Part shown: piece after piece, positions 1 through 64,000 of the stretch | How positions within the stretch are numbered: the stretch's first letter is position 1 | Layout of the letters: each line of letters starts with the position of its first letter | Assembly: GCF_008704795.1 (NCBI RefSeq) | Contig: NZ_CP023690.1 | Coordinates: 992,001-1,056,000, forward strand | From: Streptomyces spectabilis | GTDB taxonomy: Bacteria; Actinomycetota; Actinomycetes; Streptomycetales; Streptomycetaceae | Direction of reading: 5' to 3' | DNA length: 64,000 bases | Notes under the pieces: model-generated | What the model saw: only the letters and a program-made list of their open reading frames with translations | What the model was told of the DNA's origin: nothing | Database searches by the model: none | Translations under genes and position numbers: made by a program

Positions 1-150
1 CCGCACGGGTCGGTGCATCGCGCACGCGGCCCGTGCCGCGCAACGGAGGGAAATCCACCCCGTCTCAAACACGTGTGTTCGAACCTCTGGCGTTCGTCGT
101 TGTGCCCGGCATCGCCCGTCCGACCCCAACGCCTACCAGGAGGTGCGCAG

Positions 151-2043
151 TTGACGACGTCCGACTCCACGAACACGAGTGCCACCACACCACCCCCGCC
201 CCCTCCCCCGGCCGATCTGCGGTTCGAGGCGAAGGACGTGGCGAACCGGCTGGCCGGGATCACCGTGCGCACCGTGGTGCGACGGCTTCCGGCAGCCGTG
301 TGGTGGACGCTGAAGATGGCCTGGCGGGTGGACCGGCCCGCCGTGCTCCTGCTGGGGGTCTGCCAGCTGGCGGCCGGGGTCGCGCAGGCGGTGGCGCTGG
401 CCGCGACGGCCCGCGCGATGGGCCCGCTGCTCGGCGGGGCGGACGCCGCGTCGCGCATCGACGCCGCGCTCCCGGCACTCGCGGTGATGGTGGCCGCCGC
501 CGCCGTGGCCCGGGTGTTCACGGTCCTCGCGGCCTACGGGTCGGGCCGCGTCACGCCGAAGCTGACCACGGAGGCGGACACCCGGTTCGTGGAGACGGTG
601 TGCCGGGCCGAGCTCACGGCGATGGAGGAACCCGGCTTCCACGACGCCCAGACGGCCGCCAAGGCCGGGGTCCAGCGCACCGCCAACGTGGTCACCGACG
701 TCCAGCGGTGCATGTCCGCACTCATGCAGATCACCGGCGCCATGGGCGCCCTCACCGTGCTGCACCCCGTCCTGCTGCCGCTGATCGTCCTCGCCGTCGT
801 CCCGGCCGGGGTCGGCGAGATCGTCGCCGCGCGGATCAGCTACCGCACGCACTACCTGAACATCGGCGACCAGAACGTACGACACATGGTGCGCTGGTGG
901 GCCACCACACCCAAGCACGCCACCGAGGTCCGCGCGAACGGCATGACGGACTACGTGCGGTACTGGTACGCCGCGATCTCCCGGCGCATGGACGCCCGCA
1001 CCATCGCCGCGGCTCCCCGCACGGCACGCACCGTGCTCGCCGCGTCGGCGGTCGGCGGCCTGTTCCAGACGCTCACCTGGGGCGTCCTCGCCTATCTGGC
1101 GACCCACGGCCACATCGGCCTGGCCGTCGCCGCCACCGCCGTCGTCGGCCTCCGGGCCGTGATCGCCTCGCTGGGGAACGCGGTCAGCTACGCCGCGAAC
1201 GTCCTCAACACCGGCATGTACCTCGAAGACCTGCACAGCTTCCTCGACCGCACCGGACGAGCCGCGCAGCAGCGCGGCACCCGCCTGCCGGACGCGCCCC
1301 GCGAGGTGCGGGTGGACAACGCCTCCTACACCTACCCCTCCAAGGACCGGCCCGCCGTGGACGGCCTGTCCCTGACCCTGACCCGCGGGGAAGTCGTCGC
1401 GGTCGTCGGGGTGAACGGAGCGGGCAAGTCCACCCTCATGAACCTGATCACCGCCGTCACCCTGCCGGACAAGGGCCGCGTCCTGTGGGACGCGGCCGAG
1501 ACCCGCGCACTCGACGCCGACGCCGTGTGGCGGCACACCGGCGTGGTCACCCAGGACTTCGCCAAGTGGCCTCTGCGCGCCCGCGAGAACGTCACCCAGG
1601 GCCAGCCCCGCACCGATCACGACGACCCGGTGTGGGAGGCCGTCGACCAGGTCGGTCTGCGCGAGGCGGTCGACGAGCTGCCGCACGGCCTCGACACCCT
1701 CCTGGCCCGCGAGTACTTCGGCGGCTCGGAGCTCTCCGGCGGCCAGTGGCAGCGCTTCGCCTGCGCCCGCGCCCTCTACCGCAAGCCCGCCGTCCTCATC
1801 CTGGACGAGCCCACCAGCCAGCTCGACGCGCGCGGCGAGCACCAGATCTTCACCGCCCTGCGGCAGCAGCGCCGCGACCGCATCACGGTGATCGTCACGC
1901 ACCGCCTCGACAACACCCGCCTCGCCGACCGCATCCTCGTCCTCGACCACGGCCGCATCGTCGAGCAGGGCACCTTCGACGAACTGCGCGCCACCCCCGG
2001 CTCGTTGTTCGCCGAGCTGTACGACCTCTCTCAGGACCGGTAG
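151..2043 (+). CDS. ABC transporter, fused permease and ATPase (exporter type)
   Basis: A half-transporter with an N-terminal transmembrane domain (roughly residues 45-350) followed by a nucleotide-binding domain. Visible ATPase motifs are Walker A GVNGAGKST near residue 420, the signature LSGGQWQR near 529, Walker B ending LILDEPTS near 550 and an H-loop THRL near 580. It should act as a dimer in the membrane exporting a small molecule or peptide. I start at TTG 151 because AGGAGGTG lies at 139-146, immediately upstream; a longer frame from position 13 would add a Pro/Arg-rich tail with no ribosome site. The N-terminus carries a run of seven prolines. A TetR gene follows 124 bp downstream on the same strand, compatible with control of efflux, but no substrate can be assigned. 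Confidence 0.9.
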   Translation: MTTSDSTNTSATTPPPPPPPADLRFEAKDVANRLAGITVRTVVRRLPAAVWWTLKMAWRVDRPAVLLLGVCQLAAGVAQAVALAATARAMGPLLGGADAASRIDAALPALAVMVAAAAVARVFTVLAAYGSGRVTPKLTTEADTRFVETVCRAELTAMEEPGFHDAQTAAKAGVQRTANVVTDVQRCMSALMQITGAMGALTVLHPVLLPLIVLAVVPAGVGEIVAARISYRTHYLNIGDQNVRHMVRWWATTPKHATEVRANGMTDYVRYWYAAISRRMDARTIAAAPRTARTVLAASAVGGLFQTLTWGVLAYLATHGHIGLAVAATAVVGLRAVIASLGNAVSYAANVLNTGMYLEDLHSFLDRTGRAAQQRGTRLPDAPREVRVDNASYTYPSKDRPAVDGLSLTLTRGEVVAVVGVNGAGKSTLMNLITAVTLPDKGRVLWDAAETRALDADAVWRHTGVVTQDFAKWPLRARENVTQGQPRTDHDDPVWEAVDQVGLREAVDELPHGLDTLLAREYFGGSELSGGQWQRFACARALYRKPAVLILDEPTSQLDARGEHQIFTALRQQRRDRITVIVTHRLDNTRLADRILVLDHGRIVEQGTFDELRATPGSLFAELYDLSQDR

Positions 2044-2167
2044 GACCGCGCCCGGCGCAGACGACGAGCGGGACGACGCGCAAGGGAGGGGTCAAGAGAC
2101 TGCGTGATAGCTTCTCACCAAACCTCGAAGATATAGCCGAGGGAAGACGGACGGAAGGCGGCAGGCC

Positions 2168-2821
2168 ATGGCGGCAACCGGCGCGAAGACCCCCCGGGAG
2201 CGCTATCGCGCCCAGGTGCGCGCGGAGGTCAAGGAGCACGCCTGGGAGCAGATCGCCACGGCGGGGGCGTCCGCCCTCTCCCTCAACGCGATCGCCAAAC
2301 AGATGGGCATGAGCGGCCCCGCGCTCTACCGCTACTTCGCCAGCCGCGACGAGCTGATCACGGAACTCATCCGGGACGCGTACCGCGGCCTCGCCGACGC
2401 CGTCCGCGCGGCCGCCGCGGAGGGTGCGGACCTCGCTGGGCTCGCCCACGCCCTCCGCGAGTGGGCCCTGGCGGACCCCCAGCGGTACTTCCTCGTCTAC
2501 GGCACGCCCGTCCCCGGCTACCACGCGCCCGAGGACTTCACCGGCATCGCCCGCGAGATCATGGCGACCCTGCTCGACGCGAGTGCGGCGCTCCCCCCGG
2601 CCGGCTCCGCGACGGCGTTCCACACGCACCTGGAAGGCCACCGGGACTGGGCCGGGGACCACCCCGCCCCGCCCGCGGCCCTGCACCGGGCACTGTCCTT
2701 CTGGGCCCGGCTGCACGGCGTCCTGTCGCTCGAACTCGCCGGGCACTTCACCGGAATGGGCTTCGACCCGGACCGGTTCTTCGCGGCCGAACTGGACGAC
2801 CTGCTGGCGGACCGGGCCTGA
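2168..2821 (+). CDS. TetR/AcrR family transcriptional regulator
   Basis: 217 aa. The N-terminal helix-turn-helix spans about residues 20-65 (SLNAIAKQMGMSGPALYRYF), the classical TetR DNA-recognition segment. The C-terminal part, with the aromatic-rich WALADPQRYFLVYG and a later FWARLHGVLSLEL, resembles the WHG-type TetR ligand domain. It is presumed to repress itself or the upstream ABC gene. The start is the ATG preceded by GGAAGGCGG. It ends only 12 bp from the convergent kinase gene. The effector is unknown. Confidence 0.88.
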   Translation: MAATGAKTPRERYRAQVRAEVKEHAWEQIATAGASALSLNAIAKQMGMSGPALYRYFASRDELITELIRDAYRGLADAVRAAAAEGADLAGLAHALREWALADPQRYFLVYGTPVPGYHAPEDFTGIAREIMATLLDASAALPPAGSATAFHTHLEGHRDWAGDHPAPPAALHRALSFWARLHGVLSLELAGHFTGMGFDPDRFFAAELDDLLADRA

Positions 2822-2833
2822 CGCGTCCCGGGA

Positions 2834-3727
2834 TCAGGCGGTGCGCGCCGCGTCCGCGAGGACCTCGTCGACGACGTGGCGTGCGACCGTCGCCATCCTC
2901 GGGTCCTTGTTCCGGTAGTAGCTCAGCTCCATCAGCGCGATCGACAGGGCCCAGCCGCGGCCCCGCGCCCAGGCGGCGTCGTCCAGCGGCAGCGCGGCCC
3001 GGAAGGCGTCGCGCACGCCGGCGGGCAGCACGTACCACGCCACGATGAGGTCGACGGCGGGATCGCCGAGGCCCAGGCACTCGAAGTCGATGACGGCGCT
3101 CAGCCGCCCCCGGCTGATCAGCAGGTTCCCCGGTTGCAGATCCGCGTGGATCCACACCGGCGGTCCGGTCCGCTCGGGGGCGCGCAGGGCCGCCTCCCAC
3201 GCGGCGGCCGCCGCGTCCGTGTCGATGACGCCGCGCAGGTCCGCGAGCGCCTCGCGGGTCTCCGCGTCCCTCTCCTTCAGCGACTCGCCGCGGTACGAGG
3301 GCGGCCCGTCAGCCGGGTCGATCCCTTGCAGGGCCACGACGAACTCTGCGAGCGCGGTGGCGAGCGCGCCGGGTTCGGCGATCCGGCCGACGACCGGGTT
3401 CTCCCCCTCGATCCAGCGGTAGACGGTCCAACGCCAGGGGTACCCCTCGGCCGGGAGCCCCTCCCCCAGCAGGACGGGCACGGGCACCGGGAGCGACGGG
3501 GCGAGCCTCGGCAGCCACACGTCCTCCTTGGCGACCTCGTCGACGGACCCCGACCGGCGCGGCAGCCGCACCACCATGTCCTCGCCGAGCCGGTACATCA
3601 CGTTCGACGTACCGCCCGATGCGACCGCCTCGACGGGCAGCTCCGCCCACTGCGGGAACTGCTGGGCGATCAGCCGTCGTACGAGAACGGCGTCGACGCG
3701 CGGCTCGTCGGCGTGCAGGGTGCTCAT
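2834..3727 (-). CDS. Aminoglycoside/macrolide phosphotransferase-family kinase
   Basis: 297 aa in the APH/choline-kinase fold. The Brenner-type catalytic motif HADLQPGNLL is near residue 193 and the Mg-binding segment IDFECLGLGDPAVDL follows about 20 residues later. The N-terminal lobe has a glycine-rich SGGTSNVMYRLG and a conserved VVRLPRR. Such enzymes phosphorylate antibiotic or small-metabolite hydroxyls with ATP or GTP; the actual substrate is not evident. The start chosen is ATG 3727 (MSTLHADE). The same frame continues upstream without an APH-like sequence, so a longer start is unlikely. Confidence 0.85.
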   Translation of the reverse strand: MSTLHADEPRVDAVLVRRLIAQQFPQWAELPVEAVASGGTSNVMYRLGEDMVVRLPRRSGSVDEVAKEDVWLPRLAPSLPVPVPVLLGEGLPAEGYPWRWTVYRWIEGENPVVGRIAEPGALATALAEFVVALQGIDPADGPPSYRGESLKERDAETREALADLRGVIDTDAAAAAWEAALRAPERTGPPVWIHADLQPGNLLISRGRLSAVIDFECLGLGDPAVDLIVAWYVLPAGVRDAFRAALPLDDAAWARGRGWALSIALMELSYYRNKDPRMATVARHVVDEVLADAARTA

Positions 3728-3858
3728 GGATGCCTTCCGGGGCCGGTTCCTCGACGTCCGCACGGGTGCGGACGCGCAGGCCATGGAACGCTCCGGGGCC
3801 GCGCGCGTCAACCGATATTCGGTGGTGGGCGTGCGGTCGGCTTCGTTAGCGTCGGCCC

Positions 3859-4420
3859 GGTGATGTATCAGCATCTGCTGGGGCTTGAGGGCATCGCCTC
3901 GCTGCGGTCGTTCACAGGCGAGCTCGGGGAGCCCCGGGCGGCTGAGGAGGACGCCCACCACGGGCCCCCCGACCGGGAGTTCGTCGCGGCGCTCCTGGCC
4001 GGGCGCGGGCACCACGTCATCGGGGTGGACAGCACACCGGACATGCTGGCGCGGGCGCGCGACCGGGTGCCCGGCGGCGCGTTCCTCCTGGGCGGCCTTC
4101 ACCAACTGCCGGTGACCGGCGACGCCGTGGACCTCGTCGTGTGCTCCCTGGCCCGGACGCGCGTGCCCGTTCTGCGGCCGGGCTTCGCGGAGTTCGCCCG
4201 GGTGCTGCGCCCCGGGGGCCATCTGGTGCTCTCCGACCTGCATCCGGAGCGGGTGGCGCGGGGCGTGGTGCCGACGACACCGTCCGCCGCCGAGCCGTCG
4301 CCCGGCCCATCGGCCCCGGTGGGGCCGCGGGAGCCCTGCTCCTCCGGCACTTCCAGCAGGCCCCTGCCCGCGCCCGAGCCCACAACTCCTCTACTGGCTG
4401 GACCATCTGATGCCCTGTGA
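3859..4420 (+). pseudogene. Decayed class I SAM-dependent methyltransferase
   Basis: The readable frame gives GHHVIGVDSTPDMLARARDRVP, then GAVDL-like and EFARVLRPGGHLVLSDLHPE, which are motifs II to post-IV of a small-molecule methyltransferase. The N-terminal part that should carry the SAM-binding DxGxGxG motif is missing: upstream of residue DREFV the sequence has no family resemblance. After SDLHPERVARG the frame breaks, and the expected C-terminal (L/W)xHFQ segment is read only in another frame (LLLRHFQQ near 4340-4360). The remnant ends inside the start of the adenosine deaminase gene. I infer deletion plus a frameshift; it cannot encode a working enzyme. Confidence 0.75.
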
Positions 4421-5366
4421 GACGCCTCCCGCCCCGCGCCACGAACTCCACTGCCACCTCGACGGCTCGGTCCGACCCGGCACGGTGGCCGAACTCGCCC
4501 GTGCGCAGGGGGTGCCGTTGGACGGGCCCGTGCGGGAGTTGGTGACCGCGCCCGCGCGCTGCGGCAGTCTGGGCCGGTTCCTCACCTACATCGACGTGCC
4601 CTTGTCCGTGCTCCAGACGCCCGAGGCGCTGCGGAGGGCCGCCCGCGAGCTGGTGGAGGACTGGCGGGCGGATCACGTCGTCCACGGCGAGGTCCGCTTC
4701 GCGCCGCAACTGCACGGCGAGCGGGGCATGACCCTGGACGACGCGGTACGCGCCGTCGCGGAGGGCCTTGCCGAAGGGCGCGCCGCGACCGGCGTGCGCA
4801 CCGGTCTGCTGCTGTGCTGTCTAAGGCACCAGTCCCCCGACGACAGCCTCGCCGTCGCCGAGGCCGCCGTGCGGCACCGCGGCGAGGTCGCCGGTCTCGA
4901 TCTCGCGGGCGACGAGCGGCTCCACCGGGCGCGCGCCCACCGCGAGGCCTTCGACCTCGCGCACGGGGCGGGCCTTCCGTGCACGGTCCACGCCGGGGAG
5001 GCCGCGGGGCCGGAGAGCGTGTGGGAGGCGATCGACGTGCTCGGTGCGCGCCGCATCGGCCACGGCGTGCGCTGCGTGGGCGACCCGGCGCTCCTGGACC
5101 GGCTCCGCCGCGACCGGCTCGCCCTGGAGATGTGCCCCACCAGCAACGTCCAGACCGGCGCCGTGCCCGGCCTGGCCGGGCACCCCGCCACCCGGTTGCT
5201 CGCCGAGGGTCTCGCCGTCACCATCAGCACCGACACCCGCACCACGTCGGACACGACGCTGACGGCCGAGTTCGCCGCGTTGCGCCGGGGCGCGGGGTGG
5301 ACCGCCGAGCAGGAGCGCCTCGCCCAACAGCACGCCCGCGACGCGGTGTTCGCCGCTGTGGGCTAG
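4410..5366 (+). CDS. Adenosine deaminase-family metal-dependent hydrolase
   Basis: 318 aa, close to the usual length of bacterial adenosine deaminases. Metal ligands and catalytic residues are visible in order: ELHCHLDGS at residues 12-20, VHAGE near 192, IGHG near 216 and ISTDTRTTSDTT near 272. The last block departs from the usual TDNRLMS-type sequence but keeps the metal-binding Asp. The enzyme would deaminate adenosine, or a related 6-aminopurine nucleoside, in the cytoplasm. The start overlaps the end of the methyltransferase remnant. Its TAG stop (5364-5366) lies within the terminal CTAG of the inverted-repeat element that follows. Confidence 0.88.
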   Translation: MPCETPPAPRHELHCHLDGSVRPGTVAELARAQGVPLDGPVRELVTAPARCGSLGRFLTYIDVPLSVLQTPEALRRAARELVEDWRADHVVHGEVRFAPQLHGERGMTLDDAVRAVAEGLAEGRAATGVRTGLLLCCLRHQSPDDSLAVAEAAVRHRGEVAGLDLAGDERLHRARAHREAFDLAHGAGLPCTVHAGEAAGPESVWEAIDVLGARRIGHGVRCVGDPALLDRLRRDRLALEMCPTSNVQTGAVPGLAGHPATRLLAEGLAVTISTDTRTTSDTTLTAEFAALRRGAGWTAEQERLAQQHARDAVFAAVG

Positions 5367-5530
5367 GGCGTGTCCGATGGGTCGGCGTGGAGCAAGGAGC
5401 GGCGTCTGGTGCGTGCGATCGCAAGGCGCCGGGATGTCCTCGTAGCGGAGCTACTAGGGCATTTCGGCAACGCGGCGAGCGTGCGTGCCAGGCGTCGCGA
5501 CGCCGCGCCGACCCATCGGACACGCCCTAG
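5363..5530. repeat. 168-bp MITE-like inverted-repeat element
   Basis: Positions 5363-5387 and 5506-5530 are perfect 25-bp inverted repeats, beginning CTAGGGCGTGTCCGATGGGT and ending with its complement. The interior is an imperfect palindrome with a small central hairpin (GTAG-CGGAG-CTAC at about 5440-5452). It encodes no protein. The terminal CTAG on each side supplies the stop codons of both flanking convergent genes. The structure resembles miniature inverted-repeat elements scattered in Streptomyces intergenic regions. When transcribed it should fold into a long hairpin that could also act as a bidirectional terminator. Confidence 0.8.
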
Positions 5531-6375
5531 GCGCTGAACGTCTTCCGGAGGAGTTCGCCGAACTCCTCCGGGTGCGTGGTCAGGCCGGTGTGCCCGCCGG
5601 GGAAGTGCAGCATCTCCGTGCCGAGGCGCTCGGCCAGGAGAGCGGCCGGGCGGTAGGCCAGCTCGCCACGCGAGTCCTGGCCGCCGGCGAGGACGAGACG
5701 GTCCGACAGCGCCCGCAGCCGGTCGACGTCCGGGGTGTGGGACATGAACGGGGGCACGATGCGCGTGACGAAGTACGGCAGGTTGGCCATCGTCCGCTCG
5801 GCCCGCGCCGCCGCCTGGGGCGGCAGTCGGGGCGCCTGCGGTGCACCGCCCTCGGCCGGGGCGGCGCTCCCGCCCCGCGTGAGCCCGGCGGCGAACACGG
5901 TCATCGCCGCCATGAGCCCCTCGGCGTGGAACGCCTCCTGCACGCGCGCGACGAGGGCACGGTGGTCGGCCGCGTCGGGCAGGACCTCCACGAGCGGCGG
6001 CTCGTGCGCCACGAGGCGTGCGACGCGGTCGGGGTGGGTGCTGAGCAGGTGCACGGCGGCGATCGCGCCCGAGCTGGAGCCGAAGACGCGGGCGGGCTCG
6101 TCGGGCGAGAGGAGTTCAAGGATCCGGTACGCGTCGTCGGCGTGCTCGGCCACCCGCTGTTCGGCGTCGGGGTCGTCCAGCGTGCTGCGGGAGATGCCGC
6201 GCGGGTCGTAGGTGGCGACCGTGCAGTCGGCGGCGAGGCCGTCCGCGACCCCGTCGAAGGCGGCCGCGCCGCCCGCCCCTCCGGGTATGAGCAGCAGGAG
6301 CGGGCCCCGGCCGCGCACTTCGTAGTGCAGGGTCGCGCCGTTCACGCGCAGGCTTCCGGTGGTCGGTCCGGTCAT
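5527..6375 (-). CDS. Alpha/beta hydrolase
   Basis: 282 aa with the alpha/beta hydrolase layout: oxyanion loop LLIPGGAGG near residue 30, YDPRG near 56, nucleophile elbow GSSSG near 98, an Asp-containing block before GGQDSRGE, and the late histidine in FPGGHTGL. The substrate is unknown. It is co-transcribed with the upstream TetR gene: its ATG overlaps the TetR stop by 4 bp (ATGA), and AAGGAGA provides the ribosome site. The stop codon lies in the end of the inverted-repeat element. Confidence 0.87.
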   Translation of the reverse strand: MTGPTTGSLRVNGATLHYEVRGRGPLLLLIPGGAGGAAAFDGVADGLAADCTVATYDPRGISRSTLDDPDAEQRVAEHADDAYRILELLSPDEPARVFGSSSGAIAAVHLLSTHPDRVARLVAHEPPLVEVLPDAADHRALVARVQEAFHAEGLMAAMTVFAAGLTRGGSAAPAEGGAPQAPRLPPQAAARAERTMANLPYFVTRIVPPFMSHTPDVDRLRALSDRLVLAGGQDSRGELAYRPAALLAERLGTEMLHFPGGHTGLTTHPEEFGELLRKTFSA

Positions 6376-6965
6376 CGGGGGTCTCCTTCTCGGGACGGGG
6401 GCCAGTGCTCCAGGAGGGCGTGCAGGGCGTCGAGGGCGCGGACCCAGCTCTGCTGCGCCGGGCGCCGGTGCGCGAACCCGCCCGCGGCCTCCAGGGCGAC
6501 GAAGCCGTGGAAGGTGCTGCGCAGCACCCGTACCGCGTCGGTCAGATCGGGCTCGGCGAGGCCGTAGCCGCGCAGCATGCCGTACGTCAGCTCGACCGCG
6601 CGCCGCGGCCCGGGGGCCCGGGCGGCGAGTTCGGGGTCGATGGGGATCGGGGTCTGTGTCGCGGTGTAGCGGCCCGGGTGGGCGTGGGCGTACTCCCGCC
6701 AGGCGTCGGCGAACGCGACAAGGGCGTCCTTGCCGGAAAGCCCCGCGGTCGCCTCCGCGATGCGGATGGTCTTCTCGTCCGCCGCGAGGAGTGCGATGCG
6801 GCCGCGCAGGTCCTCCAGGTTGCGGACGTGCGAGTAGAGGCTCGCGTCCTTCACCCCGAGCCGCCGCGCGACCTGCGACATCGTCACCCGGTCGAGCCCG
6901 ACCTCGTCCGCGAGCTCCGCGCCCGCCCTCGTCACCGACTCCGGTGTCAGTCCGGCCCGCACCAT
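6372..6965 (-). CDS. TetR family regulator of the hydrolase operon
   Basis: 197 aa. The helix-turn-helix is at about residues 25-50 (MSQVARRLGVKDASLYSHV), followed by a WHG-type ligand domain (WREYAHAHPGRYTATQ). GGGAGGG precedes the ATG. It is first in a two-gene operon with the hydrolase. The dyad just upstream (6981-7015) is the obvious binding site, so I infer autorepression relieved by a small ligand, perhaps the hydrolase substrate. Confidence 0.88.
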   Translation of the reverse strand: MVRAGLTPESVTRAGAELADEVGLDRVTMSQVARRLGVKDASLYSHVRNLEDLRGRIALLAADEKTIRIAEATAGLSGKDALVAFADAWREYAHAHPGRYTATQTPIPIDPELAARAPGPRRAVELTYGMLRGYGLAEPDLTDAVRVLRSTFHGFVALEAAGGFAHRRPAQQSWVRALDALHALLEHWPPSREGDPR

Positions 6966-6980
6966 GCGCCCTCCCGCTTT

Positions 6981-7015
6981 CCTAGGGGTCCTAGTTTTAA
7001 CCTAGTGACCCTAGG
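6981..7015. promoter_or_regulatory. Dyad operator upstream of the TetR-hydrolase operon
   Basis: Two arms of the form CCTAGGG-nnn-CTAG face each other (6981-6994 and 7001-7015, the latter inverted) around an AT-rich TTTTAA centre. This is a local AT-rich island in very GC-rich DNA. It sits 16 bp upstream of the TetR start, where an autoregulatory TetR operator is expected. Confidence 0.65.
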
Positions 7016-7212
7016 AAGACAAGCGGAATCCCGGGGAGAGAGGGCGTCTTCCAGCCAGAGCCACCCCCGCCCCCTCACTCTCCGCAATCACCTACTTGCT
7101 CACCGTTCAGGGATCTGACTAGCGTCCTTCGCGTACGGAACGCGCCTCGTGCGAACGCGAACGCCCCGTACGCGCGCCACCCCCTCACCCCCAACCCCCA
7201 GGAGGCAGCCGT

Positions 7213-9261
7213 ATGCCCCAGCCCGTCGAGGTGTCCTCGTCCGTCGCGGAAGCGAACCGCGAGAGGGCCGCGTGCGCCCCGCCCGGTGCGGACGACTTCG
7301 AGGACGCCACGCGCGGCCACTTGGCGGTCCCGCCCCTCCCCGCCATCCCGTCCCGCGTGCCCGGCGGCCGGCCGGTGTGGGACTTCGCGGGCTATGCGTT
7401 CCTGCACCGCGGCGACACACCTCCGCCCTCGGTCGACCCGCACCTGTGGCGCCGGAGCCGCCTCGCCGCCATCGCCGGTCTTTTCCTGGTGGCGCGTACG
7501 CCCGAGCACGCCATCTACCAGGTGCGCGGCTACGACCTCTCCCACATGACGATCGTCGAGAGCACCGCGGGGATCCTCGTGCTCGACCCGCTCGCCAGCC
7601 ACGAGACCGCGCAGCACGCCCTCCGGCTCTACCGCGAGACCACCGGCAGCCGTAAGTCCGTCATCGGCGTCGTCTACACCCACAGCGGCGTCGACCACTT
7701 CGGAGGCGTACGCGGCCTCTTCGACGAGCGCGGCGGCGAGGTGCCCGACATCCCGGTCATCGCTCCGGACGGGTTCCTGGAGCAGGTGGCCGGGGAGCAC
7801 GTGCACGCGGGCCCGGCCGTGGCGCGCCGGGCCGCGTACACGTACGCGGCGGGGCTCGACAAGAACCCGTACGCGCAAGCCGGTTCGGGGCCCGGTCTGA
7901 CCCGCTCCACCGGAGAGGTGACGCTGATCCCGCCCACCGTCGGCGTGGGCGCCGCCGACCACGGGCCGGTGGAGCGCGACCAGTGGTCGGGCGAGGACGC
8001 CGTCCCCTGGCGGCCGGGCCTGTACCGGCAGGTCGTGGGCGGCATCCGGATCGTCGCCCAGCGCACCCCGCGCGCCGCGGCCCCGGCGGCGATGAACCTC
8101 TACTTCCCGCAGCTCAGGGCCCTGTGCATGGCGGACGGCGCCCCGCACACGCCGCTCGGCGGGCGGGTCCGCGACGCCCACGCCTGGTCGCGCCACCTGA
8201 CCGAGACCGCGCAGAGCTTCGCCGGGCACACCGAGGTCGCCTTCGCCGCCCACCACTGGCCGGTGTGGGGCGAGGAGCGGATCACCGAGTTCCTGAGCGT
8301 CCAGCGGGACGTGTACGCGTACCTGAACGACCAGACGCTACGGCTGATCAACGGGGGCGGGAACGGCCCGGAGATCGCCGAGGAGCTGCGGCTCCCGGCC
8401 GCCCTCGCGGACCACTGGTACACGCGCGGCCGCCACGGCCCGGTCAGCCAGGACGTCACGGCCGTCCACCAGCGCCACCTGGGCTGGTTCGACGGCAACC
8501 CGGCGCATCTGTGGCCGTATCCGCAGGCCGAGGCGGGCCGCCGGTACGTGGAGGTGATCGGCGGGCCCGAAGCCGTGGTCAGCGCGGCGCGCAAGGCCTA
8601 CCGGGAGGGCGATCCGCGCTGGGCCGCCGAGCTCCTGAACCACGTCATCTTCGGCTGCCCCGAGCGGAGCGGCCCCGCGAGACGGCTCCAGACCAAGGCG
8701 CTCAGCCAGCTCGGCTACGGCGCCGGGGACGGCGCCTGGCGCAACCTCTACCTCGGCGGCGCCCGCGAACTGGCCACAGGCGTCGCGCGCCACGCCCGCC
8801 AGGAGACCGGCGACCTGGTCAGGAACCTCAGCGTCGAGCAGTACTTCGCGGCGGTGGCCCGCAGGATCGACGGTCCCCGGGCCGCCGACGAACAGCGCTC
8901 CCCCATCGTCCTGCGCTGGCGCGTCACCGGCACCCCCGAGCGGGAGTGCACCACCACGCTGCGCAACGGCGTGCTGGTCCACGTCCCGGGCAGGGACCTC
9001 CTCGCGGGCACCCCGCAGGCGACGATCACGCTCTCCCGCGCCGCCCTCGACGGCTTGTGCCTGAACGGCCCGGACTTCCGGCGGAACTTCACCGCGGCCG
9101 TCGAACGGGGCGAGATCGCGCTCGGCTCGCCGGATCATCTCCCTTGCGCGACGACGGTGTTCGCGTACGTCACGGCCCCGGACCCCTGGCGCCCCCTCGC
9201 GGCACCGCCCGCGCCGCGTCAGGCCCCGGTGCCCCCGAGGGCGGGCAGGAACTGGTCGTAG
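7213..9261 (+). CDS. Alkyl sulfatase-like metallo-beta-lactamase-fold protein, probably altered active site
   Basis: 682 aa, the full length and domain order of class III alkylsulfatases (SdsA1/BDS1): an MBL domain to about residue 390, a dimerisation domain with HLGWFDGNPAHLWP near 420, and an SCP2-like C-terminal domain (about 560-660). The family's THxHxDH motif reads THSGVDH at residues 156-162, so the second His is Gly. The APAEM segment reads APAAM (A293) and MAEN reads MADG (D308), so two glutamate ligands are also changed. HHWPVWG is retained. Hydrolysis of alkyl sulfates is therefore doubtful; it may be inactive or repurposed. The 3' end overlaps the convergent diiron gene by 43 bp. 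Confidence 0.85.
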   Translation: MPQPVEVSSSVAEANRERAACAPPGADDFEDATRGHLAVPPLPAIPSRVPGGRPVWDFAGYAFLHRGDTPPPSVDPHLWRRSRLAAIAGLFLVARTPEHAIYQVRGYDLSHMTIVESTAGILVLDPLASHETAQHALRLYRETTGSRKSVIGVVYTHSGVDHFGGVRGLFDERGGEVPDIPVIAPDGFLEQVAGEHVHAGPAVARRAAYTYAAGLDKNPYAQAGSGPGLTRSTGEVTLIPPTVGVGAADHGPVERDQWSGEDAVPWRPGLYRQVVGGIRIVAQRTPRAAAPAAMNLYFPQLRALCMADGAPHTPLGGRVRDAHAWSRHLTETAQSFAGHTEVAFAAHHWPVWGEERITEFLSVQRDVYAYLNDQTLRLINGGGNGPEIAEELRLPAALADHWYTRGRHGPVSQDVTAVHQRHLGWFDGNPAHLWPYPQAEAGRRYVEVIGGPEAVVSAARKAYREGDPRWAAELLNHVIFGCPERSGPARRLQTKALSQLGYGAGDGAWRNLYLGGARELATGVARHARQETGDLVRNLSVEQYFAAVARRIDGPRAADEQRSPIVLRWRVTGTPERECTTTLRNGVLVHVPGRDLLAGTPQATITLSRAALDGLCLNGPDFRRNFTAAVERGEIALGSPDHLPCATTVFAYVTAPDPWRPLAAPPAPRQAPVPPRAGRNWS

Positions 9262-10046
9262 AAGTCCGTCTTGAGGCGCAACGAGCGCTCCTCCATCTCC
9301 TTGAAGCCGTCGTACGACGGCTCGCGGGCGAGGAGTTCGCTCAGCCGGCGGCCGAGGCGGTCGGCGTGGGTGGTGGAGAGCAGGGAGACCCGGGCGAGCG
9401 GGTTGGCCTTCGCGTCGTGCGAGTAGTGCGGGTAGTAGAAGCGCGAGCGGTTCTCGCCGTCACCGGTCAGCAGGGGGCCCATGCGCTCCCACAGCCTTCC
9501 GTACTCGACGGACACCAGGATCTCGCCCCAGAAGCGCAGGAGCGTCAGCATCCGCACGTCGGCGTCCGCCTCGGCGCCCGCCTCGGCGATCATTTCGAGG
9601 GAGTCGAGGATGACCCCGCGCGTGGCCGCCGAGGGCTTCGACGTGACGATCGCCCGCTGGGGGATGCCCAGTTGGCGCAGGTCCTCGGTCATGTCCTCGC
9701 GGTGCGAGCGGGTGTGGCCGTGGCTGTCGGGGTACTCCTCGCGCAGGATGACCCGCGCGATCCGCAGACCCGCCTCGTCGCTGAGGAGGTCGATCGCGAG
9801 GTCGTAGCAAGGGGTGAACGCGAGGGACACGAAACGGCGTTGCAGCAGGACGTCGGCGAAGACGTCGTCCGGCAGCGAGGCGATGTTCGCGAGCACGGGG
9901 TGCTGGTCGAACCGCTCGACCAGGTCGTCCTCGAAGGCGTCCAGGCGGTCGAGCCCGCCCGCGGCGCCCGGCGCGCCGAGCACGCCCGCCCCGCTCACCG
10001 TCCCGTCACGTCCGTCACGTCGGTCGGATCCGTTCTGCTGCGGCAT
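9219..10046 (-). CDS. Heme-oxygenase-like (HDO-type) putative iron-dependent oxidase
   Basis: 275 aa, predicted mostly helical. Clustered potential ligands appear as ILREEYPDSHGHTRSHRED near residues 87-104 and later SHDAKANPLARVSLLSTTHADRL near 225-245, the Glu/His pattern of TenA/heme-oxygenase-like diiron oxidases. Such proteins oxidise amino-acid or fatty-acid-derived substrates with O2; nothing here identifies the substrate. The start is ATG 10046 (MPQQNGSD) behind GGGAAGAGAG. It lies 20 bp downstream of a membrane protein gene on the same strand, so the two are probably one operon. Assignment to the superfamily is by motif, not alignment. Confidence 0.6.
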   Translation of the reverse strand: MPQQNGSDRRDGRDGTVSGAGVLGAPGAAGGLDRLDAFEDDLVERFDQHPVLANIASLPDDVFADVLLQRRFVSLAFTPCYDLAIDLLSDEAGLRIARVILREEYPDSHGHTRSHREDMTEDLRQLGIPQRAIVTSKPSAATRGVILDSLEMIAEAGAEADADVRMLTLLRFWGEILVSVEYGRLWERMGPLLTGDGENRSRFYYPHYSHDAKANPLARVSLLSTTHADRLGRRLSELLAREPSYDGFKEMEERSLRLKTDFYDQFLPALGGTGA

Positions 10047-10066
10047 GGCTGTGCTCTCTTCCCGGT

Positions 10067-10909
10067 TCACAGGTTGATTCTTCCGATGGATCCGCGCCAA
10101 TCGCTCAGATCCACGGCACAGCCGATGCTCCAGAGCGTGTCCACCTCCCGCTGCACCTCCCTGCCCATCACGGTGGCGCACCCCTCGATCTCCATCTGGG
10201 TGGAGCGGATGGCGAGTCGTCCGTGCAGGAACGAGCTCACCAGGTAGTGCTCGTCGACCTTGTAGACGGCGACCGACGGCAGCGAGTTGTACACGCGCAC
10301 TTCGAGGCGGGCGCGGTCCTCGTCCCCCGCGTCGTTGACCAGCGAGGCGAGCGTGGACAGGCACTGCTCGATGTTGGCCCTGACGTCGCCGTCGCGGGCC
10401 GGGTCGCGCACGGTGCGCAGGGCCTCGCTGCGCAGGCCCGCCACCGGCGACGACGGGTGCAGGAGCAGGACGCGCACCCGCACCTGCCGGTCCAGGAGGG
10501 CCTTGCGCAGACCGCGGTCGAACTCGTCGAGGTTCGGTATCCACGTCTGCAGGATGGTCACCTCGCGCGTGGCCCCGTCCACGAGCGTGGCGAACCTGTC
10601 GTCGGGGAACCGCTCGTGCACCCGGACCACACCCGCGTAGTGGCGCTGCCTCAACTCGCGGGCGAGGGCGTCGATGTCGAGCTTCGACAGCTGCGCGTGC
10701 ACGTCGTCGAGCACCTTGAGCCGGTCGAACTCCAGGAGCAGGAAGAGCGTCACGGTGCTCAGGATGAGGAGGGTGACCTTGGGAAGGGTGCTTCCCGGGG
10801 CCAACTCGTCCAGCCAGCCCAGCAGATCGGCGAGCACCACCACGATGCCCGACCCGGCCATCACGGCTAACGCGATCCGTTCGGCCCGATACCGCATACC
10901 GCCCCGCAT
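10067..10909 (-). CDS. Membrane-anchored protein of unknown function
   Basis: About 280 aa from ATG 10909; ATG 10897 and 10969 are alternatives. Two hydrophobic helices occupy the N-terminus (IALAVMAGSGIVVVLADLLGW and VTLLILSTVTLFLLLEF), followed by a soluble domain with VTILQTWIPNLDEFDRGLRKALLDR and VRVYNSLPSVAVYKVDEHYLVSSFLHGR. The latter vaguely recalls phospholipase-D-like sensor domains, but there is no HxK motif, so I do not assign a function. It precedes the HDO-type gene by 20 bp in the same operon. Confidence 0.7.
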   Translation of the reverse strand: MRGGMRYRAERIALAVMAGSGIVVVLADLLGWLDELAPGSTLPKVTLLILSTVTLFLLLEFDRLKVLDDVHAQLSKLDIDALARELRQRHYAGVVRVHERFPDDRFATLVDGATREVTILQTWIPNLDEFDRGLRKALLDRQVRVRVLLLHPSSPVAGLRSEALRTVRDPARDGDVRANIEQCLSTLASLVNDAGDEDRARLEVRVYNSLPSVAVYKVDEHYLVSSFLHGRLAIRSTQMEIEGCATVMGREVQREVDTLWSIGCAVDLSDWRGSIGRINL

Positions 10910-11005
10910 CCCCCGCCCCCGCCTGCCGCCCGGCACCGTCGGCGACGATGCTAGCCGGGGGCCGGGCACGACGGGGGGTGTTCATCGGGGCGTGCGCACG
11001 GGAGA

Positions 11006-11058
11006 CCGAAGTACGACGACCATCGAAGTTTGACAGTCGTCGTACTTTCGGCTTCAGT
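11006..11058 (+). promoter_or_regulatory. Inverted-repeat operator overlapping a putative promoter
   Basis: AAGTACGACGAC at 11009-11020 is repeated inverted at 11036-11047. The flanks extend the similarity to CCGAA on both sides. The spacer contains TTGACA at 11030-11035, a consensus -35 box, with a weak -10 (TTCAGT, 11053-11058) after 17 bp. The arms would cover the spacer of a promoter reading into the oxidoreductase gene that starts at 11109. Confidence 0.6.
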
Positions 11059-11108
11059 GATCGACGGCGTCGCGGTGCGCGGCGCCCCACCAGGGGGAAG
11101 GACGACGC

Positions 11109-12137
11109 GTGATGGCCAGGACGGTGCGGTTCCACGAGTACGGCGGCGCCGATGTGCTGCGGATCGAGGACGTGGAGGTGGCCGCGCCCGGCCCCGGTGA
11201 CGTGCTGATCCGGGTGGACGCGATCGGGCTCAACCGCGCCGAGGTGCTGTTCCGCGGCGGCCACTACATCGAGGGGGCGCGGGAGTTCCCTGCGCGGCTC
11301 GGCGCGGAGGCCGCCGGTGTGGTCGAGGCCGTCGGCGCCGGGGTGACGGGGTTCCGCGTCGGCGACGCGGTCAGCGTGGTGCCCGCGTTCTCGATGAACG
11401 ACTACGCCGTCTACGCCGAGCGCGCGATCGTCCCCGCCGCCGCGGTGGTGCACCGCCCCGAGGGCCTCGACGCGATCGCGGGCGCGGCGGTGTGGATGCC
11501 CTATCTGACGGCGTACGGAGCCCTGGTGGACGTCGGCGGGATGCGCGCGGGTGACACCGTCGTGCTGACCGCGGCCTCCAGCAGCGTGGGGCTCGCCGCG
11601 ATCCGGACGGCCCGCCGGGTCGGGGCCGTGCCCATCGCCACCACGCGCACCGAAGCCAAGAAGGACGCGCTCCTCAAGGCGGGCGCGGCCGCGGTCGTCG
11701 TCACCGAGAAGGAGGACGTCGTCGAGCGGGTCCGCGCGCTGACGGACGGCAGGGGCGCCGAGTTCGTCTTCGACGCCGTCGCCGGTCCGGGGGTGGCGGA
11801 CCTGGCGAAGGTCGTCGCCCCGGGCGGCACGCTCTTCCTGTACGGGGCGCTGAGCGGCGAGGTCACCCCGTACCCCGGCTTCGACCTCGGGATGCCCGCC
11901 CTGAACATCCGCACCTACACCCTGCACGAGGTCACCACCGTTCCCGAACGGCTGCGCCGCGCCGAGGCGTTCGTCGCCTCCGGCCTCAGGACGGGTGCGT
12001 TCGAGCCCGTGGTGGACCGCACCTTCCCGCTGGAGGACATCGCCGACGCGCACCGCTACCTGGAGGCGGGCCGGCAGGTGGGCAAGATCGTGGTGACGGT
12101 GGGGGCGCGCACGGACGACGGCGACGCCGCCGTCTAG
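11109..12137 (+). CDS. Zinc-type/quinone oxidoreductase, MDR superfamily
   Basis: 342 aa. The GroES-like N-terminal domain contains GLNRAEVLFRGG and GAEAAGVVEAVG; the Rossmann domain starts near residue 140 with the nucleotide-binding motif TAASSSVGLAAI, typical of zinc-independent quinone oxidoreductases. It probably reduces quinones or enones with NADPH in the cytoplasm. GGGGGAAGG lies just upstream; the start is GTG 11109 or ATG 11112. The stop overlaps that of the convergent AraC gene by 4 bp. The strong dyad at 11006-11051 suggests ligand-responsive control. Confidence 0.9.
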   Translation: MMARTVRFHEYGGADVLRIEDVEVAAPGPGDVLIRVDAIGLNRAEVLFRGGHYIEGAREFPARLGAEAAGVVEAVGAGVTGFRVGDAVSVVPAFSMNDYAVYAERAIVPAAAVVHRPEGLDAIAGAAVWMPYLTAYGALVDVGGMRAGDTVVLTAASSSVGLAAIRTARRVGAVPIATTRTEAKKDALLKAGAAAVVVTEKEDVVERVRALTDGRGAEFVFDAVAGPGVADLAKVVAPGGTLFLYGALSGEVTPYPGFDLGMPALNIRTYTLHEVTTVPERLRRAEAFVASGLRTGAFEPVVDRTFPLEDIADAHRYLEAGRQVGKIVVTVGARTDDGDAAV

Positions 12138-13036
12138 CCGCCCCGCCCGGACCCGCCGTCGGGTGCCGCCCGGAAGTCGCCGGGCGTCCACCCGGTCGTC
12201 CGCTGGAAGAACTTGCCGAAGTTCGCCGCCTCGTCGAAGCCGAGGCGGCGCCCGACCGCGGCGGCGCTCAGGTCGGTGTGGACCAGGAGCCGCTTGGCCT
12301 CAAGAGCCACGCGCGCGTCGATGACGGCCTTCGCGGGCCGCCCGGTCGCGGCGAGGCTGGCCCGCGTGAGCGTCTTGGGCGTGGTGGCGAGGCGGGCGGC
12401 GTACACCGCCACCGAGCGCTCGGTCGCGAAGCCCTCCTCCACCGCCGCGCGGAAGCGGCCGAACAGCTCGCCCGGGCCGACCGGGGCGGGCTCCCCCTCC
12501 GGCTCCGGGAGCAGCGCGATCCGCAGGAGCAGCGCCGCCAGGGTGTGGCGCAGCAGATCGGTGCCGAGGTCGCGCGCCCCCGTCTCGTACGCGTCGTGGG
12601 CGCCGCCCAGCAGATCGGTGAGACGCGTGAGGTCGTCGAGGTCCGGGCCCCGCGCGCGCCAGTGCGCGGGGGCGAAGGGGTCGTCGAGGAGGCGCCCGAT
12701 CCGCAGGGGCGGCGGGAAGTCGGGCGTGAACAGCACGAGGCGGGCGGCGAGACCCCGCTCGCGGGCGTGGGCGTGGACCTGGCCGGGTCTGATCCACAGC
12801 AGGGTGCCGGGACGACAGGCGTGGCCGACGAAATCGACCATGTGGGTGCCGTGCCCCCGCGTGACCAGGACGAGCAGGTGGAAGTCCAGGCGCTGCGGTC
12901 CGGTGCCGCCCTGGTCGGGGGCGTGTGCGCGCTCCTCGGCGAGCGTGCGCACGTCGATGCCGAGGGCCGGGCAGTGCGGGTTCCGGTAGCCGATGTCGCT
13001 GATCGGCAGCACAGGGGATTGTCCGTTCTTGACCAT
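12134..13036 (-). CDS. AraC family transcriptional regulator
   Basis: 300 aa. An N-terminal cupin-like sensor domain (about 20-170, with HLLVLVTRGHGTHMVDF and PGTLLWIRPGQVHA) is followed by two helix-turn-helices in the last 100 residues (LATTPKTLTRASL and GFDEAANFGKFFQRTTGWTPGDFR), the AraC signature. It is transcribed towards the oxidoreductase and away from the antiporter gene. Either neighbour could be its target, which the sequence alone cannot decide. Confidence 0.9.
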   Translation of the reverse strand: MVKNGQSPVLPISDIGYRNPHCPALGIDVRTLAEERAHAPDQGGTGPQRLDFHLLVLVTRGHGTHMVDFVGHACRPGTLLWIRPGQVHAHARERGLAARLVLFTPDFPPPLRIGRLLDDPFAPAHWRARGPDLDDLTRLTDLLGGAHDAYETGARDLGTDLLRHTLAALLLRIALLPEPEGEPAPVGPGELFGRFRAAVEEGFATERSVAVYAARLATTPKTLTRASLAATGRPAKAVIDARVALEAKRLLVHTDLSAAAVGRRLGFDEAANFGKFFQRTTGWTPGDFRAAPDGGSGRGG

Positions 13037-13131
13037 GTCTGCTCCCGAACATACCTCGTGTTCCGGGTGGGGCGCGGGGAGTGTGGAGGGGTGCCGGAAC
13101 CTCTCCCCCCCTGTCGCCGACGGAGACCGCG

Positions 13132-14361
13132 ATGACCCTGACCCCGCTCTCCCCCGCCGCCCCTGCCCGGGCGCCCGCCGTGCGCGGTCGCCTCCTGCTG
13201 GCCGCCCTCGGCGCGGCCCCGGCCGTCGTGCTGCGGCTCAGCGGGGCCGAGCCCGGGCCCGTCGTGGGCCTGCTGGTCTTCGGCCTCGGCGTCCTCGCCG
13301 CCGCCGTCCTGCTGATGTGGGCCGCGGAGACCGCGCGCGCCGACATCTCCGGCGCGCTCGCCCTGGCGCTGCTCGCCTTCATCGCCGTCCTGCCGGAGTA
13401 CGCCGTGGACCTGTACTTCGCGTACACCGGCGGCAGCGACCCCGCCAACGCCGCGTACGCGGCGGCGAACATGACCGGCGCCAACCGGCTCCTGATCGGC
13501 GTGGGCTGGCCCCTTGTCGCCCTCGCGGGCTATCTGGCCGCCCGCCGGAGCGGGGCCCGCCCGGCCCTCGCGGGCACCACGCTCGGCGCGCACCGGCGCG
13601 TGGACATCGGCTTCCTGGCCGTCGCCGCGGTGTTCGCCTTCGTCCTGCCGCTGACACGCCAGATCGCCTGGTACGTGCCGCTCCTGATCATCCCCTGGTA
13701 CGGCTTCTACCTGTGGCACGTCGCCCGCTCGGGCCCCGGCGACGACGAGGAGTTCACCGGCGTGCCCGCGCGTCTGGCCCGGCTCCCCCGGCGCGGGCGC
13801 CGACTGACGACCACCGCGCTCTTCGTCGCGGCGGCCGCGGTGATCTTCGCCGCCGCCGAGCCCTTCGCCACCTCGCTGATCTCGGCGGGCAGTTCCCTGG
13901 GCGTCGACCGGTTCCTGCTGGTGCAGTGGGTCGCGCCGCTCGCCACCGAGGCGCCGGAGCTGATCGTGGCGGTCGTCTTCGCCTGGCGGCTGCGGGCCGA
14001 CGACGGGCTCGGGGCGCTCCTTTCCAGCAAGGTCAACCAGTGGACGCTGCTCGTCGGGCTGCTGCCCGTCGCCTACCTCGCCGGAGGCGGCGGCCTCGGG
14101 ATGCCGCTCGTCGGGCGCCAGGTGGACGAGGTCGCGCTGACGGCCGCGCAGACGGTGCTCGCCGTCGTGATCCTGCTGGACCTGCGCTTCCGCCTCTGGG
14201 AGGCGGCCACCCTCTTCGGCCTCTTCGTCGCCCAGTTCCTGCTGCCCGCGGAGAGCGCCCGCCTCGTCCTGACCTACGTCTACCTGGGCCTGGCCGCCGC
14301 GCTTCTCGTGCCGCGGCTGCGGCACGTGGGCCCGTCGCTGCGGGCCGTCGGCGGCCGGTGA
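13132..14361 (+). CDS. Sodium/calcium exchanger-superfamily (CaCA) membrane protein
   Basis: 409 aa with about 10-11 hydrophobic helices. Two related alpha-repeat-like segments are visible: LPEYAVDLYFAYTGG with NMTGANRLLIGVGWP (about residues 90-130), and APLATEAPELIVAVVFAW with SSKVNQWTLLVG (about 265-305). The inverted repetition of acidic E-x-[AP]-x-[DE] helices is the CaCA hallmark. It should exchange Ca2+ or another cation for H+ or Na+ at the plasma membrane. The start is ATG 13132 with GGAGA 6 bp upstream. Confidence 0.85.
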   Translation: MTLTPLSPAAPARAPAVRGRLLLAALGAAPAVVLRLSGAEPGPVVGLLVFGLGVLAAAVLLMWAAETARADISGALALALLAFIAVLPEYAVDLYFAYTGGSDPANAAYAAANMTGANRLLIGVGWPLVALAGYLAARRSGARPALAGTTLGAHRRVDIGFLAVAAVFAFVLPLTRQIAWYVPLLIIPWYGFYLWHVARSGPGDDEEFTGVPARLARLPRRGRRLTTTALFVAAAAVIFAAAEPFATSLISAGSSLGVDRFLLVQWVAPLATEAPELIVAVVFAWRLRADDGLGALLSSKVNQWTLLVGLLPVAYLAGGGGLGMPLVGRQVDEVALTAAQTVLAVVILLDLRFRLWEAATLFGLFVAQFLLPAESARLVLTYVYLGLAAALLVPRLRHVGPSLRAVGGR

Positions 14362-14363
14362 CG

Positions 14364-14612
14364 TCAGCGGTAGTAGATGGGCATGATGCGCTGGCTGTCG
14401 TCGCACCACACCTCGTTGTACCCGTTCGCCCGGGCCGACGGCAGCTCCGACGCCTCGCACGCCGCCTTCGAGGGGTAGGCCTCGGCGCCGACGGGGGCCC
14501 AGCCGGCGCCGGGCGGACCGGCGGCGAAGGCGGTGGTGCTGGTCAGCGGGACGGCGACCGCCGCCACCCCGACGGCCAGACCGACACCGACACGCGTACG
14601 CCAGGACTTCAT
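14364..14612 (-). CDS. Small secreted protein with one likely disulfide
   Basis: 82 aa. A Sec signal peptide (SWRTRVGVGLAVGVAAVAVPLTSTTAFAA style, cleavage after AFA near residue 30) leads to a mature peptide of about 52 aa containing exactly two cysteines (ACEAS and VWCDD). The ending QRIMPIYYR and the spacing resemble small exported Streptomyces proteins of unknown role. It converges on the antiporter gene with a 2-bp gap. Confidence 0.75.
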   Translation of the reverse strand: MKSWRTRVGVGLAVGVAAVAVPLTSTTAFAAGPPGAGWAPVGAEAYPSKAACEASELPSARANGYNEVWCDDSQRIMPIYYR

Positions 14613-14781
14613 GGTTGTCTCCTCGCTCGTCCTTCAGGTTCGGTGCGGGTCACACGCGGTGCAGGGTGAACCCGCCGTTCCACCCTGACGCGCCGGGCCC
14701 GCGCTCCCCCAGAGCACCGAGGGCAGCCCGCGCGGACGAACGGGCACGGAACTCTGTCCCGGCGGCCCCCGGTTCACGCGC

Positions 14782-15177
14782 TCAGAGCGCGATGAGCCCC
14801 GCGGGGGTGGGCCTGAATCCGCAGGCCTCGAAGTAGAACGGCCGCAGCTCGTCGTCGAAGTCGACGTGCAGCCACTCGCAGCGGGCCGCGCGGGCGCGCC
14901 GGGCGGCCTCGGCGACGAGCCCGGCGCCGATCCCGGAGCGCCGCCGCCCGGCGGCGACGAGCGTGTCCAGGATGAACGCGTGCACACCGCCGTCCCACGC
15001 CACGTTCACGAAGCCCACCAGTGCGTCGCCGTCACGCGCGCAGACCCAGCCGAGGCTGTGGCGGCCCACCTGGCCGAGCCAGTCGATGTCCAGGACGCGG
15101 TGGCCGAAGCCCTCCGCGTGCAGCGCGTTGACGGCCGCGTTGTCGAAGTCGCCCCGCCACTCGTACGTGATCGTCAT
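14782..15177 (-). CDS. GNAT family N-acetyltransferase
   Basis: 131 aa. The acetyl-CoA binding motif AAGRRRSGIGAGLV (a variant of the R-x2-G-x-G/A loop) is central, followed by WLHVDFDDELRPFYFEACGF, the typical C-terminal beta-bulge and helix. The substrate is unknown. It lies 65 bp downstream of the XRE regulator on the same strand, possibly in the same transcript. Confidence 0.85.
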   Translation of the reverse strand: MTITYEWRGDFDNAAVNALHAEGFGHRVLDIDWLGQVGRHSLGWVCARDGDALVGFVNVAWDGGVHAFILDTLVAAGRRRSGIGAGLVAEAARRARAARCEWLHVDFDDELRPFYFEACGFRPTPAGLIAL

Positions 15178-15242
15178 GGCGTCGAGATTCTCACGCGCCG
15201 CCGGGCTCGCGCGCGCCGCGGGGACCTCCGCGCGACGACGGC

Positions 15243-15980
15243 TCACCTGGACCGCGCGAGCGCCGGCGCCGTCGGTTGGAACAGCGGCATGGCGAGGGCC
15301 ACCGGCGGGTACGGGCGCGGTGCCCGGGCGGGCCGTCGCGGCGCTTCGGCGGGACGGGCGTGGCCGTGCGGCCCCGGGTGGTCGTGGGCGGAGGCCCGCA
15401 GGGTGCGGTTGAGTCGCTCGGCGGCACGCAGCACCTCGCAGCGGCGCCAGGCGCGCAGCCAGGCGAGGCGCCACTGCTCCCACTCGCCGCCCGTCACGTC
15501 GCACACGCGCAGGAACGCGAAGAGCTGCTGGAGGTCGAGCATGGACTTGCCCGCCAGCATGCGGCGCACCGTGCTGTGCGGCAGTTCGCCGTGGTCCCCC
15601 GCGCGGTGCTCCATCTCGTCCATGGGCATCGCCCCGGCCTTGTAGTACAGCTGTTGCAGGGCGTGGATCAGCGCGTCCCTGTCGTACACGCGGTCCGGTC
15701 TCGGCACGCCCGCGCGCGGGTCGCGCTGCCGGTGCTCGGCGTAGCGCGCCGCCCGCCACAGGCTCCGGGCGTGCTTGACCGAGGCGCCGCAGGCCCGCGC
15801 GTAGGCCTCCACCACCGGCAAGCGGGGGATCCGGGTCCCGGTGGTGGCCCGCGAGAACGTGGTGTCGGAGAAGGCGTGGGCGGAGCGTCCCGCCAGCTCC
15901 CGGTGGGTCAGTCCGGCGGCGCGCCGCTGTGCGCGCAGCCACTCCGCCAGCTTCTCCAGGCTCGGGTTGGCGGTGGTCAC
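15243..15980 (-). CDS. XRE-family helix-turn-helix regulator
   Basis: 245 aa from GTG 15980, chosen because GGAGAGG lies 4-10 bp upstream; an earlier in-frame GTG at 16016 has no ribosome site. The N-terminal HTH reads KLAEWLRAQRRAAGLTHRELAGRSA, followed by SDTTFSRATTG, where recognition helix residues are expected. The remainder is a long Arg/Trp-rich helical domain with a Pro-rich tail. Streptomyces carries many such proteins beside small membrane proteins, as here (next entry). Confidence 0.8.
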   Translation of the reverse strand: MTTANPSLEKLAEWLRAQRRAAGLTHRELAGRSAHAFSDTTFSRATTGTRIPRLPVVEAYARACGASVKHARSLWRAARYAEHRQRDPRAGVPRPDRVYDRDALIHALQQLYYKAGAMPMDEMEHRAGDHGELPHSTVRRMLAGKSMLDLQQLFAFLRVCDVTGGEWEQWRLAWLRAWRRCEVLRAAERLNRTLRASAHDHPGPHGHARPAEAPRRPARAPRPYPPVALAMPLFQPTAPALARSR

Positions 15981-16012
15981 CGGCCTCTCCGGGCGTCCCA
16001 CGGCCGCCCCTG

Positions 16013-16231
16013 TCACCGCGCGTCCGGCGCGAGCGGGGCGCGCCGGGCCAACTGGGCACCGACCAGGCCCGCGGCCGTCAGCACTTCGGCGATCACGACG
16101 ACGGGCAGCCCGGCGCGCGCGAGGGCGGCACCGAGGACGAGCACCACGACGACGATGACGGTCTGCTCACCGGTGGACCGGGCCGGGGGCGTGGGGACGA
16201 CGCACGACAGGCGTCGGCGCGACTTGTGCAT
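16013..16231 (-). CDS. Small membrane protein upstream of the XRE gene
   Basis: 72 aa with a hydrophobic stretch VIVVVVLVLGAALARAGLPVVVIAEVLTAAGLV that can form two short or one long membrane helix. AGAGGTAGTCC precedes ATG 16231. It is translationally close to the XRE gene, so the two may be an operon. No family recognised. Confidence 0.55.
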   Translation of the reverse strand: MHKSRRRLSCVVPTPPARSTGEQTVIVVVVLVLGAALARAGLPVVVIAEVLTAAGLVGAQLARRAPLAPDAR

Positions 16232-16700
16232 GGACTACCTCTGGATCTAGGGGTGCTGATGTTCCGGCCCGTGCGCCACGCGGGGCGCGGGGCCAACTGG
16301 GCGACGGCGTACGCCCGTTGCGCAGCATGGTGGCACCAGATCCGAGCCCCCGCCGGAGTTGATGCACCCCCGCCCCGCCTGCACACCCACCACCGCCCCC
16401 GCCCCCCTCTGCCCCCGCCCCCGCGGACCGGGCGACCTGCACGGATGCCACCCGCCGGAACGCCCGTCGCGCACGTCGGCGGAGTTGATGCACCGAGGGG
16501 TACGTCGGGGACCCGTCACCCGGCGTCCCCGCTCTCCGCCGGGCCGGGACGGCCTGCGCAGCACGGCCGTCATCGTGTCACGCCGGACGGCTTCGCGACC
16601 CTGTGCGTAGGCAGCGCTCGGAAACGCCCCCCCCAGGCGATGAGTTTCCGGTGCGGGGCCGGTCTGGCGGAGTACGGATCGCTGCAGAGAGGAGTCGATC
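16232..16700. other. Intergenic region with a 15-bp direct repeat
   Basis: No convincing gene. The sequence CGGAGTTGATGCACC occurs at 16354-16368 and again at 16480-16494, 126 bp apart. The stretch between is C-rich. It contains the upstream regions of the divergent small membrane protein and the DHFR-like gene. Confidence 0.6.
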
Positions 16701-17258
16701 ATGCCCAGCGCGCAGACCGCCGCAGGCAAGGTGCTCTGGCACTTCACGATGTCCCTTGACGGGTTCGTGGCGGGGCCGGACCACGCCATGGACTGGATGG
16801 CGGGGACCTCGTTCCGCCCCGGTCTCGAAGAGGAGTACGCGGGAACGACCGGCGCCGTCCTGGGCGGCAGGGACGGCTGGGACGCGTTCCCCGACACCTC
16901 CGGCATCTACGGCGGCCGGTGGAAGGGGCCGGTGTTCGTCCTCACGAACCATCCGGAGGACGCTCGGCCCGCCGACGGCGTGACGTTCCTGTGCTGTGAC
17001 GTCGCCGAGGCGGTCCGCATCGGGCTCGACGCCGCGGACGGCGGGAACCTGGAGGTCCTCTCCGCCTCGATCGGCCGGCAGCTGCTCCAGCGCGGCCTGA
17101 TCGACGAGATCGCCCTGCACGTCGCGCCGGTGCTGCTCGGCGACGGGATCCGGCTCTTCGACAACCCCGGCGGCGCCCCCGTACGGCTCGAACTGCTCGG
17201 CGGCGCGGACCCGTCGGCAGCCGTGGACGTCCGCTACCGCCCGGTCGCCGACGGCTGA
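16701..17258 (+). CDS. Dihydrofolate reductase-fold (RibD C-terminal-like) protein
   Basis: 185 aa. The opening WHFTMSLDGFVAGPDHAMDWM is the family's N-terminal signature, and LGGRDGWDAF, VLTNHP and HVAPVLLGDGIRLFD follow in the expected order. Members bind NADPH and reduce a pterin or pyrimidine-like substrate; this stand-alone form is common in actinomycetes and its substrate is unknown. GAGAGGAG 6 bp before ATG 16701 supports the start. Confidence 0.88.
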   Translation: MPSAQTAAGKVLWHFTMSLDGFVAGPDHAMDWMAGTSFRPGLEEEYAGTTGAVLGGRDGWDAFPDTSGIYGGRWKGPVFVLTNHPEDARPADGVTFLCCDVAEAVRIGLDAADGGNLEVLSASIGRQLLQRGLIDEIALHVAPVLLGDGIRLFDNPGGAPVRLELLGGADPSAAVDVRYRPVADG

Positions 17259-17352
17259 CCGGCCCGCGCCCCGTGTACGCCGGAACTCCCCGGGTACCCG
17301 ACGGTCTCCACCGCGCGTCAAGCCCCAGTACACGACACGAGGGAGGTCCAGC

Positions 17353-17589
17353 ATGACCAGCCGCACCGAGACCGGCGACGTCACCGGCACGCGGGACAAG
17401 GACTACAACCTGGTCTGGTACGTCGAGGCGTGCCTCAGCAACGCGCTGCGGCTCGAGGCGTACGTCCAGGACGCGGAGCGTGCCAAGGACACCGAGGTCG
17501 CGGAGTTGTTCCGCAAGGCGCAGGCCGACAGCCGCAAGGGCGCCGAGATGGGCAAGAAGCTGCTGCGCTCGCGCCTGCAAGAAGGCTGA
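17353..17589 (+). CDS. Conserved small helical actinobacterial protein
   Basis: 78 aa, acidic and basic, predicted mainly alpha-helical (DYNLVWYVEACLSNALRLEAY, then ELFRKAQADSRKGAEMGKKLL). The pattern is familiar from small conserved Streptomyces proteins without assigned function; the Trp-Tyr-Glu and Asn-Leu-Arg core suggests a helical bundle. GGGAGG precedes ATG 17353. A strong terminator follows directly. Confidence 0.75.
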   Translation: MTSRTETGDVTGTRDKDYNLVWYVEACLSNALRLEAYVQDAERAKDTEVAELFRKAQADSRKGAEMGKKLLRSRLQEG

Positions 17590-17609
17590 CGAAACACGCC
17601 GCGCGCGAC

Positions 17610-17643
17610 GGGCCTCCTCACCCCACCGGTGAGGAGGCCCTTT
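17610..17643 (+). terminator. Rho-independent terminator after the 78-aa gene
   Basis: A 13-bp perfect stem (GGGCCTCCTCACC at 17610-17622 with its complement at 17628-17640), a 5-nt loop, and TTT following. Confidence 0.85.
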
Positions 17644-17805
17644 CCCGACCGGGCGGCCGCCCCCGGCTGAACGGCACGCCGACGGACGCCGGCCTCACGA
17701 CGCGTCAGAAACAGCCGGTCACCCGTGCCCTATACGATCTCGATCACGTGGGGCTCCTGCGGGCCCCGACCACTTCGAGACGCAGGCAAGGCTGGGGGAA
17801 CTCCC

Positions 17806-19092
17806 ATGGTGAGAACTGGGTTCGTACGGACGGCCACGGTGGCCGTGACCGGTGTGATGCTCGCGGCGGTGGGCACGGCCCACGCGTCGGCCGCCGAGAC
17901 CGCCGCGCAGCCGGTGCCGGACGCGGCGGGGGTCAAGGCCGCCCTGGAGCGCACCGTCGCGGCGGGCGCGCCCGGCGCGTTCGCGGTGATCCGGGACCAC
18001 GACACCCCGGGTGTCGACCGCACCGTCGCCGTCGGCAAGGCGAACCTCGACGGCACGCCCATGAACGGCGAGTGGCGCTTCCGGGTCGGCAGCAACACCA
18101 AGATGTTCACCGCCGCCCTGGTGCTGCGCCTGGCCGACCAGGGCCGCGTCGACCTGGACAAGCCGGTGCGCGACTACCTCCCGGCCGGCACCCTGCCCGC
18201 CGACTGGAACATGACCGTCCGCCAGGTGATGCAGCACCGCTCGGGGATCTACGACCACACCAACGACCTCCTCGAGCAGCCCGGCGAGGAGACCACCGCC
18301 GCGTTCGAGAAGCGCATCCGCAACACCGTGTACGAGCCCGCCGACCTCGTGGCGCGCTCGGTCAAGCACGGCCAGCAGTCCGCGCCGGGCACCAAGTACG
18401 CGTACTCGAACACCAACTACGTCGTCCTCGGCATGGCCATCGAGCACCTCACGGGCGACACGTACGCGAACGTGCTGCGCAAGGAGATCCTCAAGCCGCT
18501 CGGCCTGAAGAAGACCACGTACGTGGTCCCGAAGAAGACCATCTCCGGGGCGCACGTCACGGGCTACCTGACGAACGACGACCGCACCAAGCCGCTGCTC
18601 GACTCCACGAAGCAGAACGGCTCCTGGGTGGGCAGCGCGGGCGCCGTCATCTCCTCGGCCGCCGACATGGACCGCTTCCTGACCGCGCTCCTCGCCGGGG
18701 ACTCCGGAGAGCTGATCTCCGACAAGTCGCGGAGCGCGATGACGACCGTGCTGCCCACGCCGACGGCGAAGGTGAGCTACGGCCTCGGCCTGCGCGAGAT
18801 CGCCCTGTCCTGCGGCAAGGTCTACGGCCACGGCGGCATCGTGCAGGGCTACCAGACCCAGTCCTTCTCCACCCGCGAGGGCGACCGCACGGTCGTGGTC
18901 TTCGCCAACGCCTCCAACAACAGCGCGGTGACGCAGGGCCTGACGAACACCCTGGAACCGGCCTTCTGCGGCAGCAAGCCGTCCCCGGCCGCGAAGAGCT
19001 CCAAGGGCGCCCCGCGCTCGGCGGACGTGAACACCACGCGCCCCGAGCCGCGCACTCCTCTGGTGCCGGTCGTCGAGGACAGCCGCATCTGA
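17806..19092 (+). CDS. Secreted serine hydrolase, beta-lactamase/DD-peptidase fold
   Basis: 428 aa from ATG 17806 (MVRTGFVR) behind GGGGGAA. A Sec signal peptide ends near AHASAAE. The active-site triad motifs of the penicillin-binding/beta-lactamase family are present: SNTK (SxxK) near residue 108, YSN (YxN) near 204, and HGG (HxG) near 344. Two Cys (LSCGK, AFCGS) may form a disulfide. It probably cleaves D-Ala-D-Ala-like or ester substrates outside the membrane, as a D,D-carboxypeptidase or esterase. The C-terminal tail is Pro/Ser-rich. A second, related enzyme is encoded at 55955-57112. Confidence 0.88.
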   Translation: MVRTGFVRTATVAVTGVMLAAVGTAHASAAETAAQPVPDAAGVKAALERTVAAGAPGAFAVIRDHDTPGVDRTVAVGKANLDGTPMNGEWRFRVGSNTKMFTAALVLRLADQGRVDLDKPVRDYLPAGTLPADWNMTVRQVMQHRSGIYDHTNDLLEQPGEETTAAFEKRIRNTVYEPADLVARSVKHGQQSAPGTKYAYSNTNYVVLGMAIEHLTGDTYANVLRKEILKPLGLKKTTYVVPKKTISGAHVTGYLTNDDRTKPLLDSTKQNGSWVGSAGAVISSAADMDRFLTALLAGDSGELISDKSRSAMTTVLPTPTAKVSYGLGLREIALSCGKVYGHGGIVQGYQTQSFSTREGDRTVVVFANASNNSAVTQGLTNTLEPAFCGSKPSPAAKSSKGAPRSADVNTTRPEPRTPLVPVVEDSRI

Positions 19093-19109
19093 CGCCTCAG
19101 CAGGTGAGC

Positions 19110-19146
19110 GGCCCGCGGGTGGGGGTACGTTCCCCACCCGCGGGCC
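19110..19146. terminator. Bidirectional terminator hairpin
   Basis: Perfect 15-bp stem (19110-19124 with 19132-19146, GGCCCGCGGGTGGGG paired to its complement) and a 7-nt loop, between the convergent serine hydrolase and ABC permease genes. There is no T-run, as is common in Streptomyces. Confidence 0.75.
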
Positions 19147-19158
19147 GGTAGCCGTGTC

Positions 19159-21723
19159 TCACGCCTCGGCGACGGCCTCCAACGGGCTCAGGGCGGCCGC
19201 GCGGCGGGCCGGGGCGGTGGCCGCGAGCGCGCCGGCCGTCAGGGACAGCAGGCAGATGAGGAGCAGCGTCCCCCAGGGCAGCCGCAAGGAGTACTGCTCC
19301 AGGGCGCCGTTGGCGAGCGAGCCGACGGCCCAGGCGGCGAACAGGCCGCCCGCGAGGCCCAGTGCGGTGCCGAACGCGGCGACGGTCACCGCCTCGACGC
19401 GGATCATCCGCCGGACTCCCGCGCGGTCCATGCCGAGTGCGCGCAGCGCGCCGATCTCGTGGGTGCGTTCGGTGACCGACATGGCCAGGGTGTTCACGAT
19501 GCCGAGCGCGCCGATGACGACGCCGATCGCCAGCATCCCGTACACCACGTTCAGCAGGTCGGCCATGGTGCCCGCGGCCTCGCGGACGAGTTGCGGCCGG
19601 TCCCGCACCGTCAGCAGGGGGCTGTCGCCCACGGCGGTGCGCAGCCGCCGCTCTGCGGCCTCGGAGACCGTGCCGCCGTCGGTGCGGACGAGGATCCGCT
19701 GGACGGAGCCGGGGACGAGGCTGTCGCGTGCCACATCGGAACGGGCGCCGAGGGCGTCGCGGGCGACGGGGTTGTCCTGGTAGACGCCGACGACGGTGTA
19801 CCGCTCGACCCGCTGGCTCTGCCCCGTACGGGCGGCGATGCGGCCGCCCGTGCGCACGCCCTGTTCCCGGGCGAAGGTGGCGGAGACAGCGATCCGGCCC
19901 GGTCCGATGTCCTTGCCGGAGCCGCTGACGAAGTCGAGCTTCATGACGGCGTTCACGGTGCGCGGGTCGACGCCGGAGATCTCCCGGACGCCACCGCCGA
20001 CGAACAGGGTGGAGTCCGTCACGGCGGACGCGGTCCGTACGCCGGGCGCCTCGGCCACGCGCCGTACGGCGCCCGGGTCGATGGCGGCCGTGGGGGTGCG
20101 GGAGCTGATCACGTAGTCGGCGCCGAGCCCGGCCGCGGCCTGCCGGTCGAGGGCCTGGCCGGTGGAGTGCCCGATGACGGCGAGCCCGGCGACAAGGGCG
20201 GTGCTGACCATCAGGGTCGCCGCGGTGGCCGCGGTGCGGCGGGGGTCGCGCAGCGCGTTCTCCCGGGCGAGCTTGCCGATGACGCCGAAGCGGCCGGTCA
20301 GCCGTCCGGCGAGGCGGATCACGGGCGCGGCGAGCAGCGGTGCGAGCACGGTCAGGCCGACGACGAACAGCGCGCAGCCGAACATCGCGCTCCGCAGGTT
20401 GTCCTCCGAGGCGTCCCGCGCCCCTGTGAGCGACACCAGCCACCCGGCGCCGACGGCGAGGAGGACGAGGCCCGCCGCGCCGCGGACCCGGGTCCGGGCC
20501 GCGGAGGGCGGCTGTGCGGCCGTGCGCAGCGCCTCGATCGGCGCGACCCTCGCGGCCCTGCGGGACGGCAGCCACGCGGCGAGCACGGTGACGCCGACGC
20601 CCACGCCGAGCGCCGCGACGACGGAGGCGGGACCGATCACCAGCGGCCCGCGGGGCAGCCGGTCCCCGCCGGTGCTCAGCACGTCGGGCAGGACGGACGC
20701 GACGCCGAGGCCGAGCAGGAAGCCGGTGGCGGACGCGATCAGGCCGACCAGGAGCGCCTCCAGGAGGACGGAGCGGGACACCTGGCGGCGGGAGGCGCCG
20801 ATCGCCCGCAGCAGCGCGATCTCGCGGGTGCGCCGCGCCACCAGCATGGTGAAGGTGTTGACGACGAGGAACGAGCCGACGAACAGGGAGACTCCGGCGA
20901 ACACCAGCGGCAGCTTCGCGTAGCCCCGGGTCAGGGTGTCGACGAGGACGGACTGCTGGTCGGCCTGGGCGGCGCCGGTGACGGCCTCGGCGCGGTCGGC
21001 GGGGAGGACGTCGGTGACCCGCCGGGCGAGGTCGGGCGCGGACGTGCCGGGTGCGGCCGACAGGTCGATGCCGGTGTAGTGGCCCGGGGACGCGTACAGC
21101 TTCTGGGCGGTGGCCTTGTCGAACAGGGCGAGGGTGCCGCCAGCGGTGACCCGGGTGTCGTCGGTGGTGACGATGCCGACGAGCCGCTTGGTCATGACCG
21201 GCCCGTCGGTGGCCAGGGTGACCGCCTCGCCGAGGCGGAGGTGCCCGGCGGCGGCGGTGCCGCGGTCGACGGCGAGTTCACCGCTGTTCCTGGGGGCGCG
21301 GCCCTCGGCCAGGGGGTGCCGTGCGTCCTTGCCGTCCGGTCCGGGCACATAGGCGGCGCCCAGGTTGGCCCATGTCTTCCCGGCGCGGAGCGGGGTGCCG
21401 TCCGCCGCGTTCATGGTGGCCGTGCCGTCGGCCGCCGGGCGCACCGCGGCGACACCGGGGACGTCCGCGAGCCTGCGCGCGAGGGCGTCGTCGAGCGCGG
21501 TGGCCTCCTGGTGCGCGGCGGGCCGGGACGGGGAGGCCTTCGGGGTCACCGTGACCGCGATGCCGGCGAAGCTCTTCGAGGCGGCGGCACGGTGGGCGGC
21601 GGTGGTGGAGTCCGCGAAGACGAGGGCGCCGCTGACGAACGCGACGCCGAGGCAGACCGCGAGGACGGTCATGATCTGACGGGCCTTGTGCGCCAGGATG
21701 CCGCGCAGGGCTGTTCTCAACAT
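19159..21723 (-). CDS. FtsX-like ABC transporter permease
   Basis: 854 aa with two FtsX/MacB-type domains. Each has an extracytoplasmic loop and a four-helix set (for example LPLVFAGVSLFVGSFLVVNTF with RTREIALLRAIGASRRQV, and later VVYGMLAIGVVIGALGIVNTL with RTHEIGALRALGMDRAGV). The duplicated xREIxLLRAxGA coupling segments identify the family. With the ATPase just upstream it forms an antimicrobial-peptide or lipid exporter or resistance transporter in the plasma membrane. It starts at ATG 21723, 83 bp after the ATPase stop. Confidence 0.9.
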   Translation of the reverse strand: MLRTALRGILAHKARQIMTVLAVCLGVAFVSGALVFADSTTAAHRAAASKSFAGIAVTVTPKASPSRPAAHQEATALDDALARRLADVPGVAAVRPAADGTATMNAADGTPLRAGKTWANLGAAYVPGPDGKDARHPLAEGRAPRNSGELAVDRGTAAAGHLRLGEAVTLATDGPVMTKRLVGIVTTDDTRVTAGGTLALFDKATAQKLYASPGHYTGIDLSAAPGTSAPDLARRVTDVLPADRAEAVTGAAQADQQSVLVDTLTRGYAKLPLVFAGVSLFVGSFLVVNTFTMLVARRTREIALLRAIGASRRQVSRSVLLEALLVGLIASATGFLLGLGVASVLPDVLSTGGDRLPRGPLVIGPASVVAALGVGVGVTVLAAWLPSRRAARVAPIEALRTAAQPPSAARTRVRGAAGLVLLAVGAGWLVSLTGARDASEDNLRSAMFGCALFVVGLTVLAPLLAAPVIRLAGRLTGRFGVIGKLARENALRDPRRTAATAATLMVSTALVAGLAVIGHSTGQALDRQAAAGLGADYVISSRTPTAAIDPGAVRRVAEAPGVRTASAVTDSTLFVGGGVREISGVDPRTVNAVMKLDFVSGSGKDIGPGRIAVSATFAREQGVRTGGRIAARTGQSQRVERYTVVGVYQDNPVARDALGARSDVARDSLVPGSVQRILVRTDGGTVSEAAERRLRTAVGDSPLLTVRDRPQLVREAAGTMADLLNVVYGMLAIGVVIGALGIVNTLAMSVTERTHEIGALRALGMDRAGVRRMIRVEAVTVAAFGTALGLAGGLFAAWAVGSLANGALEQYSLRLPWGTLLLICLLSLTAGALAATAPARRAAALSPLEAVAEA

Positions 21724-21806
21724 GGGTGACTTCCGGGGAGGGAGGCGTGGGCTCGGCGACCGCGAGCGGGGCGGGGGTGGGTTCGGTCCTGGAGGGGTGG
21801 GCCGGC

Positions 21807-22616
21807 TCAGCGGGTGCGGGCTCCCGAGGCGCCTGAAGCGCCGGATTCCCCGCCGGAGGTGCGCAGCATCAGGTCCATGACCCGGTCCGGTGTCGGCCGG
21901 GTCATCTCGTCGACCAGGCGGCCGTCGGCGAGGAAGAGCACGCGGTCGGCGAAGCCCGCGGCGACGGGGTCGTGGGTGACCATGACCACGCTCTGGCCGA
22001 GCTCGCGCACCGAGTCGCGCAGGAAGCCGAGGACCTCGGCCCCTGCGCGGGAGTCGAGGTTGCCGGTGGGCTCGTCGCCGAAGACGACCGCGGGCCGCGA
22101 CACCAGGGCACGGGCGACCGCGACGCGCTGCTGCTGCCCGCCGGACAGCTGCGCGGGACGATGGCCGAGGCGCTGGGAGAGACCGACCATGGAGACGACG
22201 CGGTCGAGCCACTGCCGGTCGGGGCGGCGTCCCGCGATGCTCAGCGGCAGCGTGATGTTCTCCAGGGCGGTCAGCGTCGGCAGCAGGTTGAACGCCTGGA
22301 AGACGAAGCCGATCCGGTCGCGCCGCAGCTGGGTCAGACGGCGGTCGTCCAGCGTGCCGAGGTCCGTGGTGCCGACCCGTACGGAGCCGGAGGTGGGCGT
22401 GTCGAGCCCGGCGGCGCAGTGCAGCAGGGTGGACTTGCCGCAGCCGGAGGGCCCCATGATCGCGGTGAACTCGCCCTCGCGGAAGGAGACGCTGACCCGG
22501 TCGAGGGCGACGACCCGGGTGTCGCCGCGGCCGTAGACCTTCGACAGGTCGGTGGTGGCGGCCGCGATCCCCGGCATCGAGCGGGGCGCGTACGGGGCAA
22601 GGGCGTCGGCGGTCAA
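21807..22616 (-). CDS. ABC transporter ATP-binding protein (MacB/LolD type)
   Basis: About 269 aa. Walker A GPSGCGKST, signature LSGGQQQRVAVARAL and Walker B VVFGDEPTGNLDS are all present, characteristic of ATPases serving FtsX-like permeases. I favour TTG 22616 because GAGGAG lies 6 bp upstream; GTG 22649 would add 11 residues without a better site. It is the first gene of the ABC pair and lies 129 bp downstream of the histidine kinase stop. The gap holds three direct repeats that likely mediate response-regulator control. Confidence 0.9.
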   Translation of the reverse strand: MTADALAPYAPRSMPGIAAATTDLSKVYGRGDTRVVALDRVSVSFREGEFTAIMGPSGCGKSTLLHCAAGLDTPTSGSVRVGTTDLGTLDDRRLTQLRRDRIGFVFQAFNLLPTLTALENITLPLSIAGRRPDRQWLDRVVSMVGLSQRLGHRPAQLSGGQQQRVAVARALVSRPAVVFGDEPTGNLDSRAGAEVLGFLRDSVRELGQSVVMVTHDPVAAGFADRVLFLADGRLVDEMTRPTPDRVMDLMLRTSGGESGASGASGARTR

Positions 22617-22670
22617 CGGAGGCTCCTCTTCGGGTGCGGGCAAGTGCACTTCGAAGGGTGTCCGGAGGAC

Positions 22671-22721
22671 GTATCGGGGCCTGGGCCAGCGTGTATCGGC
22701 GCCCGCTTCGGTGTGTATCGG
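22671..22721 (-). promoter_or_regulatory. Three 22-bp-spaced direct repeats upstream of the ABC operon
   Basis: The heptamer GTATCGG occurs at 22671, 22693 and 22715, exactly 22 bp apart. The last two copies extend to GTGTATCGG. On the coding (minus) strand the site reads CCGATACAC. Two-helical-turn spacing fits tandem OmpR-family dimers, and the array lies 55-105 bp upstream of the ATPase start. Confidence 0.65.
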
Positions 22722-22745
22722 TTCTGTAGGGGGCTGTCGTGACGG

Positions 22746-24017
22746 TCAGTCGGGCAGGCGCAGCGTGGCGACGGCGCCGCCGTCCGGGGCGTTGTCCAGG
22801 CGCAGTTCGGCGCCGAGCAGCCGGGCCTGTCCCAGGGCGATGGTGAGGCCGAGACCGTGGCCCGAGCCGCGCTCCGTCGCGCCGGTGTGGAAGCGGCGGG
22901 GGCCGTGGCGCAGCAGGTCGTCGGGGAAGCCGGGGCCGTGGTCGCGGACGACGACCGTGCGCTCCTCGACGGTGACGTGAACCGGAGCGGCCCCGTGCCG
23001 GTGGGCGTTGCTGACGAGGTTGCTGACGATGCGCTCCAGACGGCGGGGGTCGGTCTCCACCGTCGGATCGCCCGCCGTGCCGTGCACGCCCACCGCGGTG
23101 GCGTCCGTGACCTCGGTCGCGTGGCCGGTGCGCGTCACGGCCTCGGCGACGACGGCCCCGAGCGGCACCCGGGCGCGGACCGGCTGTTCGGCCCCGGCGT
23201 CCAGGCGGGAGATCTCCAGGAGGTCCTCGACCAGGCCGCGCAGATCCCGTACCCGGGCCCGGAGCAGGTCCTCCGTCTCGCCCGGCGGCAGCAGGTCGGC
23301 GGCGGCCAGGAGGCCGCCGACGGGCGTGCGCAGCTCGTGGGCCACGTCCGCGGTGAACTGCCGCTCGGTGCGCAGCCGTCTGCCGAGCGAGTCGGCCATG
23401 CGGTCGACGGTGGCGGCGATCTCGGCCACCTCGTCGCGCCCCTTGGTGGGTCCGGTGCGCGCGTCGAGGTCCCCGGCCGAGATGCGGCCCGCGGTCTCGG
23501 AGACCCGCCGCAGCCGCCGGGCGAGCAGCCCGGCGCCGTGGACCGCGAGGGGCGCGGCCGCGGCGAGCGCGAGCAGCGAGGCCACCGTCATGGTCGCGTC
23601 GAGCCGGCGCAGGGTGTGGAGGTCGTTGCTCATGTTGACCTGGAAGGCGAGCACCGGGCTGCCCGGCCCCGCCACGCGCTGGGCGGCCCAGACGCTCGGC
23701 CCCACGTTTCCTTCGACGCGTCCGTCGTACGCCGTGTGCCGGTCGCCGTCGGCCGGGTCGCGCAGCGCCGCGGGCAGTCCGGCCGGATCCAGCCGCGCCC
23801 CGTCCACCAGGGTTCCCGTACGCCGGTAGACGTCCATGGCCGAGTAGACGCTGTTCACGGCCCGCGCGTCGGCCCGGTCGCGGATGTCCCGCCCGGTCCA
23901 CACGTGCACGAACACGCCCACCGCGGCCACGACCAGGAAGGCGGTGGCGGCGGCGAGGGCGGCGATCTTCCAGCGCAGGGAGGTGCGGCCCCGCCGGAGC
24001 CGAAGGAGTGGACGCAC
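22746..24017 (-). CDS. Sensor histidine kinase
   Basis: 423 aa. Membrane helix 1 at about residues 17-38 (IAALAAATAFLVVAAVGVFV), an extracytoplasmic sensor of about 120 aa, and helix 2 near 160-185 are followed by HAMP (RRLRRVSETAGRISAGDLDART), the H-box FTADVAHELRTPVG, the N-box RLERIVSNLVSNAHRHG, and G boxes VVRDHGPGFP and GSGHGLGLTIA. It starts at GTG 24017, two bases after the response regulator TGA, so the pair is translationally coupled. It should phosphorylate the upstream regulator in response to an envelope or antibiotic signal. Confidence 0.92.
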   Translation of the reverse strand: MRPLLRLRRGRTSLRWKIAALAAATAFLVVAAVGVFVHVWTGRDIRDRADARAVNSVYSAMDVYRRTGTLVDGARLDPAGLPAALRDPADGDRHTAYDGRVEGNVGPSVWAAQRVAGPGSPVLAFQVNMSNDLHTLRRLDATMTVASLLALAAAAPLAVHGAGLLARRLRRVSETAGRISAGDLDARTGPTKGRDEVAEIAATVDRMADSLGRRLRTERQFTADVAHELRTPVGGLLAAADLLPPGETEDLLRARVRDLRGLVEDLLEISRLDAGAEQPVRARVPLGAVVAEAVTRTGHATEVTDATAVGVHGTAGDPTVETDPRRLERIVSNLVSNAHRHGAAPVHVTVEERTVVVRDHGPGFPDDLLRHGPRRFHTGATERGSGHGLGLTIALGQARLLGAELRLDNAPDGGAVATLRLPD

Positions 24018-24019
24018 GG

Positions 24020-24757
24020 TCAGCGCCGCAGCTTGTAGCCGAAGCCGCGGACCGTCTCGATGCGGTCCCGGCCCAGCTTCCTGCGCAGCCGCTGCACGCA
24101 CAGGTCCACGACGCGGCTGTCGCCGTCCCAGCCGTACTCCCACACGTCCCGCAGCAGGGTGTGCCGCTCCAGGACGACGCCCGGGCGCGCGGCGAACTCC
24201 AGGAGCAGCTTCAGTTCGGTCGGGGTCAGCGCCACCGGGCTTCCGGCGACGGCCACCTCCATGCCCTCGGTGTCGATGGTCAGGTCGCCGAACACCAGCG
24301 CGTGTCCCTCGGGCGGCCGCGCTTCAGCCGCGGTGTTCCCGGGTGCCGGGACGGGCGCGTAGGTCGCCCGCCGCAGCAGCGAGCGGATGCGGGCCACGAG
24401 GACGTACGTGTCGACGGGCTTGACCACGTAGTCGTCCGCCCCGGCCTCCAGGCCGGCGACGACGTCGAGTCCGTCGCCGCGGGCGGACATCATCAGGACG
24501 GGCACCAGGCTGGTCTCGCGGACCCTGCGGCACAGGCCGATCCCGTCGAGCCCCGGCAGCATCACGTCCAGGATCAGCAGGTCGAAGCTCTCGTCGCGGA
24601 ACAGTTCGAGGCCCGTGAGGCCGTCGGCCGCGACGCCCACCGCGTACCCGTAGCGCTCGAGGGCGACGGCGAAGGACCGGCGCATCAGATCGTCGTCCTC
24701 CACGAGCAGCACGCGGACAGCGGGCGGGGCGGCACCGGCCGGGGCTGACGAGGACAC
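24020..24757 (-). CDS. OmpR-family response regulator
   Basis: 245 aa from GTG 24757, with AGGAG upstream. The receiver has the acidic pocket VEDDD, phospho-acceptor Asp in LLILDVMLPG, Thr/Ser switch MMSARG and Lys in VVKPVD. The winged-helix DNA-binding domain follows (LTPTELKLLLEFAARPG to VVDLCVQRLRRKLG). A longer open frame upstream is Pro/Arg-rich and lacks support. It is first in the regulator-kinase pair, followed by the ABC genes; its likely targets are the repeats at 22671-22721. Confidence 0.92.
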   Translation of the reverse strand: MSSSAPAGAAPPAVRVLLVEDDDLMRRSFAVALERYGYAVGVAADGLTGLELFRDESFDLLILDVMLPGLDGIGLCRRVRETSLVPVLMMSARGDGLDVVAGLEAGADDYVVKPVDTYVLVARIRSLLRRATYAPVPAPGNTAAEARPPEGHALVFGDLTIDTEGMEVAVAGSPVALTPTELKLLLEFAARPGVVLERHTLLRDVWEYGWDGDSRVVDLCVQRLRRKLGRDRIETVRGFGYKLRR

Positions 24758-25128
24758 GGGCGGGTGGCTCCTGTTCGTGGGCGGGGAGGCGACGGCGGTG
24801 CCGGCCGCATCGGTGCGGCCGGTGACCTGAAGGGAACGATACGGCAGACACCGGGCACGGCGACCGGGCCGCGGTGGGGTCCTCGACACGCCTCCCACCC
24901 TTGCGTCACCTTACGAATCCGCAGGTCAGGCATGTCGAGACCGGTGCGTAGCCCGCGCTCAGCGGGCACAGTGCCGCGCCCCGGTCCGAGGGCCGATCAA
25001 GCGCTCCCTGATACACGGCGGATACAGAGCCGGGTGCCCGGATCCTGGCCGCGTGATCGCCGTAGGATCACCGTGGGCGGGCCGCCCGCCTGGGCGGGGG
25101 CACGGTGGTCGACACCTGCGGAGGCACG
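24758..25128. other. Divergent intergenic region with paired GATACA sites
   Basis: No gene seen. It carries the upstream regions of the response regulator (minus) and the ECF41 sigma gene (plus). GATACA occurs at 25010 and 25021, 11 bp apart (one helical turn), and matches the core of the repeats before the ABC operon. An inverse copy, CGATACGG, lies near 24838. Confidence 0.5.
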
Positions 25129-26043
25129 ATGGACGAGCACCGGGAGCTCACCTACGACTCGCTGGACGAGGCGGCGGACGCCTTCCAGCGGCTGCGGCCC
25201 CGCCTCTTCGGCATCGCGTACCGCGTCCTGGGCAGCGTGTCCGAGGCCGAGGACGTGGTCCAGGACGTGTGGGTGCGCTGGCAGGGCGCCGACCGGGGCG
25301 CGGTCCTGGACGCGGGGGCGTTCCTCGCGAAGATCACCACGCGGCTCGCGATCAACGTGGCGCAGTCGGCGCGGGTGCGCCGCGAGGCCTATGTGGGGCC
25401 TTGGCTGCCGGAGCCCGTGGACACCAGCGTGGACCCACAGCTCGGCGCGGAGCGCGGCGAGGCCGTCGAGCTGGCCGTGCTCCTCGTCCTGCAGAAGCTG
25501 AACCCCGTGGAGCGGGCGGCCTATGTGCTGCGGGAGGCGTTCGACTACGCCTACGACGACATCGCGGGCATGCTGCGGCTGAGCCCGGCCAACACGCGGC
25601 AGGTCGTCAGCCGGGCCCGCAAGCACCTGGCCGCCGAGCGCCGCGAACCCGTCGAGGCGGCGCAGCACCGGCGGCTCCTGGAAGCCTTCGTCGCCGCCGC
25701 GCGCGACGGTGACGTCGCCGCGCTCGAGGACGTCCTGTCGGCCGATGTCGTCTCCTACGCGGACGGCAACGGCATGCGGGGCGTGGCCCGTCTCGAGGTC
25801 GTGGGCGCCGGGCGCGTGGCGCGCGTCACCTCTTTCGCCAAGAAGTTCTTCCCCGGCACCGAGTACGTCCTGGTCGAGGCCAACGGCCTGCCCAGCCTGC
25901 TGCTCGTCCGGGACGGGACCGCCGTCGCCCTGGTGAGCGTCACGGTGGGTCCGGACGGAATCGACGGCCTCTACTGGGTCCTGGCGCCCGACAAGCTGCG
26001 GGCGTACGAGCGGTCGGTACGCGCGCGCACCGGCCGGTCGTAG
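25129..26043 (+). CDS. ECF41-group RNA polymerase sigma factor with SnoaL-like C-terminal domain
   Basis: 304 aa. Region 2 (FGIAYRVLGSVSEAEDVVQDVWVRW) and region 4 (LNPVERAAYVLREAFDYAYDDIAGMLRLSPANTRQ with VSRARKHL) frame the ECF41 linker motif WLPEP near residue 92. A SnoaL_2-type domain of about 110 aa follows, with YADGNG in place of the usual DGGG and APDKL in place of NPDKL. In this group the extra domain controls activity without a classical anti-sigma factor. GCGGAGG precedes ATG 25129. The neighbouring SDR and CxxC genes, each with an ECF41-like promoter, are the expected regulon. Confidence 0.9.
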   Translation: MDEHRELTYDSLDEAADAFQRLRPRLFGIAYRVLGSVSEAEDVVQDVWVRWQGADRGAVLDAGAFLAKITTRLAINVAQSARVRREAYVGPWLPEPVDTSVDPQLGAERGEAVELAVLLVLQKLNPVERAAYVLREAFDYAYDDIAGMLRLSPANTRQVVSRARKHLAAERREPVEAAQHRRLLEAFVAAARDGDVAALEDVLSADVVSYADGNGMRGVARLEVVGAGRVARVTSFAKKFFPGTEYVLVEANGLPSLLLVRDGTAVALVSVTVGPDGIDGLYWVLAPDKLRAYERSVRARTGRS

Positions 26044-26067
26044 CCCCCGGGGCAGAAGCCGCGCCGG

Positions 26068-26808
26068 TCAGTTCCGCCGGAGCCAGTCCTCGTAGCGGGT
26101 GGCGGCGGGGTGCACCGTGGCGTCGCCGGTGAGCACGCCGTCGGGGAAGCCCGCGAACAGGCTGGCGGTCTCGTCGGTGACGACGGAGCGGCCGTCGGGC
26201 TTGGCCGTCAGGGCGATCTCGCCGAGCCGGTCGAGCCGGTGGACCTCGGGGCCCGCGATGTCGCGCACGCCGTTCGACGGCGCGCCCTGCGCCGCGTCGG
26301 CCACGGCCGCGGCGACGTCGGCGGAGGCGATCGGGCGCAGCCGGAGCGAGGGCAGGCGCACCTCCTCGCCCTGGGTGGACATGTCCATCACCGGGCCTAC
26401 GAACTCGAAGAACTGGGTGGCGCGCACGATGCTGTACGGCACGCCGCCGGCGCGCACGGCCTCCTCCTGGGCGACCTTGGCCCGGTAGTAGCCGTAGTCG
26501 GGCACCTGGTCGACGCCGACGATGGAGAGCGCGACATGGTGGCGGACGCCCGCGTCGCGCTCCGCGGCGGTCACGTTCCGTGCCGCGCGCGTGAAGAAGT
26601 CGAGGGCCGCGTCGGCCTCGAAGGACGGGGAGTTCGACACGTCCACGACCACGTCCGCGCCCTTGAGGGCCGGGGCCAGGCCGTCGCCGGTGAAGGTGTC
26701 GACACCCGTGGAGGGGGCGGCCGCCACGACCTCGTGACCTCGGTCGCGCAGCAGCGCGACCACCTGGGAGCCGATGAGCCCCGTACCGCCGATGACCACG
26801 ATCTTCAT
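26068..26808 (-). CDS. NAD(P)-binding SDR / NmrA-like epimerase, ECF41 partner
   Basis: 246 aa from ATG 26808 with GGAGAC upstream. The N-terminal Rossmann motif is KIVVIGGTGLIGSQVV. VSNSPSFEADAALDFF, IVGVDQVPDYGYYRAK (YxxxK) and IVRATQFFEF are typical of atypical SDR/NmrA proteins found beside ECF41 genes. It is convergent with the sigma gene and preceded on its own strand by a TGTCACA-n16-TGTC promoter-like sequence. The substrate is unknown; it may act in redox stress or aromatic metabolism. Confidence 0.87.
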   Translation of the reverse strand: MKIVVIGGTGLIGSQVVALLRDRGHEVVAAAPSTGVDTFTGDGLAPALKGADVVVDVSNSPSFEADAALDFFTRAARNVTAAERDAGVRHHVALSIVGVDQVPDYGYYRAKVAQEEAVRAGGVPYSIVRATQFFEFVGPVMDMSTQGEEVRLPSLRLRPIASADVAAAVADAAQGAPSNGVRDIAGPEVHRLDRLGEIALTAKPDGRSVVTDETASLFAGFPDGVLTGDATVHPAATRYEDWLRRN

Positions 26809-26902
26809 CACTGTCTCCGTTCGCTGTCGTCCGCTCGCACGTGTCCGAAGGGGTGCGGGCGGCACCCCACCGGATCCGGTGCGCCGAGGCGCACACCATC
26901 AA

Positions 26903-26929
26903 GACAGGGCAGCGGCCGGATCTGTGACA
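26903..26929 (-). promoter_or_regulatory. ECF41-like promoter of the SDR gene
   Basis: On the minus strand, TGTCACA (26929-26923) is followed after 16 bp by TGTC (26906-26903), matching the TGTCACA plus CGTC pattern reported for ECF41 promoters in three of four -10 bases. It lies about 95 bp before the SDR start. Confidence 0.6.
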
Positions 26930-27006
26930 GCCGCACAGGACGGCTGCCGGAATGCCGGCGCCACCCCGAGCGTGCCAGGTGATGAGACGCCCGTCACACG
27001 CACGGA

Positions 27007-27034
27007 TGTCACAGACGGCCGGGGCTGTCTCGTC
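27007..27034 (+). promoter_or_regulatory. ECF41-like promoter of the CxxC decarboxylase-family gene
   Basis: TGTCACA at 27007-27013 and CGTC at 27031-27034, 17 bp apart, a full match to the ECF41 -35/-10 elements. It is 40 bp upstream of the ATG at 27074. Confidence 0.75.
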
Positions 27035-27073
27035 CAAGGGTGTGGAAGCGCAACAACGACACAGGAGCGCACG

Positions 27074-27547
27074 ATGACTGCTCGCTTGAACTTCTTCACC
27101 AACGCCGTCGCGATGAAGTTCGCCCGCCACCTCGTCGCGGCGGACAGGGCGCTCGCGGAGTCGGGCCTCCCCGCCGCCACCCAGGAGCTGGTGAAGCTCC
27201 GCGCCAGCCAGATCAACGGCTGCGGCTTCTGCGTCGACATGCACTCCAAGGACGCCGCGCACGCCGGGGAGACCGCGACGCGCCTGAACCTGGTCGCGGT
27301 CTGGCGCGAGGCGACCGTGTTCACCGAGGCCGAGCGGGCCGCCCTGGAGCTCACGGAGCAGGGCACCCGCATCGCCGACGCGGCGGGCGGGGTCACCGAC
27401 GAGGCCTGGGCCGACGCCGCCAAGCACTACGACGAGGACCAGCTCGCGGCCCTGGTGTGCGCCATCGCGCTCATCAACGCCTTCAACCGGGGGAACGTCA
27501 TCATCCAGCAGCCCGCCGGCGGCTACGAGCCCGGCCGGCTGCACTGA
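27074..27547 (+). CDS. Carboxymuconolactone decarboxylase-family protein (AhpD-like, CGFC)
   Basis: 157 aa. The core reads ELVKLRASQINGCGFCVDMHSKDA, with the redox-active CxxC and the conserved downstream His of AhpD-like peroxidase partners, then NAFNRGNVI near the end. Such proteins reduce peroxides or act as thiol oxidoreductases. CAGGAG precedes the start. It belongs with the adjacent ECF41 sigma factor as a typical target gene. Confidence 0.9.
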   Translation: MTARLNFFTNAVAMKFARHLVAADRALAESGLPAATQELVKLRASQINGCGFCVDMHSKDAAHAGETATRLNLVAVWREATVFTEAERAALELTEQGTRIADAAGGVTDEAWADAAKHYDEDQLAALVCAIALINAFNRGNVIIQQPAGGYEPGRLH

Positions 27548-27598
27548 GGCGCGGAACGCACGGTCAGGGCCCGGTCCCGGCATCCTCCCCGGCCGGGA

Positions 27599-27697
27599 AT
27601 GCGCCCCGACATCGCGCGGCTCGTCGCGACCTCCGACGGGGCCGAGGGGCTCCGGTCCTTCGCCGAGCGGCGCGACGCCGTCTTCACTGGCAGCTGA
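27599..27697 (+). pseudogene. Remnant of an enoyl-CoA hydratase C-terminus
   Basis: A 33-codon stretch reads DIARLVATSDGAEGLRSFAE then RRDAVFTG before a stop, the standard C-terminal end of enoyl-CoA hydratase/isomerase proteins (a TSxDxxEG-x-FxExRxPxFTG-type ending). Nothing upstream in frame belongs to that family, so only the 3' end of a lost gene remains. Confidence 0.6.
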
Positions 27698-27834
27698 TCC
27701 ATCGTCAGGACCGCTGGGTCACCTTGAGGTTCCTCAGTCACCGAAAAGTGCGTCCTTCCATGTCAGCGGCTGCTCTCCTACGGTTCCCGAGTAACCGCGA
27801 GAGAGCACTCGCGTCTTGGTTTCGGAGGCACACC

Positions 27835-28242
27835 ATGGCCATCACTCTCGTCAACCCCACCGGACTGCCCGAGGTCGACGCCTATCGGCAGGTGTCGATC
27901 GCGACGGGGTCGAAGCTGGTCTTCATCGCCGGGCAGGTCGCCTGGGACGCCGAGGGAGTGACGGTCGGCGAGGGCGACCTCGCGGCCCAGGTCGAGCAGT
28001 GCTACCTCAACGTCGGCACCGCCCTGGCCGCGGCCGGCGGCTCCTTCGACGACGTGGCGAAGCTGACCGTCCACGTCGTCGACTGGAGGCCCGACAAGAT
28101 GCCCCTCCTTCTGGAGGGGATCGCCCGCGCCGCCGCGAAGCTGGGGGTGACTCCGGTGGCGCCGGGCACGCTCCTCGGCGTCGCGGCCCTGGACGTGCCC
28201 GACCATCTCGTCGAGGTCGAGGCCACGGCCGTCATCGACTGA
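27835..28242 (+). CDS. RidA (YjgF/YER057c/UK114) family protein
   Basis: 135 aa. SKLVFIAGQVAWD, NVGTALAAAGGSFDDVAKLTVHVVD and the ending HLVEVEATAVID define the trimeric Rid fold. The Arg that binds the substrate carboxylate in true RidA imine deaminases (PAR-S/T context) is absent: the position reads PGTLLGV. It therefore probably belongs to a Rid subgroup without deaminase activity. GGAGG precedes ATG 27835. Confidence 0.87.
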   Translation: MAITLVNPTGLPEVDAYRQVSIATGSKLVFIAGQVAWDAEGVTVGEGDLAAQVEQCYLNVGTALAAAGGSFDDVAKLTVHVVDWRPDKMPLLLEGIARAAAKLGVTPVAPGTLLGVAALDVPDHLVEVEATAVID

Positions 28243-28261
28243 ACCGGTGCCGCCCGGACCG

Positions 28262-28292
28262 CCGTGGCCCCGCCCCCGGGACGGGGCCACGG
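28262..28292. terminator. Bidirectional terminator hairpin
   Basis: An 11-bp stem CCGTGGCCCCG (28262-28272) pairs with 28282-28292 across a 9-nt loop, between the convergent Rid gene and the 87-aa gene. Confidence 0.65.
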
Positions 28293-28298
28293 CCCGCG

Positions 28299-28562
28299 CT
28301 AGTCGTTGCTGACAAGGACGTTGAGTCGGTACCTCAGAGGATCCGGCCACTCGATGTTGACCCAGATGACGTACTGGCCGTCCCTCGGGGCCACGTTGTG
28401 CACCGTCATGCGCGCGCTGCCGACGAAGGAGTCGCCGTTGGCGTCGACTTCGGTGATGGAAGCGACGATGGTGCTTCCCTTGAAGGCGACGGGCGAGTTG
28501 ATGGGCTGTACGAAGCTGCCGCGTCCATTGCCGTTGAACACCCGCCGGATAACCGTGCTCAT
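28299..28562 (-). CDS. Hypothetical 87-aa beta-rich protein
   Basis: 87 aa with no signal peptide and no Cys. Alternating hydrophobic stretches (SFVQPINSPVAFKGSTIVASITEV, ARMTVHNVAPRDGQYVIWVNIEW) suggest a small beta-sandwich. GGAAAGAGGGG precedes ATG 28562. It follows the 60-aa gene by 72 bp on the same strand, so the two may be co-expressed. I do not recognise its family. Confidence 0.65.
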   Translation of the reverse strand: MSTVIRRVFNGNGRGSFVQPINSPVAFKGSTIVASITEVDANGDSFVGSARMTVHNVAPRDGQYVIWVNIEWPDPLRYRLNVLVSND

Positions 28563-28634
28563 GTCCCCTCTTTCCGCTGCTTGTGGTCTGTCCGCTCCTG
28601 TGGTCCTGCCGCTCGCCGCGTCCGGCCGCCGAAC

Positions 28635-28817
28635 TCAGACCGCCTCGTCGTCCGCGGCTTCGAGCACCGCGGGGGCCAGGGCGCTCGCACCGGCCTCCGG
28701 GGCCTGGTCCGCGCCCTCCGACAGGGCGCTGGGCGGGGCCACGCCCGGGCCCGCGGGTTCGTCCTGGCCCGCTCCGGCCACCTGCGGCGCGGGCTCCCCT
28801 ACGTGGCTGCCGCTCAC
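28635..28817 (-). CDS. Hypothetical 60-aa acidic Ala/Pro-rich peptide
   Basis: 60 aa from GTG 28817, which has GGGGAG 5 bp upstream. The peptide is low complexity (Gly, Ala, Pro, Glu), ends in AADDEAV and has no Cys, so it is probably disordered. It could be a precursor or a partner for the adjacent 87-aa protein; this is inference from position only. A longer open frame upstream lacks a ribosome site. Confidence 0.45.
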   Translation of the reverse strand: MSGSHVGEPAPQVAGAGQDEPAGPGVAPPSALSEGADQAPEAGASALAPAVLEAADDEAV

Positions 28818-29178
28818 ACTGCTCCCCTTTCCGTGGTTCGAGGGACCTCTGTCGTTCGCGGGACTCCCGTGGAACCCCTTCGCGCCCGGTGCCGGGGACC
28901 CCGGGGCGCGGAGCACGCGGCGCCAGGACGCGAAGAGGCGTAAGGAGTTGCCGACGAGTCGCTACTGTCCCGGCGGCGCGGGGAGGTGTCCATCACCCAC
29001 AAGGCTCGCAAGGGGGACGGCGCAACCAGTCTCGGACAAAAGCACGGTGACGGATCGTCAGCCCACTGGCCGGTTCGCTGACGAGCGGCCGGTTCACTGA
29101 CGAACGGCCGGTTCGCAGATGACCGCCCGGCTCATTGTCGATCGCCCGGCTCACTCACGACCCCACGGCGACGCCCGG
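28818..29178. other. Gene-free region containing a tandem repeat
   Basis: No gene is supported. The distal part is the repeat array described separately; the proximal part is the upstream region of the 60-aa gene. Confidence 0.55.
29061..29158. repeat. Five degenerate 19-bp tandem repeats
   Basis: Units at 29061-29079, 29080-29098, 29099-29120, 29121-29139 and 29140-29158, based on GACGAnCGGCCGGTTCACT. Four are exactly 19 bp and one is 22 bp. The last two diverge to CCCGGCTCA. They lie just past the stop of the acetyltransferase gene. Confidence 0.7.
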
Positions 29179-29805
29179 TCACCGTGCGGTCCAGATCCAG
29201 CCGAGGCGGCGCAGGCCCAGGCGGCGGGCGACGGACTGGGAGGCGTGGTTGGTGTCGGTGGTGCTGTAGAAGAGCACTTCTTTGTTCCGGCGCTCGCGGT
29301 GGGACCAGGCAGCGACGCAGGCGGGGGCGAGGCCGCGGCCGCGGAAGTCCGGGCGCGTCCAGATGCCCGCCTCGGCGGCGGTGACACCGGCGGCGGGCGT
29401 GTGGCAGATCGACACCGGCTCCCTGCCGTGGACGGCCATGGCCCACTCCCCGAGGCGCCCGCCGATCAGTTCGCCCCACTCGCCGGGCCGCCAGTTACCG
29501 GGGCGGATCAACCGCCGCGCGGCGCGCCGCCCTTCGGGGGTGGACACGACGACGGGCAGCGGGGCGGGCGGCACGTCGACGTGCGCCGGGAAGACCCAGC
29601 TCGGCCCGCCGTCGATGGCCGCCGCTCCGGCGCTGCCCTCGCGCGGCGCACCGGGCCCGAGCGCCAGCAGCCGCGCCCGCGGCGACCAGGCCCACACGGC
29701 GAGCACCGTCGGGTCGCGGACCCTCGGGGGGTCACCGGAGCCGGGCACGAGGCCGTGGACCGCGTCGACCTCCGCCGCCAGGAGGCGCTTCTCGTCCCAG
29801 TGCAT
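29179..29805 (-). CDS. GNAT family N-acetyltransferase
   Basis: 208 aa. The C-terminal half contains AEAGIWTRPDFRGRGLAPACVAAW, the acetyl-CoA loop (R-G-R-G-L-A), then STTDTNHASQSVARRLGL, typical of GNAT enzymes. The N-terminal half is atypical and may bind the substrate. The start is ATG 29805 (MHWDEKRL). Confidence 0.82.
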   Translation of the reverse strand: MHWDEKRLLAAEVDAVHGLVPGSGDPPRVRDPTVLAVWAWSPRARLLALGPGAPREGSAGAAAIDGGPSWVFPAHVDVPPAPLPVVVSTPEGRRAARRLIRPGNWRPGEWGELIGGRLGEWAMAVHGREPVSICHTPAAGVTAAEAGIWTRPDFRGRGLAPACVAAWSHRERRNKEVLFYSTTDTNHASQSVARRLGLRRLGWIWTAR

Positions 29806-29814
29806 GGGGCGAGG

Positions 29815-29952
29815 CTAACTCCTGTACGACGCACACATGTTCCGTGCCCGCACCCCAGGCCGACGAGCCAGGGTGGCGAGGCCGAAAGCCAGCCCTCCGG
29901 CGATGAACCAGGGGTTCCAGAGGGCCGGCGTCCAGGTCTTGCCCACAGGCAT
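29815..29952 (-). CDS. Possible 45-aa small membrane protein
   Basis: Reads MPVGKTWTPALWNPWFIAGG then LAFGLATLARRPGVR, with one hydrophobic segment followed by a basic region, as in many small actinobacterial membrane proteins. It fits between the DUF6191 gene and the acetyltransferase gene on the same strand. The ribosome site is only a G-rich GTGGGGG. Short length keeps confidence low. Confidence 0.4.
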   Translation of the reverse strand: MPVGKTWTPALWNPWFIAGGLAFGLATLARRPGVRARNMCASYRS

Positions 29953-29989
29953 GCGATACGCCCCCACGGCACGGACGGCGCAACCCCGG

Positions 29990-30310
29990 TCATGGGCTGT
30001 CCGCTTCCCGTGGCGCCACGATGAACGCGGTGCCGTGGGTCAGGTCGACGCTCGAGCGAGGCGGCGCACCGTCGCTCTCGTCGTCCCGCCGCAGCAGTTC
30101 CACCCGCCGCTGCTCCAGCTCCGCGGTCTTGTTCCCGTTCACGACCGCCGTGAACTCGTCGAAGGCGATGTTCGACAACGAGCGCCCCGCGCGCCTGCGC
30201 AGCCACGGAATCAGGCCGAGGCCCGCGAACCACCGCCACGCGGTCTCCACCAGGGCGAACAAGGCCAGCAGACACGCGAACGCCGGGAACGACATGAGCC
30301 ACACCGTCAC
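29990..30310 (-). CDS. DUF6191-like small membrane protein
   Basis: 106 aa from GTG 30310, with GAGGG upstream. An N-terminal membrane helix (MSFPAFACLLALFALVETAW) is followed by SNIAFDEFTAVVNGNKTAELEQRRVELLRRDDESDGAPP and VDLTHGTAFI, the FDEF...G-K-x-x-ELEQR-x-VELL-RDDExDGAPP signature of this conserved actinobacterial family. Its function is unknown. Confidence 0.72.
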   Translation of the reverse strand: MTVWLMSFPAFACLLALFALVETAWRWFAGLGLIPWLRRRAGRSLSNIAFDEFTAVVNGNKTAELEQRRVELLRRDDESDGAPPRSSVDLTHGTAFIVAPREADSP

Positions 30311-30650
30311 GGTCGGACCCTCATCGTCCCGGCCCTCATCGTCCCGGCCCCCTCGACCGCCGTCGTCGGACTCGTCCCGCTGATCGCCATGGGATCAGCG
30401 TCCCGGACCCGTCGTGCGCGGAGATCGGACCTGCGCATGATTCGCCTCCCCCGCACGGCGGAGACGCCGTCCTGGAGTTCCGCCGCAGGGCGAGCGCCGT
30501 GCGGGGCGAACCCCCCGGTCAAGGCTGGACGCCGAGGGGCCCGGCACGTGATCATGATCATCGCCGCCTTGTCGGCACCCCCCGAGCCAGTGCATCGATA
30601 CCCGCCGTCCCGACGGCCCGAAGGCCGCTTCAGAAGAGAAGGATCGACCC
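30311..30650. other. Intergenic region with a tandem 15-bp duplication
   Basis: No gene seen. CCCTCATCGTCCCGG occurs twice in tandem (30318-30332, 30333-30347), directly before the GTG of the DUF6191 gene; on its coding strand this duplicates the GAGGG ribosome-site sequence. GATCATGATC (about 30549-30558) is a short palindrome. Confidence 0.5.
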
Positions 30651-31061
30651 ATGAGACGCTCTGCCCGCACCCTGGCCCTGACCGGAGCGACCGCGGCGGT
30701 CGGCGCCCTCGCGCTGCTGTCCGCCCCCACCGCCCAGGCCGCACCGGCCGCCGCGTCGACGTGCGTCACGGCAGCCGACACGAAGTCCTATGGGCGCGGC
30801 GAGATATCGCTGTGTCCGCAGAGCGACGGCACCACGCGTGTCACCGGCTGGGTCGAGGACCTGCTGCCCGGCGGCGGCTGGGGCAAGCCGGACGGGCGCT
30901 GCGCGGGCTGGTGGATCGAGATGGGCGCGAAGGGCGGAAAGATCGGCCCGCTGGTGTGCCCGCACTTCACGAGCACGCACGAGGCGACGTACACGTTCGA
31001 CTACACCTTCAAGCCTGAGGCCCCGGTGACCGGTGCGCGCCTCAACGCCTTCACGGCCTGA
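30651..31061 (+). CDS. Small secreted protein with four cysteines
   Basis: 136 aa. A Sec signal peptide (RRSARTL, hydrophobic core, cleavage near AQAAPAA) leads to a mature domain with four Cys (STCVT, SLCPQ, GRCAG, LVCPH) that could form two disulfides. Aromatic, glycine-rich segments GWVEDLLPGGGWG and WWIEMGAKGG suggest an extracellular beta-domain. AAGAGAAGGA precedes ATG 30651. Family not recognised. Confidence 0.78.
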   Translation: MRRSARTLALTGATAAVGALALLSAPTAQAAPAAASTCVTAADTKSYGRGEISLCPQSDGTTRVTGWVEDLLPGGGWGKPDGRCAGWWIEMGAKGGKIGPLVCPHFTSTHEATYTFDYTFKPEAPVTGARLNAFTA

Positions 31062-31130
31062 CGCGGCCCGCTGCGCGCGGTGCCGCCCGCCCGCGCACGC
31101 ACGCGGCCGCAGGCGTGCTGAGCAGCGGCT

Positions 31131-32318
31131 TCACCCGCCGCTCAGGCGGCGTTCGAGCGGGGTGCGGTAGCAGGGGGTGACGCGGGTGCCGTCGAGGAAG
31201 GCGGCCAGGCGGCCGACGGCTTCCTCGACGGCCACCCGGGCCTCGCGGCCCGGGTCGGCGAGGAGGCGGTGGCGCAGGTGTCCGTCGGAGGTCTGGGACC
31301 AGGCGCCGATGACGCGGCCGCCCCACCAGACCGTGGGCCCGATGTTGCCGTTGCGGTCGAAGAGTTCGGGCGTGTGCGCCGGGTCGAGGTACCAGTCGCG
31401 GTGGCGCCAGCCCATCGCCGTGGGGTCGAGCCCGGGAAGGAGCGCGACTTCCGGCGCGGCGGCGGGCAGCGGGTCCACGTCGTCGGGCAGCACGTGGCCC
31501 GTGCCCTCGTCGATCTCGACGGCCTGCGCGGCGACGGCCGCGAGCGCGGCGCGGGTGGCGGTGAGCGTCCAGCCCGTCCACCACTTCAGGTCGTCGACGG
31601 TGACCGGTCCGAAGGCCGCCAGATAGCGGCGCGCCAGTTCGGCCCTGGCTTCGGCGGCGGGCAGCGGCGGCAGCGGCCGCGCCGGTGCCCAGCGGAACTG
31701 CGCGGAGGTCCACGAGCCGGCAGGCCGGGAGCGCCGCACCCGCCCCTCGGCGGCCAGCACGCCGAGCACCGGTGAACTGGCCCGCTGTCGCGACGCGTAG
31801 GACTTCCCGGGGTTGACGACGAACTGTTCGCGCAAGTCCGGTACGTCGGCGGCCAGTTCGGCGGCGGTGGCCTCGCCGCGCGCCGCGAGGGCGTCGAGGA
31901 GGGCGCGTTCCACGTCGGCGTAGCGCCGCTCGTCCCAGCCCAGGGTCTCGCGCAGTTTCGCCGTGGCGTCGGCGCGGTGCGGGTCGTTGCTCTTGGCGGT
32001 CGCGTGCCAGACGGCCGGGGCGAGTGGGGCCGGGACCACGAACATGGTGCGGCGCATGCACCGTACGCGCGCGAGGTCCGGCTCCGTGCCGGGCCCCGCG
32101 GGCAGGTCGTAGAGCGCGGCGTCGACGGCGGCGACCGTGGGGGCCCGCATACGGGCGGCCGCCGCGAGGAACACCGTCGCCGGGTCGGTGGCGTGCAGGC
32201 CGGTCAGGGCGTGCGCGACCTCCCGGGCGGAGGCGGCCCTGGTGGCGGCGGTGAGCAGGTGCCGCTGGACCAGGCGGGAGCGGCGTTCGGCGGCGGTGAC
32301 GCCGGGCAGGGCGGTCAT
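31131..32318 (-). CDS. Winged-helix protein of the AlkZ/AlkX-like glycosylase family (HTH_42)
   Basis: 395 aa. Three winged-helix-like parts and the conserved C-terminal LPGLDPTAMGWRHRDWYLDP to GNIGPTVWWGGRVIGAW define the family that includes the DNA interstrand-crosslink glycosylases AlkZ and YcaQ. The catalytic QxQ or HxQ position near the N-terminus reads GLHATDPAT (His42-Ala-Thr44), so the second residue is Thr. Glycosylase activity is therefore uncertain; a role in resistance to DNA damage is the family-based guess. It lies 42 bp downstream of the VOC gene on the same strand. Confidence 0.8.
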   Translation of the reverse strand: MTALPGVTAAERRSRLVQRHLLTAATRAASAREVAHALTGLHATDPATVFLAAAARMRAPTVAAVDAALYDLPAGPGTEPDLARVRCMRRTMFVVPAPLAPAVWHATAKSNDPHRADATAKLRETLGWDERRYADVERALLDALAARGEATAAELAADVPDLREQFVVNPGKSYASRQRASSPVLGVLAAEGRVRRSRPAGSWTSAQFRWAPARPLPPLPAAEARAELARRYLAAFGPVTVDDLKWWTGWTLTATRAALAAVAAQAVEIDEGTGHVLPDDVDPLPAAAPEVALLPGLDPTAMGWRHRDWYLDPAHTPELFDRNGNIGPTVWWGGRVIGAWSQTSDGHLRHRLLADPGREARVAVEEAVGRLAAFLDGTRVTPCYRTPLERRLSGG

Positions 32319-32360
32319 GCGGGATCCCGGGGTTGGTGGTCGATCGGGCGTGCGGCCGGG

Positions 32361-32762
32361 TCAGCGGGCGCCGTGGACGCAGAACGGCTGGCCGGACGGG
32401 TCGAAGAGGACGGTCCAGTGCTCGCCGCCGGGCTGGAAGTCGGGCTTGGTCGCGCCCAGTTCCAGGAGGCGCTCCTCCGCGGCCCGCGCGTCGTCGAAGA
32501 CGAGGTCCATGTGGAAGGGCAGCGGATCCTCGGGCCAGTTGGGGGCCGTGAAGGACGCGCTCGTGTAGAAGAGGTGCATGGCCTCGCCCACGTAGAACGC
32601 GAAGGCGACGTCGGTGCCGTGCTCGTCGGGGAAGGTGGCGCTGACCTCGGTGCCGAGGGCGGCGGCGTAGAAGTCGGCGAGCCGGCGGCCGTCCTCGGCC
32701 CACAGGGCCTGGCAGATGATCTTCCCCGCCAACGGGGTGCCGGTGGTGTCGGTGCTGGTCAT
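32361..32762 (-). CDS. VOC (glyoxalase/bleomycin-resistance) family protein
   Basis: 133 aa. The two beta-alpha-beta-beta-beta modules are visible: GKIICQALWAEDGRRLADFYAAALG and PLPFHMDLVFDDARAAEERLLELGA, ending HWTVLFDPSGQPFCV, the DPxGxxFCL tail. A metal-dependent lyase, dioxygenase or drug-binding role is possible. It starts at ATG 32762, 41 bp after the stop of the NADP oxidoreductase gene. Confidence 0.87.
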   Translation of the reverse strand: MTSTDTTGTPLAGKIICQALWAEDGRRLADFYAAALGTEVSATFPDEHGTDVAFAFYVGEAMHLFYTSASFTAPNWPEDPLPFHMDLVFDDARAAEERLLELGATKPDFQPGGEHWTVLFDPSGQPFCVHGAR

Positions 32763-32803
32763 GGCAGGTCCTTTCTGGTCGTGTCGCGTCGGCGGCGGGC
32801 CGC

Positions 32804-33523
32804 TCAGCGCACGACCTTGACGCCGAAGTGGCCGCCGAACTGCTGGCCGAGCCCGAAGCCGATGGCCGAGTGCATGTGGGCGTACATCTCCATGCCGCGC
32901 GAGCAGACGAGCGGGCCGAGGTCGAGGATGTCGGTCCAGCCGTAGGACTGGAGCAGCTCGGTGACGGTCCGCTTGGCGTCGTCGTGGTCGGAGGCGACGA
33001 ACATGGTGTGGTCGCCGTCGCCGACGGCCTTCGGGTTGACGACGGTGGACTGCTCCTGGGTGACGAAGCTCTTGACGACCTTCGCCTCCGGCAGGGCGCG
33101 CTGGATCCGCTCGCCGAGGCTGTCGGTGTCGCAGGGGTCGAGCTTCGGCATGACGCCCCACGGCGTGGGCCAGGGGTGCTCGGCCTCGTGCTGGTAGACG
33201 AACGGCACGGCGTAGTCGATGAGGGTCTTGCCGCTCAGGCTGGTGGCGATGCCCGTCAAGGCGGCGACGGCGTTGTGCCCGTCGATGCCGTTGATGACGA
33301 CTTCGCCGGCGGCCGCGGCGGCGTCGCCGAAGCTCAGCAGGGTGACACCGGGGTGGTCGGCGAGCCACTGGCCGTAGGGCGCGTTGCCCATCATGTCGGG
33401 CTCGGTGCGGGCCAGGGTGGCCTCCGGGTCGCGGGTGCCGACGAACACCTCGTGGCCGAGCTCGACGAGCTTGGCGGTGTGCTCACGGGCACCGCCGCCG
33501 GTACCGAGAACTGCGATCTTCAT
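32804..33523 (-). CDS. F420-dependent-type NADP oxidoreductase
   Basis: 239 aa from ATG 33523 (MKIAVLGTGG) with GAAAGG upstream. The N-terminal Rossmann segment AVLGTGGGAREHTAKLVELGHEVFVGTRDPE is that of the family named after the F420H2:NADP oxidoreductase, and SFGDAAAAAGEVVINGI and KSFVTQEQS also fit. Some members use F420, others only NAD(P); the sequence does not decide. It heads a VOC/AlkZ-like gene string. A GTAC-rich dyad lies 51 bp upstream. Confidence 0.82.
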   Translation of the reverse strand: MKIAVLGTGGGAREHTAKLVELGHEVFVGTRDPEATLARTEPDMMGNAPYGQWLADHPGVTLLSFGDAAAAAGEVVINGIDGHNAVAALTGIATSLSGKTLIDYAVPFVYQHEAEHPWPTPWGVMPKLDPCDTDSLGERIQRALPEAKVVKSFVTQEQSTVVNPKAVGDGDHTMFVASDHDDAKRTVTELLQSYGWTDILDLGPLVCSRGMEMYAHMHSAIGFGLGQQFGGHFGVKVVR

Positions 33524-33574
33524 GACGAGCCTTTCGCTGGGGGCAGGACCTCGGGGAGAGCCCCCGAATGAGTG

Positions 33575-33591
33575 GTACATACGTACTGTAC
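33575..33591. promoter_or_regulatory. GTAC-type dyad operator, with a related copy at 33721-33731
   Basis: Positions 33575-33591 read GTACATACGTACTGTAC, with GTACA and TGTAC ends. The core ACATACGTACT (33577-33587) recurs as ACATATGTACT at 33721-33731, 144 bp away. Such sites resemble operators of HxlR-type repressors that control similar oxidoreductase genes, but no HxlR gene is present here. Between them lies a second hairpin, GCGCAAT-acggac-ATTGCGC (33608-33627). Confidence 0.55.
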
Positions 33592-33753
33592 AACGACTCA
33601 GACATCAGCGCAATACGGACATTGCGCGCACATCACCCACCGCAAAGCCCCTGGTCGGCGCACGAACCGGCTCAAGAAGTGGAAGTTTCACCGACCCGCT
33701 CAGGCCGGGCGAACTTCAAGACATATGTACTAAAGAAGCCTCCGCGACGCCGA

Positions 33754-36700
33754 TCACCACCGGTACGAGAAGCGCAGGGCGCCGCCCTCTTCCCGGTAGC
33801 GGCCGCGACCGCGCCTGCCGAAGGGGTTCGGGAGCATGCGGACGCCCACGCGCTCCGGCTCCAGGACGCAGGTGACCACGAGGAGCCGCCAGCGGTCGTT
33901 GCCCGCGTGCCGCTGGGCCGCGCGGACCTCGCTCTCGCCGAGGTCCAGCCGGCCGCCGTCGCCCTGGGTCGCCTTCACCTCGAACATCAAGGGCCGCTTG
34001 CCGGAGCCGACTTCGAAGTCGTAGCCGAGGCCGTCGTCGCCCGCGGACCCCGGGAAGAGCCTGCGGCGGTTCGTGGACACCCAGCTCGTCTCGTCCGCGG
34101 CCTCGGGGTAGCCCCGGCACAGCCAGTGGTAGGCGTACCACTCCCCCATGTAGCCGATGGCGTCGCGCTGGGCCGGGGAGAGCCCGGCGTCCGCGCCGCC
34201 CCGGCGGCCCGCGGTGCCGCGGCGGCCGCCGCCGGACGGGCGGCGCGCCGGGGGCAGCTCCTGGGGCCGGGTGAAGGCGACGCGGCCGCCGCCGAGGCCG
34301 GGGATCCCGTCCCGGTCCAGGGCGCGCTGGAGCGTGGCGGTCAGGTCGGTGAGGTCGTCCGTGCGCAGGTCGATGTCCCTGCCGCCGACGGAGAGGGTGC
34401 GGCTGCGGCGCTCCCGCTCACGGCGTTCGTGCTCCGCCGCGTTCCGCACCCGGTCCAGGGCGGCCGCGGTGAGCCCGTGGGCGTCGAGGGCGACGGTCGC
34501 GGGCATGCCGTCCGGCCAGTGGCCGAGCGCGGCGAGCCGGCCGACGACGTCGTCCGGCGCGAGGAGGCGGAAGTCCAGTGCTCCGGACGCGTCGAGCCGG
34601 TCGGTGACGGCCTCGGCCGGGTTCGCCGCGGCCAGGGGTTCGGGCAGCGGGTGCCCGGCCGCCTCGACCAGGGCGACGAGGTCCGCGACGGCCCCGACGA
34701 CGGCGCGGCGGTTGCCGCTGCGGACCTGGTCGACCGGAGGCAGGTGTTCGCCCTCGCGGGGAGCGGGCGCGCCGAGCCGCAGGGCGAGCTGTTCCTCCAC
34801 GTGGGCCTCGATCAGCGGCGGTTCGGCGGTGTCCACGGTGTACGCCCATGCCTCCGGGGCCGTGATCCAGTCCAGGGAGCGCAGCGCCGGCCAGGCCGGC
34901 AGGGGCTCGCACGCGTCGAAGGCGTCGAGGGCGGCCCAGCGCAGCCGGTTCACGAGGGCCTTGCGGTGCAGGTCCAGATGGCCGCGCACCGCCTCCTCGT
35001 GGGCCTCGGCGTGGCTGACGGGGCCGGGGCCCGGCAGCGTGCGCAGGGTGTCGTTCAGGGCGGCGAAGTCGATGTCAAGCAGGAGCCGCAGCTCGTCCAG
35101 GTCCCGGGCCGTGCGCGCCAGGCGGACGAACTCCTCGGGCGGCAGCGGAAGTTCGTCGGCACAGCCGTCGAGCGCGGTCTGGAACTCCCTGGTGTCGCGG
35201 GGCGGCGGCACGGTCAGGTCCTGCGCCGCGGCGGGGCCGAGCAGATGGACGAGGAGGGGGAAGCAGCGCTCCAGGACCCCGCCGACGGCTCCGTCGACGC
35301 GCCGGCTCGTCTCGTCGACCTGGGAGCGCGTGACGCCGAGGGCGTCGGCGAGTTCGTCGGGCGCGGGCGTGCGCGGATCGGCGTGGCAGGAGGCGAGGTG
35401 GAGGGCGGCGAGGCGCAGCCGGATGCCGAAGTCGCGGTGCCCGAGCAGATCCGCGAGGGCGGGCGCGAGCCGGGCCGTCTCGGCCCAGCCCGGCTCGGCG
35501 TCCCGGGTGAGGAGCAGGGGATGCTTGGCGTCGGGCAGGGGCAGGACCCCGCCGAGCCGCCCCGGCATGGTGACCGGCCTGCCGTCGAGGGCGATCTCCC
35601 AGGTGCGGTAGCGGTGCAGGCGCACGCGGCGGACCGCGGCGGTCAGCCCGGCCAGTTCGGCGTCGCTCGGCCGGGGTCCTTCCGCCACGTGGTCGGCGAG
35701 CACGCCGACCGCGAGGGTGAGCCAGGGCAGTTCCTCGACCAGGGGCTCGCCGAGGGCCGCGGCGTTCACGAGTTCGCCGTCCACGGTCACGGAGAACGCG
35801 GCGTCGTCGACGTGCCGGACCGCGTCCGCGCGGCCGCGGCCGAGGCGAGCGGCGGCCTCCGCCGCGACACCGGGTACGACGAGCAGCGGCCGTCCCATCT
35901 CCCGTACGAGCCGCGCGGTGAGGCTCTCGCGCTCACCGCTGACGTACAGCACGGAGTCCGGGCGGTCCGCGTCGGCTTCCGGCCTCTCGGCGCCCGGGGA
36001 CGAGCCCCCGAGGTCGGAAAGGCGCACCGCGATCAGCCGCTCCCCCGCCTCGGCGAGGACGCGCGCATCGCCCGGCAGTTCGCGGGACGCCTGCTCGACG
36101 AGGTGCTTCCAGGCGCGTTCGTTGGCGCGCTGTGCGGCGGGCCGGTCGTCGCCGCCGACCTCGCCGTCGGCGACGAGCCGTCCGAGCGCGGCGACGAGCC
36201 GGGCGCTGTCCCGGGGGTCGTCCCACGTCGGAAGCCCGAGGGAGCGCATCCGTACGCCGGTCTGCTGGGGCTCGATGAGGGGGCGTACGCGGCGGTCGAC
36301 GCCCGGTGCGTACAGCGGTTCCTCGTCGAGTCCCGGCGGGCAGTACCAGGCGTCGGCGGGGCGCACGAACCGCACGGTCCTGCCGCGTCCGCGCACCGGC
36401 AGCCACGGCTGCTCCCTGAGGAAGGCGGCCAGCGGGGTCCGCACCCGCTCCCGGTCGTCCCTGCGGCTGCCCGCGCTGGTCCACGTACTGGTGAAGTACC
36501 GGTCGGTCCAGTCGGCGAGGCCGCGCAGGACCAGGCGCGCGTACGCCAGGCGGGCGCTCTCGCCGAGCCGTCCGACGACCTCCTGCCCCGGCAGCCAGAA
36601 CGCGGGACTGCCCTCGTAGGGCGTCTGCGGGTACCAGGCGCCGGAGGACGGGCGGGCGACGTGCGGCTCCCACTGGGCGGCCACGCCCGGCGGCACGCTC

Positions 36701-39162
36701 GCCATCCGCACCAGGCGGGACGTGACCAGGTCCTGGCCGTACTCGCGGCGTACGGCCTTGGTCGCGTACACCGGCGAAAGGCCCTCGCTGACGCCCGCTT
36801 CGAGGAGGAACTCGCGCCACTCCTGGGCGCTCTCACCGCGCCTGAGGAACGCCTCCGGCGGGGCGGTCAGCCGTCTGGCGAGCCGTTTGAGGCTCGGTGA
36901 CGCCTCCTGGCCGGCCTCCACCACGACGACGAGGTCGTCCCCGCAGGCGCCGTCCCAGCCCCGGCCGAGGACGGCCTGGCCCGCCCGGATCGGCGCCCCC
37001 TCGGCGGAGGGCACGTAGAGGCCGAGACTGCCGACGGCCATCCCGCTCGTCGCGCGCCGTGCGCGCCACAGCCGGAAGACGAAGCGGAGCGCCTGGTCGC
37101 GCAGCTTGCGGTCCTTGCTCTCGGCGAGGGCGCGGCGCACGTGTTCCAGGAGGCCCTTCACGTCGAAGGGCCGTACCAGACCGGCGTGTTCGAGGAAGAA
37201 GCGGGCGGGCTGGCGGCGGATGTGCCGCTCCCTGTCGGTCCAGGTCAGGCCCGGGTGCAGGGAGAAGAGGCGCTTGCCGAGCACGGCGGGGACCGACAGG
37301 GCGTCGCCGTCGCCGCCCAGGTCGCCGCGGACCGGCTGGAAGAAGGCCTCGCGGCGGGCCCGCCGCCCGCCCCTGCCGTCCGGCCGCGCCTCGCCGTTGG
37401 CGTGCCGCAGCGTCCCGTCGTCGGCCAGGAGCAGCCGCCGTCCGCGCAGGACGGTGCCGTCGTCCTGGAACAGGGCCGCCATGTCGTCGTACACGTCGTC
37501 CCAGATCTCCACCGGGTCGCCGGGGCCGGGCAGCGGAAGCGTGGCGATCATGCGCTCCACGTGTGCGGCGAGGGCTTCCGGCGCGGGCTCCCAGGGGCAG
37601 CCGAGGGCCTTGCAGACGGAGGCGAGGCGCTTGAGCCGCTCGCCGCCGGCGTCGGGGTCCGCGACCACGGCACCGGCGTCGTGGGCGCGCCGCGCGGTGA
37701 GGACGGCCAGGTCGTGCTCCGGCCACAGGACGGCGTGCCGGGGCGCGGCCCAGGCGGTGTGCGGGGGCGCGCCGTCGGCGGCGAGTACGGGGACGAGCGG
37801 TACGTCGGCCAGTTCGCGGCCGTGCACGCGCCGGGCCGCGGTGACCAGGAGACCGGCCTTGCGCTTGCCGGTCTCCCAGCTCACCAGGTCCACGGCGATG
37901 CGGCGCAGGCGCGCGTCGCCCGCGGCGCGCAGGCGCTCGGCGGCGGCGAGGCAGGTCTCGGCGAGCGCGTCGAACAGCATGGCGTTCAGAGGGTGTTCGG
38001 CGTCGAGGCCCGTCCGGTCCATCTTGGTGAAGAAGGGCGCGTTGACGTGGGCGGCGAGGGGCGCGGCCGCGCCGTCGCCCAGCGGCAGGAACGTGTAGGT
38101 CCGACCGCGGCGCGCCTTGCCCGCGGCGAGCGGGACGGCGATCTCGATGACGGCGGGTTCGCTCCACTCCAGCCAGGCGTCGTCGAGGAGACCGAGGCCT
38201 GTCGCCTCGGCGACGGTGCGCCGCAGCCGCTCCGGTGCCACGAGCCCGCGGGCGAGAAGGAACTCCCCGGTTCCCGCGAGGCCGACCTGGGCGAGGGCGA
38301 CGTCGGCGCCGCCGTCGGCGGGGCGGGGCGGCCGGGCCCCGGGCTCGACGGGCTCCTCCGCCCGGACGGCGAACGGCTCCTCGGCGCGGGCGAGTTCATG
38401 GACCTGCCGCACCTCGCCTTCGGCCCGCCACTCCAGCGTCAGGCGGGCGAGCCGGTCGAGGAAGAGCATGACCGGCGCCTTGGCCTCGGCGAGTTCGCGA
38501 AGGCGCAGCCGCACCTCGTCGAGGGCGGCCGCGCCGCGCAGCGGGAGGCGGACCACGGTGACGTACCCCAGGGCGGCGAGCTCGGCACAGGCGCCGGGCA
38601 CCTCCGTGACGGGGAACGGCACCTGGAACGGCGGGAGTTCGCCGTGGGCCTTGCGCGCCGTCGCCTCGTCCTGGAGCAGCTCCACCAGGTCGCCGCGCCG
38701 GGCGAAGCGGAAGCAGTAGCCGTCCAGCGGGCCGGGCCCCCGCCCCTCCGACGCGGCACTGTAGATCTCCGGCGCCTCGGTGATCTGCAGGACGCTGCGG
38801 AACCCCACTCCCTTGTTGCCGATGCCCTCCCCGATCGCCTTGTCGCTGCGGGCGAACTTGCACACGGCCTCCACGCGGGACCAGGTGAACGGGGTGCCGC
38901 CGTTGGCGACGTAGAGCGTGCCCGCCTCGCCTTCGTCCTCATCCAGCAGCACGTGCACCCGGCCGTCGCCGCGGTCCTTGGGGTGCGCGTCGTGGGCGTT
39001 CTGCAGCAGCTCCAGGAGGAAGCGCCCCGCGTAGTCGCGGGCGTTGCTCAAGGACGCGGCACGCAGTTGCAGACCGGGCTGCCAGGTCGGCGCCAACTGC
39101 CACTCGTGCAGCACCTTGAGCGCGTAGTCCCGCAGTCGCGCCCCATGCGCATGGTCAGTCAC
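33754..39162 (-). CDS. Sacsin/NO VEIN-type GHKL ATPase with C-terminal DUF3883 nuclease-like domain
   Basis: 1802 aa from GTG 39162 (GGGGGACC upstream). The N-terminal GHKL (Hsp90-like) ATPase shows the N-box ELLQNAHDAH (E51-N55), the G1 region YVANGGTPFTW near 84-93 and the lid GIGNKGVGFRSVL at 113-124, close to the sacsin/NO VEIN repeat. About 1500 residues of poorly recognisable, mostly helical sequence follow. The last 130 residues form a DUF3883-type domain with GYMGEWYAYHWL and the PD-(D/E)xK-like triad D1715 (GYDFEV), E1728 and K1730 (FEVKAT). ATPase plus nuclease in one chain suggests a restriction-like or phage-defence effector, but no defence partner adjoins it. Confidence 0.82.
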   Translation of the reverse strand: MTDHAHGARLRDYALKVLHEWQLAPTWQPGLQLRAASLSNARDYAGRFLLELLQNAHDAHPKDRGDGRVHVLLDEDEGEAGTLYVANGGTPFTWSRVEAVCKFARSDKAIGEGIGNKGVGFRSVLQITEAPEIYSAASEGRGPGPLDGYCFRFARRGDLVELLQDEATARKAHGELPPFQVPFPVTEVPGACAELAALGYVTVVRLPLRGAAALDEVRLRLRELAEAKAPVMLFLDRLARLTLEWRAEGEVRQVHELARAEEPFAVRAEEPVEPGARPPRPADGGADVALAQVGLAGTGEFLLARGLVAPERLRRTVAEATGLGLLDDAWLEWSEPAVIEIAVPLAAGKARRGRTYTFLPLGDGAAAPLAAHVNAPFFTKMDRTGLDAEHPLNAMLFDALAETCLAAAERLRAAGDARLRRIAVDLVSWETGKRKAGLLVTAARRVHGRELADVPLVPVLAADGAPPHTAWAAPRHAVLWPEHDLAVLTARRAHDAGAVVADPDAGGERLKRLASVCKALGCPWEPAPEALAAHVERMIATLPLPGPGDPVEIWDDVYDDMAALFQDDGTVLRGRRLLLADDGTLRHANGEARPDGRGGRRARREAFFQPVRGDLGGDGDALSVPAVLGKRLFSLHPGLTWTDRERHIRRQPARFFLEHAGLVRPFDVKGLLEHVRRALAESKDRKLRDQALRFVFRLWRARRATSGMAVGSLGLYVPSAEGAPIRAGQAVLGRGWDGACGDDLVVVVEAGQEASPSLKRLARRLTAPPEAFLRRGESAQEWREFLLEAGVSEGLSPVYATKAVRREYGQDLVTSRLVRMASVPPGVAAQWEPHVARPSSGAWYPQTPYEGSPAFWLPGQEVVGRLGESARLAYARLVLRGLADWTDRYFTSTWTSAGSRRDDRERVRTPLAAFLREQPWLPVRGRGRTVRFVRPADAWYCPPGLDEEPLYAPGVDRRVRPLIEPQQTGVRMRSLGLPTWDDPRDSARLVAALGRLVADGEVGGDDRPAAQRANERAWKHLVEQASRELPGDARVLAEAGERLIAVRLSDLGGSSPGAERPEADADRPDSVLYVSGERESLTARLVREMGRPLLVVPGVAAEAAARLGRGRADAVRHVDDAAFSVTVDGELVNAAALGEPLVEELPWLTLAVGVLADHVAEGPRPSDAELAGLTAAVRRVRLHRYRTWEIALDGRPVTMPGRLGGVLPLPDAKHPLLLTRDAEPGWAETARLAPALADLLGHRDFGIRLRLAALHLASCHADPRTPAPDELADALGVTRSQVDETSRRVDGAVGGVLERCFPLLVHLLGPAAAQDLTVPPPRDTREFQTALDGCADELPLPPEEFVRLARTARDLDELRLLLDIDFAALNDTLRTLPGPGPVSHAEAHEEAVRGHLDLHRKALVNRLRWAALDAFDACEPLPAWPALRSLDWITAPEAWAYTVDTAEPPLIEAHVEEQLALRLGAPAPREGEHLPPVDQVRSGNRRAVVGAVADLVALVEAAGHPLPEPLAAANPAEAVTDRLDASGALDFRLLAPDDVVGRLAALGHWPDGMPATVALDAHGLTAAALDRVRNAAEHERRERERRSRTLSVGGRDIDLRTDDLTDLTATLQRALDRDGIPGLGGGRVAFTRPQELPPARRPSGGGRRGTAGRRGGADAGLSPAQRDAIGYMGEWYAYHWLCRGYPEAADETSWVSTNRRRLFPGSAGDDGLGYDFEVGSGKRPLMFEVKATQGDGGRLDLGESEVRAAQRHAGNDRWRLLVVTCVLEPERVGVRMLPNPFGRRGRGRYREEGGALRFSYRW

Positions 39163-39313
39163 GGTCCCCCCAAGGGCCTGTCCGAATGCTCGGCGCCACG
39201 GTAGCGAGGCGGGCGGGCGTCGGCCTCACGTCCAAGCTCACCTGCGGCACCAGCGCCGACACCAGCGGCGAATCCGCTTGCCCGGCACGCACACCGGTGA
39301 CAAGGTCGCGGCC

Positions 39314-40150
39314 ATGCCCACGTTCTCCTCGTACGACGGAACCAAGATCGCTTACCACGTGTCCGGCGACGGGCCGCCACTGGTCTGTCTGCCCGGCGGC
39401 ATGCGCGACTCCGTCTACCTCGGCGATCTCGGGGGCCTCTCCGCGCACCGCCGACTGATCATGCTCGACCTGCGCGGCACGGGCCGGTCGGAGGTCCCGG
39501 CGGACCTCGGCACCTGCCGCTGCGACCGGCTCGTCGCCGACGTCGAGGCCCTGCGCGAGCACCTCGGCCTGGCGAGCATGGACCTGCTCGCGCACTGCGC
39601 GGGCGCGAACGTGGCGATCCAGTACGCGAGCGAACACCCGGACCGCGTCGACACCCTCACCCTGATCACGCCGAGCGTCCTGGCCGTCGGCATCGAGATC
39701 AGCGCGGACGTACGCCTGCGGACCGCGCGGCTGCGCGCCGACGAGCCCTGGTTCCCCGAGGCGTACGCGGCCCTGGAGGCGATCACGGCGGGCCGCGCGA
39801 CGGACGGCTCCTGGGAGGCTGTCGCCCCCTTCCTGCACGGCCGTTGGGACGAGGCCGCGCAGGCGCTGCAGGCCGCCGACGCGGAGCAGAAGAACAGCGA
39901 GGTCGTCCGGGCCTTCGGCGCGGAGGGCGCCTTCCGCCCGGCCGAGACCCGCGCCGCCCTCGCCCACTTCACCGCACCGGTCCTGCTGCTCGCCGGGGAG
40001 GTCGACCTCAACTCCCCGCCCCCGGCCATGGCCGAACTCGCCGCCCTTTTCCCGCGCGCCGAGATGGTGACGCAGCCCGGCGCGGGACACCACCCGTGGC
40101 TCGACGACGCACAGCGCTTCGTGACCACCGTGACGACGTTCCTGGACTGA
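39314..40150 (+). CDS. Alpha/beta hydrolase with Cys at the nucleophile position
   Basis: 278 aa from ATG 39314. The fold is clear: VCLPGGMRDS oxyanion region, LDLRGTGRSE near residue 52-60, and a late PGAGHHPWLD histidine block. The nucleophile elbow reads AHCAG (Cys95, codon TGC at 39596-39598) where GxSxG is usual; the acid is likely in LAGEVDLNSP. A Cys nucleophile is known in dienelactone hydrolase, but in this subfamily Ser is usual. It is divergent from the large ATPase gene, with 151 bp between. Confidence 0.85.
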   Translation: MPTFSSYDGTKIAYHVSGDGPPLVCLPGGMRDSVYLGDLGGLSAHRRLIMLDLRGTGRSEVPADLGTCRCDRLVADVEALREHLGLASMDLLAHCAGANVAIQYASEHPDRVDTLTLITPSVLAVGIEISADVRLRTARLRADEPWFPEAYAALEAITAGRATDGSWEAVAPFLHGRWDEAAQALQAADAEQKNSEVVRAFGAEGAFRPAETRAALAHFTAPVLLLAGEVDLNSPPPAMAELAALFPRAEMVTQPGAGHHPWLDDAQRFVTTVTTFLD

Positions 40151-40208
40151 TCCACTGCCGGCGGCACCACCCTTGCCGTAAGAGTTCATCCAGACTTAGG
40201 GTCATTAC

Positions 40209-40679
40209 ATGTCGCGTATACGTCAGGCAGTGGAGGACGACGTCCCGGAGCTCGTGCGCCTGCGGGCGCTGCTGTTCGAGGACCTGGGCGGCGAGTTCTT
40301 CAACCCCTCGTCGGGGGACGAGGAGTGGCGGCACGCACTCGCCACGGTCCTCAAGGAGCAGCTGGGTTCGGACGCCGTGCGCGTCCTGGTCGTGGACAGC
40401 GACGGCGGGCTCGCCGCCTGCGGCATCGGCACCATCGAGCAGCGGCTGCCGGGCCCGCATCTGCGCAACGGCCGGATCGGGCTCGTCATCGGCGTGGTCA
40501 CCGACCCCGCCCACCGGCGGCGCGGTCACAGCCGCGCGATCATGCACGGCCTGCTCGACTGGTTCCGCGAGCGGGGAGCCGCCCGCGTCGACCTGCACGC
40601 CTCCCACGACGGCGAACCCCTCTACCGCGCTCTCGGATTCACCGACCACCCCGACCCCGCGCTGTACTGGCGGCCGTGA
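40209..40679 (+). CDS. GNAT family N-acetyltransferase
   Basis: 156 aa. Motif A is VIGVVTDPAHRRRGHSRAIMHGLL (R-R-R-G-H-S), followed by GAARVDLHASHDGEPLYRALGF, the canonical C-terminal GNAT block. It lies 58 bp after the hydrolase gene. The substrate is unknown. Confidence 0.87.
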   Translation: MSRIRQAVEDDVPELVRLRALLFEDLGGEFFNPSSGDEEWRHALATVLKEQLGSDAVRVLVVDSDGGLAACGIGTIEQRLPGPHLRNGRIGLVIGVVTDPAHRRRGHSRAIMHGLLDWFRERGAARVDLHASHDGEPLYRALGFTDHPDPALYWRP

Positions 40680-40819
40680 CGCGGCCCCGCCCGGCATGAC
40701 GGCCGACACCCTCGGCGCGGCGGGCCGCCAGTGGCGCACACCTCGCGCCCGCGCCGGTGACCTCGCGGAGAACCCGGGTACACGTCCCTCCGGAACGTGG
40801 CCTTGACGCGGAGGGCGGC

Positions 40820-41257
40820 ATGGACTGGGCCCGGTTCGCACAGCACATGGCCGCGATGGCGCGGGACCTTCTGGCGCAGACGTCGGTCGACGCCACCCTG
40901 CGGCGCGTCACCGCGTCGGCGACGGAGCTGGTGGAGGCTGCGACGCGGCGGGCATCCTGGTGCTGCACGGCAAGAGCGTGCAGACGCTCGCCGCCAGCCA
41001 CCCACGGGTCGTCGACAGTGACCGGTTGCAGGAGCGGATGCGGGAAGGCCCGTGCTTCGACGCCGCCCGCAGCTCCCTGGGCTCCCGGGTCTTCCGCATC
41101 ACGGACCTCAGCCGGGAGCAGCCGCGCCGGCCCGCCTACGCCCCGCGAGACCGGCGCGTTCACCGAGGCCGGCGAGCTGGCGGGCTGGCTGCTGGCCTCC
41201 CACGCGGCGGTCGCCTTCTCCGGCGCCCGCACCCACGCGCAGCTGGAGCAGGCGTAG
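40820..41257 (+). pseudogene. Frameshifted GAF-domain regulator
   Basis: The start (ATG 40820 behind GGAGGGCGG) encodes MDWARFAQHMAAMARDLLAQ and TSVDATLRRVTASATELV, the opening of GAF-ANTAR sensor proteins. Near 40940 the frame shifts: the next segment, ILVLHGKSVQTLAASHPRVVDSD and GPCFDAARSSLGSRVFRITDL, is read in another frame. Near 41145 it returns to the first frame (TGAFTEAGELAGWLLASHAAVAFSGARTHAQLEQA) and stops. Two frameshifts, plus loss of the C-terminal ANTAR domain, leave a non-functional remnant. Confidence 0.72.
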
Positions 41258-41860
41258 CCCTCCGCCAGCGGCGTCCCGGCCCGTGCCCGCCGCCACGGCG
41301 GGAACTTGGCATGGCGGTACAGGTGCCGGGTACCCGCAGCGGACGGAAAGCCCCCGGGTACAGAGCCCATCAGGGAATCCACGCCACCTGAGTACCCGTG
41401 GAGGGGTGCGTCCGCAGGTCGAGTGCGCCTGCGGACGCACGCGGCCGCCACCACCCCCGGTGACGGCCGCCGTCCCGTCGGCATCGCGTCCGTACGGGAC
41501 GCCCCGGGCGACAACCGTCGGAGGCCGCGAGGGAGCCGTGGCCCCGACGGTGCCGCCGACCTCGGGCGCGCACCTCGCCATGCCTCCGGTCCTACTCCCC
41601 CGCGCCCGGCCGCGACAGGGGCCGACCGGCCCTCCGCGCGGCCCGAGGGCTTTTCGGGGCCGTGCGGCGCGTGCGGCCGCCGCGCAGGTCAGCGCGGTCG
41701 CCGTCCTCCCCCGACGAGCACGGCCTCCGTCTCGGTGCCCGTGGCGGCGACGGGCCGGTCATTCGAAGGACGTACCCGGATGTCGTCCCCGGCGTCGATC
41801 CGATGCCCCACCCGTCGGCCGAGCATGAAAGTGATCCCCCAGACAAGGCGGTGACCCCTC
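41258..41860. other. Intergenic region before the Rieske oxygenase gene
   Basis: No gene is well supported. It probably includes sequence left from the lost 3' end of the GAF gene. A 45-codon frame at 41699-41689 region (minus strand, ATG at 41826 to stop at 41689) has high GC at third positions but no recognised family. GGGTAC motifs recur around 41325-41400. Confidence 0.45.
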
Positions 41861-43054
41861 ATGCAGCACGACGGACTTTCCTCCCTCCTCGACGAACTGG
41901 CGCGCGTCGCGACGCTGCCGCTGGAGCGCGGCGAGACCCTCCCGGCCCGGGCCTACACCAGCGAGCACTTCCACGACCTCGAACAGGAGCGCGTCTTCCG
42001 GGGCGACTGGCTGTGCGTCGGCCACGTCAGCCAGGTCACGGGGCCCGGTGACTATCTGCGTACGGACGTCCTCGGCGAACCCCTGGTGATCACGCGGGAC
42101 GAGAGCGGTGACCTGCACGCGCTCTCCCGGGTGTGCCGGCATCGCTTCATGGACGTGCTGCCGCCCGAGACCACGCCCGAACAGGGCACGCTGAAGCGCC
42201 TCACCTGCCCGTACCACACGTGGACGTACCGCCTGAACGGCGAGTACGTCGGGCAGCTGGCCGGGGCGCCCCTGATGAACAGGGTCGACTTCGACCGCGC
42301 CGCGTGCCGGCTGCCCCGACACCGCCTGGAGGTGTGGAACGGGCTGCTCATGGTCAGCGCCGCCCCCGACGCACCGGCGCTCGGACCGCAGCTCACCCGG
42401 CTCGACGCCGTGCTCGCGCCGTACCGCCTCGCGGACCTCGTCGTCGCGTACACGGCACGCTGGGAGAACGTCCCGGCGAACTGGAAGGTGGCCTTCGAGA
42501 ACGGCTCGGAGAACTACCACCACATGGGCACGCACGCCGCCACCCTGGAGCCGGTCGTACCCGGCAAGGACACCGTCGTCGAGGAGTGCGACGGGCGCGG
42601 CTTCAGCATGTTCACACCGTTCGCCGCCGATCCGTCCCTGGAGCCGGACGCGGACGGCGTCCCGCAGGCCGGCACGCTCATCCCCGGGCTCGGCGCGCGG
42701 CAGTTGTCCGGGATGACGGTCGCGGGCGTCTTCCCGAACCTCGCCCTCGCGCTCGTGCCGGACAGCGTCACGTATCTGCGCTGGATCCCCACGGGGCCGA
42801 CGAGCCATGACGCGCTCGTGACCGTCCTCGTGCCGCCCGCGGCCGTCGACCAGCCGGGTTACGCGGCCTATGTGGCGGCCTCGCGGCAGCAGCTGGAGCT
42901 GATCCAGGAGGAGGACCTGGTGGCCATCCGCGGCGTCCAGCGCGGCCTGGCCACCGAACCGGCCCCGTCCGGCGGACGGTTCTCGCATCTGGAGCGCCCG
43001 CTGTGGCAGTTCCAGCGGTACTTGGCCGGCCGGCTCGTGGGCGGAAGGCAGTAG
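41861..43054 (+). CDS. Rieske-type aromatic-ring-hydroxylating oxygenase, alpha subunit
   Basis: 397 aa. Rieske ligands are CRH (about residues 92-94) and CPYHTW (about 113-118), with 18 residues between them. The mononuclear iron site appears as ENGSENYHHMGTH (about 210-222), with an acidic residue in QEEDLVAIRGVQRGL near 350. It would hydroxylate or demethylate an aromatic or quaternary ammonium substrate with O2. No ferredoxin or reductase is adjacent, so electrons must come from elsewhere. The start at ATG 41861 is preceded by a weak purine-rich stretch. Confidence 0.88.
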   Translation: MQHDGLSSLLDELARVATLPLERGETLPARAYTSEHFHDLEQERVFRGDWLCVGHVSQVTGPGDYLRTDVLGEPLVITRDESGDLHALSRVCRHRFMDVLPPETTPEQGTLKRLTCPYHTWTYRLNGEYVGQLAGAPLMNRVDFDRAACRLPRHRLEVWNGLLMVSAAPDAPALGPQLTRLDAVLAPYRLADLVVAYTARWENVPANWKVAFENGSENYHHMGTHAATLEPVVPGKDTVVEECDGRGFSMFTPFAADPSLEPDADGVPQAGTLIPGLGARQLSGMTVAGVFPNLALALVPDSVTYLRWIPTGPTSHDALVTVLVPPAAVDQPGYAAYVAASRQQLELIQEEDLVAIRGVQRGLATEPAPSGGRFSHLERPLWQFQRYLAGRLVGGRQ

Positions 43055-43062
43055 CCCGGGCC

Positions 43063-43089
43063 GGCCCGGCTCCCCCGTGGAGCCGGGCC
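43063..43089. terminator. Terminator hairpin after the Rieske gene
   Basis: An 11-bp stem GGCCCGGCTCC (43063-43073) pairs with 43079-43089 over a 5-nt loop, between convergent genes. Confidence 0.65.
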
Positions 43090-43124
43090 GCCGTCACGAC
43101 GCCGGTCGTCGCCGTACGCCCCGG

Positions 43125-43547
43125 TCAGCTCAGCTCGACCCGCGCCTCCTCGTGGGCGAGCGGCTGCGGCATCGGCAGGCCGCTCTTGGTGGACAGCTTC
43201 ATCAGGTGGGCCCGCACGGTGGCCTCACCGCGCTCGTAGTGGGAGCCGGTGCCCTTGCTGGTGTTCGTCCACTCGCGGACCTGGCCGTCGCAGACCGCTG
43301 CGGTGCCGCCGATGCCGGTGGACTCGTCGCCCTGGACGAGGGTGCTGCTGACGAACACCGGGCCGGGGGTGCCGTCGGGCAGGCAGCGGTACGTACCGGA
43401 GAGCGCGATGGTGCCGTCGGCGGCGACCGTGCCGGTGCCGTTGACGGTCAGGTCGTCGAACCGGCCCGCGTGGGCGGGAGTGGCGGCGGCGAGGCCCGCG
43501 ATGAGCAGGGTGTTCGCGGCGGCACCGAGGGCGAGGCGGACGCGCAT
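43125..43547 (-). CDS. Secreted DUF6299-like protein
   Basis: 140 aa from ATG 43547 with GAAAGG upstream. A signal peptide (RVRLALGAAANTLLIAGLAAATPAHA) precedes a beta-rich domain containing VAADGTIALSGTYRC, GPVFVSSTLVQG, GIGGTAAVCDG and REWTNTS, the pattern of this Streptomyces family. Two Cys may form a disulfide. Extracellular; function unknown. Confidence 0.78.
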   Translation of the reverse strand: MRVRLALGAAANTLLIAGLAAATPAHAGRFDDLTVNGTGTVAADGTIALSGTYRCLPDGTPGPVFVSSTLVQGDESTGIGGTAAVCDGQVREWTNTSKGTGSHYERGEATVRAHLMKLSTKSGLPMPQPLAHEEARVELS

Positions 43548-44012
43548 GACTGGCCTTTCGGGAGGTGGGGGGGCGGTATTGCCGCCGCAAGGCATACCGG
43601 AAGGCACCGTTTGCCGCTCGCAACCTCACTCGTTCGGGGACGAGTTGCGGGCCCGGGGGACGGATCCTCGGGGCGGAAGGCCCGTAGGGGCGAAGGGTCC
43701 GTGGGGGCGCGTTCGGCCGGGGGGGGGAGGCGAACGCGCCCCGCACGGAGGTTCAGGTCACTCGCTCGCGGCCGAGGCCTTCCAGCCGCCGCGGCGCGGG
43801 CGGAGCTCCAGCTGACAGAAGCCACACCACTGGGTGTGAAGTACCTGTGATCGAAGTGAGGTCAATCAGTGACGGCGGCTGCCGGGGACCACCCTGCACC
43901 GTCGGCGGGCGCTGGGAAAGATGCGGATTCGGCCGCGTGTGGCGGCCGCCGCAGGCCGCCCGCGGTCTTCCGGCATAGCCTGAAGGCCGCGGGTGAAGGA
44001 CAGGAGGCCGAG
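43548..44012. other. Divergent intergenic region with a 12-bp hairpin
   Basis: No gene supported. GGGGCGCGTTCG (43704-43715) and its exact complement (43731-43742) flank a G-run of nine (within 43716-43730). Confidence 0.55.
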
Positions 44013-44708
44013 GTGGGCGAGACGACACCGACCGGGACGACGGTCGCCGAGGTGATGGCCGAACTGGCCGGACTCGAGGACCCGAAGGCACGCGCGGTGA
44101 ACGAGAAGCACGGCGACGACCACGGTGTGAACCTCAGCAAGCTGCGCGCCGTCGCGAAGCGGCTCAGGACCCAGCACGACCTCGCGGTCCGGCTCTGGGC
44201 CACGGACGACACCGCGGCGAGGCTGCTCGCGCTCCTGATCTGCCGCCCGAAGACGTTCACCCGCGACGAGCTGGACACCATGCTGCGCGAGGCGCGCACG
44301 CCCAAGGTGCACGACTGGCTGGTGAACTACGGGGTGAAGAAGAGCCCGCACGCCGAAGAGCTGCGCCTGGCCTGGTCCGCCGATCCCGACCCCGTGGTCG
44401 CGAGCGCCGGCTGGGCGCTGACCACCGAACGCGTGGCGAAAAAGCCCGCGGGCCTCGACCTCGCGGGGCTCCTCGACGTCATCGAGGCGCGGATGAAGGA
44501 CGCCCCCGAGCGCCTGCAGTGGGCGATGAACCACTGCCTGGCCCAGATCGGCATCGAGCACCCCGACCACCGGGCCCACGCGATCGACATCGGTGAGCGT
44601 CTGGGCGTGCTCAAGGACTACCCGACGTCGCCGGGGTGCACCTCCCCGTACGCCCCCGTCTGGATCGCCGAGATGGTACGCCGACAGCAGGGCGGCGCGG
44701 GCAGCTAG
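44013..44708 (+). CDS. AlkD-like DNA alkylation repair HEAT-repeat protein
   Basis: 231 aa from GTG 44013, chosen because AGGAGG lies 5 bp upstream; the frame is open further but without a site. Repeated helical pairs (KLRAVAKRLRTQHDLAVRLW, AARLLALLICRPKTFTRDEL, VHDWLVNYGVKKSPHAEELRLAW, VVASAGWALTTERVAKKP) form the HEAT-like scaffold of AlkD-type glycosylases. A base-excision role on alkylated bases is inferred from the family. Its stop overlaps that of the convergent next gene. Confidence 0.78.
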   Translation: MGETTPTGTTVAEVMAELAGLEDPKARAVNEKHGDDHGVNLSKLRAVAKRLRTQHDLAVRLWATDDTAARLLALLICRPKTFTRDELDTMLREARTPKVHDWLVNYGVKKSPHAEELRLAWSADPDPVVASAGWALTTERVAKKPAGLDLAGLLDVIEARMKDAPERLQWAMNHCLAQIGIEHPDHRAHAIDIGERLGVLKDYPTSPGCTSPYAPVWIAEMVRRQQGGAGS

Positions 44709-45589
44709 TCGGTGGCGGTCCACTGGGGTGCAGGGGTGGGGCCCGGCCGCGCGGTGATCGCCCCGCCCTTCGCCCAGTCCCGGTACTCCACACGGAAGGT
44801 GTCGTCCCCGGACCCCGAGGGCACCTCGGTGCTCAGGGACTCGGGCAGATCGCGCGCGGTCACCACGAGCGTGAAGCGGACGGCGCCGTCACGGCGGTCG
44901 GCCGCGTACGGGCGGTAGAGACGGCCGATGGCCGGATCCGCGGCGAGCGTGCGCAACGGCGTGCTGCCGGTGAGCGTGCGGACGCCGCCCGCGCGTGCCG
45001 TGCTCAATGCGGTGGCGCCGTCGAGGAGCGCCACGAGATGCGCGGGCTGGGCCAGCCACCGGGCTTCCAGGGCGTTGCGGACCGCGACGTCGTCCGCCGC
45101 GGCGGCGGTCGCGTCGGACTCGGTGCGGTACGAGCCCGCCGGGCCGTACTCGGGGCCGGTCATCTCCTTGGCGGGGGTGATGACGGCACGGTTGCCGATC
45201 AGCACGATCTCCGGCGGGTACCAGGTGTGGCCTTCGCCCATGTCGTACAGGACGTGGGTCGCCGCCCGGGCCGTGGCGCCGTCACGCAGATCGAGGCGGG
45301 CCTGGCCGGTGAAGAAGTCGGGATCGCCGCCCTCCCGGGCGACGACACCGACGCCGACCCGCCGCTGGGCCACCATCGCGGCCCGGACGGGCTCGGCCCT
45401 GGAGCCGGGCGTGGCGGCAGCCGACGGCTTCGCCCGCCTTTCGCCACCGGAGCCCTCGGCGTCGCCGGGCCACAGCAGGTGCGCGCCCAGTCCCCCGGCC
45501 CCACCCACCAGCAGGCCGACCGCGACCGCCACGGCCACCGCGCGGCGGTGCGACCCCGCGGGCCTCGGAGAGATCTCTTGCTCGCGCAC
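44705..45589 (-). CDS. Membrane-anchored extracytoplasmic protein of unknown function
   Basis: 294 aa from GTG 45589 with AAGGGG upstream. A short basic N-terminus, then one membrane helix (RRAVAVAVAVGLLVGGAGGLGAHLL), a Ser/Ala/Pro linker and an extracellular domain (AAMVAQRRVGVGVVAREGG; LYRPYAADRRDGAVRFTLVV; FRVEYRDWAKGG). It resembles extracytoplasmic beta-domain or lipoprotein-like proteins but has no lipobox Cys. No family recognised. Confidence 0.7.
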   Translation of the reverse strand: MREQEISPRPAGSHRRAVAVAVAVGLLVGGAGGLGAHLLWPGDAEGSGGERRAKPSAAATPGSRAEPVRAAMVAQRRVGVGVVAREGGDPDFFTGQARLDLRDGATARAATHVLYDMGEGHTWYPPEIVLIGNRAVITPAKEMTGPEYGPAGSYRTESDATAAAADDVAVRNALEARWLAQPAHLVALLDGATALSTARAGGVRTLTGSTPLRTLAADPAIGRLYRPYAADRRDGAVRFTLVVTARDLPESLSTEVPSGSGDDTFRVEYRDWAKGGAITARPGPTPAPQWTATD

Positions 45590-46197
45590 GGCCCAGCCCC
45601 TTCCGCACCGCCCCGGCACACCGGAGCGCCCCCTCCGACGCTCCGGCGAGAGGACTACACCGTAGGGCGCGCGCAGGCAAGGAATGACCGATTCGAACCG
45701 GGTGCCACTCTCCATGGCCAAATGCGGAATATCTCCTTCTTATCTCCCCACGAAGGTAAGCGTGTTGTACGCTCGCCGTGAGCCTGACGTCCGGCCGAGG
45801 GGTGGCATCTTGGGCGCGACGGAGGCGCTCACGCGCATGGCCGATTTTCCCCGTTGGCCATAGCGAAGCCGGATTGGCCCGCACGGCGGGATACCGGCAC
45901 GAAAACTCAGATCAGCGAGGGCCCGCGGCGGACAACCCGCACACGAACCTTCGCTGTGGCGCTTCGCACCTGCTCCGCACCGGTTCAGCATTGATCGCCC
46001 CGATGCCGTGAAGAACTGCGCTATGCCGACGGTTCATGGAAGTGGCCCGCATTGCCGCTTTTCCCATCGAAAACAACGGCAATCGCGACTCATTGACAGG
46101 TCGGCACCAGCTGACCTCAATCGATCTTGTGGCCGTATCTGACGCCCGGCCTCCACAGAGGCCCCAGACGGCCATACGGGGGAAAAGGACGCCGCAC
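45590..46197. other. Lower-GC intergenic region upstream of the LuxR gene
   Basis: About 600 bp without a supported gene and noticeably less GC-rich than its neighbours (for example 45720-45780 and 46020-46140). It probably holds the promoter of the LuxR-type gene; TTGACA at 46093-46098 is a consensus -35, but the matching -10 (near 46116) is weak. The composition change marks the left edge of the candidate cluster. Confidence 0.5.
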
Positions 46198-46899
46198 ATG
46201 GCTCAGATACGACTGCTGATCGCCGATGACCGCGTCGTGACCCGGTCCGGTCTCGTGGCGATGAGCAGGGAAGCTCCCGGACTCGACGTGGTCGGCGTGG
46301 CGCAGGACGTGGCCGGTGTGCTGGCCGCCGTCGACTGCCTGGACCCCGATGTCGTGCTGCTCAATCTCCGCAGACTCTCGGGGGAAGGCCTTCGCCGCCT
46401 CGCCCATGTCATCGGGGCGCACGTCTCGATCATCGTCCTGTGGTGCCATGACTCCGCCGTCACCGTCCAGGACGCGTTACGGGCCAAGGCCGCCGGATTC
46501 ATGGCCCTGGAGATCCTGCAGGAGGAATTCGCCAGCGTGATAGCCCTGGTCGACCGCGGCTGCGCCGCCTATCTCTTCCCGCGCGAACGAATCCGCGACA
46601 TCAGCGACGGCTATCCGACGACGCCGGTGACATCGGGAGCCATGTCGACCCTCACCTCACGGGAGAGCGACGTACTGCGCCTTCTCGCAGGCGGCATGAC
46701 GAACAAACAGATAGGTTCGGCCCTGCACATCGCCGAGAACACGGTGAAGAAACACGTCCATCGCGCGATGAACAAGTTATCGGCCTCCAGCCGGGTGGAA
46801 GCGGCGCTCCTCGTGTCCCGCCTCGGCCCGCTGGATCTGACGGCGCACGGCCGCGCCCCGCGGGGTCAGCAGAGAAGCGATCTGAGCAGCACTTCATAG
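46198..46899 (+). CDS. LuxR/NarL-type regulator with pseudo-receiver domain, two TTA codons
   Basis: 233 aa from ATG 46198 with AAAGGA upstream. The N-terminal receiver (IRLLIADDRVVTRSGLVAM) keeps the acidic pocket, but the phospho-acceptor position reads VVLLNLRRLSG (Asn56 instead of Asp) and the usual KD after the AAGF segment is replaced by ALEI, so phosphorylation is unlikely. The C-terminal HTH is intact (LTSRESDVLRLLAGGMTNKQIGSALHIAENTVKKHVHRAMNKL). Codons 94 (46477-46479) and 194 (46777-46779) are TTA, implying bldA dependence. It is probably the pathway-specific activator of the cluster to its right. The 3' end overlaps the convergent TetR gene by 34 bp. Confidence 0.87.
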   Translation: MAQIRLLIADDRVVTRSGLVAMSREAPGLDVVGVAQDVAGVLAAVDCLDPDVVLLNLRRLSGEGLRRLAHVIGAHVSIIVLWCHDSAVTVQDALRAKAAGFMALEILQEEFASVIALVDRGCAAYLFPRERIRDISDGYPTTPVTSGAMSTLTSRESDVLRLLAGGMTNKQIGSALHIAENTVKKHVHRAMNKLSASSRVEAALLVSRLGPLDLTAHGRAPRGQQRSDLSSTS

Positions 46900-47504
46900 G
46901 TCCGCCCCGCGTCGCCCACCGTCGCGGCGCCCGTCATCGCGACCTCATGGCCGAGACAGGTCAGGGCGCCGAGCAGCACGAGCGCGAGCCGACGGCATCC
47001 GGCGGCGTCCCTGTCGGACGCGTCGAGGCCGGGCCCGCCCCGCGCGGAGAGGGCCCGCTCCACCAAGCGGATCGTCGACGACAGCCACCACTGCTCGTCG
47101 ATCCGGCGCCACCGCTCGTAGCCGAGGACCGCGGGCGCGTCCAGCAGGAGCAGCCGGGCGGCGGCGGGATCGGCGCAGAAACCGAGGAACTCCAATCCGG
47201 ACCGCAGCAGGACACGGACCGGCTCGTCCTCGACGTCACGGACGCCTTCGATGTCACGGGCCGCCCCGGCGGACCGGATCCGTACGGCGAGCTCCCGATG
47301 GATGTCGTGCACCACGTCCACCAGCAGCGCCTCCTTGCCCGGCCAGTGGTGGTACAGCGCACCGGTCGTGAGCCCGGCGCTCCCGGCGACCTCCGCGATG
47401 GTCGTCGCGGCGTACCCCCGCTCACCGAACAACTGGCGTGCCGTACGGACTAGTTGGGCCTTGGTGGTCTCGGTCCGCTCTGCGTTGGATCTGCGCGGCG
47501 ACAT
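46866..47504 (-). CDS. TetR family regulator divergent from the cluster
   Basis: 212 aa from ATG 47504 (MSPRRSNAERTE). The HTH is TTIAEVAGSAGLTTGALYHHW at about residues 32-52, with TetR-like FGERGYAATT before it. It is divergent from the thioesterase gene with only 24 bp between the start codons (47505-47528), so one operator there could control both. It probably represses the cluster and itself, with a ligand that is a pathway compound. Confidence 0.88.
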   Translation of the reverse strand: MSPRRSNAERTETTKAQLVRTARQLFGERGYAATTIAEVAGSAGLTTGALYHHWPGKEALLVDVVHDIHRELAVRIRSAGAARDIEGVRDVEDEPVRVLLRSGLEFLGFCADPAAARLLLLDAPAVLGYERWRRIDEQWWLSSTIRLVERALSARGGPGLDASDRDAAGCRRLALVLLGALTCLGHEVAMTGAATVGDAGRTYEVLLRSLLC

Positions 47505-47528
47505 ACCGAACGATGCTATGTTCCTTCG

Positions 47529-47942
47529 ATGATGGATGTCGACGCGGCCCAAGCTGTCCTCGATAACAGCCCCTTCGGCCCCTGGTGGGGATTCAAGGTG
47601 GAAGCCGTCGCCAAGGGGCACGCCAAGGTCTCGCTGCCCCAGCGTCCCGAGCTCTTCCGCCCCGGCGGCGTCCTGCAGGGCGGCTGCGCCATGACGCTCG
47701 CCGACGTGACCTGCTGGATCGCGATCATGTCGCTGTTCGGCGAGGACGACCCGTCCGTCACCCAGCAGATGACGACGAGCTTCCTCGGCCCGGCCCGCAC
47801 CGATCTCCTCTGCGAGTCCACCGTCGTCAGGCCCGGCCGTCTGATCGTCTACGGCACCGCGGAGACGACCGACACCGCGGGCAAGCTCGTCTCCCACCAC
47901 ACCCTCACCTACATCCGGCCGCCGCAGCGGGCCGGAGCCTGA
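47529..47942 (+). CDS. PaaI-type hotdog-fold thioesterase
   Basis: 137 aa from ATG 47529. FRPGGVLQGGCAMTLADVTCWIA is the hotdog catalytic helix region (HGG in many relatives; here LQGG) and TTSFLGPARTDLLCESTVVRPGRLIVYG is the second conserved block. It would hydrolyse an acyl- or aryl-CoA thioester. It is the first gene of the plus-strand cluster. The very short intergenic region with the TetR gene leaves room for a nearly leaderless transcript. Confidence 0.85.
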   Translation: MMDVDAAQAVLDNSPFGPWWGFKVEAVAKGHAKVSLPQRPELFRPGGVLQGGCAMTLADVTCWIAIMSLFGEDDPSVTQQMTTSFLGPARTDLLCESTVVRPGRLIVYGTAETTDTAGKLVSHHTLTYIRPPQRAGA

Positions 47943-48083
47943 GTTCCGGAAGGCCTCCGAGTACCACCAAAGAGCCATCGGAATACCCCCATCGGACCCC
48001 GGTGATGTGGCCCCATCGTGGCCTGTCGACCTCGCGAGTCGGCCGGATAGTCTCCATTTCTCGGCTACCCGGAGGAGATTCGT

Positions 48084-48821
48084 ATGGGAGACGTCTTTTC
48101 GGAGACTGTAAACTTGGAGAGTGTCGGTGAACTCCCCGAGGAATACCACGAGGTACTGACACATCAGATGCTCGCCAATGGCGAGGGCGAGCTGAGCGCG
48201 GGCGACACCTACGTCGATTCGTTCTATCCGCTCGCGCCCAATGCCGACGAACGCTATGTGTGTCTCAAGTTCGGCATGGAAGAGGTCGACCATTTCCGGC
48301 GCTTCGCCAAACTGCTCAATCCGCTCGGCATCGACACCTCGCACATGGTGAACCAGGCCGTGGCGGACCGGCGTTACTTCCCGGCCGAGAGCATGACCAC
48401 CCGGATCACCGTCTGGGAGGAGCGCGCCGCGTTCAGCTTCCTGTGCGAACTCGAAGGTCACTTCCAGATCAAGGAGATGACCACGAGCACCTACGGGCCG
48501 CTGCGCGTCGAGGCCGACGCGATCCTCAAGGAGGAGGCCCGGCACTTCGGCTACGGCAAGCGCCTGATGCAGGAGGCGTACGACGCGGGCGGCCAGGCCC
48601 GCGACCGGGCGCAGAAGGCGCTCGACAAGTTCTACCCGATGGCGCTCGACATGTTCGGGCGGCCCGACTCCCGCCGCGGCCGCCTCGCCGTCAAGTGGGG
48701 TCTGCGCCAGCACGACAACGGCGAGCTGCGCGAGCTCTACAAGACCGCGATCGCGCAGCACATCGAGAAGATCGGCTTCTCCGTGCCCAAGGTCGACCCC
48801 TCCCAGCTGCAGTTCGCCTGA
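48084..48821 (+). CDS. PaaA/BoxB-like ferritin-fold diiron oxygenase subunit
   Basis: 245 aa, GGAGGAG before ATG 48084. Two helices carry the diiron ligands: MEEVDHFRRFAKLL (ExxH near residues 56-59) and LKEEARHFGYGKRL (ExxxH/ExxH near 151-155), with further Glu in HQMLANGEGEL and LCELEGHF. The pattern matches the phenylacetic-acid catabolic family, which contains phenylacetyl-CoA and benzoyl-CoA epoxidase oxygenase subunits. The usual partner subunits (PaaBCDE) are absent, so it works alone or with other partners. It lies between the thioesterase and a second diiron oxidase. Confidence 0.78.
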   Translation: MGDVFSETVNLESVGELPEEYHEVLTHQMLANGEGELSAGDTYVDSFYPLAPNADERYVCLKFGMEEVDHFRRFAKLLNPLGIDTSHMVNQAVADRRYFPAESMTTRITVWEERAAFSFLCELEGHFQIKEMTTSTYGPLRVEADAILKEEARHFGYGKRLMQEAYDAGGQARDRAQKALDKFYPMALDMFGRPDSRRGRLAVKWGLRQHDNGELRELYKTAIAQHIEKIGFSVPKVDPSQLQFA

Positions 48822-48897
48822 GCGGCGTCGGCCCGCTCCGCCCCCCCGGCGCGATCCGCTTCCCCGCGGCCCCACCACCTCACCGGAGTAGGAATCG

Positions 48898-49692
48898 ATG
48901 ACGACGACCGACACGCTGATCGACCGGATCAAGACGCACCGCGTCTTCCACCACCCCCTCTACGACCACTGGGCCGCGCGGCCCCCGTCCGCCGAGGTCT
49001 CGGGCGCGCTCTTCCACCAGGTGCAGTCGTTCTGCGCCTCCACCCGCCCCGGCGGCGAGTTCCCGACCGCCCTGCGCGGCATCGGCTGGGACGAGCAGGC
49101 CGTCCTCATCGAGGAGATCGTCGACAGCGAGTCCGGACACGGCCCCGAACTCGCGACCATGGCGGGCCACATCGTCAATCGCACCGGCACCCCGGTCTTC
49201 GACGACGTGTACGACACCGAGCGGGTCGAGGCCTGGCTCAAGACGTCGTCGGACCGGCTGCTCGCCGCCCTGCCCGGGTACGACCGGGAGACCGGTCTGA
49301 CCGCTCAGGCGACGGCCGCCATCTCGGTGTTCAAGCGCCGGTTCGCCTCCGACGCCGACACCACCGTCCGCAATCTGGGCACGGCGCTCGCATTGGAGAT
49401 CATCTCCAACCAGTCCCTGATCCCCGGCGAGAAGCGCGCCCTCATCGACTCCGGTCACTACAAGACCGACCTCGAAGAGCCGGAAATGCATTACATGGCG
49501 GAGCACTGGGGCGACTGCGGTGCCGAGCAGCAGCACGAAGCGAATGTCATCCAGGCCGTCTCGACCGTCATGGACGCGTCCAACAGCGACCAGATCGCGC
49601 AGGGCGTGGAGGACTTCCTGGAATCACTGTGCGCGCTGTGGGACGTCCTGGACGCCGCACTTCTCTCGTCCGGACTGCAGCCGGCCGAATAG
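48898..49692 (+). CDS. Heme-oxygenase-like diiron oxidase (HDO family)
   Basis: 264 aa, GGAGTAGG before ATG 48898. Potential iron ligands lie in VLIEEIVDSESGHGPELATM (about residues 75-94), ALALEIISNQS and EEPEMHYMAEHWGDCGAEQQHEAN (about 195-218), the Glu/His distribution of HDO enzymes such as those making N-oxygenated or C-C-cleaved amino-acid products. It is helical throughout. Position beside a second, unrelated diiron protein and an amino acid dehydrogenase suggests oxidative tailoring of an amino acid. The substrate is unknown. Confidence 0.75.
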   Translation: MTTTDTLIDRIKTHRVFHHPLYDHWAARPPSAEVSGALFHQVQSFCASTRPGGEFPTALRGIGWDEQAVLIEEIVDSESGHGPELATMAGHIVNRTGTPVFDDVYDTERVEAWLKTSSDRLLAALPGYDRETGLTAQATAAISVFKRRFASDADTTVRNLGTALALEIISNQSLIPGEKRALIDSGHYKTDLEEPEMHYMAEHWGDCGAEQQHEANVIQAVSTVMDASNSDQIAQGVEDFLESLCALWDVLDAALLSSGLQPAE

Positions 49693-49775
49693 TTCCCTGA
49701 CGGCCGGGCCGGCGGTTCACGCCTGCGGCGGGGCCGCCGGTCCGGCCGTCACAGGACGGGATTCTGGGGTGGGTC

Positions 49776-50852
49776 ATGAGTGTGTTCGACGAAATAGACG
49801 GCCATGAGCAAGTGCTTTTCAGTACCGGTCCCGGCGGGCTCCGGTGCGTCATCGCCATTCATTCGACGCTGTTGGGCCCCGCGCTCGGCGGCGTCCGCTT
49901 CCTTCCCTACCGGGACGAAGACCAGGCGATCAGCGACGCGTTGCGCCTCTCGCGCGCCATGACGTACAAAGCGGCCTGCGCGGGGCTCGACATCGGGGGC
50001 GGGAAAGCGGTCATCTTCGGTGGCGCGGGCGTGGAGAAGTCCGAGCCGATGCTCCGCGCGTTCGGGCAGGCGGTCGAGAGCCTTTCCGGCCGGTTCATCG
50101 CCGCCTGCGACATGGGCATCACCACCGCCGACCTGCGGGTCATGCGGAAGGAGTCCCAGTGGATCCGCGGCCTCGACGCCGCGGAGGGCGGCTCCGGCGA
50201 GTCGGGCGCGATGACCGCGTACGGCGTGAGCCTCGGCATCCGGGCGTGTCTGCGGCACCTCGACGACAGCGAGAGCCTGGAGGGCCGCCACGTCGCCATC
50301 GACGGCGTCGGCAAGGTGGGGGCCCGGCTCGCGACGCTCCTGGCCGAGGACGGCGCCCGTCTCTGGGTGGCCGACATCGACCAGGAGAAGGCCGAGCGGG
50401 TGGCCCGCGCCTGCGGGGCGGAGGTCGTCAGCCGGGAGAAGCTCTATCTGCTCGACGTGGACGTCCTCAGCCCGAACGCGATCGGCAACGTCATCGACGC
50501 CGACCTCGTGGACCGGCTCCGCTGCCGGATCGTCGCGGGCGGGGCCAACAACCAGCTCGCCGCGCCGACGGTCGCGGACCGGCTCGCGGCCCGCGGCGTC
50601 CTGTACGCGCCGGACTTCGTCATCAACGCGCTCGGTCTGATCCAGGTGGTCGACGAGCTGCATCCCGCGGGCCACGACATGAACCGGGTCAGGCAGCGCG
50701 CCGAACTCATCCCCGAGCGGCTCGCGGAGATCTTCAACCGGGCCCACCACCTGCGGATCAGCACGGCCGCCGCCGCGATCAGCATGGCGCGGGACCGGCT
50801 CGCGGCGGTGCGGACGGTGCGGTCGTTCTGGCTGCCGCCGCGGTGCGCCTGA
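49776..50852 (+). CDS. Leu/Val/Phe-type amino acid dehydrogenase
   Basis: 358 aa. The catalytic Lys is in GLDIGGGKAVIFG near residue 75, the conserved Asp in ACDMGIT near 110, and the NAD-binding motif GVGKVGARLATLL near 173. VAGGANNQLA and YAPDFVINALGLIQVVDE complete the family pattern. The start matches the short N-terminus of valine/leucine/phenylalanine dehydrogenases. It interconverts a hydrophobic L-amino acid and its 2-oxo acid with NAD+, either supplying or consuming the substrate of the neighbouring oxidases. Confidence 0.9.
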   Translation: MSVFDEIDGHEQVLFSTGPGGLRCVIAIHSTLLGPALGGVRFLPYRDEDQAISDALRLSRAMTYKAACAGLDIGGGKAVIFGGAGVEKSEPMLRAFGQAVESLSGRFIAACDMGITTADLRVMRKESQWIRGLDAAEGGSGESGAMTAYGVSLGIRACLRHLDDSESLEGRHVAIDGVGKVGARLATLLAEDGARLWVADIDQEKAERVARACGAEVVSREKLYLLDVDVLSPNAIGNVIDADLVDRLRCRIVAGGANNQLAAPTVADRLAARGVLYAPDFVINALGLIQVVDELHPAGHDMNRVRQRAELIPERLAEIFNRAHHLRISTAAAAISMARDRLAAVRTVRSFWLPPRCA

Positions 50853-50934
50853 GCCGCCGCCCGCACGGCCGGAAGGGCACCGGCACCCCGTCACCGGCGA
50901 AGGGACGCCGAACCACGATGAGGAGCGAGCGCTG

Positions 50935-51540
50935 ATGGAGTTGGAAGCCGCGATACGCACGCGCCGCAGTCAGCACCGTCTGATCGAACCCGCCCCGAGC
51001 GACGAGGAGTTCGTCGATCTGCTCGGCTGGGCCGCGACCGCGCCCGATCACGGCCACCTCCGCCCCTGGCGGTGGATCCTCGTGCGCGGCGACAGCCGGG
51101 CGGCGCTCGGCGCGGCCTTCGCGTCCGGCGCCGCCGACCCGGAGGCGGTCCGGCGCGAGGCGCGCAAACCCCTGCGCGCCCCGCTCCTCGCCACCCTGGT
51201 GCTCGTCCCCCGGCGCAACCACCGCGTGCCGGACTGGGAGCAACTGGCCGCCAGCAGCGCCATGGTCAACTCGCTGATGCTCCTGCTCCACGACCGCGGC
51301 TTCGGCAGCATGTGGCGCACCGGCCCGTCGGTCGACTCGGCGGGCCCCCGCCTCCTGCTGGACCTCGCACCCCACGAACGCATCATCGGCTGGCTCTATG
51401 TGGGCACCCCGGACCCCACCCGCCGCGCCGTCCCCCGCGATCCGGTGCCGGTCGGCCACCGGGTCTCCCGGTTCACGCCCCCGTCGCCCGTCGCGCCGCG
51501 GTCCGCCGTGCCGGAGGGGCTCACCAGTCCCGTTCCGTAG
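50935..51540 (+). CDS. Nitroreductase-family flavoprotein
   Basis: 201 aa, GAGGAG before ATG 50935. [42 protein letters not shown] is the N-terminal FMN-binding signature (RRSxR..., P-x-x-x-x-x-W), and [17 protein letters not shown] and [10 protein letters not shown] the C-terminal blocks, as in the short YdjA-like type. It reduces nitro, ene or quinone groups with NAD(P)H. It lies 82 bp after the dehydrogenase in the same direction. Confidence 0.87.
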
Positions 51541-51589
51541 GCGGAAAATGACTCGCAGCGCCGACCGGGCGGATGACAGGGTGCGGCAC

Positions 51590-52156
51590 ATGTCATCCCA
51601 GTACCAGATCCGTGCCGACCACGACGCCCGCACGATCGTCGTCTACCAGGCGTACTCGCCCGCCATCGCGGACGCGGCGCTGCGGGCGGGCCGCTTCGTC
51701 GCGCCGTTCTCGTTCCACCGGATGACGTGGATCAAGCCCTCCTTCCTGTGGCTGATGCACCGCAGCAACTGGGCCCGCAAGCCGGGGCAGGAGCGCGTCC
51801 TGGCGGTGCGGATCAGCCGTGAGGGCTGGGAGGAGGCCCTGTCCCGGGCCGTCCTGACGACCTCGGATCCGGCGGCCGTGGGACAGGCGGCCGTGCACGT
51901 CCAGTGGGACCCGGAGCGCTCGGCGCGCGGAGCGGCGCTGAACCACTACAGCATCCAGGTCGGCGTCGGCCGCCAGCTGATCCGTACGTTCACCGACGAC
52001 TGGATCGTCTCCCTCACCGACCTCACCCCCCAGGTCCGCAAGGCCGCCGCACTCGTACAGACCGGGCATGCCGCCAAGGCCCAGCGACTGCTCCCCGCAG
52101 AGCGGGTCTACCCGCTGCCCCGGGCGTTGGAGGACCGCCTCTCACCGCGCGGATGA
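51590..52156 (+). CDS. DUF4291 family protein
   Basis: 188 aa from ATG 51590 (ATG 51548 possible, adding 14 residues). [63 protein letters not shown] is the family hallmark (YQ-x-Y-x-P-x-[16 protein letters not shown]). The role is unknown; members may be enzymes, some likened to ADP-ribosyl or nucleic-acid processing folds, but no function is established to my knowledge. Whether it belongs to the upstream cluster is uncertain. Confidence 0.82.
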
Positions 52157-52173
52157 CCGGAGCACGGCGGGCC

Positions 52174-52722
52174 TCAGCGGCGTCCCCCGAACTCCCAGTC
52201 GTGCACTTCGACGTCCGCGTACCGAACCGGCCTCAGGACCTCCCCGGCCGTCCGCGGATCCGGCGATCGCACCAGGGCCGCCGTGCCCAGCCAGGTGGTG
52301 GCGTCGTCGGACAGGAGGGGGCCGAAAGCGATCAGATCGTCGTCCGCGGGCGGGGCCGCGGGCGTCGGGCCGGGGGCGGGGCCCAGGCCCAGGACCAGGT
52401 AGCGGTTGCCGTCGGCGGGGCCGCCGGGGTGGTCCCACATCGTGCGGCCCAGCAGATTGCGCCAGCGCCGCAGCAGGACGTCCCGGTACACGCCCGCCTG
52501 GTAGTTCGGCTCGTCGAAGGCGAAGGCGCGCGCGGCGGCGGGGTCGGGCAGGTCGACGATGTGGACGCTGCCGCTGGGTGTGTCGCCGTCGCCCGCGAAG
52601 GTCGGGCCGCGGGCGATCAGCTCCTTGTCGTACCGGTCCATGTAGGACCAGTGCTCCTCGACGAGTTCCGCGCGCAGGGCCAGGGAGCCGACCCTGTCAC
52701 GGTGGTAGCAGAAGAATTCCAT
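52174..52722 (-). CDS. YciI-like protein
   Basis: 182 aa from ATG 52722 (GTG 52728 has better spacing to GGGGGA and is possible). MEFFCYHRDRVGSLALRAELVEEHWSYMDRYDKELIARGPTF with VHIVDLPDPAAARAFAFDEPN is the YciI (muconolactone-isomerase-like) module. A second, weaker copy-like part follows (LIAFGPLLSDDATTWLGTAALVRSPD with ADVEVHDWEFG). It is convergent with the DUF4291 gene, 17 bp apart. Confidence 0.72.
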   Translation of the reverse strand: MEFFCYHRDRVGSLALRAELVEEHWSYMDRYDKELIARGPTFAGDGDTPSGSVHIVDLPDPAAARAFAFDEPNYQAGVYRDVLLRRWRNLLGRTMWDHPGGPADGNRYLVLGLGPAPGPTPAAPPADDDLIAFGPLLSDDATTWLGTAALVRSPDPRTAGEVLRPVRYADVEVHDWEFGGRR

Positions 52723-52826
52723 GGTCACAGACGATCCCCCACCGCTCACCGCTTCACAACCGGCTTTCGCCGGTACTCCGACGGGTACGACTGAGCCGTG
52801 GCGGGCCGATCGGGCAGGAGGAACAG

Positions 52827-54071
52827 GTGCGCAGGATCGCGATCGTGGGAGCCGGGCAGGCCGGGCTGCAGCTCGGCCTCGGGCTCCTCGGGGCCGGGTA
52901 CGACGTCACGCTCGTCGCCGAGCGGCGGCCGGACGAGGTGCGCGGCGGCCGGGTCACCTCGACCCAGCTCATGTTCGGGCCCGCGCTGGCGCTCGAGCGG
53001 GCGGCGGGCCTCGCCTTCTGGGACGACGACACCCCCGTGATGCCGGGGTTCGAGCTGAGCAACTGGGACCCGGAGGGCCGACCGGACGCACCGGTGCGGC
53101 GGTTCAGCGCGCCCTTCGACGCCGAGGTGCGCTCCGTGGACCAGCGGGTCAAGCTCGCGGCCTGGCTGGAGCTGTTCGAGGAGCGCGGCGGCCGCGTCGA
53201 GTACCGCTCCGTCGGCCCCGCAGAGGTGGCCGCGCTCGCCGCCGCGCACGAGCTGACCGTGCTCGCCACCGGCCGGAGCGGCCTGTCCGCGCTCTTCGGC
53301 CGCGACGACGCCCGGTCGATCTTCGACCGGCCGCAGCGCTCCCTCGCCTGCTTCTACGTGCGTGGCGGCCGCCACGACGCCGACGACCCGGCCGCCGCGT
53401 ACGTACGCAACACGGGGGTGCCGCCGACCGGCGACGTGATCATGCTGCGGGCGCTCACGGTCGGCGGGCCCTGCGACATCCTGCTGTTCGAGGGCCGCTG
53501 GGGCGGCGCCTACGACTGCTGGGGCGACCGGCCGGAACCCGCCGCCGGCCTTCGGCGGGCGCTCGGCCTGCTGCGGACGTACGCGCCCTGGGAGTACGCG
53601 CGGTTCCGCGACGCCGAGCCGACCGACCCGGGTGCCGCCCTGTACGGCGCGGTCACGCCCGTGGTCCGCCATCCGGTGGCACGCGTGGACGGTGACCTGC
53701 GCGTCCTCGGCATGGCGGACGCAATCACCGTCCACGATCCCATCACCGGGCAGGGCGCGAACAACGCGGCCCGGGCGGCGGCCTGTTACCTCGACGCCAT
53801 CGTCGAGCGGGGCGGGCGCCCCTTCGACGAGCCGTGGATGCGGGAGACGTTCGCCGTGTACTGGGAGAACGCCCGGCACACGCACGCCTTCACCGACCTG
53901 ATGCTGCGGGACCCGCAGCCCGAGCACGTACGGCGCGCCGTCGGGGCCGCCTTCGACCACCCCGAGACCGCCCACCGCTTCGCCAACGGCTATGCCGATC
54001 CGCTCACTTACCGCGACTGGCTGATGGACCCGTCCGGCGCGGAGGCCTACCTCTCCCGGCTCGACACGTAG
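52827..54071 (+). CDS. Styrene monooxygenase-like FAD-dependent oxygenase (StyA type)
   Basis: 414 aa from GTG 52827 with GGAGGAAC upstream. The FAD Rossmann motif is IAIVGAGQAGLQLGLGLL at the N-terminus. STQLMFGPALALER, DQRVKLAAWLELFEERGG, LATGRSGLSALFGRD and the C-terminal GMADAITVHDPITGQGANNA, which binds the FAD pyrophosphate, are as in StyA/IndA. It probably epoxidises a styrene- or indole-like alkene using reduced FAD from a separate reductase, which is not adjacent. Its end overlaps the convergent XRE gene by 25 bp. Confidence 0.85.
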   Translation: MRRIAIVGAGQAGLQLGLGLLGAGYDVTLVAERRPDEVRGGRVTSTQLMFGPALALERAAGLAFWDDDTPVMPGFELSNWDPEGRPDAPVRRFSAPFDAEVRSVDQRVKLAAWLELFEERGGRVEYRSVGPAEVAALAAAHELTVLATGRSGLSALFGRDDARSIFDRPQRSLACFYVRGGRHDADDPAAAYVRNTGVPPTGDVIMLRALTVGGPCDILLFEGRWGGAYDCWGDRPEPAAGLRRALGLLRTYAPWEYARFRDAEPTDPGAALYGAVTPVVRHPVARVDGDLRVLGMADAITVHDPITGQGANNAARAAACYLDAIVERGGRPFDEPWMRETFAVYWENARHTHAFTDLMLRDPQPEHVRRAVGAAFDHPETAHRFANGYADPLTYRDWLMDPSGAEAYLSRLDT

Positions 54072-54955
54072 TCCCCGAGGCGGGTCAGGGCGGCTGCGGC
54101 CTCTTGGTCGTCCCCGGCGCTGAAGACGTGCACCACGATGCCCGTCTCCTCGGGAGCGGCCGGTACGTGCAGCGGCTCGAAGTCCAGCGTGACCAGGCCG
54201 GCCACCGGATGGCGCAGGCGTTTGCGGCCCGCCCCGCACATGACGACCACGCCGCTGTCCCAGATGCGCCGGAAGTCGTCGCTGCCCTCGGCCAGTTCGG
54301 CGATGAGCGCGCGGAGTGCCGCGTCGTCGGGGTAGCGCCCGGCGGCGGCGCGCAGCTGGCCCACGGCCTCCGCGGCCCGCGGCTCCCAGTCGGGGAAGAC
54401 GTCACGGGACGCGGGGTCGAAGAAGAGGAACCGCGCGTTGTTCGGGTCGCGGCGGCCCGGCTCGGCGAGCCCGCCGAGCAGTTCGGCGCCCAGCGGGTTC
54501 CAGGCGACCACGTCCAGGCGGGGGTTCGTCGCGAAGACCGGGAAGTGCGCGAGGGAGTCGAGGACGCCGCGCAGCAGGGGGCTGGCCGGGATGCTGGGCG
54601 CGGGGCCGCGCCGGGCGTCGGCCAGGGTGACGAGGTGGGTGCGCTCGGCCGCGTCGAGCCCGAGGGCGCGGGCGAGCGCGTCGAGGACCTCGGTGGACGG
54701 CTGGGTGGCGCGGCCCTGTTCGAGCCGGACGTAGTAGTCCACACTGATGCCCGCGAGCTGGGCCAGCTCCTCGCGGCGCAGCCCGCGCACCCGTCGGCGC
54801 CGCCCGCCGGTGAGCCCTACGTGCTCCGGCGCGACGCGCCCTCGCCGGGCGCGCAGGAAGCCGCCGAGGGCCCGCCCCGGGTCGCCGACCCGGTCCGCCG
54901 GGTCACCGCCGGTACCGGTGGTGCTCACGCGCTCTTCGTGGTTCACGCCGCTCAT
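54047..54955 (-). CDS. XRE-family regulator with MmyB-like ligand domain
   Basis: 302 aa. The HTH with RRVRGLRREELAQLAGISVDYYVRLEQGRA (about residues 52-82) and the PAS-like C-terminal domain (FATNPRLDVVAWNPLGAELL, RFLFFDPASRDVFPDW) are typical of MmyB-like regulators, which bind fatty-acid-like ligands. It is divergent from the quinone reductase gene, with a dyad between. ATG 54955 is used; GTG 54928 is possible. Confidence 0.88.
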   Translation of the reverse strand: MSGVNHEERVSTTGTGGDPADRVGDPGRALGGFLRARRGRVAPEHVGLTGGRRRRVRGLRREELAQLAGISVDYYVRLEQGRATQPSTEVLDALARALGLDAAERTHLVTLADARRGPAPSIPASPLLRGVLDSLAHFPVFATNPRLDVVAWNPLGAELLGGLAEPGRRDPNNARFLFFDPASRDVFPDWEPRAAEAVGQLRAAAGRYPDDAALRALIAELAEGSDDFRRIWDSGVVVMCGAGRKRLRHPVAGLVTLDFEPLHVPAAPEETGIVVHVFSAGDDQEAAAALTRLGDYVSSRER

Positions 54956-54983
54956 GGGCTCCAGTATGCGTGGCCCTGCCAGT

Positions 54984-55006
54984 ACCAGGATCAGCGATCC
55001 ACTGGT
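54984..55006. promoter_or_regulatory. Dyad operator between XRE and quinone reductase genes
   Basis: A 23-bp imperfect palindrome (ACCAG-GATC-agc-GATC-CxxTGGT, core GGATCAGCGATCC at 54988-55000) sits in the 98-bp divergent region, a likely binding site for the XRE regulator. Confidence 0.55.
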
Positions 55007-55053
55007 TGAACAGGGTGCTGGCTGCCCGCGACGGTCCGTACGAACGTAGAGGC

Positions 55054-55854
55054 ATGAACACGATCACCCCGCAGCAGCCCAAGAAGGTCCTCGTCGTCAG
55101 CGCCCACCCGGAGCCGCGGTCCCTCAACGCGTCCCTCACCTCCTTCGCGGTCGAGCACCTGCGCGCCGCGGGCCACGAGGTGCGGGTGTCGGACCTGTAC
55201 GCGATGAAGTGGAAGGCGACCGTCGACGCCGACGACTTCCCGGAGCACGGCCTGGGCGAGCGCCTCCACGTCATGGACGTCTCCGAGCGGGCCACCCTCG
55301 CGGGCCGCCTGTCCGCGGACGTCGTGGCGGAGCAGGAGAAGCTGCTGTGGTCGGACGCGGTGGTCCTGCAGTTCCCGATGTGGTGGTTCTCGGCGCCCGC
55401 GATCCTGAAGGGCTGGATCGACCGGGTGTTCACCGCTGGGTTCGCCTACGGGCCCAAGGTGGCACCGCCTTACAGCGAGGGCCCGCTCGCGGGTCGGCGC
55501 GCCCTGTTGTCGGTGACGGCCGGGGCCCGCGCGACCTCGTTCTCCGACCGGGGCATCCACGGGCGCGTCGAGGACGTCCTCCATCCCTTGCAGCACGGCC
55601 TGTTCTGGTTCACCGGCGTCCGGCCGCTCGACCCGTTCGCGGTGTACGGCTCGAACGCCCTGTCCGACGAGCGGTTCGCCGCGGTCCGACAGGCCTACGG
55701 GCAGCGACTCGACGGGCTCTTCACGGACGAGCCGGTCCCCTTCCGGACCCTGGTCGGCGGTGACTACGACCACGACATGCGGCTCCTTCCCGGCGTCGAG
55801 GCGGCGGGGACGAGCGGGCTCGACCTGCACGTGCGCCCGCGGACCGGCCAGTAG
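55054..55854 (+). CDS. NAD(P)H dehydrogenase (quinone), flavodoxin-like fold
   Basis: 266 aa from ATG 55054. VLVVSAHPEPRSLNASLTSFA is the flavin phosphate-binding start, and DAVVLQFPMWWFSAPAILKGWIDRVFTAGFAYG the family's central block (QFPxxWFxxPAxLKGWxDRV), as in NQO1/KefF-like quinone reductases. It reduces quinones by two electrons with NAD(P)H, protecting from redox stress. Expression is probably governed by the divergent XRE regulator. Confidence 0.9.
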   Translation: MNTITPQQPKKVLVVSAHPEPRSLNASLTSFAVEHLRAAGHEVRVSDLYAMKWKATVDADDFPEHGLGERLHVMDVSERATLAGRLSADVVAEQEKLLWSDAVVLQFPMWWFSAPAILKGWIDRVFTAGFAYGPKVAPPYSEGPLAGRRALLSVTAGARATSFSDRGIHGRVEDVLHPLQHGLFWFTGVRPLDPFAVYGSNALSDERFAAVRQAYGQRLDGLFTDEPVPFRTLVGGDYDHDMRLLPGVEAAGTSGLDLHVRPRTGQ

Positions 55855-55954
55855 GCCGTACTTCCGCACACCCCACTGTTCACCGGATTCCACTCAACCC
55901 CTCCGGCACTGTCCGCGGTCTCGGTACACAAGCGACGATCGTGAGGAGTACGGA

Positions 55955-57112
55955 ATGGCGTTACGGAAGAGCACGAAGGCAGGCGTGGTGGGGGTCGCGG
56001 CGGCGGCGCTGGCGGCCACCGCGTTCGTGGCACCCGCCGGGGCGGCGTCGGACGCGCCGTCCGGGCACCGGGCCACGCAGCGCGCGATGGACGCGGCCGT
56101 GCGGGCGGGCATCCCCGGCATCACCGCCCAGGCACGCGACGGCGACGGCGTCTGGAAGGCCGCCTCGGGCGTCGGCGACCTGACGTCGGGCGCGCCGCGC
56201 GGCAAGAACGACAAGTTCCGCGTCGGCAGCATCACCAAGACGTTCGTGGCGACCGTCCTGCTCCAACTGGAGTCCGAGGGAAGACTCGACCTCGACGACA
56301 CCGTGGAGCACCATCTTCCCGGCCTCGTACGCGGCAACGGCAACGACGGCAACAAGATCACCGTCCGGCAGCTGCTCAACCACACCAGCGGCCTGTTCGA
56401 CTACCTGGCCGACCCCGAGTACAGCCGCACGTACATGGAAGGCGACGGCTACCTCAAGCACCGCTACGACACCCTGCCGCCCAAGAAGCACGTGCGGGTG
56501 GCGCTGTCCCACCAGCCCCTGTTCGAGCCCGGCGCGAAGCACTCGTACTCCAACACCAACTACGTCCTGGCCGGGCTGATCGTCGAGAAGGCCGGCAAGA
56601 GGACGTACGAGAAGGAGGTCCGCGACCGCATCATCGGGCCGCTGGGCCTGAAGCACACCTCCAACCCGGGCAACAGCATCCACCTGCCCCGCCCCAGCAG
56701 CCGCGGCTACTCCAAGCTGTTCAGGTCGTCCCCCGACCGGATCGACGACATCACCGAGATGAACGGGTCGCAGGGCTGGGCCGACGGCGACATCATCTCC
56801 ACCGCGGGCGACCTCACCCGCTTCTACAGCGCCCTGCTGCGCGGCAAGCTCCTGCCCCCGAAGCAGCTGAAGGCGATGAAGACCACCGTCGCCGTCCCCG
56901 GATCCTCGACGAGGTACGGGCTCGGCATCTCACGCCTCAGGACGGGCTGCGGCACGACCCTGTGGGGCCACGGCGGCGGCATGATCGGCTGGCTCTCCAT
57001 GGCCGTGTCCACGGAGGACGGCCGCCATCAGCTCGCCTACAACTACAACGGCGACTGGGAGACTTCGCACATGCCGAAGATCGTCGACGCCGAGTACTGC
57101 GGGACGTCATGA
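55955..57112 (+). CDS. Secreted serine hydrolase, D-alanyl-D-alanine carboxypeptidase-like
   Basis: 385 aa, GAGGAG before ATG 55955. A signal peptide ends near APAGAASDA. Active-site motifs: SITK (SxxK) near residue 92, YSN near 194 and HGGG near 339. Two Cys (RTGCG, AEYCG) may form a disulfide. It acts outside the membrane on peptidoglycan-like peptides or esters. Codon 3 is TTA (55961-55963), so translation may depend on bldA. The stop overlaps the convergent patatin gene by 6 bp. Confidence 0.9.
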   Translation: MALRKSTKAGVVGVAAAALAATAFVAPAGAASDAPSGHRATQRAMDAAVRAGIPGITAQARDGDGVWKAASGVGDLTSGAPRGKNDKFRVGSITKTFVATVLLQLESEGRLDLDDTVEHHLPGLVRGNGNDGNKITVRQLLNHTSGLFDYLADPEYSRTYMEGDGYLKHRYDTLPPKKHVRVALSHQPLFEPGAKHSYSNTNYVLAGLIVEKAGKRTYEKEVRDRIIGPLGLKHTSNPGNSIHLPRPSSRGYSKLFRSSPDRIDDITEMNGSQGWADGDIISTAGDLTRFYSALLRGKLLPPKQLKAMKTTVAVPGSSTRYGLGISRLRTGCGTTLWGHGGGMIGWLSMAVSTEDGRHQLAYNYNGDWETSHMPKIVDAEYCGTS

Positions 57113-60100
57113 CGCCGTCCTGGGCCGGAGCCAGTTGAGGGCGAGCGACACCGCGGTCAGCACGGCGTACAGGATGAGCAGCGTCGGCCACGCGCCCTCT
57201 CCGTCCGCCCAGGCCTGTAGCAGGAAGGCCGCCCCGCCCGCCGCCACCGCGACGAGCAGCAGACACACCGCGTGCACCCGGCCCTGAACACCGGCCCAGA
57301 GGAGGGCGGACGCGGCGGCCAGCATCGTGGCACCCACGATCAGCTGCCGCGTCAACTCCGATACGTCGCCGGCGACATGCCCCGGTCCCTTGCCGAGTAC
57401 GAGGCACAGAACGGTGGTCAGGACAACGGCGGGAAGCAGGGCAAGGCCCAGCCACCCCAGGACGCGGGGCAGGCGCGAGCGCCAGCGCACGCCCTGTGAG
57501 CGGATGAGGAATCCAACCACCGTTGCGGGGGCGACGCAGAGGGCGAGGACGAGATGGCCGGGCGGTGAGAACCACCTCTGCGTGGAGAACGCGACACCCA
57601 CCCACATCAGCGAGCCCGCACACGCCGCGAGGAGGGGCGCGAGGACCGCGAGGACGACCGGCAGCCAGACGAACGGCTTGAGCGCCCACATCACGCCCCG
57701 CCCGAGAAAGGCCTTCCACCGGTTTCCGCTGGGCTCGAGCGCAGGCCAGGCAAGGAGGCCGAGGCGGACCGCCGCCCGTCGGGGGTCGTGCGCGCGGAGC
57801 AGCTCGGGCACGGTCTCCTCGCCGATGCGGCGGAACTCCCGGAAGGCGGTGTCGAAGGCGACCGGCGGCGTCTTCGCCGGTACCGCGGGCGGGTTGCCGC
57901 CTCCTGGCTGCTTGCGCAGCGCGGCGACGACGGGGAGTTCCTCCTTGAGGATCTCCCGCTGGCGAAGCTCGACGAGCAAGTGCCGCACCCGGTCCCACGG
58001 ACCCGTACCGGCGGGTGTGTTCTCCCAGAGTCCGGCCAGCGCCGTGTACGGCGTGAGGGGGGAGGTGCCCCTCGTGGTGTCGCCCAACTGCCCCGGCAGC
58101 CAGTCGACGGACGGCGCGAGCGCGGAGACCACTCTGTCCATGAGTCCGTCGTCCGGATCTCCGAAGGCGGTCCTCAGACGGTCGTCGGTGGCCACGATCT
58201 TCACCAAGGAGGCCGCCCCGTCGAGGCGTCCCCAGGTCCAGTCGCTGATGCGCCAGCGCGCGCTGAGGAACGCCGAGAAGTTGTTCAGCTGGTTGCCGCT
58301 GAGCTTTCCCTCGACCATCCCTCTGAGCGTGGCCGTCCCGCCCGTCGCGGGCGCCAGGTACTCGGTGGCCCAGCTCGTGTTGGCGGCGGACACGGTGTGG
58401 AAGTTGATGTGTGTCGGTTCGGCCAGGGGGTCGGGGCGCAGCGGCCCCAGCAGCACTTCGGCGGCTGCCAGGACCTTCCTCATGTCCCCGCGCGCGCCGA
58501 CGGCCGCCTTGTGAAGGGCCTGGAAGCCCGGCACGGTCGTGCTTCGGCAGCCGTCGGCCGCCCCGCGGGTCAGCACAGGACCCATGTCGCGTCCCAGTTC
58601 GGCCAGGCTCTCGAACAAGCTCGCGCAGAGTGTCCGGTACGACGACGCCGTCCGCGGTGCGGGGCGCGCGTAGGGAACGACGGCGTCCGTGGTCACCGCG
58701 GCCGCGAGGTCGGAGGCCCAGGCTTCCCATCCGTGGTCCGTCCGGCCGGGGAGCAGACGCTCCAGCCTGAGGGTGGCCCTCCGCTTGAGTTCGAGAGGGT
58801 CGTTGGTCCGGTGGGCGAGTCCGACGCCGAACTCGTGCAGGATCGTACGGTCCCGGGCGGCGATGAGCGTGGCGACCGCGAGCCGGTGTGCGTACAGCCT
58901 CTTCCGCAGCTCCGGCAGCTCCGGCGGCATGGCCGCGCACGGACTCTCCTCGGCCGTGGCCGGACCGTCCCGGGTCGTGCCGGGGCGGTCTTCGTAGGCT
59001 TGGGCTTCGAAGGCACGGAGCCAGTCGAGGAGCAGTCGTACGGCGCGTGCCGCCATCATCGGCGACCGGCCCGTGGCAGGCAGGTCCTCCCACGACGTCT
59101 CGCGCGGCGGCACCCAGTGCTCTCCCGTGCGGCACAAGGCGGCGAGGAACGGCGCCGAGCCGTCCGGAAGGCGCTCGTCCAGGAAATCCAGCGGTCCGGG
59201 GCCCGAGGGCAGCGGCAGCGGGTCGGGGCCCGTGATCTTGGTGGGGTCCTGGAGCAGCAGGCTCACTCGACGGGCCTCGGCGTCACCGACCCCGGTGAGG
59301 TACGCGGACCAACGGCGCGTGGCGGCGTGCGCGCAGGAGGCCGGTTCGGCCGGGAGCACGCCGACAAGACCCTTGTGCCGTTCGTCGATGTCCTCGGCGC
59401 CCTGGAACTCGGTGACGTCGTCCAGCAGGGACTCGGTCCCCGCCTTGATCCCCAGTGACTTCCTGGCGAGCCGCAACAGGCGGGTGACCCCGCGGCGCCC
59501 GGCCTCGGCCACCGGTGCGTCCGCGTACGGCGGGACCGGCTGGAGGAACAGCAGCCACCGGTCGACTCCCTGGTCCGCCGGGGATCCGGCGATGGCCCGG
59601 ACCGCCCACGCCACGGGGATGTTGTCCAGGAGCCCGCCGTCGACCAGCTCCACCGTCCCGCCGGACGCGGGGTCCGGGGAGCCCGTCTCGCTGCTGACGC
59701 CCCACAGGTTCGGGGGCCGGGGCGGGTCGGTCGCCTGCGTCGGTGGCGCGTCGACGACAGGCTGGGCCGGTTCGAACGCGCCGGGGAAGGAGGAGGTGGC
59801 GCGGGCCGCGTAGGCCAGCCTGTTGAGCGCTTCCTTCCGCTCCTCGGGGTCCGCGGGGAAGTCGGTGAGGGACGGCGTCGGGACCCCCGCGGGGCTGCGG
59901 TGCCGGAACCGGAAGTAGGCCCGCGACCGGCCCGTCAGAAGCGGCTGGCCCAGGGTGGGCCGTACCCAGTCGGGCCGCGGGCGCAACCGCGTCGCCGTCA
60001 GGATCAGTCGCAGCGAAGCAGGGCGCTCGGCCGGCGGGTCGCAGTGCTCCATGAGTTCGTCGAGGCCGAGGCGCAGCCGCGCGTAGAAGGCCTCGTCGCC

Positions 60101-60457
60101 GCGCAGCAGGGAATCCGGGACCCGGTTGGGGCGGGGGGTGCCGCGGAGCAGGGACTCCAGGTCGCCGAGGTTCAGCCACAGGTTCCGCACGCCCGCTTCG
60201 AACGGCATTCCGTAGAGCAGGTGGCAGGAGAGCAGCACGCCGTTGAGACCGCCCGCGCTCGTCCCGGCCAGTACGTCGACGGTGACGTCCGTGTACCGGC
60301 ACCGGCTCAGCAGCGGGCCGTAGACCCCGGCCTTCTTGCGCAGCGCTGCGACCTCGCAGCACGACCCGCCCATCCACACGGCGAGGCTCACTCCGCCCCG
60401 CATGGCCAGGGCGATCCTGAGTTCCGCGGGTCGAGGGCCTGGCTCCTGTGGGCTCAT
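57107..60457 (-). CDS. Patatin-like phospholipase with C-terminal membrane domain
   Basis: About 1116 aa from ATG 60457 (MSPQEPGP); ATG 60508 or 60565 would lengthen it. The patatin catalytic dyad is Ser67 in GTSAGG and Asp in DGGLLDN near residue 300, and GGVSLAVWMGG near 22-31 forms the oxyanion region. A long middle region has no clear family. The last 200 residues contain about six membrane helices (PVVLAVLAPLLAACAGSLMW onwards). It probably hydrolyses acyl chains of lipids at the membrane. Similar actinobacterial patatins carry a DUF3376-like extension. Confidence 0.85.
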   Translation of the reverse strand: MSPQEPGPRPAELRIALAMRGGVSLAVWMGGSCCEVAALRKKAGVYGPLLSRCRYTDVTVDVLAGTSAGGLNGVLLSCHLLYGMPFEAGVRNLWLNLGDLESLLRGTPRPNRVPDSLLRGDEAFYARLRLGLDELMEHCDPPAERPASLRLILTATRLRPRPDWVRPTLGQPLLTGRSRAYFRFRHRSPAGVPTPSLTDFPADPEERKEALNRLAYAARATSSFPGAFEPAQPVVDAPPTQATDPPRPPNLWGVSSETGSPDPASGGTVELVDGGLLDNIPVAWAVRAIAGSPADQGVDRWLLFLQPVPPYADAPVAEAGRRGVTRLLRLARKSLGIKAGTESLLDDVTEFQGAEDIDERHKGLVGVLPAEPASCAHAATRRWSAYLTGVGDAEARRVSLLLQDPTKITGPDPLPLPSGPGPLDFLDERLPDGSAPFLAALCRTGEHWVPPRETSWEDLPATGRSPMMAARAVRLLLDWLRAFEAQAYEDRPGTTRDGPATAEESPCAAMPPELPELRKRLYAHRLAVATLIAARDRTILHEFGVGLAHRTNDPLELKRRATLRLERLLPGRTDHGWEAWASDLAAAVTTDAVVPYARPAPRTASSYRTLCASLFESLAELGRDMGPVLTRGAADGCRSTTVPGFQALHKAAVGARGDMRKVLAAAEVLLGPLRPDPLAEPTHINFHTVSAANTSWATEYLAPATGGTATLRGMVEGKLSGNQLNNFSAFLSARWRISDWTWGRLDGAASLVKIVATDDRLRTAFGDPDDGLMDRVVSALAPSVDWLPGQLGDTTRGTSPLTPYTALAGLWENTPAGTGPWDRVRHLLVELRQREILKEELPVVAALRKQPGGGNPPAVPAKTPPVAFDTAFREFRRIGEETVPELLRAHDPRRAAVRLGLLAWPALEPSGNRWKAFLGRGVMWALKPFVWLPVVLAVLAPLLAACAGSLMWVGVAFSTQRWFSPPGHLVLALCVAPATVVGFLIRSQGVRWRSRLPRVLGWLGLALLPAVVLTTVLCLVLGKGPGHVAGDVSELTRQLIVGATMLAAASALLWAGVQGRVHAVCLLLVAVAAGGAAFLLQAWADGEGAWPTLLILYAVLTAVSLALNWLRPRTAS

Positions 60458-60618
60458 GCCCCCAGCGTCCGCGCCGACGGGCGAGAGGCGCATGGCGCGC
60501 TGGGCCATTGGAGCGGGCCGGGAGGCGTCGGTGACGGTGCCGACAGCGGCCCTGGTGGCCGTCACCGAAGTAGTGGGGCGGGGTGGTCGGCCGGCGGCGG
60601 CGTCGGTAGCGTCGGTGG

Positions 60619-61398
60619 ATGGATCAGAGTGAACGGCTCCTTCATTCCTCGTCGTTCGGCGCGGCGGCGGTCGCCTACGCCGAGCACCGTCCGGACTACG
60701 CGCACGGTGCGGTGCGGTGGGCGCTCGGGACCGCGCCCGGCCCGCGCGTGCTCGACCTCGGCGCCGGGACCGGCAAGCTGACCGCCACGCTGGTCGCGCT
60801 GGGCGCCGACGTCACCGCGGTCGAGCCCGACGCCGCGATGCTGACCGAGCTGCGCCGCTCGCTGCCGGGCGTCCGGGCGCTGCCGGGGGGCGCCGAGGCG
60901 ATCCCGCTGCCGGACGCGTCCGTCGACGCCGTGCTGGCGGGCAACGCCATGCACTGGTTCGACATGGCCGTCGCGGGCCCCGAGATCGCCAGGGTCCTCG
61001 CGCCGGGCGGCGTCCTGGCCGGGCTGTGGAACGTCGTGGACGACGGGGTCGAGTGGGTTGCCGGGCTCGCCCGGGTCAGCGGGAGCGCGGCCATCGGCCC
61101 ACGCGACACGCCTGCCGCCTGGCGCGCCGAGACAGCCGACATGCATCTGCCGAAGACGCCCGGGCCCGCCCGGTTCGGCGGCCCGGAGCAGGCCGAGTTC
61201 GCGCACGGGCAGCGCCGCACCGCCGACTCGCTCGTCTCCACCCTCGCGACGCGCGCGGGCATGCTGGTCATGCCGGAACCGCGACGACAGGCCGTGCTGG
61301 CGCGGATCCGGAGCTTCCTCGCCGGGTGCCCGGAGACCGCGCACGGCGAGTTCACCCTCCCGATGCGGACGGCCGTACTGCGCGTCCGACGGCTGTGA
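60619..61398 (+). CDS. SAM-dependent class I methyltransferase
   Basis: 259 aa. SAM-binding motif I is VLDLGAGTGKLT (near residues 44-55), then VTAVEPDAAML, IPLPDASVDAVLAGNAMHWFD and EIARVLAPGGVLAGLWNVVD, which are typical of small-molecule or trans-aconitate-like methyltransferases. The ribosome site is weak. It is divergent from the patatin gene and convergent with the MerR gene. The substrate is unknown. Confidence 0.88.
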   Translation: MDQSERLLHSSSFGAAAVAYAEHRPDYAHGAVRWALGTAPGPRVLDLGAGTGKLTATLVALGADVTAVEPDAAMLTELRRSLPGVRALPGGAEAIPLPDASVDAVLAGNAMHWFDMAVAGPEIARVLAPGGVLAGLWNVVDDGVEWVAGLARVSGSAAIGPRDTPAAWRAETADMHLPKTPGPARFGGPEQAEFAHGQRRTADSLVSTLATRAGMLVMPEPRRQAVLARIRSFLAGCPETAHGEFTLPMRTAVLRVRRL

Positions 61399-61460
61399 GA
61401 CCCCCGTCGGCTTCGGCGGTGACCGTGCCGGATCCGCCGTGAGCGGCCGTGCCGCTCCGA

Positions 61461-62471
61461 TCAGTCCAGCCGTGCTTCGCGCAGCCTGAGAAGGTACGTC
61501 GCGGTCAGCGCGACGGCGCGGTCTTCGTCCTGCGACAGCTCCACCAGGGCGTGTGACGCCGTGGTCCCCGGGATGTCGGCCAGGGCCTGGGTCAGGCGCC
61601 CGCGTGCGGGGGCCCCGGTGGTGTCGTGGGCGAGGCGGTCGACGAGTCCGGTGGCGATGCGGTCCGCCGTCGCGGTGTCGCTCGCCAGGAGGCCGAGGGC
61701 ATCGGCCGCGTCGGTGTCGTTCCTGCCTGCCACGATCATGTCGAGGAGCGTCGGGACCGCGTCGGCGGCTCCGCGGGTCCCGAGCGCGAGGGCCGCGTGG
61801 CCGCGGACCGTGGCATCGGGGTCCGCGAGGGCGTCCCGCAGCCGAGCGGCGGCCTCGTCGCCGGGCATGTCGGCGAGGGCCTTCACGGCACGTTCCCGCA
61901 CCGCTGCCACCGGCGAGCCGAGGCCCTCCGCGAGCAGTGCCGGGCCGCCGTCGCCCGACCGCGCGAGGGCCCATCGAAGTGCTCCGGCGACGTTCGTGTC
62001 CGTCTCGCTCAGCACCGCCTCGACCAGGGCCTCCACCGGCACCGGGACCTCGTCGACGGAGGAGAGGGCCGCGCGCTGGCGCGTGTCGGCGCTCTTCGAT
62101 CCGAGCGCCTGGAGGAGGACGACGACTTGGAGGACGTCCTGCCAGGCGGCGGGTTCCGCGGCGTCGATCCGGCGCAGCCGCGTGAGCAGTTCGGTCTCGG
62201 CCGCGATGCGTTCGCACGTGCGGCGGATGAGGTCGTCGACGAGCGCCGAGGGCGCGAAGCCGGGGTCGTCGAGCGCGCGCCCGATCTCCCGCAGCGAGAG
62301 GCCCAGCGACCGCAGGCTCTCGATGTGGAAGATCCGCCGGATGTCGTCGCCGGAGTACTCCCGATAGCCGGAGCCCGTACGGCCCGACGGCCGTACCAGG
62401 CCGAGCGACTCGTAGTGCCTGAGCATGCGGGCACTCACCCCGGAGCGTCGCGCCACCTCGCCGATCAACAC
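61461..62471 (-). CDS. MerR family regulator fused to HEAT repeats
   Basis: 336 aa from GTG 62471 with AGGAC upstream. The MerR winged helix occupies residues 1-70 (IGEVARRSGVSARMLRHYESLGLVRPSGRTGSGYREYS) followed by the dimerisation coiled coil. From about residue 150 a HEAT/PBS-type repeat region (AVRERAVKALADMPGDEAAARLRDALADPDATVRGHAALALG) extends to the end instead of a usual ligand pocket. It lies 15 bp after the HEAT gene on the same strand; both probably start from the MerR-type promoter at 63176-63203. Confidence 0.88.
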   Translation of the reverse strand: MLIGEVARRSGVSARMLRHYESLGLVRPSGRTGSGYREYSGDDIRRIFHIESLRSLGLSLREIGRALDDPGFAPSALVDDLIRRTCERIAAETELLTRLRRIDAAEPAAWQDVLQVVVLLQALGSKSADTRQRAALSSVDEVPVPVEALVEAVLSETDTNVAGALRWALARSGDGGPALLAEGLGSPVAAVRERAVKALADMPGDEAAARLRDALADPDATVRGHAALALGTRGAADAVPTLLDMIVAGRNDTDAADALGLLASDTATADRIATGLVDRLAHDTTGAPARGRLTQALADIPGTTASHALVELSQDEDRAVALTATYLLRLREARLD

Positions 62472-62486
62472 GTCCTGTCGTCCTTC

Positions 62487-63146
62487 CTAGCCGGAACCAC
62501 CGAGGGCCAGGATGCGCTTCGCCTCCTCGATCGCGAACTCGAACCCGGCGTCCGGGTCGCGCAGGAGCCGCTGGGTGGCGAGCGCATGCGTACGTACGCG
62601 CAGGTCAGGCGCCGTTGTCGCCGGACGCAGCACCGGCAGGACGGCGTCACCCAGCGCGACGAGGGCCCGGCTGAGGCTCAGCTGGGTCTCCCGCTCGCCG
62701 CGGCCGAGCTGCGTCGCGAGGACCGCGGCCAGGGCGGGCTCCTCGCCGTGCGGCACGAGCACGACCGCGGTCCGCCAGGCGCTCCGCGCCACGTCGTCGT
62801 CGGCGTCGCACAACAGCGCCCGCGTGATCGCTGGCCACGCCTGCCGATCCCCGATCTTGGACAGCGTGTGCAGCGCCTGGCTCCGTGCCTGCGCGCGCTT
62901 CGAGCGGACTTCGCGCAGCAGCTCGGGGAGCGTCACGGACACCGGGTGGCGGGTGAGTGCCCACGTCAGCATGTCGCGCACGAAGAACTCGGGCTCGGTC
63001 GCGCACCGCTCAATCAACTTGTCGACAAAGCGCTGATCGGGCGCCGTCCCGGCCTCCAGGGCCGCCCGCAACCGCACGGACGACCGGCCGTCCTCAAGCC
63101 CCCGGAGCACCCGCGCGGCCTCCGTGCCCTGCCCCGTCATGGTCAT
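62487..63146 (-). CDS. HEAT-repeat protein paired with the MerR-HEAT regulator
   Basis: 219 aa from ATG 63146, AGGAGG 8 bp upstream. At least four helical repeats are seen (SSVRLRAALEAGTAPDQRFVDKLIERCA, EFFVRDMLTWALTRHPVSVTLPELLREV, SQALHTLSKIGDRQAWPAITRALL, DVARSAWRTAVVLVPHGEEPALAAVL). Similar HEAT repeats are in the co-transcribed MerR protein, suggesting that the two interact or recognise a similar ligand. No enzymatic motif. Confidence 0.85.
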   Translation of the reverse strand: MTMTGQGTEAARVLRGLEDGRSSVRLRAALEAGTAPDQRFVDKLIERCATEPEFFVRDMLTWALTRHPVSVTLPELLREVRSKRAQARSQALHTLSKIGDRQAWPAITRALLCDADDDVARSAWRTAVVLVPHGEEPALAAVLATQLGRGERETQLSLSRALVALGDAVLPVLRPATTAPDLRVRTHALATQRLLRDPDAGFEFAIEEAKRILALGGSG

Positions 63147-63175
63147 CGGGACCACCTCCTCGGCAAGCAGTGAAG

Positions 63176-63203
63176 ACCTTGTCACGGTGTCAAGGTCAAG
63201 GGG
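63176..63203 (-). promoter_or_regulatory. MerR-type promoter and dyad before the HEAT-MerR operon
   Basis: The 21-bp dyad ACCTTG-t-CAC-g-GTG-t-CAAGGT lies at 63176-63196. On the minus strand TTGACC (about 63202-63197) and TTCACT are separated by 19 bp, the overlong spacer typical of MerR-activated promoters, with the dyad inside it. The ATG of the HEAT gene is 30 bp beyond. Confidence 0.7.
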
Positions 63204-63205
63204 GC

Positions 63206-63405
63206 CCTGGCCGGGGCGACGTCAGCTCTCCGTCAGCGCCTGGGGCACGGACGGCGAGTACGACACCTTCGTCGAGCAGATCCGAAGCGGAACCTCTACA
63301 CCGCCGAGTACCACAGCGCCCACCATGCTGGAGGAGGCGTACAACGACCCGAGGGAGTTCGTGTACGCGCTGCCGTCCCGCTACAAGCCCGTCCGGGGGA
63401 AGTGA
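63206..63405 (+). pseudogene. Unidentified decayed coding remnant
   Basis: A frame reads SVSAWGTDGEYDTFVEQIRS then changes style, while another frame gives RNLYTAEYHSAHH, and the first frame ends DPREFVYALPSRYKPVRGK before a stop at 63405. The alternation suggests a frameshifted fragment of a lost gene. I do not recognise the family. Confidence 0.35.
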
Positions 63406-63440
63406 GCGACCGCCGACGGCCTTCGCCGCGCAGCCGCGCG

Positions 63441-63772
63441 TTAAGCCGCGCCGCCTGGCGGGCGTGGTGGTCGCGTTCGGGGAGGGTGGAAGCCGACCGG
63501 GCCGCCCGGGGCCTCCGGCACGAGGTAGGCCCGCGCGAACTGCCGCATGGTCAGTACCCCGACCGCGCGCAGCGTGAGCGCGACGGCCGATGCCGGGGTC
63601 GGGGACGGGTGCGCGCACAGGAAGTACAGCTGGAGCGTGTCGCCCACCGTCTCGCCGGGGCCCGGCGCGGGCTCGGCCTCGACCCGCTCCTCACGCCGCC
63701 GCGAAGTCGGCCCCGGCGGGCGAGAACGCCGATCGCCTCGGGTGCCGGCTCCCGGAGCAGCGGCTCGTTCAC
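63441..63772 (-). pseudogene. Internally deleted ECF42-type sigma factor
   Basis: It begins VNEPLLREPAPEAIGVLARRG at GTG 63772, overlapping the DGPF gene stop by 4 bp. A one-base shift then gives DFAAA, and the sequence jumps directly to EERVEAEPAPGPGETVGDTL and QLYFLCAHPSPTPASAVALTL with RQFARAYLVPEA, in another frame. In intact ECF42 proteins about 50-60 residues (sigma region 2) lie between, and region 4 continues beyond AYLVPEA. Region 2 and the C-terminus are missing, so the gene cannot function. Confidence 0.75.
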
Positions 63773-64000
63773 TCGGTGACCGTGCCGTGCTCGCCGTAGA
63801 ACGGGCGCACCTCGAGCCACTCGTGGATCGGCTTCCCGCCCGCGCCCGGGGCCGCGGACAGCTCGCCCGCCAGCTCGATCGCGCGCTCGTAGGTCTCGAC
63901 GTCGATCACCATCCAGCCGGCGATCAGGTCCTTGGTCTCCGCGAACGGGCCGTCGGTGACCGGCGGCCGCCCCTCGCCGTCGTAGCGGACGAACGTGCCC
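63769..64000 (-). CDS. YciI/DGPF-domain protein, 5' end outside window
   Basis: The C-terminal 77 residues are present: GTFVRYDGEGRPPVTDGPFAETKDLIAGWMVIDVETYERAIELAGEL and EWLEVRPFYG. The TDGPFAETKE-type motif defines the DGPF family, which is found beside ECF42 sigma genes and is part of their regulon. Here its sigma partner is broken. The start lies beyond position 64000. Confidence 0.85.
   Translation of the reverse strand, partial: GTFVRYDGEGRPPVTDGPFAETKDLIAGWMVIDVETYERAIELAGELSAAPGAGGKPIHEWLEVRPFYGEHGTVTE

Follow-up and report, generated by a model that had tools for sequence, protein, structure and literature searches.

A conserved Streptomyces spectabilis gene island encoding two diiron-type proteins of unrelated fold and a possible route to an oxidised branched-chain metabolite

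Introduction

Do five consecutive enzyme genes of Streptomyces spectabilis, two of them encoding unrelated diiron-type proteins, form a pathway, and on what kind of substrate would it act? The initial annotation of the 64-kb stretch analysed here (the window) proposed a compact five-enzyme pathway in which an amino acid or its 2-oxo acid is oxidised twice. The observation itself is confirmed; the idea of a pathway finds partial support, and its core comprises fewer than five genes.

Results

Organisation of the island

All five open reading frames lie on the plus strand in the order TE, FER, HDO, LDH and NTR, as annotated, and have Pfam or AlphaFold support (Table 1). The intergenic gaps measure 141 (TE–FER), 76 (FER–HDO), 83 (HDO–LDH) and 82 (LDH–NTR) bases. 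Of the two regulators described as flanking the enzymes, LuxR is indeed upstream, but TetR lies between LuxR and TE rather than on the far side, and the 3′ end of its gene overlaps the LuxR gene. Also in keeping with the annotation, Pfam assigns none of the seven island genes to PaaB, PaaC, PaaE, a PKS or an NRPS. No Rfam family reaches its gathering score anywhere in the window. LuxR, TE, FER, HDO, LDH and NTR are under purifying selection, since their dN/dS values against four relatives are 0.04–0.30. A gene for a ring-hydroxylating Rieske oxygenase (41861–43054) precedes the LuxR gene by about 3 kb.

Table 1 Features of the island, in window coordinates
Feature	Position	Strand	Evidence
LuxR-type atypical response regulator	46198-46899	+	Pfam GerE; Response_reg just under cutoff
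TetR-type regulator, divergent from TE	46866-47504	-	Pfam TetR_N 61.1 bits, TetR_C_41
TetR-TE intergenic stretch, 24 bases	47505-47528		Alignment of 8 Streptomyces loci
TE, hotdog thioesterase (PaaI-like)	47529-47942	+	Pfam 4HBT 38.9 bits, TIGR00369 39.2 bits
Conserved region upstream of FER	47961-48083		Alignment of 8 loci
FER, stand-alone PaaA-like ferritin-fold diiron protein	48084-48821	+	Pfam PF05138, AlphaFold, Foldseek
HDO, heme-oxygenase-like diiron oxidase/oxygenase	48898-49692	+	AlphaFold fold, structural matches
Hairpin between HDO and LDH	49700-49750	+	-49.7 kcal/mol, z -6.6, no T-run
LDH, paralogue of actinobacterial valine/leucine dehydrogenase	49776-50852	+	Pfam ELFV dehydrogenase
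NTR, nitroreductase-family protein (YdjA-like)	50935-51540	+	Pfam PF00881

Two diiron-type proteins of different fold

FER matches Pfam PaaA_PaaC at 64.3 bits (cutoff 28.5), and its AlphaFold model (pLDDT 95.5) finds PaaA (PDB 4ii4) as the best Foldseek match, with an E-value of 1e-9. E36, E67, H70, E122, E151 and H154 of FER align to six PaaA positions that we take to be the diiron ligands of that enzyme, so that by predicted fold and alignment FER shares with PaaA both the ferritin fold and the ligand positions. It differs in that the island has no gene for PaaB, PaaC or PaaE and that Val44 and Phe63 stand in place of PaaA Glu49 and Lys68, the two positions altered in 4ii4. The TIGR02156 score of 51.1 is far under the cutoff of 280. 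FER lacks equivalents of Glu49 and Lys68, and therefore the aryl-CoA epoxidation of PaaA, which the initial annotation had invoked, is not transferable to it. Elsewhere in the same genome, 5038183–5038848 probably encodes a canonical PaaA.

The second protein scores 17.8 against Pfam Haem_oxygenas_2, under the cutoff of 28.9. Its assignment is settled by the AlphaFold model (pLDDT 93.9), because the best structural matches of that model are HDO proteins; the predicted structure has the heme-oxygenase-like helical fold of the superfamily. E78, H81, E167, E210 and H213 are invariant in 32/32 alignment rows and are candidate metal ligands by this sequence criterion. FER and HDO thus both carry conserved ligand candidates, in agreement with the annotated pair of diiron-type proteins. 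Structure prediction, named there as the check on both metal sites, supports both folds; the HDO ligands stay candidates. HDO resembles HrmI, CADD, BesC, PolF and MboA in predicted fold and in its conserved Glu/His set of candidate ligands, and its relatives are located among amino-acid genes. It is only 10–18% identical to the known HDO chains listed and under the Pfam HDO cutoff, and the genes beside it are not the ones that accompany HDOs in the described clusters examined. According to published accounts, PolF, which is among the closest folds, uses L-Ile and L-Val, and the substrate carboxylate binds Fe1 in AetD, UndA, HrmI, PolF and MboA.

Dehydrogenase and nitroreductase

LDH has ELFV domains, a GGGK motif and the MTYK lysine; the conserved lysines of the two motifs presumably play a catalytic role in Leu/Val dehydrogenases. 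It shares 52–57% identity with several proteins that carry the name valine dehydrogenase and groups with them, which agrees with its annotation as a Leu/Val/Phe-type dehydrogenase and narrows it, by sequence comparison, to the valine/leucine type. Against the tryptophan dehydrogenase ScyB model (NF035922), it scores 323.7, under the curated cutoff of 600 bits. LDH shares both motifs with actinobacterial valine/leucine dehydrogenases but sits on a separate Streptomyces branch, and a pocket-near motif is ALGL(I/V)Q in the three Streptomyces-type rows and AGG(V/L)I in the others. A second LDH-type copy in the genome is 49% identical. For NTR, the best PDB match is 8dil, followed by 3bm2 (YdjA).

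Conservation narrows the core to TE–FER–HDO

The order LuxR–TetR–TE–FER–HDO–LDH is kept in all eight Streptomyces loci examined, and NTR is present in seven, being absent beside LDH in L005. Among 61 genomes of the Chromobacterium family, the five that bear FER all have TE–FER–HDO in the same order, and neither LDH nor NTR was found nearby in these five. TE is 46–58% identical to Chromobacterium TE. A P450 and other Chromobacterium neighbours occur in some genomes only, and TE–FER–HDO has different surroundings in one of the five FER-bearing genomes (L028). Co-occurrence of the five enzymes thus holds for Streptomyces, NTR apart, and elsewhere reduces to three: the transferable core is TE–FER–HDO, not five genes. 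In divergent DNA of actinomycete type, an LDH of this kind does seem to occur together with FER and HDO: three protein sets of 60–74% identity are linked there through the equal sizes of their source DNA pieces (14769, 4956 and 7915503). Relatives of NTR lie next to HDO in L017 and L027 as well.

We tested 14 flanking ORFs, of which 10 match L002 and 8 match L089, the two nearest loci, and none match L003–L007; since the loci reach no further than ~10 kb to either side of HDO, far ORFs could not match. The neighbouring genes were accordingly rejected as pathway members. The island, we think, moves as a unit. In the HDO tree, 20 of 21 FER-linked rows fall in one clade (support 96/88). A keyword search of open-licence papers found no described cluster with TE–FER–HDO, nor one with the five-enzyme set, in line with the annotation.

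Regulators and intergenic elements

The LuxR motif DVVLLNL carries Asn at what we take to be the usual phosphoacceptor Asp position, and does so in all eight Streptomyces loci, each of which has both regulator genes. Within the TetR–TE stretch, AACGATGCTATGTT (47509–47522) is identical in 8/8 loci; a minus-strand sigma-70-like site covers 47542–47513 (one found in 47400–51700, vs 0.1 in shuffles). The stretch likely combines overlapping divergent promoters with a putative TetR operator. The conserved region upstream of FER contains two TACC(A/C)CCA repeats, whose spacing in the window is 22 bases, and a ribosome-binding site, and is a probable promoter of FER–HDO–LDH–NTR in its own right; a search of the plus strand, this region included, found no match to a consensus promoter. 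The TE–FER gap measures between 141 and 351 bases depending on the locus, and conservation is seen in its last part; TE and FER–NTR therefore probably form separate transcription units. When pieces of this gap were folded, L003 gave a strong hairpin (z -4.5), which was not seen in L004 (z 0.07) or L005 (z -1.39) at coordinates that may miss it. The central stem of the hairpin between HDO and LDH is kept in 8/8 loci with almost no covariation, and its structure is for that reason not proven by covariation.

Related gene contexts

Relatives of HDO adjoin a relative of alpha-keto-acid C-methyltransferases in 15 of 33 loci, and these fall in the clade next to the FER-linked HDO clade. Variovorax HDO loci contain LDH (7/9) and an IleRS paralogue (6/9). 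Together, the methyltransferase, LDH and second IleRS beside related HDOs point to branched-chain amino-acid chemistry. The PDB matches of the methyltransferase comprise the 8ftr group (presumably SgvM), two named relatives (MppJ and 2-ketoarginine methyltransferase) and some weaker hits; AzeJ/VioH entries 8RYD–8RYG are not among them, and identity as AZE synthase (AzeJ) was rejected. The main text of the SgvM paper, in the part available, gives no entry codes of the 8ftr group. One Variovorax genome has two full-length IleRS copies. Self-resistance through a second IleRS was also discarded for the island: the eight TE–FER–HDO genomes searched, a set excluding L002, L005 and L006, have one IleRS each.

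The sister family of FER adjoins hotdog thioesterase, MaoC or ACP/KS genes, which supports thioester substrates for FER. Such loci place a FER relative of 35–39% identity next to a second radical enzyme and a gene of hotdog or carrier-linked type, as does the island, but radical SAM occupies the place of HDO. Two of their hotdog partners were compared with TE: one is 30% identical across 92 residues, and the other has no BLAST match. The search for a named product of these contexts found none.

Discussion

Starting from what is observed, namely the gene set, its conservation, the predicted folds and the conserved ligand candidates, we tentatively favour a regulated island of specialised metabolism whose enzymes turn a branched-chain amino acid or a derived acid into a small oxidised metabolite, a reading held at less than even confidence. 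The substrate is probably of the Val, Leu or Ile type. FER would oxidise a CoA or carrier thioester, and HDO a free branched-chain amino acid or acid whose carboxylate is held on iron. TE, as a putative thioester hinge, would release the free acid and so join the two oxidations, in an order that is itself part of the model. LDH would interconvert amino acid and 2-oxo acid, NTR may reduce an intermediate or donate electrons to the iron enzymes, and TetR with the Asn-containing LuxR-type regulator would probably sense product or intermediate. It is possible that one amino acid is oxidised twice.

HDO might instead be an N-oxygenase that gives an oxime, nitroso or nitro compound from an amino acid, much as HrmI acts on lysine, with NTR reducing that product, LDH handling the 2-oxo acid and FER acting elsewhere; we regard this as rather unlikely. 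Somewhat less likely still, FER and HDO perform independent steps, TE–FER–HDO giving one acid-derived product and LDH and NTR serving Streptomyces as supplier of precursor or ammonia and as redox helper. Such a division would fit both the core without LDH and NTR in Chromobacterium and the strong hairpin that separates HDO from LDH, but not the apparent company of LDH with FER and HDO in divergent actinomycete-like DNA, a linkage drawn from the sizes of DNA pieces.

The PaaA fold of FER, the PaaI-like TE and the nearby Rieske oxygenase gene would suit a TetR-controlled operon that breaks down or detoxifies an aromatic or alkyl acid and in which FER is a PaaA-like oxygenase. We consider this improbable: FER lacks the Glu49 and Lys68 equivalents, a probable canonical PaaA is encoded elsewhere, no ligase, ring-cleavage or beta-oxidation gene was found within the island, and, among the seven loci tested, the Rieske gene has a match in L002 and L089 alone. 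That five unrelated genes became adjacent by chance in one Streptomyces lineage is very hard to credit, because the island genes are under purifying selection and the block is kept where the tested flanks are not; the same TE–FER–HDO order in two phyla and the single clade of FER-linked HDOs (20/21) also argue against it.

The favoured conversion of a branched-chain substrate by the island leads to a slightly more doubtful proposal, that TE–FER–HDO is a new biosynthetic module whose two unrelated diiron enzymes successively attack one small aliphatic substrate, in its thioester and its free-acid form, with TE as the switch, to give an undescribed class of oxidised branched-chain amino-acid metabolites in Streptomyces and Chromobacterium. 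With three to five genes and no large assembly-line enzymes, the pathway should be simple to reconstruct in a laboratory host. A minimal conserved unit with two oxygen-activating iron enzymes that differ in fold would make a tractable system for studying the division of work between thioester and free acid, and TE–FER–HDO could yield a new small-molecule class common to two phyla.

Conservation of the island

A scan of GTDB genomes with the alignment of the heme-oxygenase-like diiron protein (HDO), based on two short peptide patterns that distant HDOs may escape, returned 33 loci, which were sorted into three groups by tblastn with proteins of the window and its neighbours. Group 1, in which the hotdog thioesterase (TE), the PaaA-like ferritin-fold diiron protein (FER) and HDO are all present, comprises 9/33 loci (six Streptomyces, three Chromobacterium). 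The six together with the window and L089 make eight Streptomyces loci, all of which hold LuxR and TetR regulators, TE, FER, HDO and the Val/Leu-type dehydrogenase (LDH); the nitroreductase (NTR) was matched in seven by tblastn, and in L005, where it is missing, a penicillin-binding-protein-like frame, recognised by eye, lies 3′ of LDH. Among 14 flanking ORFs tested, 10 matched in L002 and eight in L089, and none had a match in any of L003–L007. The dN/dS of six island genes is 0.04–0.30 against L003, L004, L006 and L007. Among seven loci tested, the upstream Rieske oxygenase gene (Table) is matched only in L002 and L089.

FER occurs in 5/61 genomes of the family of Chromobacterium piscinae, and all five carry TE-FER-HDO in order, with no match to LDH or NTR near it (one contig is just 11 kb). 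Outside TE-FER-HDO, no close neighbour of L028, one of these loci, recurs in the other four. The initial annotation's observation of a five-enzyme set with two diiron-type proteins is confirmed, and its idea of a pathway finds partial support, for a conserved TE-FER-HDO core and not for a five-gene one, LDH and NTR being additions in Streptomyces and perhaps also in other actinomycetes.

A close FER is found in 2/392 genomes of the genus, the window's own and G351. A relative at about 37% is carried by 16 others; of the remainder, 371 show no more than weaker, canonical-PaaA-level matches and three show no match. Of 396 genomes sampled across the phylum, two pass E 1e-30: the window's genome and a genome with a FER relative of the 37% type. 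These counts mark the island as rare.

In a maximum-likelihood tree of 47 HDOs, 20 of the 21 FER-linked rows form one clade (support 96/88), separate from the methyltransferase-linked rows and with two unassigned proteins, P0022 and P0023, as sister. Eleven of the 21 are database proteins whose link to FER is assumed from equally long longest contigs of the HDO and FER proteins; at least 11 such pairs occur among 46 FER matches and 120 listed of 318 HDO matches, and for P0010 and P0015 the organism name also agrees. The FER-linked row outside the main clade, P0064, may reflect chance equality of contig size or genes that are not always co-inherited.

Positions of loci and features (L-numbers, homologous loci in other genomes; other positions, in the window)
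Feature	Position	Context
Island, LuxR-TetR-TE-FER-HDO-LDH-NTR	46198-51540	TetR on minus strand, others plus
LuxR-type response-regulator-like protein	46198-46899	
Rieske ring-hydroxylating oxygenase gene	41861-43054	upstream
Methyltransferase-HDO loci	L009-L015, L018, L020, L022, L025, L026, L029, L033, L034	Pseudomonadota and one Planctomycetota bin
FER relative with radical SAM, sister module	L073-L088; L101:8932-11287; L102:9016-11413	with ACP and ketosynthase, MaoC or PaaI-family thioesterase
Second HDO in genome holding L002	L017:9046-10768	adjoins nitroreductase 43% identical to NTR
HDO, then fatty-acid-desaturase-like protein, PhyH-family oxygenase, EamA-family match	L021:10001-14099, L031:10001-14051	two Burkholderiaceae

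Regulation and probable transcription units

The start codons of TetR and TE lie 24 bases apart, and the gap holds a promoter-like match for TetR and a 14-base stretch common to all eight Streptomyces loci save for L089, in which the third base before AACGATGCTATGTT is T, not G; AACGATGCTATGTT itself is identical in all eight. The TE-FER gap varies from 141 to 351 bases, with a strong hairpin in its variable portion in L003, while its final ~120 bases are conserved and contain two TACC repeats. The HDO-LDH gap holds a strong hairpin (z −6.6), kept in 8/8 loci with almost no covariation. The variable gap with its conserved end and the HDO-LDH hairpin suggest that TE on the one hand and FER-HDO-LDH-NTR on the other are probably separate units, and that LDH-NTR may be expressed at a lower level. 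In the LuxR-type regulator, Asn occupies the usual phosphoacceptor Asp position in 8/8 loci, as placed by what we take to be the phosphoacceptor motif; because of this Asn the regulator may be ligand-driven.

Predicted diiron sites

FER residues E36, E67, H70, E122, E151 and H154 align opposite E42, E72, H75, D126, E155 and H158 of PaaA (numbers derived from the alignment itself), six residues that we take to be metal ligands. At position 122, 37 of 41 aligned rows have Glu and four have Asp; the other five positions are invariant in all 41. PaaA Glu49 and Lys68, altered in entry 4ii4, are instead Val44 and Phe63 in FER. In HDO, E78, H81, E167, E210 and H213, invariant in 32/32 rows, are candidate metal ligands judging by the alignment.

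Proposed thioester handling and likely substrate class

In Streptomyces, members of a FER sister family adjoin radical SAM genes together with ACP and KS; an Alteromonas plasmid pairs one with MaoC, and on a Burkholderia stagnalis plasmid the neighbour is a PaaI-family thioesterase. All these partners handle thioesters. Several HDOs, namely AetD, UndA, HrmI, PolF and MboA, bind the free carboxylate of the substrate on iron. Together these suggest a hinge, in which FER would act on a thioester, TE would free the acid and HDO would oxidise the acid so released, unless the steps run the other way round.

In group 2 (15/33 loci), a relative of alpha-keto-acid C-methyltransferases lies immediately 5′ of HDO. 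The copies of L025 and L010 match the 8ftr group, MppJ and 2-ketoarginine methyltransferase, the NCBIfam model of the last at E 5e-14, far under its cutoff; SgvM, of the same class, adds a methyl group to C3 of alpha-ketoleucine. Nine such loci in Variovorax include LDH (7/9), an IleRS paralogue (6/9) and, among other genes, those for an EamA transporter and an AlaX-like editing domain, a set that would fit a pathway to a toxic branched, isoleucine-mimicking amino acid with self-protection. In group 3 (9/33), PhyH, desaturase-like, NTR-like or adenylation-domain genes lie nearby in six loci (L016, L017, L021, L027, L031, L032), and no telling HDO partner was identified in L008, L024 and L030.

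PolF, a close HDO fold, takes L-Ile and L-Val as substrates. The island LDH groups with proteins named valine dehydrogenase, and a second copy in the same genome is 49% identical to it; relatives at 60–65% come from contigs equal in size to those of FER and HDO relatives (14769, 4956, 7915503). Jointly, the methyltransferase and Variovorax contexts, PolF and the kinship of LDH point to a branched aliphatic amino acid as the likeliest class of substrate. Two results count against it: genomes with TE-FER-HDO gave only weak, partial methyltransferase matches, none of them a close relative, and the eight searched for a second full-length IleRS hold one each.

Keyword searches of an open-access library, from which most subscription papers are absent, yielded no description of the gene set, nor do the available parts of PMC13185094, PMC11794875, PMC12614342 and PMC10502145 describe it. 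HDO-based amino-acid pathways are already known, and the island would be a variant among them.
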